A stretch of DNA of 53,143 nt from an uncultured Prevotella sp. (GTDB lineage: Bacteria; Bacteroidota; Bacteroidia; Bacteroidales; Bacteroidaceae). The DNA lies in assembly GCA_905236165.1 (NCBI GenBank), contig CAJOOC010000169.1, forward strand, positions 1 to 53,143, in the 5' to 3' direction. The position numbers and the translations under genes were made by a program. The notes beneath the pieces were generated by a model, which had not been told where the DNA came from, ran no database searches, and was given only the letters and a program-made list of their open reading frames with translations. Below, piece after piece: positions 1 through 53,143 of this stretch (the stretch's first letter is position 1; each line of letters begins with the position of its first letter).

Positions 1-212
1 GTATTAAGTATGTGTAAAGTAAATCGCAGTGCGCAGCAAAAAATTCGTGAAATTCGAGAAATTCGTGGTAGAGAAAAGAATATGCGTACTTCAGAAACTT
101 GAATTGAAATAATAAAAAACAACACCCCGACCCTCAAGTGGGAAAGCCCCACCCCGACCCTCCCCAAGGGGAGGGAGAATTTGTTAATTCGTTAATTCGT
201 TAATTTGTTAAT

Positions 213-995
213 TTGAAATCCGTTCGTCCAAAGAAGAATCTGGGACAGCACTTCCTTGAAGACCTGACCATAGCGCGTCGCATCGCTGATACGGTGGATG
301 CGTGTCCCGACATACCCGTACTGGAGATTGGTCCAGGCATGGGCGTCATGACACAATACTTGTATCCCAAGGATCGCGAATTCAAGTGCGTGGAGATAGA
401 CAGGGAGTCCGTTGCCTACCTGCAGGAGGCCTACCCCAAGCTGCGTGGCAACATCATCGATGGCGACTTCCTCCGCATGGATCTCAACGAAGTCTTCGGC
501 GGTAAGCAGTTTGTGCTCACAGGCAACTACCCCTACGACATCTCATCGCAGATCTTCTTTAAGATGCTCGACAACAAAGACCTCATACCCTGCTGCACAG
601 GTATGATACAGCGCGAAGTGGCCCTGCGCATTGCTGCCTCACCGGGCAACAAGACCTACGGCATCCTCAGCGTGCTGATACAGGCGTGGTATAATACGGA
701 ATACCTCTTCACCGTTGACGAAAACGTGTTCAACCCACCCCCAAAGGTGAAGTCGGCGGTGATAAGGATGACACGCAACCAACGCACGGACCTGGGCTGC
801 GACTGGGCATTGTTCAAACGCATCGTCAAGGCCACCTTCAACCAGCGCCGCAAGATGCTGAGAGTATCGCTGAAGCAAATCGTCTCGACTGCCGATGCCT
901 TCGCCACCTCACCCGTAGACCTCACAAAACGTCCGGAGCAACTGACGCACGAAGAGTTTGTCACGCTGACAAACTATATCGGTACCCTGCTGTAG
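213..995 (+). CDS. rsmA: 16S rRNA (adenine1518-N6/adenine1519-N6)-dimethyltransferase RsmA/KsgA (TTG start)
   Basis: ORF begins TTG-AAA-TCC; KSVRPKKNLGQHFLEDLTIARRI ... LEIGPGMGVMTQYL ... LTGNYPYDISSQI motifs typical of KsgA. Confidence 0.95.
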   Translation: MKSVRPKKNLGQHFLEDLTIARRIADTVDACPDIPVLEIGPGMGVMTQYLYPKDREFKCVEIDRESVAYLQEAYPKLRGNIIDGDFLRMDLNEVFGGKQFVLTGNYPYDISSQIFFKMLDNKDLIPCCTGMIQREVALRIAASPGNKTYGILSVLIQAWYNTEYLFTVDENVFNPPPKVKSAVIRMTRNQRTDLGCDWALFKRIVKATFNQRRKMLRVSLKQIVSTADAFATSPVDLTKRPEQLTHEEFVTLTNYIGTLL

Positions 996-1089
996 AATCA
1001 CAATATTCCGAAACCCTGCTATAGAAACACAACATGCCGGCACTCACTCATGCCGGCACATCTCCCCAATACGCATGCTGCAGGCATGC

Positions 1090-1578
1090 TCAGCCCAGCT
1101 CTATCACCTCAAGGTCCCTTATGTTGCTGCCGTCAATGACGAAGCGCACAAGAGTTCTCACTGCCTGCTGGCCACTAAGTCCCGCTGCACCTGGGTTGAT
1201 ATGCAGCAGTCCAAGGTGCTTGTCGTACATCACCTTCAGTATGTGAGAATGGCCCGAGATAAACAGCTGCGGTCTGTCGTGACAAAGGATGCGATAAGCC
1301 TTAGCGTCATACCGGCCAGGATACCCGCCAATATGTTTCATCACCACATTCACATCCTCACACCTGAAGCTCAGCACCTCAGGAAACTCCATCCTCACAA
1401 ACGAGCCGTCAATATTCCCGCTGACGCCTCTGAGGAATGCCACCTCCTTTAACCTGTCGGCCACGCGGATGTCACCGAAATCTCCGGCATGCCATATCTC
1501 GTCACACTCTGCGAAATACTTTGCAAAGCGCTCATCCCAGTGGTTATGTGTATCTGAAAGCAGTCCTATCTTCTTCAT
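1090..1578 (-). CDS. YfcE/MJ0936-family metallophosphoesterase
   Basis: MKKIGLLSDTHNHWDERF ... GDFGDIRV ... SGHSHILKV ... LLHINPGAAG motifs. Confidence 0.9.
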   Translation of the reverse strand: MKKIGLLSDTHNHWDERFAKYFAECDEIWHAGDFGDIRVADRLKEVAFLRGVSGNIDGSFVRMEFPEVLSFRCEDVNVVMKHIGGYPGRYDAKAYRILCHDRPQLFISGHSHILKVMYDKHLGLLHINPGAAGLSGQQAVRTLVRFVIDGSNIRDLEVIELG

Positions 1579-1587
1579 GATATAAAG

Positions 1588-2061
1588 TTATGGGTTATAG
1601 GTGGTAACCTCCAGCAACGCCTTGCAGCCATTCAGGCAGTCTCGCCAAGTGGAATCGAAGTCGCCCGTATACCAGGGATCGGCAACATCCTGGCCCTTGC
1701 GTCCCTCATATTCCATAAGCGAGTGTATCTTTCCCTCGGGGTCACCACCGCACATACGTTCCATATTGCGAATGTTATAACGGTCCATGCCTATCAGCAG
1801 GTCATAATGCTCATAGTCGCGGCGCGTCAGCTGGCGTGCATACTTACCCTCACAGCCTATACCATGCTCTGCAAGCTTTCTGCGTGCAGGGGGATAGACG
1901 GGATTGCCTATCTCCTCCGTGCTTGTGGCAGCAGAGGCTATTTCAAATTGCTCTGCCAAGCCCGCATCCTCTACCAGCTTCTTCATAATAAACTCCGCCA
2001 TAGGGCTGCGGCAGATGTTGCCGTGACAGACGAACAGAATCCTTGTCGTTTTATCTTTCAT
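1588..2061 (-). CDS. low molecular weight protein-tyrosine-phosphatase
   Basis: ILFVCHGNICRSPMAEFIMKKL P-loop (CX5R-S) and VADPWYTGDFD. Confidence 0.93.
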   Translation of the reverse strand: MKDKTTRILFVCHGNICRSPMAEFIMKKLVEDAGLAEQFEIASAATSTEEIGNPVYPPARRKLAEHGIGCEGKYARQLTRRDYEHYDLLIGMDRYNIRNMERMCGGDPEGKIHSLMEYEGRKGQDVADPWYTGDFDSTWRDCLNGCKALLEVTTYNP

Positions 2062-2088
2062 TATGTTGTTTGATCAGTATGATTGCGT

Positions 2089-2643
2089 TTATTTGACAAG
2101 CTCCTTTTTTTCTCCCACGATATAAACTCCTTTCTGTGGTTTACTATCGCGTATGCCACTCAGCGTGATTAGAGGCTTGTTCAGGTCCTTGTCCAACTGC
2201 TGCATGGGTATGGTGGCAGTGGAAGTGTTTACGTCATTAATGGCAGTTGTCTCGTTATTGCTCCATACGGTAATCTTCGTAAATCTGGCGCGGTTGCCGT
2301 ACCGCCGTATGCGCACTTGATGGCATAGAAATCATCGTTTGATGCTTGGTCAATCCAATAGTTGGTTACATCGCAGAAAGCATAACGCTCGCCGTTGGCC
2401 ATACTGCGCGTACCGAAATACCTTCGTGGTAGGACGGCCACAGATGTTTGCCCAGCGCAGGTGCGTGTATGGACAGTAGGGCGACGTGCCAGTTTTCATG
2501 TATTCGGGAAGGTTCTGTACGAACTCGCGTCCGTCGGCATTCGACTGTCCTGCATAGAGAAATATGCTCTTCTTCACAGCCATTGCCGACGTGAGCAACA
2601 GGCTGCACATAATGGTCAAAAGGTTTTTCTTCGTCATTTCCAT
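2089..2643 (-). pseudogene. degraded secreted sialate O-acetylesterase-like (SASA/DUF303) protein
   Basis: Three overlapping minus-strand ORF fragments (2350-2643, 2229-2441, 2089-2316) in different frames: KKSIFLYAGQSNADGREF, then YAFCDVTNYWIDQASNDDFYAIKCAYGG, then a secreted-protein tail GIRDSKPQKGVYIVGEKKELVK. Confidence 0.75.
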
Positions 2644-2751
2644 TGCAAAAAAAGATTATCGGGTACCTCAGCCCTATTTAAGACTGCTACTAGTTTTAAG
2701 GCTCAAAGTTACAATTAAGTTTTGAGATACGCAAGAAAAATGGTTGTATAT

Positions 2752-2782
2752 TTTGCCATTTCGGGAATTATTGTTACTTTTG
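2752..2782 (+). promoter_or_regulatory. Bacteroidetes-type promoter TTTG-N19-TACTTTTG
   Basis: TTTG 2752-2755, TACTTTTG 2775-2782, upstream of the PfkB kinase. Confidence 0.7.
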
Positions 2783-2841
2783 CACCAAATTATCTAACAC
2801 AATCTGGCGGGAATAACCACAATCCCGTTGCATATCGAAAC

Positions 2842-3756
2842 ATGGATAGAAGGATAATAGGCATTGGCGAGACCGTTCTCGACATTATTTTTCGCAACGA
2901 CCAGCCCTTGAAGGCGGTGCCCGGAGGCTCCACATTCAATGCCCTCATCTCTATTGGGCGCACCGGCACGCCCTGTGTCATGGCCACAGAGGTGGGCGAT
3001 GATCATGTTGCCGACATTGTGACCTATTTTCTCAAGGCCAACAACGTTGACACCTCATACGTGTTCCGCCACAAAGGCACGCAATCGCACGTTTCGCTGG
3101 CTTTTCTCAATGAGCAGAACGATGCGCAGTATCAGTTCTACAAGAACCACGCTGCGCTGACCATGGACAATGACATGCCCGAGGTGCATGAGGGCGACAT
3201 CGTGCTCTTCGGCTCATACTTCGCCATCAGCCCCATGTTGCGCACATACGTCGCCACCTTCCTCAAGAGGGCCAAGGCTGCAGGGGCCATACTCTACTAC
3301 GACATTAACTTCAGAGCCTCACACCTTGCTGACCTCCCCGCCACGATGCCCCACATACTGGAGAACATGCAGCTCGCGAGCGTGGTGCGCGGCTCAGCAG
3401 AAGACTTCCAGATTCTCTTCGGATGCAACGATGCCGCAGAGGTCTACAAGAAACACATCTCCCCCCATTGCCCTGTCTTCATCTATACCGACGGAGCCCA
3501 CCCCATACGCCTCTTCACACCCACGCTGTGCGAGTCCTTTCCCGCCAAACCCATTGAGACCGTCAGCACCATCGGTGCCGGCGACAACTTCAACGCAGGC
3601 TTCTGCTATGCCCTCTATCGCTCAGGGATTACCGACCCCACCGCTCTCAACGTCCAGCAATTCGCACCGCTCATAGCAATGGGACAGCGGTTCTCATCGG
3701 CCGTATGCGCCACTTTAGACAATTATATCCCCGAAAAACTAATTACAGAGGCATAA
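2842..3756 (+). CDS. PfkB-family carbohydrate kinase (fructokinase-like)
   Basis: MDRRIIGIGETVLDIIFRNDQPLKAVPGGSTFNALI ... ETVSTIGAGDNFNAGF (PfkB signatures); start moved from 2722 to ATG 2842, downstream of the promoter. Confidence 0.9.
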   Translation: MDRRIIGIGETVLDIIFRNDQPLKAVPGGSTFNALISIGRTGTPCVMATEVGDDHVADIVTYFLKANNVDTSYVFRHKGTQSHVSLAFLNEQNDAQYQFYKNHAALTMDNDMPEVHEGDIVLFGSYFAISPMLRTYVATFLKRAKAAGAILYYDINFRASHLADLPATMPHILENMQLASVVRGSAEDFQILFGCNDAAEVYKKHISPHCPVFIYTDGAHPIRLFTPTLCESFPAKPIETVSTIGAGDNFNAGFCYALYRSGITDPTALNVQQFAPLIAMGQRFSSAVCATLDNYIPEKLITEA

Positions 3757-4023
3757 CAGCAGAATCTGCGCCACACTTTCAGTTAAGGAGTGTGAAAAGG
3801 AACAGTAAAAAGAGTGCCTCCATTGACAATAGTCAACAAAAGAGGCTTGTGTGCGCACACATTTAGCAAAATATTTGCAAGAACCACAGAATAGATGTAC
3901 TTTTGCATCAGAAATCAAGGAGATACTAAAGCGGGTTACTCCTGATGGAAACGGAACCAGCGATGGTTCCAAGTATTAACAAAATTGATTGAAAAGGATA
4001 AAGATTGTAAAGGAGATACAGTT

Positions 4024-4101
4024 ATGATCAAGAAAGTATTGGTTTGGATGGTCAACCATACCCCGGTAACAGAGCCATCCTACTATGCTGAGACACGCTG
4101 A
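4024..4101 (+). CDS. 25-aa micro-ORF MIKKVLVWMVNHTPVTEPSYYAETR
   Basis: ATG preceded by AAAGGAGATACAGTT (good Shine-Dalgarno spacing); lies inside the 3898-4313 unit. Confidence 0.35.
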   Translation: MIKKVLVWMVNHTPVTEPSYYAETR

Positions 4102-4262
4102 GAAGAGTGCCGAAGCATAGAATGAAAGGGAAAAAGGTTTTTTCAGGATTAGTAAAAGAATTGTTTAGGTTAGTTAGTTGAAGTTTTCGAAGGCCATTCG
4201 TGCGAAGTGAAGCAACTCTTCACTATCGCCCGGGCCGGAAAACAAAAGAGCCTCAGGCTCAG

Positions 4263-4313
4263 GTTCTGGATGCATTTTTATCCGTGAGGACGCATTCAGA
4301 GCCTTTTTTTATG
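4263..4313 (+). terminator. intrinsic terminator
   Basis: GGTTCTGGATGC ... GCATTCAGAGCC (12 bp incl. G-U) followed by TTTTTTT; preceded by GAGCC-TCA-GGCTC hairpin. Confidence 0.8.
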
Positions 4314-4472
4314 CCCGCAAGTCAGCATGGAAACAAAAAAACATACGGGAAAATGCGTCCGTATGCAAAAAAAGTAGTATCTTTGCAGACACAACAGCCG
4401 TGCAGAGCGGCTGTCAAGACAACAAACAATACAGAAACATGAGTGGGGATAACATAACCCACCTAAACGAAA

Positions 4473-4778
4473 ATGGTAAAGCATATCATCCTCTGGACAC
4501 TCAAAACTGAGTTGTCCGCATCCGAGAAAGAATCCGTTAAGCAGGGCATCAAGGAAGGTCTTGAAGCCTTAGTGGGCAAGGTGCCCGGCCTGCTTCAGTG
4601 CAAGGTGAACATCAGTGGCCGTCTCGACACGTCCAACTGCGACGTGATGCTCGACAGCACCTTGGAGAGCCCCGAAGCCCTCAAGGGATACGCCACACAC
4701 CCCGACCACGTGGCCGTGGCCGACACGAAGGTGAGGCCATACACCATACAACGCGTGTGCCTCGACTACGAAGAGTAG
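4473..4778 (+). CDS. Dabb (stress-responsive A/B barrel) domain protein
   Basis: MVKHIILWTLKTELSASEKESVKQGIKEGLEALVGKVPGLLQCKV ... typical Dabb pattern; own TATCTTTG box near 4378. Confidence 0.85.
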   Translation: MVKHIILWTLKTELSASEKESVKQGIKEGLEALVGKVPGLLQCKVNISGRLDTSNCDVMLDSTLESPEALKGYATHPDHVAVADTKVRPYTIQRVCLDYEE

Positions 4779-4838
4779 CCCGCTACGGCTGGACTGCAAA
4801 AAACCGGCACCAGCCTGGGCAAGAAGAACAGCAGGCTA

Positions 4839-5180
4839 TTACTGGCCTACTACTCCCTCTATCCAGCCTGCCACCTTCGACATACCACGCTTGCCCTTGA
4901 CGCGAAGCGTCTTCTTCTTGAAACGGGCACGATATTTTGCAAAGTCACTCAGCTGCGCATTCGACATCTGAGACTTATACTCATTGATGTAAGCCTTCAG
5001 AAACTCATCATACTTCACTTCTATAGTGGCAAGGCTATCCTGCCCCAGGTCGTCATCCTGGGTATTCTCCACACTGGCTACGAAAGCCTTGAAGTCAATC
5101 ATGAATGTCTCTGTATCGCCTGCAAAAACGTGTGACATGCAGACAAAAGAGAGCGCTGCTGCTAAAAACAATCTTCTCAT
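4839..5180 (-). CDS. small secreted hypothetical protein
   Basis: Signal peptide MRRLFLAAALSFVCMSHVFAG; start set at MRRLF, downstream of tRNA-Met on the same strand. Confidence 0.7.
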   Translation of the reverse strand: MRRLFLAAALSFVCMSHVFAGDTETFMIDFKAFVASVENTQDDDLGQDSLATIEVKYDEFLKAYINEYKSQMSNAQLSDFAKYRARFKKKTLRVKGKRGMSKVAGWIEGVVGQ

Positions 5181-5241
5181 ATACATTATCCTTAAAAAAA
5201 AAGAAGAACTTACGAATCCTCGTATGCTCTTCTCGTTTTGG

Positions 5242-5315
5242 TAGCGGGAGGGGGCCACGATCCCTCGACCTCCGGATTATGAATCCGACGCTCTAACCAG
5301 CTGAGCTATCCCGCC
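5242..5315 (-). tRNA. tRNA-Met (CAT), atypical T arm
   Basis: Minus strand GGCGGGATAGCTCAGCTGGTTAGAGCGTCGGATTCATAATCCGGAGGTCGAGGGATCGTGGCCCCCTCCCGCTA; 7-bp acceptor, D arm and anticodon stem are good. Confidence 0.85.
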
Positions 5316-5547
5316 ATCAACCATCGGGAAAGGGCATCCATATAGTGCCATTCCCAATTTGCGGGTGCAAAGTTAGTCATTTTTTTTCTAATGTGCAAAT
5401 TTTTTTGCAAGAAATTGCGTCAACACCCATAATTGTTACCGAAACAGCACGTAAAGACCGATATCTTTTAGTAACTTTACACCTCACAAAGAAGGCTTTG
5501 GGTGTAGACGCTTCCCCACCCCCGTAAAAGAACCTAAGCAACGACAC

Positions 5548-5991
5548 ATGGCATTACACAACACTCTCGGTAAATGGGGCGAGGACATCGCTGCCAGCTA
5601 TCTCATCTCTCATGGATGGTACATCAGGCATCGCAACTGGCTGTGCAACCACAAGGAGATTGACATTGTGTGCATCGACGAAGACATGACGACGCTGCTC
5701 ATCGTGGAGGTAAAGACACGCAGCACGGATGCCTTCGGCGACCCCGACGAGTTCATCTCCTTAGAGAAGAAGAACAACCTCATCAGCGCGGCGCAGGCCT
5801 ACATCAGGAGTTACAATCTCTCTCACCTCGCCGTGCGATACGACACCATCTCCGTCATCGGCACCCCCGATGTGGGGCATCGCGTAGAGCACAAGGAGGG
5901 AGCCTACGACGTATCGTCACAGCTCGACTTCAGGGAGCATGAATACCACAAGACCGTCTACAAGAAGCGACACCGCAAAGGACGATGGTAG
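5548..5991 (+). CDS. YraN/UPF0102 family endonuclease-like protein
   Basis: LGKWGEDIAASYLISHGWYIRHRNW ... LLIVEVKTRS ... RYDTISV. Confidence 0.92.
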   Translation: MALHNTLGKWGEDIAASYLISHGWYIRHRNWLCNHKEIDIVCIDEDMTTLLIVEVKTRSTDAFGDPDEFISLEKKNNLISAAQAYIRSYNLSHLAVRYDTISVIGTPDVGHRVEHKEGAYDVSSQLDFREHEYHKTVYKKRHRKGRW

Positions 5992-6077
5992 GCCTGGGGA
6001 CGAAATATGGCTTCGCAGAGGCTACTATGAAAATTAAAACACCCTACAAACCGAATCTTAAACAAACAAAAAAAACT

Positions 6078-6998
6078 ATGGCAGACAAGAAGATACCCTC
6101 ATGGGACGAGCTGCTGGCATCGCTCAACAGCGCAATTCAGCACCCCAACGACACCGGTTGGGACATCTACCGCTACCTCAGCGCGCACTATAAAGAGATG
6201 AGCTCCGTAGAGGCACGCACGCTGCTGGCTGGCTACATGAAGCTTCCCCTCACCAAGCCCTCGCTGCTCCACTCATGCATCCTCAGCGTTGCCCTGAAGA
6301 TGTCGGAGCTCTTCCCCGACTTCAACCTGCTCCGCTTCCTCGTACTCTGGGGCTTTGACGTCAACCTGCGCGCCGAAGACCGCATACAGCAGACCTCCAA
6401 CGACGGCAAGACCTATATTTCCCTTGAAGACAAGGCCGAACGCGACGTGAGGAAATACCTCACCGACCATCCCGCCGACTGTCCCATGCAGGCCGTCAAG
6501 GAACTGCCCATGATAAGCCAGCCCGTCATAGGCTACGTCAACAGCTATGATGCCAACAACGACTACTTCCACATCTTCGACAACCTCTCGCGCCACTTCG
6601 TGGCCATCAGTCCGAAGGTGACACCCGATATTGGCGAATTCGTATGGTTCACGCCAATCATACCCCGCAACAGCACCTTCAAGTCTGCCGTCATTATCAG
6701 GCAGGAAGAGCACCAGCGGGGCAGCGAGCTCTTTGGGCTGACAGATGCCGAGGTGACATTCGTAAACACGAAAGACCGTTACTTCGGCTACAAGCTGCTC
6801 AGGCAGCCACCCTCCACCACCGAGGGCAGCTACACCCCAGAGGGTACGGCAGCCACTAAGGTCATCAGCAAGACTGGCGGGAAAACCTCATCCCGCGCCC
6901 CATTGAAGAAAGGCCAGCACGTCAAGCTTCTGCTCTTCCTCACCCGCGGCAAGGATGGCAATAAGCACAACCATGTAGCCGAGGCAATAGTGCAATAG
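6078..6998 (+). CDS. hypothetical protein
   Basis: Long ORF; start placed at MADKKIPSWDELLASL; no family recognised. Confidence 0.75.
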   Translation: MADKKIPSWDELLASLNSAIQHPNDTGWDIYRYLSAHYKEMSSVEARTLLAGYMKLPLTKPSLLHSCILSVALKMSELFPDFNLLRFLVLWGFDVNLRAEDRIQQTSNDGKTYISLEDKAERDVRKYLTDHPADCPMQAVKELPMISQPVIGYVNSYDANNDYFHIFDNLSRHFVAISPKVTPDIGEFVWFTPIIPRNSTFKSAVIIRQEEHQRGSELFGLTDAEVTFVNTKDRYFGYKLLRQPPSTTEGSYTPEGTAATKVISKTGGKTSSRAPLKKGQHVKLLLFLTRGKDGNKHNHVAEAIVQ

Positions 6999-7149
6999 GG
7001 AAATCCCCCTACTTAATTAGAGAAATCACCTTGCCGAAATGACCCGGACTCCTTACTTTTGCAGATGAAAACAGACACTATCCACCCGAGGTGGGCACCT
7101 GAGCCGTAACGGAGCGAAGCATCCCGCCTCTTAAAACGAGAAAGAAGAT

Positions 7150-7944
7150 ATGATGAAGAAGTTTTTATTTGCAACACTGACAAGCATCGCCGTCGTAATG
7201 GGAGCCTCAGCCCAGAGCCACACCGACAGCCGGTATTACAATCCTCAGACGGGCAGGATGGAATATTCCCGCGGGCCGGTCAGGGAGCCACGTCCCGCTA
7301 TAGTGAGCAGTCCCTCAAGGCCTTACGGCAACTACGACCACAACCGCCCATACGCCTTCCCCGACACTTACGTAGGACTGCGCATCGGACCCGCATTCAC
7401 CCATGTCACCTCTGACGACCCCGCCCTCGACGGCGGTTCCTGGAAGACAGGCCTCAACGTGGGCGTGGCAGTGGGCAAGGCCCTCTCCTATCATGCCCCT
7501 GTATACCTTGAGACAGGGCTGTACTACACGGAGAAAGGCGGCAAGGGCTCACATTCATCAAACAAGGAATTCACCTACAGCCTGGACTATCTGGAACTGC
7601 CTCTGCTGCTAAAATATAAAGTCCCCGTAGACAGGGAGTTCAGCCTTGAGCCATACTTCGGCGGCTACTTCGCAGTAGGTGTGGGCGGCAAAATCAAGGA
7701 CTACGCTAACCGTGAGGCCTACAGTTCCTTCTCCTCCAACGCTTATGACAGCGGCACATTCCGGCGCTGCGACGCAGGACTGAAATTCGGCATCGGTGCG
7801 GCATACAAGCTGTCACCCCACCCCATGGCTGCCGAGGTATACATGGAGTTGGGCTACGACCTCGGACTGGCAAACGTATGCCACGACACCTTCAGCCAGG
7901 CAAAGAACGGAGCCCTGACGCTGAACTTCGGAATAAACATGTAA
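7150..7944 (+). CDS. outer membrane beta-barrel (porin-family/PorT-like) protein
   Basis: Signal peptide MMKKFLFATLTSIAVVMGASAQ; alternating beta-strand C-terminal region ending LTLNFGINM. Confidence 0.8.
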   Translation: MMKKFLFATLTSIAVVMGASAQSHTDSRYYNPQTGRMEYSRGPVREPRPAIVSSPSRPYGNYDHNRPYAFPDTYVGLRIGPAFTHVTSDDPALDGGSWKTGLNVGVAVGKALSYHAPVYLETGLYYTEKGGKGSHSSNKEFTYSLDYLELPLLLKYKVPVDREFSLEPYFGGYFAVGVGGKIKDYANREAYSSFSSNAYDSGTFRRCDAGLKFGIGAAYKLSPHPMAAEVYMELGYDLGLANVCHDTFSQAKNGALTLNFGINM

Positions 7945-8002
7945 AAGGAACCACGGAATGGCGTTATGACGGCATGATAAACGCTATAACGCAACAACTA
8001 AG

Positions 8003-8042
8003 AAAAAGACCCCGCAAGCATAAAACTTACGAGGTCTTTTAT
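8003..8042. terminator. intrinsic terminator, probably bidirectional
   Basis: AAAAGACC...GGTCTTTT stem between the OMP gene and tRNA-Phe. Confidence 0.65.
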
Positions 8043-8048
8043 TTAACG

Positions 8049-8121
8049 TGGTGCCAACGGGAATCGAACCAGTGACACAAGGATTTTCAGTCCTTTGCTC
8101 TACCAACTGAGCTATGGCACC
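8049..8121 (-). tRNA. tRNA-Phe (GAA)
   Basis: GGTGCCATAGCTCAGTTGGTAGAGCAAAGGACTGAAAATCCTTGTGTCACTGGTTCGATTCCCGTTGGCACCA. Confidence 0.97.
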
Positions 8122-8418
8122 AAGCGCAAAACAGGTCACTAACACTGCCCTTTACCACCCCTGATAAGTGCCTGTTCCCTGTTTGCGGGTGCAAAGGTAC
8201 GAACTTTTTCCCGTTCCACCAAATATTTTTCGTTTTTTTTTCACTAATCCACGTTATTTCCTCATTTTCCCACTCTATACTTGACAATCGTCATTTGGAA
8301 AAGCAACACCCTCATTCAAAAAAAACACCTATTCAATTATCGGAAGTAGAGGTGTTGTAGTTATACAGCAGACATATCTTCACCCAATTTATGAATATGG
8401 TCAAGTCTTGCTGAGGGC

Positions 8419-8520
8419 AGGGACGTGGGCGTCCCCTTCCGCGATGCCGCAAGGCATATAACGTCAATGCGGCACAGAGAAACAACCCTTTTCTGTCGCG
8501 GGCGAGACACCCACGTCCCT
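8419..8520. repeat. REP/MITE-like palindromic element
   Basis: Terminal inverted repeats AGGGACGTGGGCGTCCC (8419-8435) and GAGACACCCACGTCCCT (8504-8520); internal ATGCC-GCAA-GGCAT hairpin and TGCCGCA/TGCGGCA. Confidence 0.8.
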
Positions 8521-8614
8521 GTTCTACTCAAAAAAAATGGCGGAGGAGATTAAACATTTTCACCCCTTGTGCGTATATATAATAAGGTGTGGCGATTTTA
8601 TTCCCACCAAAACA

Positions 8615-9394
8615 ATGATGAAGAAGATAGCACTTTTGATTTTTTGCGGCATGCTGGGAATGACGCATGCCTATAGCCAGACAGAGAGTGGAGAAATTAA
8701 GACGATAGCCAAGAGCGACTATCGCCCACAGACGTCGTGGCCTTATCTGTATGCCGACTTTCAGGAGGCTGAGGTACACACCGACCAGGACAGTAGTGAC
8801 GTGATAGAGATAGGCATCAAGGCGCTGTACAACATTCACCTGCGTGGCAGCCTGCTTCACTATGTGGACAAAGTCGACGGTAAGGTACACCGCTCAGCCT
8901 TCCTGCCATCGCAGTACGTTATGCTTGCTGGCCGTAAATACGTGGTGCGCGACGGCAAAGTGATGGAGCTGCTGTCGAGGCAGGGCAACACGGAGCTGTT
9001 GCTGCAGACCGATGGACAGTGGCAGCAGCTGTTCCGCTATCAGGGTGCGGCATACGGCATGGAGATGACCGCCTCGGCCAATGAGGGACTGTATAACTCA
9101 GAGCTCTCCGGCCTGGACCGCCCGTCTTACGAGGTGCTATGTCAGCGACGCAGCGACGGTAGGGAGATACTGATGCGGGATGTGTACTACCTTTGCAAGG
9201 GCGCATCGCTGCAGGAGATACAGCAGGACAAAGGAGAAGTTGAACAGGTGTCGCGCAAGACGATGGAAAGGCTGCTACCAAAGAATAAGGTTAAGGCCTT
9301 CCGACAGTTCTGCAAGGCCAACAGCATCAATTTCCGCAACGGACAGGACATACGCAAAGCCTTCGAATGGCTTTGCCAACACAAGTTGGATTAA
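8615..9394 (+). CDS. secreted hypothetical protein
   Basis: Signal peptide MMKKIALLIFCGMLGMTHAYSQ; start moved from 8537 to ATG 8615. Confidence 0.75.
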   Translation: MMKKIALLIFCGMLGMTHAYSQTESGEIKTIAKSDYRPQTSWPYLYADFQEAEVHTDQDSSDVIEIGIKALYNIHLRGSLLHYVDKVDGKVHRSAFLPSQYVMLAGRKYVVRDGKVMELLSRQGNTELLLQTDGQWQQLFRYQGAAYGMEMTASANEGLYNSELSGLDRPSYEVLCQRRSDGREILMRDVYYLCKGASLQEIQQDKGEVEQVSRKTMERLLPKNKVKAFRQFCKANSINFRNGQDIRKAFEWLCQHKLD

Positions 9395-9410
9395 CATCCC
9401 GGGAGGACCC

Positions 9411-9447
9411 AATTCGTTAATTCGTTTATCCGCTAATTCGTTAATTT
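9411..9447 (+). repeat. GTTAATTY octamer array
   Basis: GTTAATTC GTTTATCC GCTAATTC GTTAATTT, ending 4 nt before ATG 9452. Confidence 0.85.
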
Positions 9448-9451
9448 GTCA

Positions 9452-9775
9452 ATGGTTATCTACAACCGCTACATACCCTTCGGCAAGAAGTATTTCGCCA
9501 TAAACCTCTGTGGCATCGTCTTTGCCAAATCGCGGCTCTCAACGATAGATTCGCGGCATGAGCGCATCCACACGATGCAGCAGCGGGAGATGCTGTTTGT
9601 GGGATTCTTCCTGTGGTATGTGACGGAATGGTTGGTGAGACTCATCATATATCGCAACCTCTACAGGGCCTACCGCAACATCTCCTTCGAACGCGAAGCC
9701 TACGCCAACCAACACATCAAAGGTTACAGCCACACACGCAAACACTATGCCTGGATAAGGTACATCCTGAACTGA
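9452..9775 (+). CDS. small membrane protein with HExxH motif
   Basis: MVIYNRYIPFGKKYFAINL ... DSRHERIHTMQQREMLFVGFFLWYVTEWLVRLIIY. Confidence 0.65.
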   Translation: MVIYNRYIPFGKKYFAINLCGIVFAKSRLSTIDSRHERIHTMQQREMLFVGFFLWYVTEWLVRLIIYRNLYRAYRNISFEREAYANQHIKGYSHTRKHYAWIRYILN

Positions 9776-9992
9776 CGGATTCGTGCCACTATGCAGCCAC
9801 GTCTGAACATTTTTCCCCCTTTTTTGGGGAAATCCTTTGACGTTTCAAAATCTATTTGATGTGTGTTTAAGTTTTAGCGGACACCAATAATTCCATATTC
9901 ACTTTTTTGTTGCTACGCACTCACTCCATTTCACCTTGAGCTAACTCCACCCTGCCCATCCCAAGGGGAGAGGGTATAAGCATGTCGCATTG

Positions 9993-10053
9993 CGAAACGA
10001 TCAGTTTCGGACTGTGAAACAGACAGTATCGGAGCCCGATACAACCTGTTTCA
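9993..10053. repeat. nested palindromic hairpin cluster
   Basis: CGAAAC-GATCA-GTTTCG (9993-10009) and TGAAACAG-ACA-GTATCGG-AGC-CCGATAC-AAC-CTGTTTCA (10015-10053). Confidence 0.8.
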
Positions 10054-10102
10054 AAATGAGTCAAGACTCTGAAACTGTAGGTGGGTTCTATTGATTACCA
10101 CC

Positions 10103-11278
10103 TTAATTTGAAAAGGCCTGGGTGATTTGATCTATGGCCTGAGTGACTATGGAGCGTGGGCATGCTACGTTCATGCGCATATAGCCCATGCCGCCGGGGC
10201 CGAACATGTGGCCGCTGTTGAAGCATACATGTGCCTTGTCGGCAAAGAAGCGTATAAGGTCGGACTGCTTCATCTTCATCTCTGTGCAGTCGAGGAAGAC
10301 GAGGAACGATGCCTCGGGGCGTATGGGCTTTATCTGCGGACATTCCGCAGCCATGCGGCTCATGAGGAGGTCGATGTTTCCATTTACATATTCTATCATG
10401 GCATTGCGCCATTCACGGCCTGCCTCGCTATAGCATGCTGCCGTGCAGTCGTAGCAGAGCACGTTGCCCAGGTCCTGGTCGCTGCCTTCGATGAATGAGA
10501 AGAGCCGGCTGCGGATGTCGGGGTTGTAGACGATGGCATGTGCCGAGACGATGCCAGGCAGGTTGAAGGTCTTGGTGGGTGCCTGCAGGGTGATGCTGTT
10601 CATGCGTGCCTCTTCGCTCACCGATGCGAAGGGAATGTGGCGGAGACCATTGAAGAGCATGTCGCAGTGTATCTCGTCGCTCACGACGAGTACCCTTTCC
10701 TCGGCACAGATGTGAGCCAGTTCCTGCAGCGTCTCCCTTGTCCAGCAGATGCCTGCGGGGTTGTGGGGGTTGCAGAGTATCATCATCTTGCTGCCCCGTA
10801 TGTCGCGGCGTAGCTGGTCGAAGTCCATCTCGAAGCTGTCGGCAGTCCTGCGAAGCGGCGTCATCACCACCTGTCTGTCGTTGGCCTCGGGCACGAGGCG
10901 GAAAGGATGGTAGACGGGCTCCTGGATAAGAATCTTGTCACCCTTCTCAGTGAAGCGCAGCAGGGAGAGGAAGATGCCGGAGACGACGCCGGGCACGTAG
11001 CTCACCATCTCTGGCGTGACGTCCACGCCATATTCCTCCTTGTTCCATTGACAGATTGAGTTGTAGTAGGCCTCGTGGGTGCATGTGTATCCCAGGATGC
11101 CCTGACGGAGGCGGTGCTCTATGGCCTCCATGACGAACGGGGGTGTGCGGAAGTCCATATCTGCCACCCACATGGGGATGACATCGGTACGTCCGCACAC
11201 CTTCTCAAGGTATTTCAGCTTGTAGCTGTCGGTTCCCTCGCGGGAGATGATTTCATCGAAGTATGTCTGTTGGGTCAT
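10103..11278 (-). CDS. PatB/MalY-family PLP-dependent aminotransferase / cystathionine beta-lyase
   Basis: VIPMWVADMDFRTPPFV ... LCNPHNPAGICWTRETL ... VSDEIHCDMLF ... TLQAPTKTFNLPGI. Confidence 0.92.
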   Translation of the reverse strand: MTQQTYFDEIISREGTDSYKLKYLEKVCGRTDVIPMWVADMDFRTPPFVMEAIEHRLRQGILGYTCTHEAYYNSICQWNKEEYGVDVTPEMVSYVPGVVSGIFLSLLRFTEKGDKILIQEPVYHPFRLVPEANDRQVVMTPLRRTADSFEMDFDQLRRDIRGSKMMILCNPHNPAGICWTRETLQELAHICAEERVLVVSDEIHCDMLFNGLRHIPFASVSEEARMNSITLQAPTKTFNLPGIVSAHAIVYNPDIRSRLFSFIEGSDQDLGNVLCYDCTAACYSEAGREWRNAMIEYVNGNIDLLMSRMAAECPQIKPIRPEASFLVFLDCTEMKMKQSDLIRFFADKAHVCFNSGHMFGPGGMGYMRMNVACPRSIVTQAIDQITQAFSN

Positions 11279-11377
11279 TGGTCGGGATGGGGGGGGGTAT
11301 GTGGCTTTGTGTGTTTATGTGTCTGCGATAATATCGCAGACTCTCGGACAGGGACGGGGGAAAGGGAGGACAATGGG

Positions 11378-13144
11378 TTAGTGTCTTGCGAGCCACTGTT
11401 CGGGGTTGAGCTTTGCGCGTTCTTTGCGTAGCTGGAACTGCAGGATGTTGTCTTTGCCTACCGTTCCCAGGCCCTGTCCCTTGCTTACCTTCTGTCCTTG
11501 TGATACGCTGACGGAGCGCAGGTTGCAGTATACGGAGATGTATGCTCCGTGTCTTACGAGCACGCCCATCGAGCCTCCGACATTAAAGACGGCACTCACC
11601 TCACCGTCGTAGATGGCTCTGGCGACGGCTCCCGGGCTTCCAAGGATGTTGATGCCCTTATTGTCGAGCACCACGCCGGGCAGTCCCTCCACGCCATGTT
11701 GTCCGAAATGGCTTACCACACGACCTCCTGCAATGGGCGACGGCATGCGGCCCTTGTTGGCCTCAAATCCTCCGCTCACCATACGGTCTTCGCTGGACAG
11801 CATGCTGGCATGGTCAGAGGCTCGCTTGGCTTCGGCTACGGCGCGCTCATTACGCAGTCTGTCGGCCTCGGCCTTGCGCTCTGCTGCTATGCGTGCTGCC
11901 TCAGCTTCACGCGCTATCTGTTCAGCACGCTCACGCGCCTTGCGTTCCTTCGCCGCAGCCTTCTCGTTGGCGGCACGCTCAGCAGCCTGTGCCCTTGCGC
12001 GGGCTTCGGCCTTGGCCTTCTCCTCGGCAGCCTTTGCCTCGGCAATGCGACGCGCATTCTCCCTTGCTCGTGCCTCAGCCTCGGCCTTCTTACGGGCCAG
12101 CTCCTCTGCACGCTTCTTGGCAGCGGCAGCCTCTTCGGCCTTCTTCTTGGCCTCGGCTATTGCACGCTGACGGGCACGCTCCACCTCCTCGGCCACGAGT
12201 TTGTCAATCTGTTCATTGAGCGCGGCATCTTTCTTCTTCTGCTCATCGATGACGGCCTGGATGGTCTTCTGCTGGTTCTGCAACGACTGTACGAGCTTCT
12301 GTTCCTCGTCCTTTTGTGCGAAGAGTTTCTGCTGCTCCTGGTGGCCACGCGTGAGCAGCGTGGATTTCTCGCCCCTCACGGCATGCAGCTGTCTGCGCTT
12401 GGCATCCACCTGAGCCTGCTTCTCCTGCAGGGCCTTGCCCTGGGTGCGCTGAAAGGCCGCATATTGTCGCATGAAGCGCAGGCGACGGTACATCTCTGAG
12501 AAGTTCTTTGCCGAGAAGACAAACATCAGCTGACTTTCAATGCCACGCTGCTTGGCCATGTAGCGCATGGACTTCACATAGTTGGCCTTTCGCTCCTTGA
12601 GCTGCGCGGAGAGGTTCTCAAGTTGTGCGGAGAGGAGGTCGATATCGGTGTTGATATGCCGCAGGTCGGTATTGATGGAGTCGATGGTCTGCTGCTGACG
12701 GTTCATGTCGCTGCTGATGCGCTCCAGGTCTTTCAGTTTTTCACGCACCTTGGCCTTGTTGGCACGCAACGCCTGCTCCTGCTTCTTGATATTCTGCTGT
12801 ATCTTGGCCCGCTCATTGCGCAGTCCCTTAATCTGGGCGTTACCCTGACTGTTGGCAGCAGCATTCTTGCCCTTTCCTGTTTTTTTTGCTGTTGTGGCTT
12901 TACCGGTAGTCTTGGCAGCTCCGGAATTCTTGGCTGTGCCTGTTTTCTTTGCTGTGGCGGTGTTTTTTGTAGTTGCAGCCTTTTTGGTAGTTGCGGCTTT
13001 TGGGGTTGTCTTCTTAGTGGTAGCCGTTTTCTTTGCCGCAGACTTCTTGGTCTGCGACACCGCATCATAAGGCATCATGGTCAGCATCAAGGCCGACAGT
13101 ATATATATAATAAGGTGTCTCACTCGATATTCCTCAATGGTCAA
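11378..13144 (-). CDS. EnvC-like coiled-coil protein with degenerate M23/LytM domain
   Basis: Signal-like N-terminus, K/A/T-rich segment, long coiled coil, C-terminal LytM-like domain (GGRVVSHFGQHGVEG ... GVLVRHGAYISVYCNL ... LQFQLRK). Start uncertain: TTG 13144 or GTG 13123. Confidence 0.85.
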   Translation of the reverse strand: MTIEEYRVRHLIIYILSALMLTMMPYDAVSQTKKSAAKKTATTKKTTPKAATTKKAATTKNTATAKKTGTAKNSGAAKTTGKATTAKKTGKGKNAAANSQGNAQIKGLRNERAKIQQNIKKQEQALRANKAKVREKLKDLERISSDMNRQQQTIDSINTDLRHINTDIDLLSAQLENLSAQLKERKANYVKSMRYMAKQRGIESQLMFVFSAKNFSEMYRRLRFMRQYAAFQRTQGKALQEKQAQVDAKRRQLHAVRGEKSTLLTRGHQEQQKLFAQKDEEQKLVQSLQNQQKTIQAVIDEQKKKDAALNEQIDKLVAEEVERARQRAIAEAKKKAEEAAAAKKRAEELARKKAEAEARARENARRIAEAKAAEEKAKAEARARAQAAERAANEKAAAKERKARERAEQIAREAEAARIAAERKAEADRLRNERAVAEAKRASDHASMLSSEDRMVSGGFEANKGRMPSPIAGGRVVSHFGQHGVEGLPGVVLDNKGINILGSPGAVARAIYDGEVSAVFNVGGSMGVLVRHGAYISVYCNLRSVSVSQGQKVSKGQGLGTVGKDNILQFQLRKERAKLNPEQWLARH

Positions 13145-13216
13145 TGGTCAACCCCGAACGAGGCAACTATGAAACGCTTGTCGTTTCAAGGAGAGTCCTG
13201 AGTGGGTCAACGAAGT

Positions 13217-13251
13217 TAATGCTCAATGCTTAATGCTTAATGCTCAATGCT
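13217..13251 (-). repeat. heptamer tandem array (AGCATTR)x5
   Basis: + strand TAATGCT CAATGCT TAATGCT TAATGCT CAATGCT, abutting the stop codon of the DUF4292 gene. Confidence 0.85.
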
Positions 13252-13883
13252 TACATTCCCGGCAGTTTAGACAGTACATCCTTCATCGCCACCTTCTCAT
13301 ATTTTGCCGAGACATCAGTTGTGGCATCGACCTTGGCGTCATAATCCACCTTCTTCACGTCAATGCCCAGCGATGTATTGCCCAAGGTCAGCGAGATATG
13401 GTTCTTCTTGTACTCGTCCCAGAAGCGGTTCTGTATCATCTGGAACGTTATGCCGTTCTTCTTCAGTATCTCTACATTCTCATAGCGTTCCTTCACATAC
13501 TGTTTGTGGATGCGGTCTATCAGGAGTACATAGTCGGGTGTGAACTCCAGTCGGCCTGCCTCCATGAGTCCGAGAGGCGTGACGAGCACCCTCACCACCA
13601 CATCGTGCTGCATCTGCAAACGTCCATCGACAGAGATATCGTTCTTGCCATCGTTGATTTTCACGTCGAGCTTGGCCGTGACGCTGTTGTGCTTCTCCCA
13701 GTCGGGTACTTCCGCATCCCTCTTCGAAGGTGGGATGTTATTGCTTGGCGTACTCTTATCTGTCGTGCTTACAGAGGGGGTTACGGCGGGTCCCTCAACC
13801 ACCTTGTGCGTACCGCACGACGTCATGATGAGCAACATCATGGTGCAGGCAACGCACCATTTCATCGTTAGTATCCTAATCAT
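13251..13883 (-). CDS. DUF4292-like lipoprotein
   Basis: Cys-containing signal peptide (MLLIMTSCGTHK); LDVKINDGKNDISVDGRLQMQHDVVVRVLVTPLGLMEAGRLEFTPDYVLLIDRIHKQYV. Confidence 0.8.
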   Translation of the reverse strand: MIRILTMKWCVACTMMLLIMTSCGTHKVVEGPAVTPSVSTTDKSTPSNNIPPSKRDAEVPDWEKHNSVTAKLDVKINDGKNDISVDGRLQMQHDVVVRVLVTPLGLMEAGRLEFTPDYVLLIDRIHKQYVKERYENVEILKKNGITFQMIQNRFWDEYKKNHISLTLGNTSLGIDVKKVDYDAKVDATTDVSAKYEKVAMKDVLSKLPGM

Positions 13884-15424
13884 TTTGTATCTTTGTTTTC
13901 GTTAAGTTTCTTTTCTATAGCTTCGAGATGCTGTTTTATCTCGTCGTCAATCTCGAGATATTCCGGATTGAGGCTCTCTCCTGCGGCCTCGGCCTCCTTC
14001 TTGAGGTCGGCAATCTCCTGTTCCATTGCCTTCAGCGCCATGTCGATGTACATCTTGGCCTCTTCGTATCGTCCTTCCTGATACAGAATCCATGCATAGG
14101 TGTCAAGATATGTGCCATTGGTGGGCTCGGCCATGATGGTTTTGTGGCTCATCTTCTCGGCCTTCTCCAGCTCGCGCCCGTCAACAGAGAGGAAGTATGC
14201 ATAGTTGTTCAGACACATCATCCTGTCAGGGTCATACACGAGGCAGCTGTCGTAGGCGTTGTATGCCTCCTCTTTCATATCCTTCTTATGCAGGATGTCG
14301 CCAAGCATCACATAGATATTTGCGCTCATCTCCGCCTTCGTGCTTTCTGTTATGTTTGCTGCTCCGAGCCGCAGGGTGGTGATGGCGTCGTCGTCCATAT
14401 TGTTGAGGTGCTGCGCCAGTCCGAGGTAGTAGTATAGTGCGGGCTCATTGGGCACATACTCCACGGCCTTCTTGCATTCCCTTACCACGTTCGTATCCAC
14501 CGTGTCGCGCCACAGTATCTCGATGAGCGAGAGGCGTGCCCTGATGTCCTCAGGCTTTATTGCGAGAATCTTTTCCAATGCTCCGCGAATGGAGTCTTCA
14601 GGCGCGGTCTTCATCCATTGGTACATAAGGCTTACGCGCGTATCGTCGTCGGTGCGGGGATTGTCGATGATATTGTTCATCAGGCTATCGGCCTGCTCCT
14701 CCTTTCCCGTAGCGCGATAGAAGTCCATGAGCGATGTCTGTCCCTGAAGATTCGAGGGTTCCTCCTTCAAGACATCAAGAAAAGCCTTCAGTGCCTCGTC
14801 CTTCCTGCCGTTGGTAAAGAGCCAGTTGCCCATCATCACCTGCAGGTTGAGGTCATAGGGATGCTTGTCGATGAGGCTTCTGAGCTCATCGTATGCGCCC
14901 TGCTGATTGCCCATAAAGGAATAGGCCTGCATCTTCGAGAGCGTGATGTCCTCGCTCTGTCCCTCCTGCAGCTCAAGTCGGTCGAGGGTCTTGAGCAGGT
15001 TGTCATAGTCGTGCTGCTGCTCATAGATGCGCACAAGGAGCTCAAGGATGTCGGAGCGGTCAGGCATTCGGGCCACGAGGTCTTCATAAACCTTCGTTGC
15101 CGACTCCACATCGCTGCGGTAGAGGTAGGTCTGCGCCAGCCTCTCCGCAAACTCCGTATTCTCGGGGGCAAGAGCCGTAGCACGCTCCAGGAATGACAGT
15201 CCGATGCTGTCAAGCCCGACGGCGTAGTTGAGCATTCCGAGACTGTAGTTTACCTCCGCGGCGTCGGGCCTCAGCTCGTAGCAACGGCGGAACAGTTCGT
15301 GTGCCTTGTCATAGTGGCTCATGTCCATCTGCCTCACCGCCTCAAGGTAGATGTATTCGTATTTGCCGGCTCCCACATGGAGCGAGCAGCATACCAGCAA
15401 TATGATTCCTAAGAGTCTTGACAA
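13880..15424 (-). CDS. tetratricopeptide repeat protein
   Basis: Multiple TPR-like repeats; overlaps the next gene by 4 bp. Confidence 0.9.
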   Translation of the reverse strand: MSRLLGIILLVCCSLHVGAGKYEYIYLEAVRQMDMSHYDKAHELFRRCYELRPDAAEVNYSLGMLNYAVGLDSIGLSFLERATALAPENTEFAERLAQTYLYRSDVESATKVYEDLVARMPDRSDILELLVRIYEQQHDYDNLLKTLDRLELQEGQSEDITLSKMQAYSFMGNQQGAYDELRSLIDKHPYDLNLQVMMGNWLFTNGRKDEALKAFLDVLKEEPSNLQGQTSLMDFYRATGKEEQADSLMNNIIDNPRTDDDTRVSLMYQWMKTAPEDSIRGALEKILAIKPEDIRARLSLIEILWRDTVDTNVVRECKKAVEYVPNEPALYYYLGLAQHLNNMDDDAITTLRLGAANITESTKAEMSANIYVMLGDILHKKDMKEEAYNAYDSCLVYDPDRMMCLNNYAYFLSVDGRELEKAEKMSHKTIMAEPTNGTYLDTYAWILYQEGRYEEAKMYIDMALKAMEQEIADLKKEAEAAGESLNPEYLEIDDEIKQHLEAIEKKLNENKDTK

Positions 15425-15472
15425 TGTTTGCTTCTTTATTACTTCGTGTCGATGTAACGATTACTCCTTATT

Positions 15473-15910
15473 TTATTTTGTGCCTGTATGACCATAGCCT
15501 CCCTCACCGCGCTCCGTCTCGTCCAGTTCCTCAACAATGACAAAGTCGGCCTGCTCGTGCTTGGCTATCACCATCTGTGCAATGCGCTCACCGGGTTCTA
15601 TGGTGAAGGGCTCGTTTGACACATTCACCAGCACCACGCCTATCTCACCGCGATAGTCTGCATCGATGGTGCCAGGGGTATTGAGCACCGTTATGCCGTG
15701 CTTCAGAGCGAGTCCGGAGCGAGGGCGCACCTGTGCCTCATAGCCTTCGGGGAGTGATATGCGGAGCCCCGTCGGGAAGAGGTGGCGCTCCAGTGGCTTC
15801 AGCGTTACGGCCTCAGTAATATCGGCACGCAGATCCATGCCTGCGCTCTGCGGCGTGGCATACTGTGGGAGGGGCTGACGGCCCGTATTTACTACTTTTA
15901 TCTGTATCAT
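15473..15910 (-). CDS. dut: dUTP diphosphatase
   Basis: SAGMDLRAD ... [31 protein letters not shown] ... GGYGHTG. Confidence 0.97.
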
Positions 15911-15919
15911 GTCGTTGCT

Positions 15920-17023
15920 TTATTTATAGAATGTCTTTTCGAAAGCCTGGAACTCATCCTGCCCTTTCACGCATCGCTTCCACCATGCCTCAAGGAATCC
16001 GAACCCGTAGCCCATGAGCTGTGTGAAAGCGGCGGCGATGCTGATAAAGCCTATCTTCACGGAGCGGTTCCTTATGGATGAGTCGATGAGGATGAGCAGG
16101 GCGTAAAGGATGATTGGCAGCCACGGGGCAGCACACAGCCAGTACCATTTCTCCACATCGTCGTAGGCCATCAATATACGCCCTACAGCAGAGATGAGTA
16201 TGAGCCCAATCACTCCCACGGTGAACACCATCGGGAGCATGTGCACCAGCTTCATCGTGCCGGGATGGCGCTTCTCCAGGTTTATGCGTGCTATGCCGCT
16301 GTTGTACACCTGACGGAAGAACTTCTTCAGGTCTGTGCGCCGCTTGTGCCACACCCACGCTGAGGGGAAGAGGCAGGTCCTGTAGCCCGCCTCCACGATG
16401 CGATATGAGAAATCGATGTCCTCACCGAAGCGCATCTTGGTGAAGCCTCCCAGCTTGCAGTACACATCGCTGCGCACACCCATGTTGTATGAGCGGGGAT
16501 AGAACTTGTCCAGCGCACCCTTGTTGGACTTCTGCGCAGAACCGCTGTTGCCTTTCTGCGCCGCGCCCTTTCCAGCCTTGCCGCCGCGTATGCCTCCGGT
16601 GGTGAAGAAACTCGTCATAGAATAGCTGATGGCCTTCTGTACGGGTGTGAACGACGGATGAGCCGCATCGGGCCCGCCGAAGGCTCCTATCTCGCCTGCC
16701 GCAGACTGTTGCTGCAGCTCTTCATGGACGCACTTCAGATAGTCGTCAGGCAGGACGATGTCGCTGTCGAGTATTATGAGCCACTCGCCCTTGGCGTGTT
16801 CCGCGCCATAGTTGCGGCTCTGCCCGGGACCGCTGTTCGCCTTGCTCAGGTACGACAGCGGCAGGATGTCCGCAAAAGCATCGCAGACATCCTTACAGGT
16901 GACAGTGGAACCATCCTCCACGATTATCACCTCATAATCAGTAAAGGCCTGACGAGTAAGGCTCTCCAAGAGTTCCTTTACCTCGTCAGGCCTATTATAT
17001 ACAGGTACTATTAATGAATACAT
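15920..17023 (-). CDS. family 2 glycosyltransferase
   Basis: MYSLIVPVYNRPDEVKELLESL ... GEWLIILDSDIVLPDDYL; C-terminal TM segments. Confidence 0.93.
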   Translation of the reverse strand: MYSLIVPVYNRPDEVKELLESLTRQAFTDYEVIIVEDGSTVTCKDVCDAFADILPLSYLSKANSGPGQSRNYGAEHAKGEWLIILDSDIVLPDDYLKCVHEELQQQSAAGEIGAFGGPDAAHPSFTPVQKAISYSMTSFFTTGGIRGGKAGKGAAQKGNSGSAQKSNKGALDKFYPRSYNMGVRSDVYCKLGGFTKMRFGEDIDFSYRIVEAGYRTCLFPSAWVWHKRRTDLKKFFRQVYNSGIARINLEKRHPGTMKLVHMLPMVFTVGVIGLILISAVGRILMAYDDVEKWYWLCAAPWLPIILYALLILIDSSIRNRSVKIGFISIAAAFTQLMGYGFGFLEAWWKRCVKGQDEFQAFEKTFYK

Positions 17024-17589
17024 TATTCCTTCATGCGCTGCAGGTAGCTGCCGTCGCGTGTGTCGACCTGAACGAGCTCACCCTCCTCGATGAAGAGAGG
17101 CACGCGAATCTCAACGCCAGTCTCCAGAGTGGCAGGCTTCAGGGTGTTGGTGGCGGTATCGCCCTTCACACCTGGCTCAGAATGAACCACGCGGAGCACT
17201 GTCTTTACGGGCATCTCTGCATAGAGCACGGTGTCAGTATCAGCATCGCTGACAACCTCCACGATGTCTGACTCCTTCATAAACTCCACACCCGTTACGA
17301 GGTCGGCAGCGATAGGAGTCTGGTCATAGGTCTCCTGGTTCATAAAGATATAGTCCTCACCCTCTTTGTAGAGATACTGATATGGACGACGTGAAATCTG
17401 TACGTCCTCCAGTTTCTCACCAATGTTGAAGCGACGCTCCAGTACACGACCGTCAGTCACGTTCTTCAACTTTACATTCATGATTGTGTTACCCTTACCT
17501 GGCTTGCGATGCTGGAAATCGATGCAAACCCAAATGCCACCGTCCATACGAACGGCAACGCCTTTCTTAATGTCTTGTGAATTAATCAT
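17023..17589 (-). CDS. efp: elongation factor P
   Basis: MINSQDIKKGVAVRMDGGIWVCIDFQHRKPGKGNTIMNVKLKN; start trimmed from 17667 to ATG 17589. Confidence 0.95.
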   Translation of the reverse strand: MINSQDIKKGVAVRMDGGIWVCIDFQHRKPGKGNTIMNVKLKNVTDGRVLERRFNIGEKLEDVQISRRPYQYLYKEGEDYIFMNQETYDQTPIAADLVTGVEFMKESDIVEVVSDADTDTVLYAEMPVKTVLRVVHSEPGVKGDTATNTLKPATLETGVEIRVPLFIEEGELVQVDTRDGSYLQRMKE

Positions 17590-17710
17590 AATTATTTGTG
17601 TAATACCTTGAATAAGCGCATAATACGCATGCAAAGTTACAAAAATTCCTCTAATAAGTAGGTGCAAATCAATTTTTTTAACGTCATTTAGAGATATTTC
17701 CGCTCCGTTT

Positions 17711-17742
17711 CTTGCGTAATTAAATAATTATGCGTACCTTTG
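17711..17742 (+). promoter_or_regulatory. promoter of rpmH
   Basis: CTTG 17711-17714, N20, TACCTTTG 17735-17742. Confidence 0.6.
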
Positions 17743-17810
17743 CACCTCGAATTGCGCCTTCAAGCGCACTGTATGAGCCAAAACAAGCAAAACAGAATAT
17801 AAAAAGAGCA

Positions 17811-17966
17811 ATGAAAAGAACATTCCAACCACACAATCGTCGCCGCGTGAACAAGCATGGATTCCGTGAGCGTATGTCAACAAAGAACGGTCGTCGTGTG
17901 CTGGCTTCACGTCGTGCACATGGTCGTAAGAAACTCACAGTCAGCGACGAGCACCACGGAAAATAA
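17811..17966 (+). CDS. rpmH: 50S ribosomal protein L34
   Basis: [51 protein letters not shown]. Confidence 0.98.
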
Positions 17967-17990
17967 GCCCTTGGGCTTTCCGCCAGACAG

Positions 17991-18033
17991 CAGCCTGCCA
18001 TCTCCAACCAAGGGACATGACAGGCTGTTTTTG
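17991..18033 (+). terminator. intrinsic terminator of rpmH
   Basis: CAGCCTG...CAGGCTG followed by TTTTTG, with additional inner pairing. Confidence 0.7.
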
Positions 18034-18072
18034 CTTTTATAACCCCACTAACCTCTTGCACCCCGCCGCAAC

Positions 18073-18837
18073 ATGCCCGAATGGATAGTACGCGACATCT
18101 ATGAGCCCGCCTCCCCCGAGTCCGACAAACAGGGCAACGAGGATACACCTCGCGACAAACTGACCCTCGACCAATGGTCGGAGGAGGATCAGCCGCGTGA
18201 GAAACTCATGCGTCTGGGAGCCGAAGCGCTGTCGTCGGCAGAACTGCTGGCCATACTGATACGTTCGGGCAGCACCGACAGCACCGCCGTCGACCTGATG
18301 AAACAGCTCCTCCACGACTGCGGCGACAGCCTTGCCATGCTCGGAAAGATGTCCCAGCAGCAGCTGATGTCATATAAAGGCATCGGCGAGGCCAAGGCTC
18401 TCAGCATCATTGCGGCCTGCGAGCTGGGCAAGCGCCGGCAGCTGTCAGAGATGCCCGAGCGCACCGACCTCAGCACTGCCGAGAAGATGTACCAGCATCT
18501 GTGGCCTATAATGAGAGACCTCGACGTGGAAGAGGCTCATGTGGTGCTCATGAACCAGGCCTTCAAACACATCAAAACCATACGGCTGTCACATGGCGGC
18601 ATCACCGAGACCGCCGTCGACGTAAGGGTGATAATGAAAGAGGCCGTCATCAACAACGCCACTATTATAGCCCTCGCCCATAACCATCCCAGCGGCAAGA
18701 CCCACCCCAGCCGCGATGACGACATGCTGACAATGAAGGTGAGTGAAGCCTGCAAGACGATGAGGATACACTTTGCCGACCATATCATAGTGACCGACGG
18801 CGACTACTACTCATATCGGGAAGAAGGAAAGCTATAG
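18073..18837 (+). CDS. radC: RadC/JAB-domain (MPN+) protein
   Basis: PREKLMRLGAEALSSAELLAILIRSG ... ALAHNHPSGKTHPSRDD. Confidence 0.95.
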   Translation: MPEWIVRDIYEPASPESDKQGNEDTPRDKLTLDQWSEEDQPREKLMRLGAEALSSAELLAILIRSGSTDSTAVDLMKQLLHDCGDSLAMLGKMSQQQLMSYKGIGEAKALSIIAACELGKRRQLSEMPERTDLSTAEKMYQHLWPIMRDLDVEEAHVVLMNQAFKHIKTIRLSHGGITETAVDVRVIMKEAVINNATIIALAHNHPSGKTHPSRDDDMLTMKVSEACKTMRIHFADHIIVTDGDYYSYREEGKL

Positions 18838-18866
18838 GCATAAGCACCTCTTTACAAAAGGAAGAA

Positions 18867-19187
18867 ATGACACAAGAAGAAAAAGAAAAGACAGAACAGC
18901 GCATCATAGAGGTACTAAAGACCGTCTATGACCCCGAGATACCCGTAAACATCTACGACCTCGGACTGATATACAAGATAGACCTCAACCCCGACGGTGC
19001 CCTCGACATCGACATGACATTCACCGCACCTTCATGTCCTGCGGCAGACTTCATCATTGAAGACGTACGCACCAAGGTAGAGGCCGTCAAGGGAGTCACC
19101 TCGGCAAACGTCAACATGGTCTTCGAGCCCGAATGGGACAAGTCGATGATGACTGAAGAGGCACGCATAGAACTGGGCTTTGACTAA
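18867..19187 (+). CDS. MIP18/DUF59 family metal-sulfur cluster assembly factor
   Basis: IIEVLKTVYDPEIPVNIYDLGLIYKIDL ... TAPSCPAAD. Confidence 0.95.
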   Translation: MTQEEKEKTEQRIIEVLKTVYDPEIPVNIYDLGLIYKIDLNPDGALDIDMTFTAPSCPAADFIIEDVRTKVEAVKGVTSANVNMVFEPEWDKSMMTEEARIELGFD

Positions 19188-19244
19188 AGGAGGCTCCAGC
19201 CCATTCACCACCCACGGCATAACACACCACAAACCACCACGCTA

Positions 19245-20003
19245 ATGACAGGCAATATCTACTTCCTCTCCGACGCGCACCTCGGTTCGCTGGCCATTGA
19301 CCACAGACGCATGCAAGAGCGCAGGCTGGTCAACTTCCTTGACAGCATCAAGGGACAGGCAGAAGCCATATACCTCCTCGGCGACATGTTCGACTTCTGG
19401 TATGAGTACGGCAAGGTAGTACCGAAGGGCTTCACACGCTTCCTGGGCAAGCTGTCAGAGCTGACCGACAACGGCGTGGAGGTGCACTATTTCACCGGCA
19501 ACCACGACATCTGGGCCTACGGTTACCTGGAGGAAGAGTGCGGAGTGACGCTCCATCGCAAGCCGCTGACAACCGAGCTGCATGGCAAGACATTCTTCCT
19601 GGCCCACGGCGACGGCCTTGGCGACCCCGACAAGAAGTTCCAGTTCATACGCGGCATCTTCCACAGCAAACTCTGCCAGACGCTGTTCACATGGCTGCAC
19701 CCCGACCTTGGAATGCGCTTCGGTCTCAACTGGGCAAAGCACTCAAGGCTGAAGAGGCCTGACGGGCAGGAGCTGCCTTACTTGGGCGAGGACAAAGAGT
19801 ATCTGGTTCGCTTTGCAAAGGAATACCTTACGGAGCACCGCGACATCGACTTCCTACTGTTCGGACATCGCCACATAGAGCTCGACCTCATGCTGAGCAA
19901 GCAGACACGCATGATGATACTGGGCGATTGGATCAACACATTCACCTATGCCGTTTACGACGGCGAGCACCTCTTCATGGAGAACTACGAAGAAGGGGCA
20001 TGA
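19245..20003 (+). CDS. lpxH: UDP-2,3-diacylglucosamine diphosphatase (LpxH-like)
   Basis: IYFLSDAHLG ... LLGDMFDFWYEYGKVVPKGF ... GNHDIW ... AHGDGLG ... FGHRHIE. Confidence 0.9.
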   Translation: MTGNIYFLSDAHLGSLAIDHRRMQERRLVNFLDSIKGQAEAIYLLGDMFDFWYEYGKVVPKGFTRFLGKLSELTDNGVEVHYFTGNHDIWAYGYLEEECGVTLHRKPLTTELHGKTFFLAHGDGLGDPDKKFQFIRGIFHSKLCQTLFTWLHPDLGMRFGLNWAKHSRLKRPDGQELPYLGEDKEYLVRFAKEYLTEHRDIDFLLFGHRHIELDLMLSKQTRMMILGDWINTFTYAVYDGEHLFMENYEEGA

Positions 20004-20041
20004 CCCCGCCACCATCATGAATAACGCAACCCGCCTAAACA

Positions 20042-20109
20042 GAAGTTTTCTCAATACTAACAATACTCCTAACCGGAAGTTTACTCAACACTAACAATAC
20101 TCCTAAACA
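20042..20109 (+). repeat. 34-bp direct repeat, 2 imperfect copies
   Basis: GAAGTTTTCTCAATACTAACAATACTCCTAACCG / GAAGTTTACTCAACACTAACAATACTCCTAAACA. Confidence 0.9.
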
Positions 20110-20118
20110 CTCCAAAAT

Positions 20119-22206
20119 ATGCAGACATTCAAAAAAATCCTATTGTGTGTAAGCATCCTTGTGTCAGTTGCCACACTGCGCATGCATGCTCAGGGATACC
20201 CCATCACACCCGTACCATTCACATCAGTAAAGGTAGTGCCCAACAGTTTCTGGGGCCAGCGTCTGGAGGCCAGCCGCACCATCACCATCCCTCTTGCCTT
20301 CAGCAAGTGTGAGAGCGAGGGCCGCTACACCAACTTCGTGCGCGCAGCAAAGCCAAGCGAAGAATACGACGTATCATCGTTCATGGGTTTTTCTTTCGAC
20401 GATACCGACCCTTACAAGACCATCGAGGGAGCCAGCTACATCCTGCAGACCTTCCCCGACAAGAAACTCAAGGCGTATATCGACAGTGTGCTGAACATCA
20501 TCGGTGCTGCGCAGGAGCCTGACGGCTACCTCTATACCGCCCGCACCATCAATCCCAACAAGCCACATAAATGGTCTGGCGACAAACGCTGGGTGAAGGA
20601 GGAAGACCTCAGCCATGAGCTATACAACCTCGGCCACATGGTGGAGGGAGCAGTAGCCCACTGGCAGGCTACAGGTTCAAGGAAGTTCCTCGACATCGCC
20701 ATCAGGTATGCCGACTGCGTAGTGAAAGAGGTGGGAGCCAATCCCGGACAGGCATGTGTGGTGCCTGGCCATCAGATAGCCGAGATGGCACTGTGCAAGC
20801 TCTACCTCGCTACGGGTAACAAGGCCTATCTTGACGAAGCAAAATTCATGCTTGACTATCGCGGCAAAACAACCATCAAGAACCAATATTCGCAGAGCCA
20901 CAAGCCCGTGACAGAACAGGACGAAGCCGTAGGGCATGCCGTGCGTGCCGCCTATATGTATGCCGGTATGGCCGATGTAGCCGCGCTCACCGGAGACAAA
21001 GACTACATCACTGCCATTGACCGTATATGGGAGAATATTGTATCAAAGAAGATGTATATCACCGGAGGCATCGGCTCTACGTCACATGGCGAGGCTTTCG
21101 GCAGGAACTATGAGCTGCCTAACATGTCGGCCTACTGCGAGACGTGCGCAGCCATAGGAAACGTTTATGTCAACTACCGACTGTTCCTCCTTCATGGCGA
21201 CTCCAAGTACTACGATGTGCTGGAGCGCTCACTCTATAACGGCCTCATCTCAGGTGTGAGCCTTGAAGGCGGACACTTCTTCTACCCCAACCCGCTGGAG
21301 TCTATGGGCCAGCATGAGCGCAAACCCTGGTTCGGATGTGCCTGCTGCCCAAGCAACATCTGCCGTTTCATACCTTCGCTGCCAGGATATGTGTATGCTG
21401 TAAAGGACAACGACCTCTACGTCAACCTCTTCCTTGCAAACACGTCCACAGTCAACGTGGCAGGCAAGAAGGTGCAACTGACGCAGAGCACGGAATATCC
21501 TTATAGCGGAGACGTGAAGATAAAGGTCGACAAGAACAAAGCCGGAACATTCGCCCTGAAGATCCGCATCCCGGGATGGGTGCAGGGCCGTCCTGTCTGC
21601 AGTGACCTCTACACCTACATCGATGGCAAGAAGACAGGGTACACCATCAGCGTCAACGGACAGGACATTGAGCTCAGCGCCGACGATATCAAGAACAATC
21701 AGGGCTATGCCGTCATATCACGCAAGTGGAAGGCAGGAGACGTAGTCAGCATCCACTTCGACCTGGAGCCACGCATCGTACAGGCCAACTTCGAAGTGAA
21801 GGACGACCGCGGACGTGTGGCAATAGAGCGCGGTCCTGTGGTTTACTGTGCCGAATGGCCCGACAACAATTTCGACATCAACAACATGGTGTTGAACCAG
21901 CGCCAGAGCTTTACCCTCGGCACCCTGCCCGTACAAAGCTTCATGCCAAATGACGGCAGCGCAGCAAAGCTCTCGACCGTGGCCTCACAGAATATCACCA
22001 CGCTCACCGCTGACGCCCAGGAGCTGAGCTACGATGTACAGGGACGCCTCGTCACGAAGGACGTGAAGCTGAAGCTAATCCCCTACTACGCCTGGTGTCA
22101 TCGCGGCAGCGGCAATATGAAGGTGTGGCTGCCAGCCGACGTGATGTCTATCATCAACATCAACAGTAACAAGAACGAACGCGGACAGAACATCTTCCAC
22201 GACTGA
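20119..22206 (+). CDS. GH127-family (DUF1680) beta-L-arabinofuranosidase-like protein, secreted
   Basis: Signal peptide; PFTSVKVVPNSFWGQRLEASRTITIPLAF ... ITGGIGSTSHGEAFG ... FGCACCPSNICRF. Confidence 0.92.
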   Translation: MQTFKKILLCVSILVSVATLRMHAQGYPITPVPFTSVKVVPNSFWGQRLEASRTITIPLAFSKCESEGRYTNFVRAAKPSEEYDVSSFMGFSFDDTDPYKTIEGASYILQTFPDKKLKAYIDSVLNIIGAAQEPDGYLYTARTINPNKPHKWSGDKRWVKEEDLSHELYNLGHMVEGAVAHWQATGSRKFLDIAIRYADCVVKEVGANPGQACVVPGHQIAEMALCKLYLATGNKAYLDEAKFMLDYRGKTTIKNQYSQSHKPVTEQDEAVGHAVRAAYMYAGMADVAALTGDKDYITAIDRIWENIVSKKMYITGGIGSTSHGEAFGRNYELPNMSAYCETCAAIGNVYVNYRLFLLHGDSKYYDVLERSLYNGLISGVSLEGGHFFYPNPLESMGQHERKPWFGCACCPSNICRFIPSLPGYVYAVKDNDLYVNLFLANTSTVNVAGKKVQLTQSTEYPYSGDVKIKVDKNKAGTFALKIRIPGWVQGRPVCSDLYTYIDGKKTGYTISVNGQDIELSADDIKNNQGYAVISRKWKAGDVVSIHFDLEPRIVQANFEVKDDRGRVAIERGPVVYCAEWPDNNFDINNMVLNQRQSFTLGTLPVQSFMPNDGSAAKLSTVASQNITTLTADAQELSYDVQGRLVTKDVKLKLIPYYAWCHRGSGNMKVWLPADVMSIININSNKNERGQNIFHD

Positions 22207-22265
22207 TGCTTTCCCGCATACGATTGACGCATCTCCTTGCAGATGCGTCCCATAGAAAAAGTTTC

Positions 22266-22303
22266 GCCCCGCTGCTCTTTGTTCAAGAGCGGCGGGGCTT
22301 TTT
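22266..22303. terminator. intrinsic terminator
   Basis: GCCCCGCTGCTCTT-TGTTC-AAGAGCGGCGGGGC followed by TTTTTC. Confidence 0.85.
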
Positions 22304-22514
22304 CACATTCCGATGTATTATGCTTAAGAGTAGCAACTGAAGTAGGTTGTCAACCATCAAGGTTGAACTTTGTGATAGAAGTCTGGCACGAAGCCTGACT
22401 GGTGCATTATTAGGTTGTGGTATCCCGTTATATCTCTTTTGTGCCTTTTTTATTTGATAGTACAGATTCAGTGAAAGATTGGGTTTGCCACCGGATTGCA
22501 TTGCAAAGGTAACA

Positions 22515-22555
22515 AAAAAAAGTTGACACTCTTTAACTGAATATCAACTTTTTTT
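22515..22555. terminator. bidirectional intrinsic terminator
   Basis: AAAAAAAGTTGA (22515-22526) / TCAACTTTTTTT (22544-22555), perfect 12-bp stem. Confidence 0.75.
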
Positions 22556-22618
22556 AAGGGATTTACATTCTTTAACATTGTGCACCCACACAATTTTTTG
22601 AGCCTTCTCAGCAATGTG

Positions 22619-23035
22619 TTATTTACGTCCAAAATCTGCAGGAATCTCGCCCCACTCCTTTGTGTTCCATTTTTCCACTGGAACACGAAAAGAATGTGTT
22701 TTCAGCCATGTCTCTGCCCTTTGTATGAGGTTCAGGGCCTGTTCCGTTTCCGGCTCTCGCTTTAACGTGGTTTTACACTTTTGCTTCTTCACCCACAGCT
22801 GTGCATTGACGGAATCGCTATAAATTGTGTATCCCGTGATGCCACGCTGATACATCAGCGCCATAGCATGGACGATAGCCAGGAACTCCCCAATATTGTT
22901 AGTACCCTTTATCGGTCCGAAGTGGAATATAACGTGTCCCGTCGTGAGGTCCACGCCCCTGTACTCCATCGGTCCGGGGTTCCCAAGGCATGAGGCATCA
23001 ACGGCCCAGGCTCGTGTTATACTTCTCTGTGTCAT
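22619..23035 (-). CDS. RNase H-fold protein (ribonuclease HI-like)
   Basis: AWAVDASCLGNPGPMEYRGVDL ... GTNNIGEFLAIVHAMALM ... YTIYSDSVNAQLWVKKQKC. Confidence 0.85.
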   Translation of the reverse strand: MTQRSITRAWAVDASCLGNPGPMEYRGVDLTTGHVIFHFGPIKGTNNIGEFLAIVHAMALMYQRGITGYTIYSDSVNAQLWVKKQKCKTTLKREPETEQALNLIQRAETWLKTHSFRVPVEKWNTKEWGEIPADFGRK

Positions 23036-23072
23036 TAGCGATTATATAGAACCTACCTTAGCAGGACCCTCT

Positions 23073-24884
23073 TTACATTCTTTCCGGCACCTCAATGCCA
23101 AGCAGGGACATACCGTTCTTGATGGTCTTAGCCACATTGGCGGCGATGACCAGTCGCAGCTGCTTCTGTTCGTCTGTATCGGCACCCAGGATGCTGTAGT
23201 CATGGTAGAACTGGTTGAAGGCCTTTGTCAGTTCATAACAGTAATTGGCAATGCCAGAAGGGCTGTAGTCCTTGCCGGCCTGCGCTACGGCAGCACCGTA
23301 TTCGCCAATCTTCTGTATCAGCGCCACTTCTTTCTCGTTAAGCGTCAGCGAATCGCTGGCAGGTAGTGTGACACTAAGGTTCTGGCTGGCCGCCTTCCTT
23401 ATTATACTGCGTATGCGCGCGTATGTGTATTGGATGAAAGGACCTGTGTTACCATTGAAGTCGATTGACTCCTCCGGGTTAAACAGCATATTCTTGCGTG
23501 CATCAACCTTCAGTATGAAGTATTTCAGGGCTCCCATGCCCACGATGCGTGCTATCTCCTGCTTCTCCGCCTCTGTCATATCGTCAAATTTGCCCAGCTC
23601 ATCGCTCATCTTGCGTGCATCGCTGACCATTGTCTGAATGAGATCGTCGGCATCCACTACTGTTCCTTCCCTCGATTTCATCTTACCGTTAGGCAGTTCC
23701 ACCATACCATAGGAGAAATGCACGAGGTCCTTGCCCCACTTGAAGCCGAGCTTATCGAGGAGGATGGAGAGCACCTGGAAGTGGTAGTTCTGTTCATTTC
23801 CCACCACATATATCATCTTGTCGATGGGGAAGTCCTGGAAGCGCAGCTTGGCGGTACCTATGTCCTGCGTCATGTAGACAGACGTGCCGTCGGAACGCAG
23901 GAGCAGCTTCTCGTCGAGGCCCTCCTTGGTGAGGTCAGCCCATACGCTATTGTCATCGCGACGATAGAAGAATCCTTTCTCAAGGCCTTCCTCCACCTTT
24001 TCCTTGCCTTCAAGGTATGTGTCTGACTCATAATATATCTTGTCGAAGCTGACACCCAGGGCCTTGTATGTCTCGTCGAAGCCGGCATACACCCATTCGT
24101 TCATCTTCTTCCAAAGACCTCTTACCTCCGGGTCGTTCTTCTCCCACTTGACAAGCATCTCGTGGGCCTCCTTGATAAGGGGCGCCTCATTCTTGGCTTT
24201 TTCCTTTGCAGCATCTTCGGTCATGCCTTCAGCCACATACTGCTTAGCCAGCTCGCTGCATTCTTCCCTATAGTGCTTATCGAAGGCCACATAATAGTCA
24301 CCGATAAGGTGGTCGCCCTTCTTTCCGCTACTTTCGGGAGTCTCACCGTTGCCCCATTTCAGCCATGCGAGCATCGACTTGCAGATGTGTATGCCACGAT
24401 CGTTTACGATATTGGTCTTTACCACCTTGTTGCCGTTGGCCTGCATAATCTGCGCCAGCGACCATCCCAGGAGGTTGTTGCGCACGTGTCCCAGATGGAG
24501 AGGCTTATTGGTGTTGGGCGATGAGTATTCAATCATCACAAGCGGGCTGTCTTCCTTGGCCTGCTTCTCGCCGTAATGTCCGTCGCTGTCGATAGCCTTG
24601 AGCACATCAATCCATGCTCCTGAGCCTATGCTGAGGTTCAGGAATCCCTTCACCACATTGAAGCCGCTGACTGCGGGGCAGTTTGCCTTGAGCCATTCGC
24701 CAATCTCCTGTGCCGTTGCCTCGGGGGCCTTCCGCGACATCTTGAGGAAAGGGAACACCACCAAGGTGAGGTTGCCCTCAAACTCTGCCCTTGTCTTCTG
24801 TAACTGTGCCTGCTTCTCAGGAATATCCTGACCGTAAAGTTCTTTAACTGCGGCAATCACCGCCTGTGTTATCATTTGTTCCAT
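23073..24884 (-). CDS. argS: arginyl-tRNA synthetase
   Basis: VMIEYSSPNTNKPLHLGHVRNNLLGWSLAQIMQANGNKVVKTNIVNDRGIHICKSM. Confidence 0.98.
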   Translation of the reverse strand: MEQMITQAVIAAVKELYGQDIPEKQAQLQKTRAEFEGNLTLVVFPFLKMSRKAPEATAQEIGEWLKANCPAVSGFNVVKGFLNLSIGSGAWIDVLKAIDSDGHYGEKQAKEDSPLVMIEYSSPNTNKPLHLGHVRNNLLGWSLAQIMQANGNKVVKTNIVNDRGIHICKSMLAWLKWGNGETPESSGKKGDHLIGDYYVAFDKHYREECSELAKQYVAEGMTEDAAKEKAKNEAPLIKEAHEMLVKWEKNDPEVRGLWKKMNEWVYAGFDETYKALGVSFDKIYYESDTYLEGKEKVEEGLEKGFFYRRDDNSVWADLTKEGLDEKLLLRSDGTSVYMTQDIGTAKLRFQDFPIDKMIYVVGNEQNYHFQVLSILLDKLGFKWGKDLVHFSYGMVELPNGKMKSREGTVVDADDLIQTMVSDARKMSDELGKFDDMTEAEKQEIARIVGMGALKYFILKVDARKNMLFNPEESIDFNGNTGPFIQYTYARIRSIIRKAASQNLSVTLPASDSLTLNEKEVALIQKIGEYGAAVAQAGKDYSPSGIANYCYELTKAFNQFYHDYSILGADTDEQKQLRLVIAANVAKTIKNGMSLLGIEVPERM

Positions 24885-24917
24885 TTATATTGGTATTCTT
24901 CTTCTGTTTTTGTGATA

Positions 24918-26987
24918 TTACCCTACCTGTGAGCCGGGCTTGACGTCCGTTGATGTGGTGGTTACGGAGAGCGTGCCGTCATAGTTCACGGCTGAGAGTA
25001 TCATACCCTGACTCTCTTCGCCCATCATCTTACGTGGTGCGAAGTTGGCCACGAAGAGCACCTGCTTGCCTACGAGTTCCTGCGGGTCTTCATAATAAGC
25101 CGCGATACCGCTGAGGATGGTGCGCCCCTCTGGGGTGCCATCATCGATATGGAACTTCAGCAGTTTCTTCGACTTCTTCACCTTCTCGCACGATGTGACG
25201 AGGCCCACGCGGATGTCGAGCTTCTCAAACGTCTCGAAGTCAACATTCTCCTTCACGGGTTCGGGCACGTAGCTGCCGGCAGCATTCGCCTTTTGGGTGT
25301 CCTCCAGCTTTTTCAGCTGCTGCTCTATCACGCTGTCCTCTATCTTCTCAAAGAGCAGGGCAGGCTCGTTAAGCTGCTTGCCGGCCTTGAGGATATCCAT
25401 GTCGCCCAGCTGTTCCCATGAGAAGGTGTCGAGAGCTATCATATTCCTGAGCGTCTTGCTTGAGAAAGGCAGGAAAGGCTCAAAGGCTATTGACAGGTTA
25501 GCCGTAAGCTGCAGACAAACGTAGAGGATTGTCTTGACGCGCTCCATATCGGTCTTTGCCACCTTCCAAGGCTCACACTCGGTGATGTAACGGTTGCCAA
25601 TGCGGGCCAGATTCATGGCTTCCTTCTGTGCCTCGCGGAACTTGAACTGCTCCAGATACTCCTCCACGTTGGCCTTCACATCCTTGAACTCAGAGATGGC
25701 CTGCTTGTCGATATCGTTGAGCTCACCACACTCAGGCACGATGCCTTGGAAATACTTCTTCGTCAGCTGCAGGGCTCGGTTGACGAAATTGCCGTAGATA
25801 GCAACGAGCTCAGAGTTGTTTCGCTCCTGGAAGTCCTTCCACGTGAAGTTGTTGTCCTTCGTCTCCGGCGCATTGGCGGTGAGGACATAGCGCAGCACAT
25901 CCTGCTTGCCGGGCAGGTCAACGAGGTACTCGTGCAGCCATACGGCCCAGTTGCGGGAGGTAGAAATCTTGTCGTCCTCCAGGTTAAGGAACTCATTGGC
26001 CGGCACATTATCGGGCATGATATAGCCTCCGTGAGCCTTCATCATCACAGGGAAGATGAGGCAATGGAACACGATGTTGTCCTTGCCGATGAAATGAACG
26101 AGGCGCGTATCCTCATCCTGCCACCACTTCTGCCATGTGCCCCATTTCTCAGGCTCATTCTCACATAGTTCCTTGGTGTTGGAGATATATCCTATAGGTG
26201 CGTCGAACCATACATAGAGCACCTTGCCCTCAGCGCCCTCAACGGGAACTGGTATACCCCAGTCAAGGTCGCGCGTCATGGCACGGGGCTGAAGGTCCAT
26301 ATCCAGCCACGACTTACACTGGCCGTAGACGTTGCTGCGCCACTCCTTATGGCCTGCAAGAATCCAGTCCTTCAGCCACTCTTGGTATTTGTTCAGAGGG
26401 AGATACCAGTTCTTTGTAGGCTTCTTCACCAGGCCGTGACCCGGGTTGTTCTTGTTCGTAGGGTTGATGAGCTCATCGGGCGAGAGCGTAGCACCGCATT
26501 TCTCGCACTGGTCGCCGTATGCACCCTGATTGTGGCATCGCGGACATTCGCCCACGATGTTGCGGTCGGTGAGGAATTCGCCAGTCACCTCGTCGCAATA
26601 CTGTTCCTCGACAATCTCCTCCAGCTCACCCTTGTCGTAGAGGGTGCGGAAGAAGTCGGCAGCAAACTTATGGTGCGTGGGACTGGTGGTGCGGCTGTAG
26701 ATGTCGAAAGAGATGCCGAAGTCCTCAAACGACTTCTTGATCATCTCATGATAACGGTCCACCACCTGCTGTACGGTGATGCCCTCCTGCTTGGCGCGGA
26801 TAGTAACGGGCACGCCGTGCTCGTCAGAACCTCCGATGAACACCACCTCGCGGTTCTTCAGCCTGAGGTAGCGCACGTAGATGTCGGCTGGCACATATAC
26901 TCCAGCCAGATGCCCTATATGGACCCCGCCATTAGCGTAAGGCAGGGCCGCGGTAACGGTTGTTCGCTTGTAATTCTTCTGTTCCAT
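24918..26987 (-). CDS. metG: methionyl-tRNA synthetase with C-terminal tRNA-binding domain
   Basis: [32 protein letters not shown] ... C-terminal [31 protein letters not shown]. Confidence 0.98.
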
Positions 26988-27057
26988 ATATTGGTTAAGT
27001 GATTTGTATTAAGTAAAAAGAAAAGAGTGAAGAGAAAAAACCGGCTTTCACCGTTTC

Positions 27058-27930
27058 TTATTCAAAGCTCTTCTTCTGCAGCTTGAAGTTCGTGCCGAGA
27101 TATTTCTCCCTTACCACGCGGTTTGCTGCGAGTTCATCGGGAGTGCCGTGAAAGAGTATCCTTCCCTCGAAGAGCAGATATGCACGGTCGGTGATGTTCA
27201 GCGTCTCATGCACGTTATGGTCGGTGATGAGGATGCCGATGTTGCGATGCTTCAGATGCCATACCACGCGCTGAATCTCCTCCACGGCTATAGGGTCGAC
27301 GCCGGCAAAGGGCTCATCGAGCATGATGAACTTAGGCTCTATGGCCAGACAGCGCGCTATCTCCGTGCGTCGACGCTCACCACCCGAGAGGCGGTCGCCC
27401 AGGTTCTTCCTCACCTTCTGCAGAGAGAACTCGCTGATGAGACTCTCCAGCTTCTCCAACTGCTCCCGACGGGGCTTGCCAGTCATCTCAAGGACGGAGA
27501 GGATGTTGTCTTCCACCGACATCTTCCTGAACACGCTGGGCTCCTGTGGCAGATAGCCCACGCCGTTCTTAGCATGCTCATAGACGGCCATTGAGGTTAT
27601 CTCCTTGTCGTCGATGAACACACGGCCCGCATTAGGCACCACCAGGCCGGTCGTCATGTAGAAAGAGGTGGTCTTGCCTGCTCCGTTAGGACCCAGCAGC
27701 CCCACTATCTCGCCCTGCCTGACATCGAAAGAGACATCGCTGACCACGGTGCGCTTGCCATAGATCTTCACCAGTCCCTCGCTGCGAAGAGTTGACACCT
27801 GGGGCTGCGACTCCTGCGGAGACCCTTCAACGGACACAGCCATCTGAGACTCCTTAGGCAACGTTTGTTCCTTGGAAGTCTCCTCCACCTGCGGCGTGTC
27901 AGGCGTTAAGTAGTTTTGCTCTTGCATCAT
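27058..27930 (-). CDS. lptB: LPS export ABC transporter ATP-binding protein
   Basis: [45 protein letters not shown] ... [13 protein letters not shown]; about 50-aa N-terminal extension, start uncertain. Confidence 0.93.
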
Positions 27931-28837
27931 TATATTCCTTAATAAGTCTTTCCATTATCACGCTGACGGGCTCAATGGTCTTTATTGCCGACGCTATCTG
28001 GCCTATCTCCATCTCGCCGCCGTCGGTATCGCCGTCGAAGATGCCGCGCCTTGTAGCCTTCTCGCCAAGAATCTCCAGCAGCTCCGGGACGTCAGCGCCC
28101 CTGTCCTCTGCCTCTGCAATACGTCTGTACAGCCCGTTCTTTACGAGACGTGACGGCGAGAGTTTCTTCAGGCACAGCATCGTGTCGCCTTCCTGCAGCG
28201 TGGTACACACTTCCTTGAAGGCATCGCTGGCGCTACTCTCCTTGGAGAGGGCAAAGAGCGTACCTATCTGCACTCCTTCTGCGCCCAGCACCTGTGCCGC
28301 CAGACAAGCCTCGCCGGAGGCTATGCCGCCAGCGGCGATGAGAGGCAGGGTAGTAGCTTTGCGCACCTGTGGGATCAGGCACATCGTGGTGGTCTCCTCC
28401 TTGCCATTGTGGCCTCCGGCCTCGAAGCCCTCTGCAACGACAACGTCAACACCGGCCTCCTCACATTTCTTGGCAAACTTCGACGAGCTGACCACATGGG
28501 CCACCGTCATGCCGGCCTCGTGGAAACGCTGGGTGTACTTCTTGGGACTGCCGGCAGAGGTGAACACTATCTTGCATCCCTCTTCGATAATCATGTCGAT
28601 GAGAGAGTCAATCTGCGGATACATCAGAGGCAGGTTGATGCCCCAGGGCTTGTCTGTGGCAGCCTTACACTTCTGTATATGCTCACGAAGGAGGTCAACC
28701 GACATGGTGCCTGCACCAATGAGGCCCAGACCACCAGCATTACTCACCGCTGCCGCAAGACGCCAGCCACTGCACCAAGCCATACCACCAGCTATGACAG
28801 GTTGCTCTATTCCAAAAATTTCCTTTATCCTATTCAT
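27899..28837 (-). CDS. nitronate monooxygenase / FabK-like enoyl-ACP reductase family
   Basis: [45 protein letters not shown] ... [13 protein letters not shown] ... [11 protein letters not shown]. Confidence 0.9.
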
Positions 28838-28840
28838 GAT

Positions 28841-29293
28841 TTACTCTTTATTCTTCGTATCCATGCATATCGTCACCGGGCCGTCATTGAGCAGCTCCAC
28901 CTTCATGTAGGCACCGAACTGCCCCGTCTTAACGGGCTTGCCCAACTCCTGCTCCATAGCCTTCACGAAGGCCTCGTAGAGCGGGATGGTCACCTCATGG
29001 CTGCCTGCACGCAGATAGCTGGGACGGTTGCCTTTTTTGTAGGAAGCCCACAGCGTGAACTGCGACACTACCAGCACCTCGCCGCCCACATCCATGATGC
29101 TGCGGTTCATCACGCCGGCCTCATCGTCGAACACTCTCAGGCCCGTTATCTTGTGGCTCAGCCAGTCGATGTCCTCTTGCGTATCGGCATTCTCACATCC
29201 CAACAGAACCAGATAACCCTGGCCTATACTCGATGTCTCGACGCCCTCAATAGTTACGGATGCGTGCTGCACCCTCTGTATCACTGCTCGCAT
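28841..29293 (-). CDS. dtd: D-aminoacyl-tRNA deacylase
   Basis: MRAVIQRVQHASVTIEG ... VVSQFTLWASYKKGNRPSYLRAG ... VKTGQFGAYMKVELLNDGPVTICMDT. Confidence 0.97.
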   Translation of the reverse strand: MRAVIQRVQHASVTIEGVETSSIGQGYLVLLGCENADTQEDIDWLSHKITGLRVFDDEAGVMNRSIMDVGGEVLVVSQFTLWASYKKGNRPSYLRAGSHEVTIPLYEAFVKAMEQELGKPVKTGQFGAYMKVELLNDGPVTICMDTKNKE

Positions 29294-29648
29294 ACTATTT
29301 TGCTTGAACTATGGGAGCAGTCCTCGCGCGCGCAGGCTCTCCCGTTCCAATTTTATCAGTTATAGGGTGCAAAGTTACAATTTTTTTTCCAATTGGCAAA
29401 ATATATTACGCAAAGACTGACTTGCAAAGTGTCACTTTTTTATCCGAAAACCTTACAAAGTGATTTTTTCAAAGTGCCGAAATTGCGCGAATTTGAAAAC
29501 AAAAAGTATCTTGGCCGCAAATATGCACAAATTTCGACATTTTATCCAACATACTGAAATAATGCAACTTACCAAAAACAATGCAGGAAAAGACGATCAA
29601 AAAGTCCAGAAACAGCTAAAAACCAGGCCTGAAAGGGCCACTTTTGGA

Positions 29649-29736
29649 AGGTAAAAGGGCAACTATTAGGAGGTAAAAGAGTAACTATTAGGAGGTAAAA
29701 GAGTAACTATTACAAGGTGACAGAGTATCTATCACT
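29649..29736 (+). repeat. 22-bp tandem repeat, 4 copies
   Basis: AGGTAAAAGGGCAACTATTAGG / AGGTAAAAGAGTAACTATTAGG / AGGTAAAAGAGTAACTATTACA / AGGTGACAGAGTATCTATCACT. Confidence 0.9.
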
Positions 29737-30057
29737 CGCCAACAGGCCAAAAACGACTTCTGAAAGGGCTGTCTCTTGCTCCAGATTTCATTTTCTGACC
29801 GGTAGTTTCAGAAAGTCAAAATATCGATGAAATGGGCAAAAAAGTGACATTTTGCAAAATCGTTAGCCCCATTGCTGCGACCTGTCTTAGCCTAAAGAAA
29901 AAGACTATTGCATCGGGTAACTATACTGCCAGGCATGGCAACGTTTAGTTAACAATTATTAATTGTTATGTACAAATGTCAGTTTTTCGCTTTTTTATTT
30001 GTATCTTTGCCGTTGCAAATCTTTTACGGAGCTACAAACACAGGGGAATACTAGCCT

Positions 30058-31539
30058 ATGAGCCCGATACAGTCAACGAAAATGACAAACTTTCGATGGA
30101 CAGTATGTAGTTTACTGTTCTTCGCGACAATGATGACCTACCTGGATCGTCAGGTCTTGTCGTTGACCTGGAAAGACTTTCTGGCCCCAGAATTCGGGTG
30201 GAACGATAACGACTACGGATACATTACCGGTATCTTTTCGCTGACGTATGCCGTATGCATGTTTTTCGTCGGTAAGTTGCTCGATGTCATAGGGATGCGG
30301 CGCGGATACCTTATCTCAATGGGCATCTGTACAGTAGGCACTCTGCTGCATGCCTTCTGCGGCATCATACTGAGCGGATTGCTGGCCGACACATGGTTTG
30401 TAGACTTCGACGGAGCCAAAGAGGCGCTGCACGACATGGGCGTAGCGGGCATCTCTATAACCACGATGAGCATATACTTCTTCATCGGATGCAGGAGCAT
30501 CATGGCATTGGGACAGGCAGGCAACTTCCCCGCTGCGATATCGGTGACGGCAGAGTTCTTCCCAAAGAAAGACAGAGCCTTCGCCACCTCCATATTCAAT
30601 AACGGCGCATGCGTGGGCTCGCTGCTTGCACCTATCACCATACCGCCTATAGCAAGGTTGCTCGGATGGGAGATGGCATTCATCATCGTAGGCGCTGTCG
30701 GATTCCTGTGGATGTTTGCCTGGCTCAAGCTATACAATAATGCCAACAACAGCAGCAAGTTAAACATTTCTGAATACAACTACATCCAGCAGGACAACAA
30801 CGAGGAAAGCGTCAAGAACGAGGAGAGCATCAGCTTCATTCGATGTTTCTCATACCGCATCACATGGGCCTTCATGCTGGGAAAGTTCATGACCGACGGA
30901 GCATGGTGGTTCTACCTCTTCTGGGCACCAATCTATATCTCCGACACCTACGGCTATACTACTGATTCGCCGATGGGAATGGCCCTCATCTTCACAATAT
31001 ACCTTATCTGCATGCTCTCAGTCATTGGTGGATATCTGCCCACCTACCTGTCAGAAAACTATGCCCTCACGCCGCGCAGGGCACGACTGAGGGCGATGCT
31101 GGCATTCGCATGCATTCAGCTCATCGGCATCTTACAGTTACCTCTGGGAAGCCATTCTCCCTGGATACTGGTAATCATCATCGGCATCTTCGGAGCCGCC
31201 CATCAGAGCTGGTCGGCAAACCTCTTCTCTCTTGTGGGCGACAACATGCCCAAGAAATCTATTGCAACGGTGATAGGCATAGGAGGATTCGCCGGAGGTA
31301 TGTCATCTTATCTCACGATGGTACTATCGGGTAAACTGCTCTTCTATGCAGACACCATGCAGGATGCATATACCTTCCTGGGATATAGCGGAAAGCCTGC
31401 TGCCTACATGACGATGTTCTGCATCTTCTCCGTAACATACCTTATAGGATGGGGTATCATCAGAGTGCTGTCATACGACGCCCGCTTGACAAACATGCAG
31501 CGCATGATGCCTGAACATACAGGGGCAGCCGAAGACTAA
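30058..31539 (+). CDS. MFS transporter (hexuronate-transporter-like)
   Basis: FRWTVCSLLFFATMMTYLDRQVLSLTWKDFLAPEFGWNDNDYGYITGIFSLTYA ... ExuT-like N-terminus. Confidence 0.88.
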   Translation: MSPIQSTKMTNFRWTVCSLLFFATMMTYLDRQVLSLTWKDFLAPEFGWNDNDYGYITGIFSLTYAVCMFFVGKLLDVIGMRRGYLISMGICTVGTLLHAFCGIILSGLLADTWFVDFDGAKEALHDMGVAGISITTMSIYFFIGCRSIMALGQAGNFPAAISVTAEFFPKKDRAFATSIFNNGACVGSLLAPITIPPIARLLGWEMAFIIVGAVGFLWMFAWLKLYNNANNSSKLNISEYNYIQQDNNEESVKNEESISFIRCFSYRITWAFMLGKFMTDGAWWFYLFWAPIYISDTYGYTTDSPMGMALIFTIYLICMLSVIGGYLPTYLSENYALTPRRARLRAMLAFACIQLIGILQLPLGSHSPWILVIIIGIFGAAHQSWSANLFSLVGDNMPKKSIATVIGIGGFAGGMSSYLTMVLSGKLLFYADTMQDAYTFLGYSGKPAAYMTMFCIFSVTYLIGWGIIRVLSYDARLTNMQRMMPEHTGAAED

Positions 31540-31576
31540 CAAGGAATACTTAAACAAATAATTATAAAACAAAATC

Positions 31577-33016
31577 ATGAGTGTAACAACAAACAAAATG
31601 ACCAATTGGCGCTGGGTGATGTGCGCAATGCTTTTTGCCGCCACTACCGTCAATTACATGGACCGTCAGGTTCTGTCCCTTACGTGGAAAGACTTTATTT
31701 CACCAGAGTTTCATTGGAATGATGAGATTTATGGCAACATCACAGCCGTATTCTCCATCTTCTATGCCGTAGCAAACCTCTTCGCCGGTAAGTTCGTTGA
31801 CTGGATGGGAACGAAGAAGGGTTATTTCTGGGCCATCGTAGTATGGTCGCTGGGAGCCGTGCTCCACGCTGGCTGCGGATGGTTCACAATGGTTTCTCTG
31901 GGGCTGCCCGACCTTGCTGCGATGGCTAAGACCACAGGACTCGTAGCCGTTTCCGTAGCAACTGTCAGCATGTATGCCTTCCTCGTATGCCGCTGCGTGC
32001 TCGCACTCGGTGAGGCAGGAAACTTCCCTGCAGCCATCAAGGTGACAGCCGAGTACTTCCCAAAGAAGGACCGCGCCTTCGCTACAGCTATCTTTAACTC
32101 AGGTGCATCAGTAGGTGCTCTTGCTGCACCTGCTTCTATACCTCTGCTGGCAAAGGCAATGGGCTGGGAGATGGCATTCATCATCATCGGTGCCATAGGA
32201 TTCGTATGGGCTGGTATCTGGCTCTTTGTATATGACAAGCCAAAGAGCTCTAAGTTCGTCAACGAGGCTGAGCTCAACTACATCAACCAGGACGAAGAGA
32301 ACGAGAAGGCCGCAGAGGTTGTCGTGGAAGAGAAGCAGATGTCTTACCTGGAGGCTTTCAGCCACAAGCAGACATGGTCTTTCGCCTTCGGTAAGTTCAT
32401 GACCGACGGTGTATGGTGGTTCTTCCTCTTCTGGGCTCCGGCATACTTCTCTGACCAGTATGGCTACAAGTCAGACTCCAGCATGGGTATAGCACTTATC
32501 TTCACGCTCTACGCTATCGTTACGGTACTCTCAATGTTCGGTGGCTACCTGCCAAAGCTGTTCGTTGAGAAGAAGGGTATGAACCCATACCAGGGCCGTA
32601 TGCTCGCCATGCTTATCTTCGCATTCTTCCCAGTGCTGGCCCTCTTCGCACAGCCAATGGGCGCATACAGCGCTTGGTGGCCAGCAATCATCATCGGTCT
32701 CGTAGGTGCCGGACACCAGGCATGGTCTGCCAACATCTTCTCTACCGTTGGTGATATGTTCCCAAAGTCTGCCATCGCTACCATCACAGGTATCGGCTCA
32801 ATGGCTGGCGGCTGCGGCTCATTCCTTATTAACAAGGTGTCAGGAAACCTCTTCACCTACGCTGAGCAGCAGGGTTCTGCATTCCAGTTTATGGGCTTTG
32901 AGGGCAAGCCTGCCGGCTACATGATTATCTTCTGCGTCTGTGCCGTTGCATACCTCATCGGCTGGTGCGTAATGAAGCTCCTCGTGCCAAAGTACAAGCC
33001 CGTTATTATGAAGTAA
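31577..33016 (+). CDS. MFS transporter (hexuronate-transporter-like), tandem paralog
   Basis: NWRWVMCAMLFAATTVNYMDRQVLSLTWKDFISPEFHWNDEIYGNITAVFS. Confidence 0.9.
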   Translation: MSVTTNKMTNWRWVMCAMLFAATTVNYMDRQVLSLTWKDFISPEFHWNDEIYGNITAVFSIFYAVANLFAGKFVDWMGTKKGYFWAIVVWSLGAVLHAGCGWFTMVSLGLPDLAAMAKTTGLVAVSVATVSMYAFLVCRCVLALGEAGNFPAAIKVTAEYFPKKDRAFATAIFNSGASVGALAAPASIPLLAKAMGWEMAFIIIGAIGFVWAGIWLFVYDKPKSSKFVNEAELNYINQDEENEKAAEVVVEEKQMSYLEAFSHKQTWSFAFGKFMTDGVWWFFLFWAPAYFSDQYGYKSDSSMGIALIFTLYAIVTVLSMFGGYLPKLFVEKKGMNPYQGRMLAMLIFAFFPVLALFAQPMGAYSAWWPAIIIGLVGAGHQAWSANIFSTVGDMFPKSAIATITGIGSMAGGCGSFLINKVSGNLFTYAEQQGSAFQFMGFEGKPAGYMIIFCVCAVAYLIGWCVMKLLVPKYKPVIMK

Positions 33017-33068
33017 TAACAGCGCAAGGATTCCCTTGCATCAGCAGGGCATCACCGCACTATATGAT

Positions 33069-33100
33069 AAATCCCCGAAGCTTGATGGCTTCGGGGATTT
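33069..33100 (+). terminator. intrinsic terminator
   Basis: AAATCCCCGAAGC-TTGATG-GCTTCGGGGATTT, perfect 13-bp stem. Confidence 0.85.
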
Positions 33101-33115
33101 GTTGTATATTCTGCT

Positions 33116-33195
33116 GCCCTTACAGGGCGTGTACTCAGCTCGCATCTATACCCAGGGCGATGCCCTGGGCTATGTGCTCGTTGGCCTTTCAGGCC
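33116..33195. repeat. triple-hairpin dispersed element
   Basis: GCCCT-TAC-AGGGC, CCCAGGGC-GAT-GCCCTGGG, GGCCT-TTC-AGGCC in succession. Confidence 0.8.
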
Positions 33196-33275
33196 GTTAG
33201 CTTGCTTGCGGAACTATTCTCTATGCCTTTCGCGTAGCAGCGACGCGGTTGCGGCAAGGATTGTATGTCTTTATT

Positions 33276-34526
33276 CTATGCCTTACTCGTTGCAGCAAGG
33301 TAGTTGCGGCAGGGGTTGGCATACATCGTCAGCATGCGCTCACGCAGGAAAGCCTTGTCGGGATTAGGCACAGAGACCTTCGCCATCTGCGCAGCGAGGT
33401 ACTTCTCAAAGTCTGCCTTGTCCTTATCGGTGTACTTGTCGGCATTGTTGGTGCCATCCAGTTCGTCAAGCGCAATCCAGTTGCAGGGGTACAGACGGTA
33501 GCGCGAGTGTATCTCGCTGTCGATATGCTCCGCAACAAGACGGAATATCTCCTTCTTGGGCAACGAAGTGTCAAGGGTGTCAAGCCAGGAATCTATACAT
33601 GGCGCAGCCTCATAGTGCACCCTACCCTTCTTGCCCAGTATGCCGGTCTTCATATTGTTCAGGTCATCCTGCTTTGACTTCTTCCATCCTGCCACATCAC
33701 GCTTGAACTGGAACTCCTCAGCCTTGAGATAGTCGCATGGGTCATGCTCGTAAGATATCGCCAGCGGCGCTATGTGGAGATGCTTCAGGGCCGCAACGAC
33801 TTCTTTACCGGCAGACCTGGAGCCCTGCTGCGCATTCTCACTTCCGCTTGATGCTGAGTCCTGCTGCGCATTCTCTTGGCCCTCAGAGGCACTATATCCC
33901 ATAGCAAACATCTTCAACACGGAGTCCTGAGTGCGGTCATCGCTGTCCTTGGCGCGGCCTTCACGCTGCGCTATCCACACATTCTCATTCTTCTCATTGA
34001 CCGCATAATGGATGTACTGGCTCATCAGCATGGAGGAGCGCATCATCTCATGAGCCGTCAAACCGCGACGAACGGTGAACGTCTTGTTCATGCGGACGAG
34101 CTTCTTTATCCACGGATAGATGAGCAGATTATCGCCGATACCAATCTCGCAGGTCTTCTCAAAGCCGTTATCGTAGAGCATGAGGTCGAGATATGCGGAG
34201 TCGAGCACTATGTCGCGGTGGTTTGAAACGAAGAGATAGCGGTGCTTCTTGTCCATATCCTTGGGAAAGCCAAAGGTGGTGCCGCTGGTGCAGCGCCATA
34301 TAGACAGCTTCACAACAGGTTTCATGAAGCGCAGCTGAAAGCCCTGAGAAGTCTTCACCCCCCTGAACCTGCGGCGCAGCAGCGCATTACGCACGCTCTT
34401 AGGGAGCCAAGGAGCAAAGCCCTTCATGATGAGGTTGAACTGGCGGTCATGAAGCAGCTCTTCAAAGACCACGGGCATCTCGTCTTCATTGTAAGGACGT
34501 ATCTCGTCAAATTCCTGAATGTTCAT
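33276..34526 (-). CDS. 1-acyl-sn-glycerol-3-phosphate acyltransferase-family protein
   Basis: YLFVSNHRDIVLDSAYLDLML ... NENVWIAQREGRAKDSDD (acyltransferase H-x4-D and E-G-R blocks). Confidence 0.85.
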   Translation of the reverse strand: MNIQEFDEIRPYNEDEMPVVFEELLHDRQFNLIMKGFAPWLPKSVRNALLRRRFRGVKTSQGFQLRFMKPVVKLSIWRCTSGTTFGFPKDMDKKHRYLFVSNHRDIVLDSAYLDLMLYDNGFEKTCEIGIGDNLLIYPWIKKLVRMNKTFTVRRGLTAHEMMRSSMLMSQYIHYAVNEKNENVWIAQREGRAKDSDDRTQDSVLKMFAMGYSASEGQENAQQDSASSGSENAQQGSRSAGKEVVAALKHLHIAPLAISYEHDPCDYLKAEEFQFKRDVAGWKKSKQDDLNNMKTGILGKKGRVHYEAAPCIDSWLDTLDTSLPKKEIFRLVAEHIDSEIHSRYRLYPCNWIALDELDGTNNADKYTDKDKADFEKYLAAQMAKVSVPNPDKAFLRERMLTMYANPCRNYLAATSKA

Positions 34527-34533
34527 GGTTTAA

Positions 34534-34666
34534 ACGTTGAAGATTGAAAATTGAAGATTGAAGATTGAACGCTGAAGGTTGAACGTTGAACGTTGAACGA
34601 TGAACGTTGAACGATGAACGATGAACGATGAACGTTGAACGCTGAACGCTGAAGGTTGAACGTTGA
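34534..34666 (-). repeat. heptamer tandem array, 19 copies (TCAACGT-type)
   Basis: + strand units ACGTTGA/AGATTGA/ACGATGA/ACGCTGA/AGGTTGA, 19 x 7 bp, ending 8 bp from the acyltransferase start codon. Confidence 0.95.
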
Positions 34667-34727
34667 AGGAAGTAAAAAAAGGTTGAGGAGCGCATGATGA
34701 CGCTCTTCAACCTTATCATTATTAATA

Positions 34728-36101
34728 TTATGCGTTTACCTTTGGCAGTTTGTCAAGTGCTGCTGCAATCTCCTCGTCGGTAGGGATATAGTCCTCCATA
34801 GTACCTTCATTGAAATGCTTGTAGGCATAGAGGTCGAAATAGCCTGTACCCGAGAGGTTGAAGACGATGGTCTTCTCCTCGCCTGTCTCCTTACACTTGA
34901 GTGCCTCATCGATGGCTGCACGGATAGCGTGTGATGACTCAGGAGCTGGCAGTATGCCCTCAGCGCGGGCAAACTTCACGGCGGCATCAAAGACTGCCGT
35001 CTGTTCGTATGCACGTGCCTCGAGGAGACCCTTGTCATAGAGCTCTGAGAGGATAGGGCTCATGCCATGGAAACGAAGTCCGCCAGCATGGTTGGCGCTT
35101 GGGATGAACTGGCTGCCCAGGGTGTACATCTTAGCCAGCGGACATATCATACCCGTATCGCAGAAGTCGTAGGCGTACTTACCGCGTGTGAAGCTGGGGC
35201 ATGATGCGGGTTCTACACCGATAATCCTATAGTCGGCCTCACCGCGCAGCATCTCACCGACGAATGGTGACACAAAGCCGCCAAGGTTTGAGCCGCCACC
35301 GGTACAACCGATGAGGATATCTGGCTTAATGCCGAACTTCTTCATTGCTGTCTGTGCCTCAAGTCCTATGATGGTCTGATGGAGCAGCACCTGATTGAGC
35401 ACTGAGCCCAATACATAGCGATAGCCTTCGGTAGATACTGCTGTCTCTACGGCCTCTGAGATGGCGCATCCCAACGAACCTGTCGTACCAGGATGCTCGG
35501 CCAGGATCTTGCGGCCTACCTCTGTTGTATCGCTGGGTGAAGGTATGATGCTCGCGCCGTATGTATTGATAACCTCACGGCGGAAAGGCTTCTGCTCGTA
35601 AGAGCACTTCACCATGAACACCTTACAGTCGATGCCGAAATACTGACAGGCCATAGAGAGTGCTGTGCCCCACTGGCCTGCGCCAGTTTCCGTTGTAACG
35701 CCCTTCAGGCCCTGAGCCTTGGCATAGTAGGCCTGGGCAATAGCAGAGTTGAGCTTATGTGAGCCAGAGGTGTTGTTGCCCTCGAACTTATAGAAAATCT
35801 TTGCCGGAGTATCCAGTGCCTTCTCCAGGAACTCTGCATGAACCAGCGGACTTGGACGGAACATACGATAGAAGTTCAGCACCTCCTCTGGGATGTCTAT
35901 CCACCTCGTGTCATTGTCCAGCTCCTGCTTTATGAGTTCTGTGCAGAATATCGGTTCCATCTCCTCAAGTGTGAGGGGCTTGCCTGTAGCCGGATTGAGC
36001 ATCGGCGCAGGCTTTTCTTTCATGTCGGCACGCACGTTGTACCACTGTGTAGGCACTTCGTTCTCGGCCAGATAAATCTTGTAAGGAATTTTCTTTTCCA
36101 T
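34728..36101 (-). CDS. TrpB2-type tryptophan synthase beta-like protein
   Basis: KFEGNNTSGSHKLNSAIAQAYYAKAQGLKGVTTETGAGQWGTALSMAC ... IGCTGGGSNLGGF. Confidence 0.95.
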   Translation of the reverse strand: MEKKIPYKIYLAENEVPTQWYNVRADMKEKPAPMLNPATGKPLTLEEMEPIFCTELIKQELDNDTRWIDIPEEVLNFYRMFRPSPLVHAEFLEKALDTPAKIFYKFEGNNTSGSHKLNSAIAQAYYAKAQGLKGVTTETGAGQWGTALSMACQYFGIDCKVFMVKCSYEQKPFRREVINTYGASIIPSPSDTTEVGRKILAEHPGTTGSLGCAISEAVETAVSTEGYRYVLGSVLNQVLLHQTIIGLEAQTAMKKFGIKPDILIGCTGGGSNLGGFVSPFVGEMLRGEADYRIIGVEPASCPSFTRGKYAYDFCDTGMICPLAKMYTLGSQFIPSANHAGGLRFHGMSPILSELYDKGLLEARAYEQTAVFDAAVKFARAEGILPAPESSHAIRAAIDEALKCKETGEEKTIVFNLSGTGYFDLYAYKHFNEGTMEDYIPTDEEIAAALDKLPKVNA

Positions 36102-36162
36102 TAATACTTTGTTGTTATTTTATGTTTGATAATTGTTTTCTCACCATGTATTGCTTAGAGGC

Positions 36163-37155
36163 TTACCCTATCTGGTTCTCAACAATCTCGCTGAGCACCT
36201 CACCCATATCGAGACCCGCTGCCCTTACCTGCTGCGGAATGAACGATGTGGGCGTCATACCGGGTGTGGTATTAATCTCCAGCATGTTAATCTTGTATTG
36301 TCCCTCTGTCGTCTTGCTGATGATATAGTCAACACGGATGATGCCGTTGGCATGCAGGATATCGTATATCACACTTGTAATCTTGGCAATGCGCTCTGAC
36401 ACGTCATCAGGAAGGCGGGCAGGGGTGATTTCCTGTACCTGTCCGTTGTATTTGGCATCAAAGTCAAAGAATTCGTTCTCGCTCACCACCTCCGTAGCAG
36501 GCAGCACGACGCTCTTTGCCTTGGTCTTGTATACGCCCTGACTGATTTCCATACCGTCGAGGAATTCCTCTATCATTATCAGGTCGCTCTGCTCGAAGGC
36601 ACGTTCCAGTGCTTCAGGCATGTCGTTGAAGCTCTTCACCTTGCTCACACCGAAGCTGCTACCGTCGGCAGCAGGCTTTACAAAGCATGGATAACCTACC
36701 GTTGCCTTGATGTGTTCATCGGTGACGCTAGCCTCTTCGCCCTTACGCACCAATACGCTGTCAGCCACGCTAACTCCGAAGCCGCGCAGATAGTTGTTCA
36801 GCACGAACTTATTGAACGTGAGAGCCTCCACGAGCACGCTGCATGTGGAGTATGGCATTCCGATAAGGTCGAAATATCCCTGCAGCTGTCCTGTCTCCCC
36901 TGGCACTCCGTGTATAGTTATATAGGCGTAGTCGAAAGACTTCTTCTCACCATTCTCCATGAAGGAGAAATCGTTTTTGTCTATCTCGGCTGTAGCTCCG
37001 TCAGAGAGGTTCACGTGCCAGTCACCCCGCTTCAGGTCTACGATATAGCAGTCATACTTGTCCTTATTGAAGAAGGAGTAGATGCCTGCTCCAGATTTTA
37101 ATGACACATCATGCTCTGATGAGTCACCGCCACATATTATAGCTATTCGTTTCAT
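36163..37155 (-). CDS. ddl: D-alanine--D-alanine ligase
   Basis: MKRIAIICGGDSSEHDVSLKSG ... YPCFVKPAADGSSFGVSKV ... MLEINTTPGMTPTSFIPQQVRAAG. Confidence 0.97.
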   Translation of the reverse strand: MKRIAIICGGDSSEHDVSLKSGAGIYSFFNKDKYDCYIVDLKRGDWHVNLSDGATAEIDKNDFSFMENGEKKSFDYAYITIHGVPGETGQLQGYFDLIGMPYSTCSVLVEALTFNKFVLNNYLRGFGVSVADSVLVRKGEEASVTDEHIKATVGYPCFVKPAADGSSFGVSKVKSFNDMPEALERAFEQSDLIMIEEFLDGMEISQGVYKTKAKSVVLPATEVVSENEFFDFDAKYNGQVQEITPARLPDDVSERIAKITSVIYDILHANGIIRVDYIISKTTEGQYKINMLEINTTPGMTPTSFIPQQVRAAGLDMGEVLSEIVENQIG

Positions 37156-37171
37156 TTCTTCTCTACTGTTG

Positions 37172-38224
37172 TTATTCGTTTAATGTGTCTCGTGTTGTTC
37201 CGCTTACGTAGCCTCGCCATTTTGCTATCAGCTCGCTGAAGTCTGATGGCCAGGGGCTGGTGAAGTCCATCTGCTCCCCAGTCACGGGGTGTACGAAGCC
37301 AAGCGTCTTGGCGTGCAGGGCCTGTCGCGGACACACCTTGAAGCAGTTATTTATGAAGGCCTTGTATGTGGAGCTGCGCTCTCCGCGCAGTATCTCCGTT
37401 CCTCCGTATGTCTCATCGCCGAAGAGCGGGTGTCCTATATGCTTCATGTGGGCACGTATCTGATGTGTTCTGCCTGTCTCAAGGATGCATTCCACAAGCG
37501 TTACATACCCGAATTTCTCTATCACCCTCCAGTGTGTGACGGCCTCCTTGCCTATTCCCGAGTCAGGCGACATCACCGTCATGCGCAGCCTGTCCTTCGG
37601 GTCGCGAGTGATATTGCCCTCTATGCGGCCCTCATCTTCCGTGAAGTGCCCCCATACGAGGCAGTGGTAGGAGCGGTGCGTGTCGTGCACGAAGAACTGT
37701 TTGCCCAGGTTTGTCTTTGCCTCCGGGGTCTTTGCCACTACGAGCAGGCCGCTGGTGTCTTTGTCTATGCGGTGCACCAGGCCCACTTCGGGTGAGTTGG
37801 GGTCGAACGTTGGCACATCCTTCATGTGCCAGGCTACCGCATTTATCAGCGTCCCGTTGAAGTTTCCCGCTCCAGGGTGCACCACCATTCCAGCGGGTTT
37901 ATTCACAACCATCAGCACCTCGTCCTCATAGACGATGTCCAGCGGTATGTCTTCGGGATAGATGGTGCTGTCGTGCTTGGGCACGCTGAGCATCAGGGTG
38001 ATGACATCTCCCGGTCTTACCTTGTAATTACTCTTGACGGCCTTGTCATTGACGCAAATGCACCCTGCCTCCGCAGCCGTCTGAATGCGGTTGCGGGAGG
38101 AGTGTACCATACGCTCAAACAGGTATTTGTCGATACGTATGGCCACCTGTCCGGGGTCTACGACACAGCGGAAGTGCTCGTACGACTCTTCTGCCGGCTG
38201 GTCAAGGATATCTATTTCCTCCAT
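37172..38224 (-). CDS. RluA-family pseudouridine synthase (RluD-like)
   Basis: S4-like N-terminus; VNKPAGMVVHPGAGNFNGTLINAV ... GLVHRIDKDTSGLLVVAKT ... ETGRTHQIRAHMKHIGHPLFGDETYGG. Confidence 0.96.
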   Translation of the reverse strand: MEEIDILDQPAEESYEHFRCVVDPGQVAIRIDKYLFERMVHSSRNRIQTAAEAGCICVNDKAVKSNYKVRPGDVITLMLSVPKHDSTIYPEDIPLDIVYEDEVLMVVNKPAGMVVHPGAGNFNGTLINAVAWHMKDVPTFDPNSPEVGLVHRIDKDTSGLLVVAKTPEAKTNLGKQFFVHDTHRSYHCLVWGHFTEDEGRIEGNITRDPKDRLRMTVMSPDSGIGKEAVTHWRVIEKFGYVTLVECILETGRTHQIRAHMKHIGHPLFGDETYGGTEILRGERSSTYKAFINNCFKVCPRQALHAKTLGFVHPVTGEQMDFTSPWPSDFSELIAKWRGYVSGTTRDTLNE

Positions 38225-38225
38225 G

Positions 38226-38960
38226 CTATTCCACTACCTCGAAGTCATCGCCATTGTCCGCAGCTCCCGTACTGGGGGCTGTCTGCGACGGTGTCTCTTC
38301 CGTATCCTCTATTGTCGGAGCACTTTCTGCATTGCCATCATATAACTCCACATCCTCATATTCATCCCTTGGGAGGTCGGTCATGAAGATTGAATCGGCG
38401 GCATCACGCTGGCCATTGCCCACCTGTATCACCAGCACGGCCTCGATAGGTATTCTCTGTCCTGCCGCCACATTGCGGTTGTTGACCAAAATGCCGTATA
38501 CCCAGTTCTTCTCGCCTGGGATATACTGCGGCTCTCCTATCTTGAAGCCCATCGACTTCAGCTTTGCCACAGCCTCGCGGTATGAGCTGTTGTCAATGAC
38601 ATCGGGCAGCACCATTGTCGGTGTACTGATGGCATTGATGGTGATATATATTATTCTGCCACTCTTGACAAATGTTCCTGGGGCGGGCATCTGCTCCAGT
38701 ATGGTACCGGGGGCGAGCGACTTGATGTATCCCGTATCGGTCACCACCAGCTCAAGCCCCAGTTCGTCAGCCACATTCTGAGCCCTCTCCAGCGACACCT
38801 TCTTCAGATTGGGCACGGCGATACGCTCTCCGTGGTGCGTATAGACATTCATGCCCACCTGCACCAGGATGACGAGAAGCACTATGACGGCAACCATTGC
38901 GAAGAGATTCCCCCACAGGTATATGCCCGTCAGCTTCCTGAAGAATTCTGAGGTTTTCAT
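38226..38960 (-). CDS. membrane-anchored PASTA-domain protein
   Basis: Single TM (NLFAMVAVIVLLVILVQVGMNVY) then PASTA repeats (AVPNLKKVSLERAQNVADELGLELVVTDT...; TMVLPDVIDNSSYREAVAKLKSMGFKI...); start trimmed to MKTSEFFRK. Confidence 0.88.
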   Translation of the reverse strand: MKTSEFFRKLTGIYLWGNLFAMVAVIVLLVILVQVGMNVYTHHGERIAVPNLKKVSLERAQNVADELGLELVVTDTGYIKSLAPGTILEQMPAPGTFVKSGRIIYITINAISTPTMVLPDVIDNSSYREAVAKLKSMGFKIGEPQYIPGEKNWVYGILVNNRNVAAGQRIPIEAVLVIQVGNGQRDAADSIFMTDLPRDEYEDVELYDGNAESAPTIEDTEETPSQTAPSTGAADNGDDFEVVE

Positions 38961-39024
38961 GCTTTTTGAACTGACTTCGTCTGTTTGTAAAGACGGGGAC
39001 ATGCGCATCCCCGTCCATCATACC

Positions 39025-40020
39025 TTATCGTATGTCGATTACAGGGATATTATCCTTGTCGTTATAGTACAGGTTCTCACCTGCCATACCCCAGATGAAG
39101 GTGTAGTAGTAAGTGCCTGCAGCAGCATGCATTGACCATTCAGGCGACATGATGGCCTGCTCGTTGTGCAGCCATACGTTGCGTGACTCCTGTGGCTGCC
39201 CCATAACGTGAGAGATTGTCTGTCCCTCTGGCAGGTTGAAGTAATAGTAAGCCTCTATGCGGCGTCCGTGTGTGTGAGGAGGCATAGTGTTCCATACAGC
39301 ACCTGGGTTGAGCTGCGTCAGCCCGAGCTGCAGCTGGCAGGGACCTTCCTCAAGCACGTCGTTGACGATGAGCTTGTAGACGGTACGGTTATTGGCCTCT
39401 TCCACAGTTCCTACAGGACCCCATACGGCAGCCTTCAGCGAACCTTTGCGGCCATCGAGGGTAATCCACTGGGTCTTATAGTGCTGGTGGGCAGTAGCAG
39501 AGTTCAGGTAGAACTTGGCAGGCTTGTTGGCATCCTTACTCTTGAACTCTACGACCTTGTTCACGTCCTTGTCCTTTCCGATGTGTCCGCGACCGATGTA
39601 GAGAGCCTCCTTTGGAGACAGCGCATATTCCTTGCCGTCAACGACAACGACACCGTCGCCCTGTCCGCAGTTTACCACGCCGAGCTCACGGTTATAGAGG
39701 AAATACTTCTCCTTGATGGTCTTGTCAACATCGAGGCCAAGCTCCCAGAAGTTCTCCAGCTTCAGAGTCTTATTGACAGGCATGGCACCGCCGAAGATGA
39801 AACGGTCATAGTGAGAATAGGTCAGGAGGATAGAGTCAGCCTCCATCACCTTCTCCATCACGAAGCGCTCGCGAAGGAGCTTCGTGTCATACGTCTTCAC
39901 ATCCTGAGGATGACAAGCCGTCTGGAACTTTACATGCTGATAGCCTACGTAACGGTCAGCTTCCTGTGCGCTGGCACCAAGCGAAATGGCGAGGGCCGCA
40001 ATTGCTAATATCTTTTTCAT
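39025..40020 (-). CDS. kduI: KduI-like 5-dehydro-4-deoxy-D-glucuronate isomerase with signal peptide
   Basis: [19 protein letters not shown] then KduI body: [18 protein letters not shown] ... [22 protein letters not shown] ... [74 protein letters not shown]. Confidence 0.92.
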
Positions 40021-40043
40021 AATTATTGTATGTTGTTTTTTAA

Positions 40044-40070
40044 CCTTAAACCCCTTAAACTCCTTAAATT
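40044..40070 (-). repeat. nonamer tandem array x3
   Basis: + strand CCTTAAACC CCTTAAACT CCTTAAATT, about 24 nt upstream of the kduI start. Confidence 0.8.
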
Positions 40071-40116
40071 CCTTGTTCCCTTCTCCCTCCCCTTGAGGAG
40101 GGCTGGGGTGGGGCTT

Positions 40117-41493
40117 TTACTTCTTGTTCATTCTTATCCTGTTCCATACCACAAGTGCGATGGTCAGTACCGTCAGTATTCCTGCTCCGACGTAGCTGAG
40201 GTACTTCATACAGGCATAGATGAGTGTTGACAGCGGACTTGAAGCGAAGTCGAGTGCTCCGGCACTGAATCCTGCTGGCACCTGTACAGTCTTGTCGTCA
40301 GGATGCACGGCAGCCACGGAGTGTGCGGCACTGGTGAAGTCTCCCGACATCCATGTCACAAAATACAGTCCTATGGCCATCACCACCAGTCCTACGATGA
40401 ATGAGCGCAGCACGTTGCCGTTGGTGTAAGGCAGCACCATCACAAAGACGTAGAACATACCTGCCAGCGATGCCAGTGGCAGGAACTGGTTACCTGGCAG
40501 CACCACAGCGAGCACCAGTGTCACGGGGATGAGCAGCAGCGATACCACCAGTGTGGTAGGATGACCTATCACGAGGGCTGGTGACATACCGATATAGAGC
40601 TCCTTGTCTTCGCCGAACTTCTTTGCGATAAGCTCCTTTGTAGCCTCTGCAATAGGCTTCAGTCCTTCTATGAAGAGGCTGGTGATACGTGGGATGAGTT
40701 CCATCACAGCACCCATCTTGATACCTATCTGCAGCGTGGTGGGAATATTGTCCACCATCTCGTCCCAGTCCTTGCATGCCAGGCAGCCGATGATGATGCC
40801 TATGAGCACGCCGAGGAAGAGTGGCTCGCCGAAGAGTCCGAACTTCTTCTTCATGCCCTCAGAGTCGATGTTCACCTTGTTGATGCCGGGGATATAGTCC
40901 AACACCTTATTTATTACTACTGCAAACGGCATGAATCCCTGGCAGAAAGGCTGCGGGATTGAGATGCCGTCCATATTGGGATAGAAACTCTGGAAGCGCT
41001 TTGCGGTGATGTCGGCCAGCACCAGGGTGATGATATAGCAGATGATGGCTGCGAAGAAGCCCCATGCTATGCTATCTGTCATGAAATATATTACTGCCCC
41101 GATGAAAGCGAAGTGCCAGTAGTTCCACAGGTCGATGTTCACGGTCCTTGTGCATCCCAACACCAACAGCACCAGGTTGATGCCCAGGCATACGGGTATG
41201 ATGAAAGAACCGACGAGAGTGTTGTAGGCAACAGATGCCGCAGCAGGCCAACCCATGTCGAACACCTGCAGCTTCAGTCCATAGATTTCCACTACCTTTG
41301 AGAGAGCCGGCGACATCGTGTCGACGAGCAATGCCGTGATGATGCTCAGTCCTACGAAACCCACGCCGACGTAGAGTCCGCTCTTCAGAGCCTTTGAGAA
41401 TTTAATGCCGATACATACACCGAGGATGGTGAAGATGATAGGCATCATGACAGCGGCCCCGAGGCCGATGATGTAAGAAAATACAGCTTCCAT
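40117..41493 (-). CDS. galactitol-type PTS EIIC (GatC-like) permease
   Basis: MEAVFSYIIGLGAAVMMPIIFTILGVCIGIKFSKALKSGLYVGVGFVGLSIITALLVD ... PQPFCQGFMPFAVVINKVLDYIPGI; no EIIA/EIIB nearby. Confidence 0.88.
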   Translation of the reverse strand: MEAVFSYIIGLGAAVMMPIIFTILGVCIGIKFSKALKSGLYVGVGFVGLSIITALLVDTMSPALSKVVEIYGLKLQVFDMGWPAAASVAYNTLVGSFIIPVCLGINLVLLVLGCTRTVNIDLWNYWHFAFIGAVIYFMTDSIAWGFFAAIICYIITLVLADITAKRFQSFYPNMDGISIPQPFCQGFMPFAVVINKVLDYIPGINKVNIDSEGMKKKFGLFGEPLFLGVLIGIIIGCLACKDWDEMVDNIPTTLQIGIKMGAVMELIPRITSLFIEGLKPIAEATKELIAKKFGEDKELYIGMSPALVIGHPTTLVVSLLLIPVTLVLAVVLPGNQFLPLASLAGMFYVFVMVLPYTNGNVLRSFIVGLVVMAIGLYFVTWMSGDFTSAAHSVAAVHPDDKTVQVPAGFSAGALDFASSPLSTLIYACMKYLSYVGAGILTVLTIALVVWNRIRMNKK

Positions 41494-41533
41494 GATTCTT
41501 ATTGTCTGTTTATGTTAGTATGTTCACGAGTAT

Positions 41534-42769
41534 CTATCTCTTTACCGCAACCTTCACGGGGTTCTGCAGTTCTTTCTTCCACTCCCTCAGGTAAGCGAAC
41601 CATTCGTCCTTACCTTTGAAGCCGAAGGTCTCTATGTCGCATGTTGCCGCAAACCAGTAGTGCAGGTTGTCGGCTTCGGTGCCCACCACCTCTACATAGG
41701 CCTGGTCGGGCAGGCGCCCCTTGCTGAATGAGAAGTGTGAGTCGCCCTTGTAATATTCCTTCGGGACGCAGATGCCCAGTCCCACCGTGATGGTGTCATA
41801 CACCTGTGGGTTGTTGCCTGCACAGGCTCTGCCCCAGCAGCCACGCAGGCCGCCCTTGTCGGTATATTCCTCTGAGCCCTCCACGATATCAACGATGCCT
41901 GTGGAGAGAGGCACATCAGCCACGCTGCGTGAGAATGTAACCTGCACCTCCACGTCTCTGTGACCCATATAGAGGATGTATCTTGTCCTGATGTCAACGG
42001 GCTTGCATCCCTCGTAGGGGCGCCATCCCTTGTTGGTGATATCAAGTATGGTACGCACTGGACCCTCACAAACCACCGTCTGAGTGTGGTTGCGGGAGTT
42101 CTGGAACATCACGTTCTTCTCGCCATCCCAGCCGTGCAAGGTGCCGCAGCCGTAGGTGGAGCCTGTATATAGCGCATCCTCGCCGTAGCCCCTGTCGCGC
42201 TGTTCCTGAGTGGTATAGAAACCTGTCTCGGCAACGTCGGCCTTCAGGTTACGGTGGCCGTAGTAGTCAATCGACTGCCTGTGATCGGCATAAACGCGGA
42301 ATCCCACCATGTCGTTCTCCATCACCGCTCCGTGGGGGTATATGTAGTTGTATGGGTTGGTCTCAGCAGGCCATGTCACGGAGTTCACCCTCTGGTGCTT
42401 CTGTGTCTTGGCGCTCTTGTCGCGGTCGCGGATGCCCACGTAGCCGTAGGTGGACATGTCATATTTCCTTGCCTCACCCTCCGTCGACAGCGTCACGAGA
42501 AATTCCTGCTTCTCCTTCTTGGCCATATCGGTGACGAACGACAGTTCTTCATACAGTCCGTCATCGTCCATATCGTCAAGCTGACATGGTATCTCCTTGC
42601 CGTTGAGTGTCACGAGTGCCGTCGTCACCGTCTTGTCAACGTCAATGACTACTGGTACGGCCTTGCGGGCTGTCGATGAAGGATTAGTCAGCGTCACCCT
42701 TACTTCGGTGTCGGTGGCCGCAGCCGTCAGGGCGGCGAAGGCGGCGAAGATGGTCAATAGTTTTCTCAT
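41534..42769 (-). CDS. DUF4861-family secreted protein
   Basis: Signal peptide MRKLLTIFAAFAALTAAA; PVVIDVDKTVTTALVTLNGKEIPCQLDDMDDDGLYEELSFVTDM ... NPYNYIYPHGAVMENDMVGFRVYADHRQSIDYYGH. Confidence 0.8.
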   Translation of the reverse strand: MRKLLTIFAAFAALTAAATDTEVRVTLTNPSSTARKAVPVVIDVDKTVTTALVTLNGKEIPCQLDDMDDDGLYEELSFVTDMAKKEKQEFLVTLSTEGEARKYDMSTYGYVGIRDRDKSAKTQKHQRVNSVTWPAETNPYNYIYPHGAVMENDMVGFRVYADHRQSIDYYGHRNLKADVAETGFYTTQEQRDRGYGEDALYTGSTYGCGTLHGWDGEKNVMFQNSRNHTQTVVCEGPVRTILDITNKGWRPYEGCKPVDIRTRYILYMGHRDVEVQVTFSRSVADVPLSTGIVDIVEGSEEYTDKGGLRGCWGRACAGNNPQVYDTITVGLGICVPKEYYKGDSHFSFSKGRLPDQAYVEVVGTEADNLHYWFAATCDIETFGFKGKDEWFAYLREWKKELQNPVKVAVKR

Positions 42770-42777
42770 CTTTATTC

Positions 42778-43245
42778 TTATGAATTAATAGTACCCGCCA
42801 TGATCTGGTTTAGCGGTATCATTACGAAATCTCTCCGTAGCATCAGCGGATGCGGTATCTTCAGGTCGGGCTCATCGATATGCAGGTCGTCATACAGCAG
42901 TATGTCGATGTCTATCGTCCTGTCGTGGTACACGGGCAGCGTATCCTCTGATGTCTCCGCCGTTGGAGTGCTCTTCTCCGTCCTGCCCATCGCGCGTTCT
43001 ATCTCCTGCGTAGCGGTGAGCAATTCTTGCGGTTTCATCGGTGTTTTCACGCATATCGCTGCATTGACGAAGTCATTCTCCGACTGAAAGCCCCATGGCT
43101 CTGAGCGATACAGGTCCGACTGTCGCTCTATCCTCCCGATGCGCTCTGCAATCAGTTCGCATGCCCTGCGGATATTCCCCTCCTTGTCACCCAGGTTGGT
43201 GCCCAGGCCGAGGTAGGCGGTATGGAGGCGCTGCTTCTTAGTCAT
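42778..43245 (-). CDS. folK: 2-amino-4-hydroxy-6-hydroxymethyldihydropteridine diphosphokinase
   Basis: AYLGLGTNLGDKEGNIRRACELI ... YHDRTIDIDILLYDD ... IPHPLMLRRDFVMIPLNQI. Confidence 0.96.
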   Translation of the reverse strand: MTKKQRLHTAYLGLGTNLGDKEGNIRRACELIAERIGRIERQSDLYRSEPWGFQSENDFVNAAICVKTPMKPQELLTATQEIERAMGRTEKSTPTAETSEDTLPVYHDRTIDIDILLYDDLHIDEPDLKIPHPLMLRRDFVMIPLNQIMAGTINS

Positions 43246-44434
43246 TCAATATGAGCAGCACGTCGCCGAAGCATCCCACCTTGAAGCCTGCCTTCAATGC
43301 CTGCCTGTAGGCCTCCATCACTTTCTCATAGCCTCCGAAGGCGCATGTCAGCATGAGCATCGCCGACTGTGGGTGGTAGAGGTTCACCAGCATGCTGTCT
43401 GCCGATCCGAAGTCGTATGGCGGGAAGATAAACTTGTTCGTCCATCCCTCATATTCCTTTATGTAGCCATCTGTACCCACGCAGCTCTCCAGAGCCTTCA
43501 GCACCGAAGCTCCTATGGCACACACGCTGTGGCCGGCCTTCTTCGTATTGTTCACTATGTCACACAGTTCCTTGTCCACCCTCATCTCCTCAGAGTCCAT
43601 CTTATGCTTGGAGAGATCCTCCACCTCGATGGGGTTGAAGTTGCCCAGGCTGCAGTGGACTGTAGTGAAGCCTGTCTTGATGCCTGCTATCTCCAGGCGC
43701 TTCATCATCTGGCGTGTGAAGTGCAGGCCCGTAGATGGTGCCGTCACCGCTCCCTCATGCTCGGCGAAGACGGTCTGGAAATCCTCGAAGTCATCCTCTG
43801 TCACGGGGCGGTCGTTCTTGCCGTCCTTACCCTTGTGGTCTATGATATAGCGTGGCAGCGGGGCCTCGCCGATGCCGAAGAGCTCGCGCTTGAACACGTC
43901 GTGCGGACAGTCATAGAGGAAGCGCAGTGTTCTGCCACGAGAGGTAGTATTGTCCACCACCTCGGCCACCAGCGTACCCTCTTCGTTGAAGAACAGTTTG
44001 TTGCCTATCCTGATCTTGCGGGCAGGCTCCACCAGCACGTCCCACAGACGCATCTCTTGGTTAAGCTCCCTGAGCAGGAACACCTCTATGCGGGCATCGG
44101 TCTTCTCCTTCGTGCCGTACATACGGGCAGGGAACACCTTAGTATTATTGAAGATGAAGGCATCATCCTCCTTGAAGAAATCGAAGATATCAAGGAGCGA
44201 CAGGAGAATCTTCTTGCCGTTCTCGTCCTTCACGGCCTTTCCCTTGGCATCGGTCTTGTGGAGGCTAATCTTGCCAGACTTCTTGTGAAGCACTATCATC
44301 CGGCACATATCAGGGCGCTTAACGGAGAAGACGGTCTCCTCCCCTTTCTCGTTCTTTACGACGTGCTCCTCCTGATGCGGATAGAGTGCCACCTGTGAGC
44401 TGGCAAGGCTATAATCAAACTGTGATAATTTCAT
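43238..44434 (-). CDS. queA: S-adenosylmethionine:tRNA ribosyltransferase-isomerase
   Basis: MKLSQFDYSLASSQVALYPHQE ... FIFNNTKVFPARMYG ... QTVFAEHEGAVTAPSTGLHFT. Confidence 0.96.
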   Translation of the reverse strand: MKLSQFDYSLASSQVALYPHQEEHVVKNEKGEETVFSVKRPDMCRMIVLHKKSGKISLHKTDAKGKAVKDENGKKILLSLLDIFDFFKEDDAFIFNNTKVFPARMYGTKEKTDARIEVFLLRELNQEMRLWDVLVEPARKIRIGNKLFFNEEGTLVAEVVDNTTSRGRTLRFLYDCPHDVFKRELFGIGEAPLPRYIIDHKGKDGKNDRPVTEDDFEDFQTVFAEHEGAVTAPSTGLHFTRQMMKRLEIAGIKTGFTTVHCSLGNFNPIEVEDLSKHKMDSEEMRVDKELCDIVNNTKKAGHSVCAIGASVLKALESCVGTDGYIKEYEGWTNKFIFPPYDFGSADSMLVNLYHPQSAMLMLTCAFGGYEKVMEAYRQALKAGFKVGCFGDVLLILND

Positions 44435-44499
44435 TTATTTTGTTGTAATATTAATCTAAAATCTTCACTCTTAACTCTTCACTTTTCACTCCCCCTCCC

Positions 44500-45222
44500 T
44501 TAGGGGAGAGCCGTGGTGGGGCTTTCATTTGTATCCAGCCACTCCTGGAAGTTGTCGAGCGTGATGCAGTCCTCAATCCTCACGTCGCCGAGCCTCGTGC
44601 GGCAGAGCTGTGTCAGGAAGGCCCCACTGCCCAGTGCGCGCCCTATGTCGCGACCGAGAGATCGTATGTATGTTCCTTTCCCACACACCACGCGTATCTG
44701 AGCCTGTTTCTTCTGGTCATCATACCATAAAAGCTCGATTTCATCAACTCTGACGGGCTTGGCCTGCAGCGTCACCTCGCGGTCTTTGCGCCTTAGCTCA
44801 TAGGCCCGCTTGCCGTCCACATGCACCGCGCTGTACGTTGGCGGCACCTGCATGATGTCGCCCTGGAACAGTTTCAGCGCCTCCCGCACCTTCTCCTCCG
44901 TGATATGAGTGGTGGGATAGGTGTGGTTCACGGTGTGCTCGCGGTCATAGCTGGCCGTTGTCGCTCCAAACTGCAGCGTAGCCGTGTACTCCTTGGTGTG
45001 ATATTGCAGATTGGGTATCTGCTTCGTACATTTGCCCGTGCAGAGTATCAGCACGCCGGTGGCGAGAGGGTCGAGGGTGCCCGCATGGCCAGTCTTGATG
45101 CGCTTCACTCCCACCTTTTTAGATATACGCGTGCGCACGAAGGCCAGAGCACCGAAGCTCGACATGCCGTAGGGCTTGTTGATGTATATTATCTCGCCTT
45201 CCTTAAAGTCCATATCAGTCAA
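44500..45222 (-). CDS. truB: tRNA pseudouridine(55) synthase
   Basis: INKPYGMSSFGALAFVR ... KTGHAGTLDPLATGVLILCTGKCTKQI ... QVPPTYSAVHVDGKRAYELRR. Confidence 0.97.
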   Translation of the reverse strand: MTDMDFKEGEIIYINKPYGMSSFGALAFVRTRISKKVGVKRIKTGHAGTLDPLATGVLILCTGKCTKQIPNLQYHTKEYTATLQFGATTASYDREHTVNHTYPTTHITEEKVREALKLFQGDIMQVPPTYSAVHVDGKRAYELRRKDREVTLQAKPVRVDEIELLWYDDQKKQAQIRVVCGKGTYIRSLGRDIGRALGSGAFLTQLCRTRLGDVRIEDCITLDNFQEWLDTNESPTTALP

Positions 45223-46090
45223 CCATTACCAATGAATGACCCGCCATCAGCATGACGATGATGATGCCTCCAACGATGATGCGATATATGCCAAAGGCCT
45301 TGAAGCCGTATCTTGACAAGAAGTTCACGAACCATTTCATTGCCAGCAGAGCCACCACAAATGCCACTACGCAACCTAACAGCAACATGGAGATATTGTG
45401 GGTAGTAGCCCATGAGGTGTCATCCTTCATGAGGTCGAGCAGGTCGAGCAGCGTGGCACCGGCCATCGTGGGCACCGCCAGGAAGAAAGAGAACTCTGCC
45501 GAGCGTCTGCGCGTCAAGCCCTGTGTCATACCGCCAACGATAGTCGCCATGGAACGCGACACACCAGGTATGACGGAGATACATTGGTACAGGCCGATTT
45601 TAAAGGCTTTCTTATCGGTCAGCTTGGTCTCTTCCGAACCCTTGTTGAACAGCTTGTCACAGTACAGCATAAAGATGCCGCCTATGACCAGCATTATGGC
45701 TACCACCTCTACGCTATCAAGCAGCCAGTCGAGCAGACCTGATTTCTTAGCAAGAAGTCCTATGACGACAGCGGGAAGCACACCGACGATGAGCAGCCAG
45801 TAGAAAGAGAAACGGTGTTTCAGTTTCTTTAATGTGCTGCTGCCCTCTGGGGCGGGGCTATTGTCGAACTGGAAGAAGCGTTTCCAGTACAGGCATACTA
45901 CTGACAGGATAGCACCGAATTGAATGATGAAGGTAAATGCATGGACAAAGGCCTTATCCTGCTCGCTGAGCGCCTCAGGGGTAAGTCCTAAAAGGTTTTG
46001 GGCTATAATCATGTGCCCTGTAGAAGATACAGGAAGAAATTCCGTAAGGCCCTCTACAATCGCAATAATTATTGTTTCTAACCAATCCAT
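45215..46090 (-). CDS. uppP: undecaprenyl-diphosphatase (UppP/BacA)
   Basis: IAIVEGLTEFLPVSSTGHMII ... VIPGVSRSMATIVGGMTQGLTR. Confidence 0.97.
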   Translation of the reverse strand: MDWLETIIIAIVEGLTEFLPVSSTGHMIIAQNLLGLTPEALSEQDKAFVHAFTFIIQFGAILSVVCLYWKRFFQFDNSPAPEGSSTLKKLKHRFSFYWLLIVGVLPAVVIGLLAKKSGLLDWLLDSVEVVAIMLVIGGIFMLYCDKLFNKGSEETKLTDKKAFKIGLYQCISVIPGVSRSMATIVGGMTQGLTRRRSAEFSFFLAVPTMAGATLLDLLDLMKDDTSWATTHNISMLLLGCVVAFVVALLAMKWFVNFLSRYGFKAFGIYRIIVGGIIIVMLMAGHSLVMVD

Positions 46091-46096
46091 GCCTTG

Positions 46097-46330
46097 TTAC
46101 TCCTGTCCTTTGTTCTTACGGGGCCTGTACATGATACCGGCGATGATAGAGAGAAAACCCACGAGGCATATCATCGGAGCCACGCTGATGCGTGAGCTGG
46201 AGAATATCTCGGGGTCGAAATGTGTCTCGGTGCTGCTGGCACCTGTCATCATGACAAAGCCAATGATAACAAGCACCATGCTCAGCCCTATCATAATGAA
46301 ATTAATCTTTCCAAAAGCAAAATTATCCAT
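46097..46330 (-). CDS. DUF3098 domain protein
   Basis: MDNFAFGKINFIMIGLSMVLVIIGFVMMTGASSTETHFDPEIFSSSRISVAPMICLVGF; conserved position between ftsX and uppP. Confidence 0.9.
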   Translation of the reverse strand: MDNFAFGKINFIMIGLSMVLVIIGFVMMTGASSTETHFDPEIFSSSRISVAPMICLVGFLSIIAGIMYRPRKNKGQE

Positions 46331-46337
46331 TCTTTTC

Positions 46338-46377
46338 GAATTAACGAATTAACAAATTAACGAATTAACAAATTAAG
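46338..46377 (-). repeat. GTTAATTY octamer array x5
   Basis: + strand GAATTAAC GAATTAAC AAATTAAC GAATTAAC AAATTAAG, 7 nt upstream of the DUF3098 start codon. Confidence 0.9.
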
Positions 46378-46389
46378 ACCTGGGTGGAT

Positions 46390-47265
46390 TCACACCTTAT
46401 ACAGTCTCTTCGCCGGCATTGTGAGGTAGTGGTTCACGGAAAAGTAGACGCAGGCCGTTGATATGAGCACTCCGAAAAGGAGCACGGCGCCGCCCGTTAT
46501 GGCCAGCACCTCCCATGTCACCACCGTCATCGTGCCGGGCTCATAGCTGAAGAGCGCATAGACGCACCCTGCCAGCACCGCATCGGCGATGATGCCTGCC
46601 AGCAGGCCCTCCACGACGGCCATGGAGATGAACGGTTTCCTGATGAAACTCCATGAGGCACCCACCAGCTTCATCGTGTTGATGGAGAAGCGGCGTGCGA
46701 AGATACCCAGCCTCACCGTATTATTAATGAGTGAGAACGACACTACCGTCAGCAGCACCGCCAGCACTATCATCACCAGCGACACCTTCTGAAGGTTGCT
46801 GTTCACGCTCTCCATCAGGTCTTTCTGATAGCTCACCTCCGCCACGCGGTCGTAGGCACGTATCTGCTTCCCTATCCACTTCAGCGAATCGCTGTTTGCG
46901 CAGCTCGCCCTGAGGTGTATCTCGGCAGAGGGCACAAACGGGTTCACGCCCAGAAACTCCGAGGGGTCTGTGCCCAGGGCCTTCGTCTGTTCCTTCAGGG
47001 CCTGTTCACGTGAGATATACTCCAGATGTGTCACGTATGGCTTGGTCTGCAACTTACGGCATACCACGGCAGCCTCGCGATCGGTTGCCGTATCATCAAA
47101 CATCACCGTTATGGTGAGGTTTTCCTTCACATATTCCGACAGATTCTGGGCGGTCAGGCCTATCAGCACAACCAGCCCCAGCAATATAAGTACAAGCGAC
47201 GTGCTGATACACAGAGTCACCACCTGCAAACCACGTCCGTTACCTTTCTTCCTTTTTGACACCAT
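46390..47265 (-). CDS. ftsX: FtsX-like cell division permease
   Basis: One TM, extracellular ENLTITVMFDDTATDREAAVVCRKLQTKPYVTHLEYISREQAL, then three TM; FtsX architecture. Confidence 0.93.
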   Translation of the reverse strand: MVSKRKKGNGRGLQVVTLCISTSLVLILLGLVVLIGLTAQNLSEYVKENLTITVMFDDTATDREAAVVCRKLQTKPYVTHLEYISREQALKEQTKALGTDPSEFLGVNPFVPSAEIHLRASCANSDSLKWIGKQIRAYDRVAEVSYQKDLMESVNSNLQKVSLVMIVLAVLLTVVSFSLINNTVRLGIFARRFSINTMKLVGASWSFIRKPFISMAVVEGLLAGIIADAVLAGCVYALFSYEPGTMTVVTWEVLAITGGAVLLFGVLISTACVYFSVNHYLTMPAKRLYKV

Positions 47266-47404
47266 TTATATATAAGTACCATTTTCCATGTACAATGCAC
47301 CATTTTCATTTGCACATTATACGCAATTTCGCTACAAAGTTACAACATTTTGAGGCCGAAAGCAACTATTTAACGTGAATTAACACTAAACTGCGCCCTT
47401 TTCC

Positions 47405-47435
47405 TTTGTTGTGCAAAGGATTTTGTGTACCTTTG
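47405..47435 (+). promoter_or_regulatory. promoter TTTG-N19-TACCTTTG
   Basis: TTTG 47405-47408; TACCTTTG 47428-47435; ATG at 47443. Confidence 0.8.
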
Positions 47436-47442
47436 CCGCTAT

Positions 47443-49173
47443 ATGAAACAAATAGCCATACTCATCCTATCACTATTCGTTGCCTTAGGAGCACATGCTG
47501 CCAAGGCCAACGCACCCAGTTTCAAGGCCGTCCTCACCGATGGCCGCACCGTCACGCTGACCCTCGTGGGCGACGAGCACCTCAACTACTACGTCACCGC
47601 CGAGGGCGAGATAGTGCTCTATGCCAATGACAGATACCACGCCGCCACGAAGGCCGAGCAGGACAGCCTCCAGGCCGTCCTCACACGCCTGGCAGCACAG
47701 AGCATGGAGACGATGAGCCGCGCCGGCGAGCGCGACGTCAACGCTGTGAGCCACCTCGACGTGTCGAATGCCACGCCACATCTGGGCACGCCGCGCATAC
47801 CCGTCATCCTCGTACAGTTCACCGACAGCGTCTTCCGTTATTCACGCGACGATATCGACAGCCTCCTCAACGGCAAGCAATACCAGATAAACGACCAATA
47901 CCGCGGCTACGGCTCTGCACGGCAGTTCTTCATAGACTGCTCCAACGGCAAGTTCCAGCCGCAGTTCGACGTTTACGGACCCTACACCCTGCCCAACACC
48001 AGCAAATACTACGGTGCCGGCAACGCATGGAACGAGCGAGCCACCACGGCTGTGAGAGATGCCCTGAAACTCGCCAACCCCGACATCGACTTCCGCCAGT
48101 ACGACTACAACAATAACAGCACCATCGATGGCGTATGCGTCATCTATGCAGGCTGGAACGGCAACACCTCCGGCAACAGCGACGATATCTGGCCGCAGTC
48201 AGGCGACAATCAGATGGGCACCTACGACGGCTTCGACATCAACCGCTGGCTCATCTGCGGAGAGCTACTCTACGGGCCGGAGTTCCGCAACGACAAAGGG
48301 GAGTACTGCCTCACAGGCATCGGAGTCTTCGTACACGAGTTCTCCCACATGATGGGACTGCCCGACTTCTACCCCACCTCCATCAGCAACACCGACTATG
48401 CCAAGCTCGACAACCAGTCGATGGAAGACTGGGACATCATGGACAACGGAGAGAACCAGCGTCTGGGCCTCTATCCGCAACCCTTCTCAGCATGGGAGCA
48501 GGAATACCTCGCATGGGCCGACGAGCTGGAGGTGCTGAGCGAACCCGCCGACGTACATCTCATACCCCTTATGCATGGCGGCAAAGGCCTTAAGATAATG
48601 AACGACAACGACACCTCAGGCAAGGAATTCTGGGTGCTCGAAGCCCTCCCCAACACCAAGGACAGCGGCTGGTACCGCTGGACACGCGGCGACGGTATGC
48701 TCATAACGCACATACTCTTCAACAAGACCAACTTCTCGGGTCTTAACCACCCCAACAACACCGTAGGCAAGCCCGGCATCACCATCATCCCCGCAGACGG
48801 CTGGCTGCCATCCTCCTATCGCGTGAAGACCGATATCACGGAGAGTTACGGCGATTACCTTACCTCTTCCGACTATTTCAAGCATCTGGCAGGCGACACC
48901 TATCCCGGCAGTCAGATGGTGACGAGCTTCAACAACTACAAGGCCTACACCGGCACCGTCGACAAGCCCATCACCGAGATAGAGCGCATCATGCCCGGCC
49001 ACTCAGTGAAGTTCAAGTTTATGGGCGGCACGTATGTGGGCATTGATGCCATAAAAGATGCAAAAAACACCGATTCCATCGCGAAAAAAGCGCATAAAGC
49101 CCTCCGCAACGGCCAACTCATAATCATCAACGGCACTAACGCCTTTACACCCGCAGGAGCATTACTGAAATAA
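47443..49173 (+). CDS. secreted M6-family metalloprotease
   Basis: Signal peptide MKQIAILILSLFVALGAHAA; PVILVQFTDSVF ... VHEFSHMMGLPDFYPTS (HExxHxxGxxD). Confidence 0.92.
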   Translation: MKQIAILILSLFVALGAHAAKANAPSFKAVLTDGRTVTLTLVGDEHLNYYVTAEGEIVLYANDRYHAATKAEQDSLQAVLTRLAAQSMETMSRAGERDVNAVSHLDVSNATPHLGTPRIPVILVQFTDSVFRYSRDDIDSLLNGKQYQINDQYRGYGSARQFFIDCSNGKFQPQFDVYGPYTLPNTSKYYGAGNAWNERATTAVRDALKLANPDIDFRQYDYNNNSTIDGVCVIYAGWNGNTSGNSDDIWPQSGDNQMGTYDGFDINRWLICGELLYGPEFRNDKGEYCLTGIGVFVHEFSHMMGLPDFYPTSISNTDYAKLDNQSMEDWDIMDNGENQRLGLYPQPFSAWEQEYLAWADELEVLSEPADVHLIPLMHGGKGLKIMNDNDTSGKEFWVLEALPNTKDSGWYRWTRGDGMLITHILFNKTNFSGLNHPNNTVGKPGITIIPADGWLPSSYRVKTDITESYGDYLTSSDYFKHLAGDTYPGSQMVTSFNNYKAYTGTVDKPITEIERIMPGHSVKFKFMGGTYVGIDAIKDAKNTDSIAKKAHKALRNGQLIIINGTNAFTPAGALLK

Positions 49174-49196
49174 GGAACCTAACAACAATCATACCC

Positions 49197-50912
49197 ATGA
49201 AATACAACAACCACACAGAAAGAGCCGGATGCCTTGCATTGGTATTCCGGCTTATTGTGTTTCTCTTCACCATGCAGGCAGGCACTGCAGAAGGAGCAGA
49301 GAAGTCGGAAACAATTTCTGGATGTCCCAGTGCAGAGTTGAAGGTGACGGCACTGCCTCCCCTTCACGTGCCCCGCATAGGGCATGCCGTCATGTGCATA
49401 GGCGACGAGGTAGTGGCCTTCGGAGGCCACACGTCCGGTTTCGTCCCAACACCGACGGCAGAATACTACAGCAACGGCGAATGGCACCTGATGCAGATGG
49501 CTTATCCTCATGACCAGGGAGCCGCAGCCCTCACAGGCTCGGGCAAGGTGGTAATCTTCGGAGGGCACGAGAAAGAGCTGGGCATAGGGCAGACCTTCAC
49601 TGTGGAGCTATACGACCCTGTGGAGCATACCTTTACGGGCTATGGCTGCCTTGACAAAAAACGGTGCTTCGCCAAAGCACTTCCCATGAAAGACGGCAAC
49701 ATTATCGTCACTGGCAGCTGGTATGCCGAAGACGGCATAGAATGTTTTGACGGCAGCAGGCAGAACTTATTCGTCAAAGCTGTGGCGCAGCAACGTTCCA
49801 TTCCCTACATTCTGCGCACCTCCCGCAATAATGCCATCTTCTTCAGCGACAGAGACATACATGCCGACCTTCACGACACCATACTGATAGACCGCCTGCA
49901 CGGCGAGCCATTCACCGCACCTCTGTTCGAGGAGTGGCGTCCGTTCTACAACCATATAGGCCACGACAACAGCCAGTGCTTCGCAGGAGACGAGAAGGAA
50001 GGAAAGTATGTCAATCTGCTTCAGGTGATGCAGGGCGACAGCATCATGGCAATTGCCCGCGTGGATGGCGAGGACATTTCGCTGCTGCCCACCACGTGCC
50101 CTCTGCCAATGCGCAGCACGTTGGGACGGATAATGTGGTTCTCATACATCCTCGGCAACCGCAGCATAGGCAGGGCCTACATAGTGGGATATGGCGAGAA
50201 CAGCAACGACCGTCGTTACTACGTGGCCTGCATAGACTACAACAAGATTCCCTCCCCCGTCACCTTATTATATAGTGAGCCTCAGGACACTATATGCATC
50301 TATCAGCCTGTGCTGACACGAAACGGCGACCTCCTCATTGCCGGGGGCACGAAACCGGGCCACGTAAACAATTTCGAAGCCACCCGCTTGGCCTTCCTGC
50401 TACACACGGGCACCGAGGCAGAGGCCTCGCATGCTGCCCATACATGGCTGTGGGCCTGTTTACTGGCCTTCGTGCTTCTCGCCTCAGGCATCGTAGCCGT
50501 CCTGCTGCTCAAGCGCAAGAAGAGACAGCAGCACGCCGGGGGAGACGCAGCCGACACCGTATCAGGGAGAGACGAGGAACTTATGCAGCAACTGCTACGC
50601 CTGATGGAGGAGAAAAAGCCCTATCTCAACAGCAACCTGCGAGTGGAGGACGTAGCCGACCTGCTCGGCACCAACCGCACATACGTGTCCAACTGCATAA
50701 AGAACATTCGCGGCTGTCAGTTCATACAGTTCGTCAACGCCTACCGCATAGAGCACGCCAAGCAGCTGCTCAGGCAGAACAGGGACATAAAGACATCTTA
50801 TGTATGGACCGCATCGGGCTTCTCCTCCGAAGCCTCCTTCTTCCGTAATTTCAAGGAAACAACCGGAATGACACCCAAAGAATGGCTAAACGCCTATCAA
50901 GAGCCCTCATAA
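49197..50912 (+). CDS. membrane-spanning one-component regulator: kelch-like periplasmic domain, TM, AraC-type HTH
   Basis: N-terminal signal/TM; kelch-like blades (GHAVMCIGDEVVAFGGHTSGF..., GAAALTGSGKVVIFGGHE...); TM TWLWACLLAFVLLASGIVAVLLLKRKKR; C-terminal SNLRVEDVADLLGTNRTYVSNCIKNIRGCQFIQFVNAYRIEHAKQLL...GFSSEASFFRNFKETTGMTPKEWL. Confidence 0.88.
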   Translation: MKYNNHTERAGCLALVFRLIVFLFTMQAGTAEGAEKSETISGCPSAELKVTALPPLHVPRIGHAVMCIGDEVVAFGGHTSGFVPTPTAEYYSNGEWHLMQMAYPHDQGAAALTGSGKVVIFGGHEKELGIGQTFTVELYDPVEHTFTGYGCLDKKRCFAKALPMKDGNIIVTGSWYAEDGIECFDGSRQNLFVKAVAQQRSIPYILRTSRNNAIFFSDRDIHADLHDTILIDRLHGEPFTAPLFEEWRPFYNHIGHDNSQCFAGDEKEGKYVNLLQVMQGDSIMAIARVDGEDISLLPTTCPLPMRSTLGRIMWFSYILGNRSIGRAYIVGYGENSNDRRYYVACIDYNKIPSPVTLLYSEPQDTICIYQPVLTRNGDLLIAGGTKPGHVNNFEATRLAFLLHTGTEAEASHAAHTWLWACLLAFVLLASGIVAVLLLKRKKRQQHAGGDAADTVSGRDEELMQQLLRLMEEKKPYLNSNLRVEDVADLLGTNRTYVSNCIKNIRGCQFIQFVNAYRIEHAKQLLRQNRDIKTSYVWTASGFSSEASFFRNFKETTGMTPKEWLNAYQEPS

Positions 50913-50944
50913 GCAGCCCCCGATGAAATGGGGCAAAAAGAAAG

Positions 50945-50998
50945 AAAAGACTATCAAAATCACAAAATGGAGTAGAATTGTGATTTTGATAGTCTTTT
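50945..50998 (+). terminator. long perfect-stem intrinsic terminator
   Basis: AAAAGACTATCAAAATCACAA (50945-50965) / TTGTGATTTTGATAGTCTTTT (50978-50998), 21-bp perfect stem, then T-run. Confidence 0.9.
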
Positions 50999-51014
50999 TT
51001 TTATCTATATTTCG

Positions 51015-51022
51015 TACCTTTG
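51015..51022 (+). promoter_or_regulatory. -7 box TACCTTTG upstream of the lipoprotein pair
   Basis: TACCTTTGCTCAC; no optimally spaced -33 TTTG found. Confidence 0.45.
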
Positions 51023-51122
51023 CTCACAGATACTTAAAACAACATTCTTTGCTAACAGATACCGAAAACAACATATCTACTATATTTATAACCATATTAA
51101 TAACCATAAAAAAACAAAGAGT

Positions 51123-51728
51123 ATGAAAAAGACAAATTTCTGGAGTCTGATGACTCTCTTCCTGTGCGCTATCTGCGCAACAACACTTACCGCCTGCGGC
51201 GATGACGACGATGATAACGGCGGAGGCGGCGGCAGTGACAACCGTATCAATTCTGTTTTCACAAGCAAAAACCTCAACACGATGTCACGCTTTATGCCCA
51301 TACATAGGGGTACAACCCCTCCAGCGCTTGAGGGAACATATAAGGTGAGCCCAGACATCAAGATAGTGGAAGCTTGGGACGACTATGTTGATGAAGATAA
51401 AGTACAGATATATAGCGCATACTATTGGAGATTTTACGATTTTGACGCAGAAAACAGAACTGTGAGGGTTGCGAGTGGAGAAACACTAAGTGAAGTTGCC
51501 TCAAAAACTGGAGCTGTAAGTTACATCAGCGGTTCTGGCAACAACTTTACAGTATGTCGGAATCTTGACACCAGGAATTATGCTGTATCTGGCACGCTGA
51601 CTTCTTCAGGTATCTCTAATTTCTTCTTCGCATGCGAAGTGACTGACGAAGATTACGGTGACGGCTGGGATGTAGGTGACTTATGGATAAGCAAAGACGG
51701 GGACGGAATGGCAGAAAAAGTAGAATAG
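51123..51728 (+). CDS. lipoprotein with acidic-Gly export tag
   Basis: Lipobox TLTAC then GDDDDDNGGGGGSDN. Confidence 0.85.
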   Translation: MKKTNFWSLMTLFLCAICATTLTACGDDDDDNGGGGGSDNRINSVFTSKNLNTMSRFMPIHRGTTPPALEGTYKVSPDIKIVEAWDDYVDEDKVQIYSAYYWRFYDFDAENRTVRVASGETLSEVASKTGAVSYISGSGNNFTVCRNLDTRNYAVSGTLTSSGISNFFFACEVTDEDYGDGWDVGDLWISKDGDGMAEKVE

Positions 51729-51767
51729 ACAATTAACCTTATTATTAACATATAAACATACAGACTT

Positions 51768-52451
51768 ATGAAGAAGAACCTATTATTACTTGCAATGCTC
51801 TTTGGAGCGATGTTTACATTCACGGCCTGCGGCGGTGACGACGATGACGACAATGGTGGTGGCGGCGGTACTACATACGAGGACACCCGAATTACCAACG
51901 TCATTCCTGACAAATACATTCAGCAGTTGGCGAAGCACATGTCAATCTACGACGGTGTAACACCACCTACAGTAGAGGGAAGATTCGTGATGACTCCCAC
52001 AAAGCTGGTATATGACTCCAAAGGCTGGGACGGCTCCGATGTCAATTGGGCAGACAACTACTTTGAGTTCTACAATCAGAGTTCGTCAAACAAGACTGTC
52101 AGCGTGAAACAGACAACTGACAATGGCTACAGCGGCAACGGTACAGGAGCCTACATCTGCGGTAAGGACAACAATTTCACCATCTACTTCAACGAGACCG
52201 GTGTAAGCTACGGCATCAATTTCAAGCAAGCCGTGATTATATCGGGCGTAAAGACCTCTTCGGGCATCAGAAACCTCACCAAGGCGTTCATTATGCTTGA
52301 AAGGGGCGAGAAGACCGGCGATAACGACATTATGAAAGTAGGCGAATACCGCATCTTCACCGATGAAGACGGCATGTCAGACCCCGTAGAGTCTTCAGCC
52401 GCAAAGGGAGCAGCAGTCACAGGACAGTTCTTCCCAATGAACATCAAGTAA
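51768..52451 (+). CDS. lipoprotein with acidic-Gly export tag, paralog of previous
   Basis: Lipobox TFTAC then GGDDDDDNGGGGG; shares xxMxIxxGxTPPxxEG and TSSGIxN motifs with 51123-51728. Confidence 0.87.
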   Translation: MKKNLLLLAMLFGAMFTFTACGGDDDDDNGGGGGTTYEDTRITNVIPDKYIQQLAKHMSIYDGVTPPTVEGRFVMTPTKLVYDSKGWDGSDVNWADNYFEFYNQSSSNKTVSVKQTTDNGYSGNGTGAYICGKDNNFTIYFNETGVSYGINFKQAVIISGVKTSSGIRNLTKAFIMLERGEKTGDNDIMKVGEYRIFTDEDGMSDPVESSAAKGAAVTGQFFPMNIK

Positions 52452-52463
52452 CACTTGTTTATA

Positions 52464-52557
52464 ACGACCACGAATTACACTAATTTCACGAATTAATTCA
52501 TTTCTAACACGTTATGTTGCACAGCCAATTCGTGTAATTAGTGCAATTCGTGGTCGT
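52464..52557. repeat. inverted repeat element, 31-bp arms
   Basis: ACGACCACGAATTACACTAATTTCACGAATT (52464-52494) vs AATTCGTGTAATTAGTGCAATTCGTGGTCGT (52527-52557), 29/31 complementary. Confidence 0.9.
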
Positions 52558-52916
52558 GACCAGTGAAATTCGCGGCCGTATCCATGTCAATTTTGTCCTA
52601 TTGGCAATTTCTGATGGAAATCGCCGACCTACCTTCAGAAAATGACGGACGGTCTGCGAGGCTGTGATGGACGGTCAATTAGACGGTAATCGACCGTCGA
52701 TTAGGCGGTAAAAGTTACTCGATTACAGTGTAATAGACCGTCTATTGCAACATACTGAATACGTGATAGTTATAAAGGCGTTTTTCGACGTATCAAATCT
52801 TGGTGGTATTTAGGCGGAAAAATAAGCATGGAAGGAGTATGTTAATTTTGTCTTACCTTAGCCCGTTCGGGCAGATTTGCGACCGCGAATTTCACGGAAG
52901 CAGGGAAGTACTGAAG

Positions 52917-52944
52917 CAGGGACGTGGGCGTCCCGCCCGCGACA
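52917..52944. repeat. solo copy of the GGGACGTGGGCGTCC REP-like unit
   Basis: CAGGGACGTGGGCGTCCCGCCCGCGACA matches the reverse complement of 8494-8521 at 26/28. Confidence 0.85.
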
Positions 52945-53005
52945 TAGTACAGGTGACGAACTCAAATCCAACAGACATATTGGAAGACGGCACGAAATAT
53001 GATTA

Positions 53006-53141
53006 AAAAAAGTTCCTCTTTTATTTTGTATTGTGCTCACTTAATCGTACCTTTGACTTCATCGAAGGTACTGTCGTTCGACAATAAAAATAAAAAAGTT
53101 CCTCTTTTATTTTGTATTGTGCTCACTTAATCGTACCTTTG
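53006..53141 (+). promoter_or_regulatory. exactly duplicated 50-bp promoter module
   Basis: AAAAAAGTTCCTCTTTTATTTTGTATTGTGCTCACTTAATCGTACCTTTG at 53006-53055 and 53092-53141; each has TTTG-N19-TACCTTTG. Confidence 0.85.
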
Positions 53142-53143
53142 CA

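Follow-up and report, generated by a model that had tools for sequence, protein, structure and literature searches.

A probable lineage-specific microprotein gene with constrained untranslated regions and a putative two-regulator promoter in a Bacteroidales genus

Small proteins of gut Bacteroidota with comparative backing are very few. The closest described candidates come from B. thetaiotaomicron, with 409 candidate small open reading frames (sORFs), seven of them with Ribo-seq support (PMC7366714). On the regulatory side, FNR-type proteins bind the consensus TTGATnnnnATCAA / TTGACnnnnGTCAA (PMC1274295), the CRP-like regulator BT4338/Cur of Bacteroides has the predicted motif wwwTATGTTnTAnAACATAwww (PMC3878776), and the SnoA RNA locus of B. 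thetaiotaomicron is a Bacteroidales small transcript in an FNR-family context (PMC13370916). Here we describe a locus that shares traits with each of these. It lies in the window, the 53,143-nucleotide stretch of DNA analysed, which is contig C169 of a 2.5-Mb draft genome from a large Bacteroidales genus. Seven genomes of the genus, the members, carry the locus; G228 and G418 are the two closest relatives of the window. Its features are as follows.

3777-3799, plus strand: conserved upstream block TTTCAGTTAAgGAGTGTGAAAAG (TTTCAGTTAAnGAGTGTGAAAA), a possible third regulator site, in the window, G228 and G418
3823-3836, no strand assigned: operator-like site 1, FNR-like palindrome TTGACAATAGTCAA, TTGA-N6-TCAA, with fixed spacing to site 2 in 7/7 members
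3848-3861, no strand assigned: operator-like site 2, perfect palindrome TGTGTGCGCACACA, TGTGT(G/A)CGCACACA in 7/7 members, 11 nt after site 1
3874-3905, plus strand: Bacteroidota-type promoter TTTG-N20-TACTTTTG, elements and spacing alike in 7/7 members
3906-3936, plus strand: conserved 5' UTR segment a, 29/31 identical to G228 and G418; transcript start approximate
3945-3992, plus strand: micro-ORF 1, METEPAMVPSINKID, not conserved and probably chance; the segment is 19/46 identical in the G228/G418 comparison
3983-4023, plus strand: conserved 5' UTR segment c, 38/41 identical to G228, with the Shine-Dalgarno sequence AAAGGAG (4009-4015)
4024-4101, plus strand: microprotein gene, 25 aa, MIKKVLVWMVNHTPVTEPSYYAETR, 11 copies in 7 genomes, pN/pS 0.22, stop codon variable
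4129-4181, plus strand: conserved 3' UTR segment, GGAAAAAGGTTTTTTCAGGATTAG...TTAGTTAGTTGA, 50/52 identical to G228 and G418, one indel
4183-4243, plus strand: irregular hairpin in a window-only insertion, not in G228/G418; single copy in its own genome
4262-4310, plus strand: rho-independent terminator, stem -20.6 kcal/mol with T7; relatives carry equivalents

The stretch 3874-4310 has the signals of a real, discrete and self-contained transcription unit. The original prediction had placed a promoter, a U-run terminator and a separate promoter for the next gene here, and all three were found. The promoter comprises TTTG (3874-3877), 20 nt and TACTTTTG (3898-3905), and the terminator a stem (4262-4273/4292-4303) followed by T7 (4304-4310). 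In the three-sequence comparison with G228 and G418 the stem is kept through compensatory pairs, and the terminators of G192 and G239 are visible in the locus alignment. A separate promoter serves the downstream Dabb gene (TATCTTTG, ~4378-4385). Directly 5' of that promoter we noticed an inverted repeat, CATACGG...CCGTATG (4344-4367), a possible operator. The predicted mRNA would be monocistronic, ~405 nt long and end at its own terminator. Searching the whole window against Rfam 15 at gathering score, a check that the original prediction had proposed, returned nothing except two tRNAs, and permissive E-values over the 3848-4313 region gave chance matches alone (best sub-threshold E ~1). The earlier view of a free-standing, undescribed transcript with a real micro-ORF is supported.

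A short ORF followed by a terminator resembles an attenuator, and a leader-peptide RNA for the downstream gene had been among the readings first offered. The arrangement of the loci contradicts it: all have a promoter and terminator of their own, the terminator is strong in the relatives, the Dabb gene has its own promoter, and the neighbouring gene varies between relatives or is convergent (spoU-type methyltransferase, trmA-like). The ORF contains no run of codons for a single amino acid and no alternative antiterminator was seen, so that we regard attenuation as very improbable.

Two possible micro-ORFs, each preceded by AAGGAGATAC, had been pointed out. The repeat is indeed present twice (3917-3926 and 4010-4019), as are both ORFs, but only the second is conserved. 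At the first AAGGAG position G228 and G418 carry AGAGAGATAC and they lack the ATG of micro-ORF 1, which probably arose by chance. When the DNA of the region was compared with 148 relatives, one genome matched, G008, and there the match covered only the stretch of the second ORF and the promoter region. Searching 399 genomes of the genus with a profile revealed 11 copies in seven genomes (E 1.6e-11 or better): one each in the window's genome, G228 and G418, and two each in G008, G192, G239 and G431, with tandem pairs on one transcript in four genomes (in G008, MIKNVLVWMVQHTPITEFYAEA and MIKKVLIWMVSHTPITEFYAEA). The next match, a peptide in G043 (E 0.002), is part of a longer ORF and was dismissed as chance.

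The synonymous-bias check suggested for the 25-aa ORF gave, over the first 17 codons of the 11 copies, a pooled pN/pS of 0.22 and 12/19 variable columns at the third codon position, statistics kept modest by a small family (7 genomes) and a short ORF, of which 17 codons were compared. Stop codons differ between copies (TGA, TAG and TAA), and AAAGG lies 5' of 11/11 ORFs. The comparison identifies 4024-4101 as a genuine gene under strong purifying selection at the protein level. Its strong Shine-Dalgarno sequence stands out in a phylum said to do without it, and translation would start from this sequence, at the second AAGGAG. The 22-25 aa products have a basic start, a short hydrophobic VLVWMV and then HTP[IV]xE...Y[AV]; the peptide falls short of the length of a classic membrane span. 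Searches of Pfam, NCBIfam and PADLOC gave no family matches, and one member had a chance-level match in PHROG.

The original prediction had noted abundant local pairing and had inferred, among other readings, a regulatory or dual-function RNA. Folding energy of the window indeed beats dinucleotide shuffles (z ~-4.8), as would be expected of a structured, non-coding regulatory RNA in which the ORF is fortuitous. With terminators removed, the window retained z -3.8, whereas for the six relatives the margin over shuffles was slight (z -1.1 to -2.5), which argues against a structured RNA body. The hairpins are present as placed, but the GGAACC/GGTTCC hairpin is not conserved in sequence (G228 and G418 have a GGGC/GCCC hairpin at the equivalent place), nor is the hairpin at 4183-4243, which lies in the window-only insertion and accompanies the window's larger folding excess. 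We also considered the latter as a genome repeat and rejected this on its single copy. Because micro-ORF 1, the GGAACC hairpin and 4183-4243 are unconserved, most of the excess folding of the window is no evidence for RNA function, and the case for a regulatory RNA by structure is weak; too much weight had been given to the structure of the transcript. Given in addition the pN/pS of the ORF and its third-position bias, a purely non-coding RNA can practically be discounted.

The non-coding parts beyond the ORF are conserved all the same. Identity between the window and G228 is 94% for 3906-3936, 93% for 3983-4023 and 96% for 4129-4181, whereas fourfold-degenerate sites reach only 45% in KsgA and 49% in PfkB; the UTRs are conserved beyond the obvious need of translation alone. 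The indel in the 3' block breaks any frame and rules out a second ORF in these 52 nt. RNAalifold pairs segment c with the end of the 3' block through 10 pairs (three sequences only). In the tandem-copy group, the spacer that separates the two ORFs carries a partly kept version of the GATTAGTTAGAAATT-like core of this block, an indication that the single-copy and tandem layouts share an origin.

The conserved blocks probably adjust translation or stability, possibly by 5'-3' pairing. Because they are more constrained than synonymous sites, the dual-function part of the earlier inference holds up better than its structural part: the transcript could encode the microprotein while its UTR blocks regulate as RNA, by base-pairing or by binding protein. 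The UTR identities, the 3' block without a second frame and the predicted pairing are all consistent with this. The tandem-copy group keeps just part of the spacer core, however, the relatives without their terminators fold little above shuffles and only three sequences bear on covariation; we therefore consider a dual function unlikely, while granting it a real chance. In such a scheme an FNR-type stress signal would yield the microprotein plus a conserved UTR-borne regulatory RNA, with 5'-3' pairing gating translation, as what this lineage draws from a regulon that controls envelope proteins elsewhere in the genus; we assign this scheme a similarly low probability.

The possible long-range pairing could also silence a full-length mRNA, as in hok- or aapA-like type I toxin-antitoxin pairs, and both the tandem pairs in four genomes and the short hydrophobic core of a product of 22-25 aa would suit a type I toxin. 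Yet the opposite strand has no -33/-7 promoter (TTG-N18-22-TAnnTTTG) in 7/7 loci, known type I toxins are far more hydrophobic than this peptide, the gene goes together with a regulated promoter module and PADLOC found no match. A toxin is accordingly quite improbable. A small-protein mRNA is, on these comparisons, the best-supported reading of the transcript, and the unit in the window is probably a stand-alone, lineage-specific microprotein gene with constrained UTRs and a two-regulator promoter.

The two palindromes between 3823 and 3861, overlooked in the original prediction, form a module with the same order in every member: TTGA-N6-TCAA, 11 nt, TGTGT(G/A)CGCACACA and the promoter. The block at 3777-3799 is kept although the upstream genes of the window, G228 and G418 differ. 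Site 1 matches the FNR-type consensus, and the FNR/CRP pattern TTGAYnnnnRTCAA lies 5' of the promoter in 7/7 members (with one mismatch in site 1 of G418) and at ~32 other loci, with the caution that FNR-like boxes are simple motifs. BT4338/Cur was rejected as the owner of either site, as its published motif differs from both. The shape of site 2, TGT...CG...ACA, is one that we take to be reminiscent of LacI-family operators. Matching the letters of the peptide and operators against the literature gave no match.

Allowing up to three mismatches, the paired pattern occurs ~80 times in 67/399 genomes, and the reversed pattern seven times. Of 34 further module sites read downstream, 32 have a promoter and a gene. 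Fourteen of these targets are SLT-like (borderline Pfam SLT match), 12 are small secreted proteins with a signal-peptide-like start (one tested, with no Pfam match) and six are outer-membrane beta-barrels (one tested, PF13505). Module sites include L128-L159 (for example L131, ~1062-1100, in the form TGTGTGCGCAmAmA). Six of the seven microprotein genomes also have an SLT-like gene with an FNR-like box and site 2 at a different spacing, where site 2 overlaps the -33 position. In G156 (L148) the module lies 5' of a beta-barrel gene whose homologue in G239 (L222), 76% identical, lacks it, an example of promoter rewiring. The module thus looks like an unreported regulon of the genus, with a target gene that changes from lineage to lineage. 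Separately, TGTKTnCGCAmACA sites occur as pairs with a distance of 66 bp, the second site of each preceded by an FNR-like box, in four genomes (L163:5690-5769, L164:1524-1603, L165:1306-1385 and, on the minus strand, L162:1723-1802); they are intergenic, 3' of an lptB-like ABC ATPase gene.

From the sequence, an FNR/CRP-family dimer would bind site 1 (~-80) beside a second dimeric regulator at site 2 (~-55), both 5' of the -33/-7 promoter and probably activating it. This activation is an inference on our part, as are the assignment of the two regulators, in vivo translation and what the peptide does. The likeliest action of the peptide, suggested tentatively, is that it binds a partner, either at the membrane surface or in the cytoplasm, when the FNR-type regulator senses its signal. 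The compared genomes directly show coding selection, conservation of promoter and operators, the terminator and lineage restriction.

Two more sets of 198 relatives gave no copy of the microprotein outside the known carriers, and neither 383 other genomes of the order (a set with 205 genera) nor phage and plasmid records yielded one. Among the sets searched it is confined to one lineage of the genus; further, more distant copies may exist. Five carriers had a KsgA sequence usable for a tree, and all of them fall in one clade of seven (support 100/100) together with G001 and G156, both without a detected copy. The tree does not separate one gain followed by losses from two gains. We further noticed a second KsgA in G000 (C22:5558-6337, L220), 73% identical, that groups elsewhere in the genus tree; contig C22 of this draft genome may therefore be contamination.

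The locus should be a good test case because it is cleanly delimited and has a regulated promoter, because sister species carry it in tandem duplicate and because its phylogenetic limits are clear. Since the module's target shifts between lineages, as for the beta-barrel gene of G156 and G239, regulatory rewiring is directly testable. Like the B. thetaiotaomicron sORFs, the unit appears to be a short, free-standing mRNA that has a promoter and a terminator to itself and a product of <50 aa; it differs in forming a lineage-specific sequence family with no family-library match, in its strong Shine-Dalgarno sequence and in its paired-operator promoter. As in FNR/HcpR-type regulons, site 1 fits TTGA(T/C)nnnn(A/G)TCAA, although the published Bacteroides HcpR2 motif, GTAACnnnnGTTAC, is unlike it (PMC1274295). 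The module departs from those regulons in its second palindrome at fixed spacing and in its targets, which are envelope or secreted proteins and the microprotein, not hcp. With the BT4338/Cur regulon it shares a palindromic CRP-family-type site 5' of a -7 promoter, while the predicted Cur motif fits neither site 1 nor site 2 (PMC3878776). Finally, SnoA is likewise a small Bacteroidales transcript in an FNR-family context, but it is antisense to the hcp promoter (PMC13370916), whereas the unit in the window would be a sense transcript that stands alone and carries a conserved ORF.
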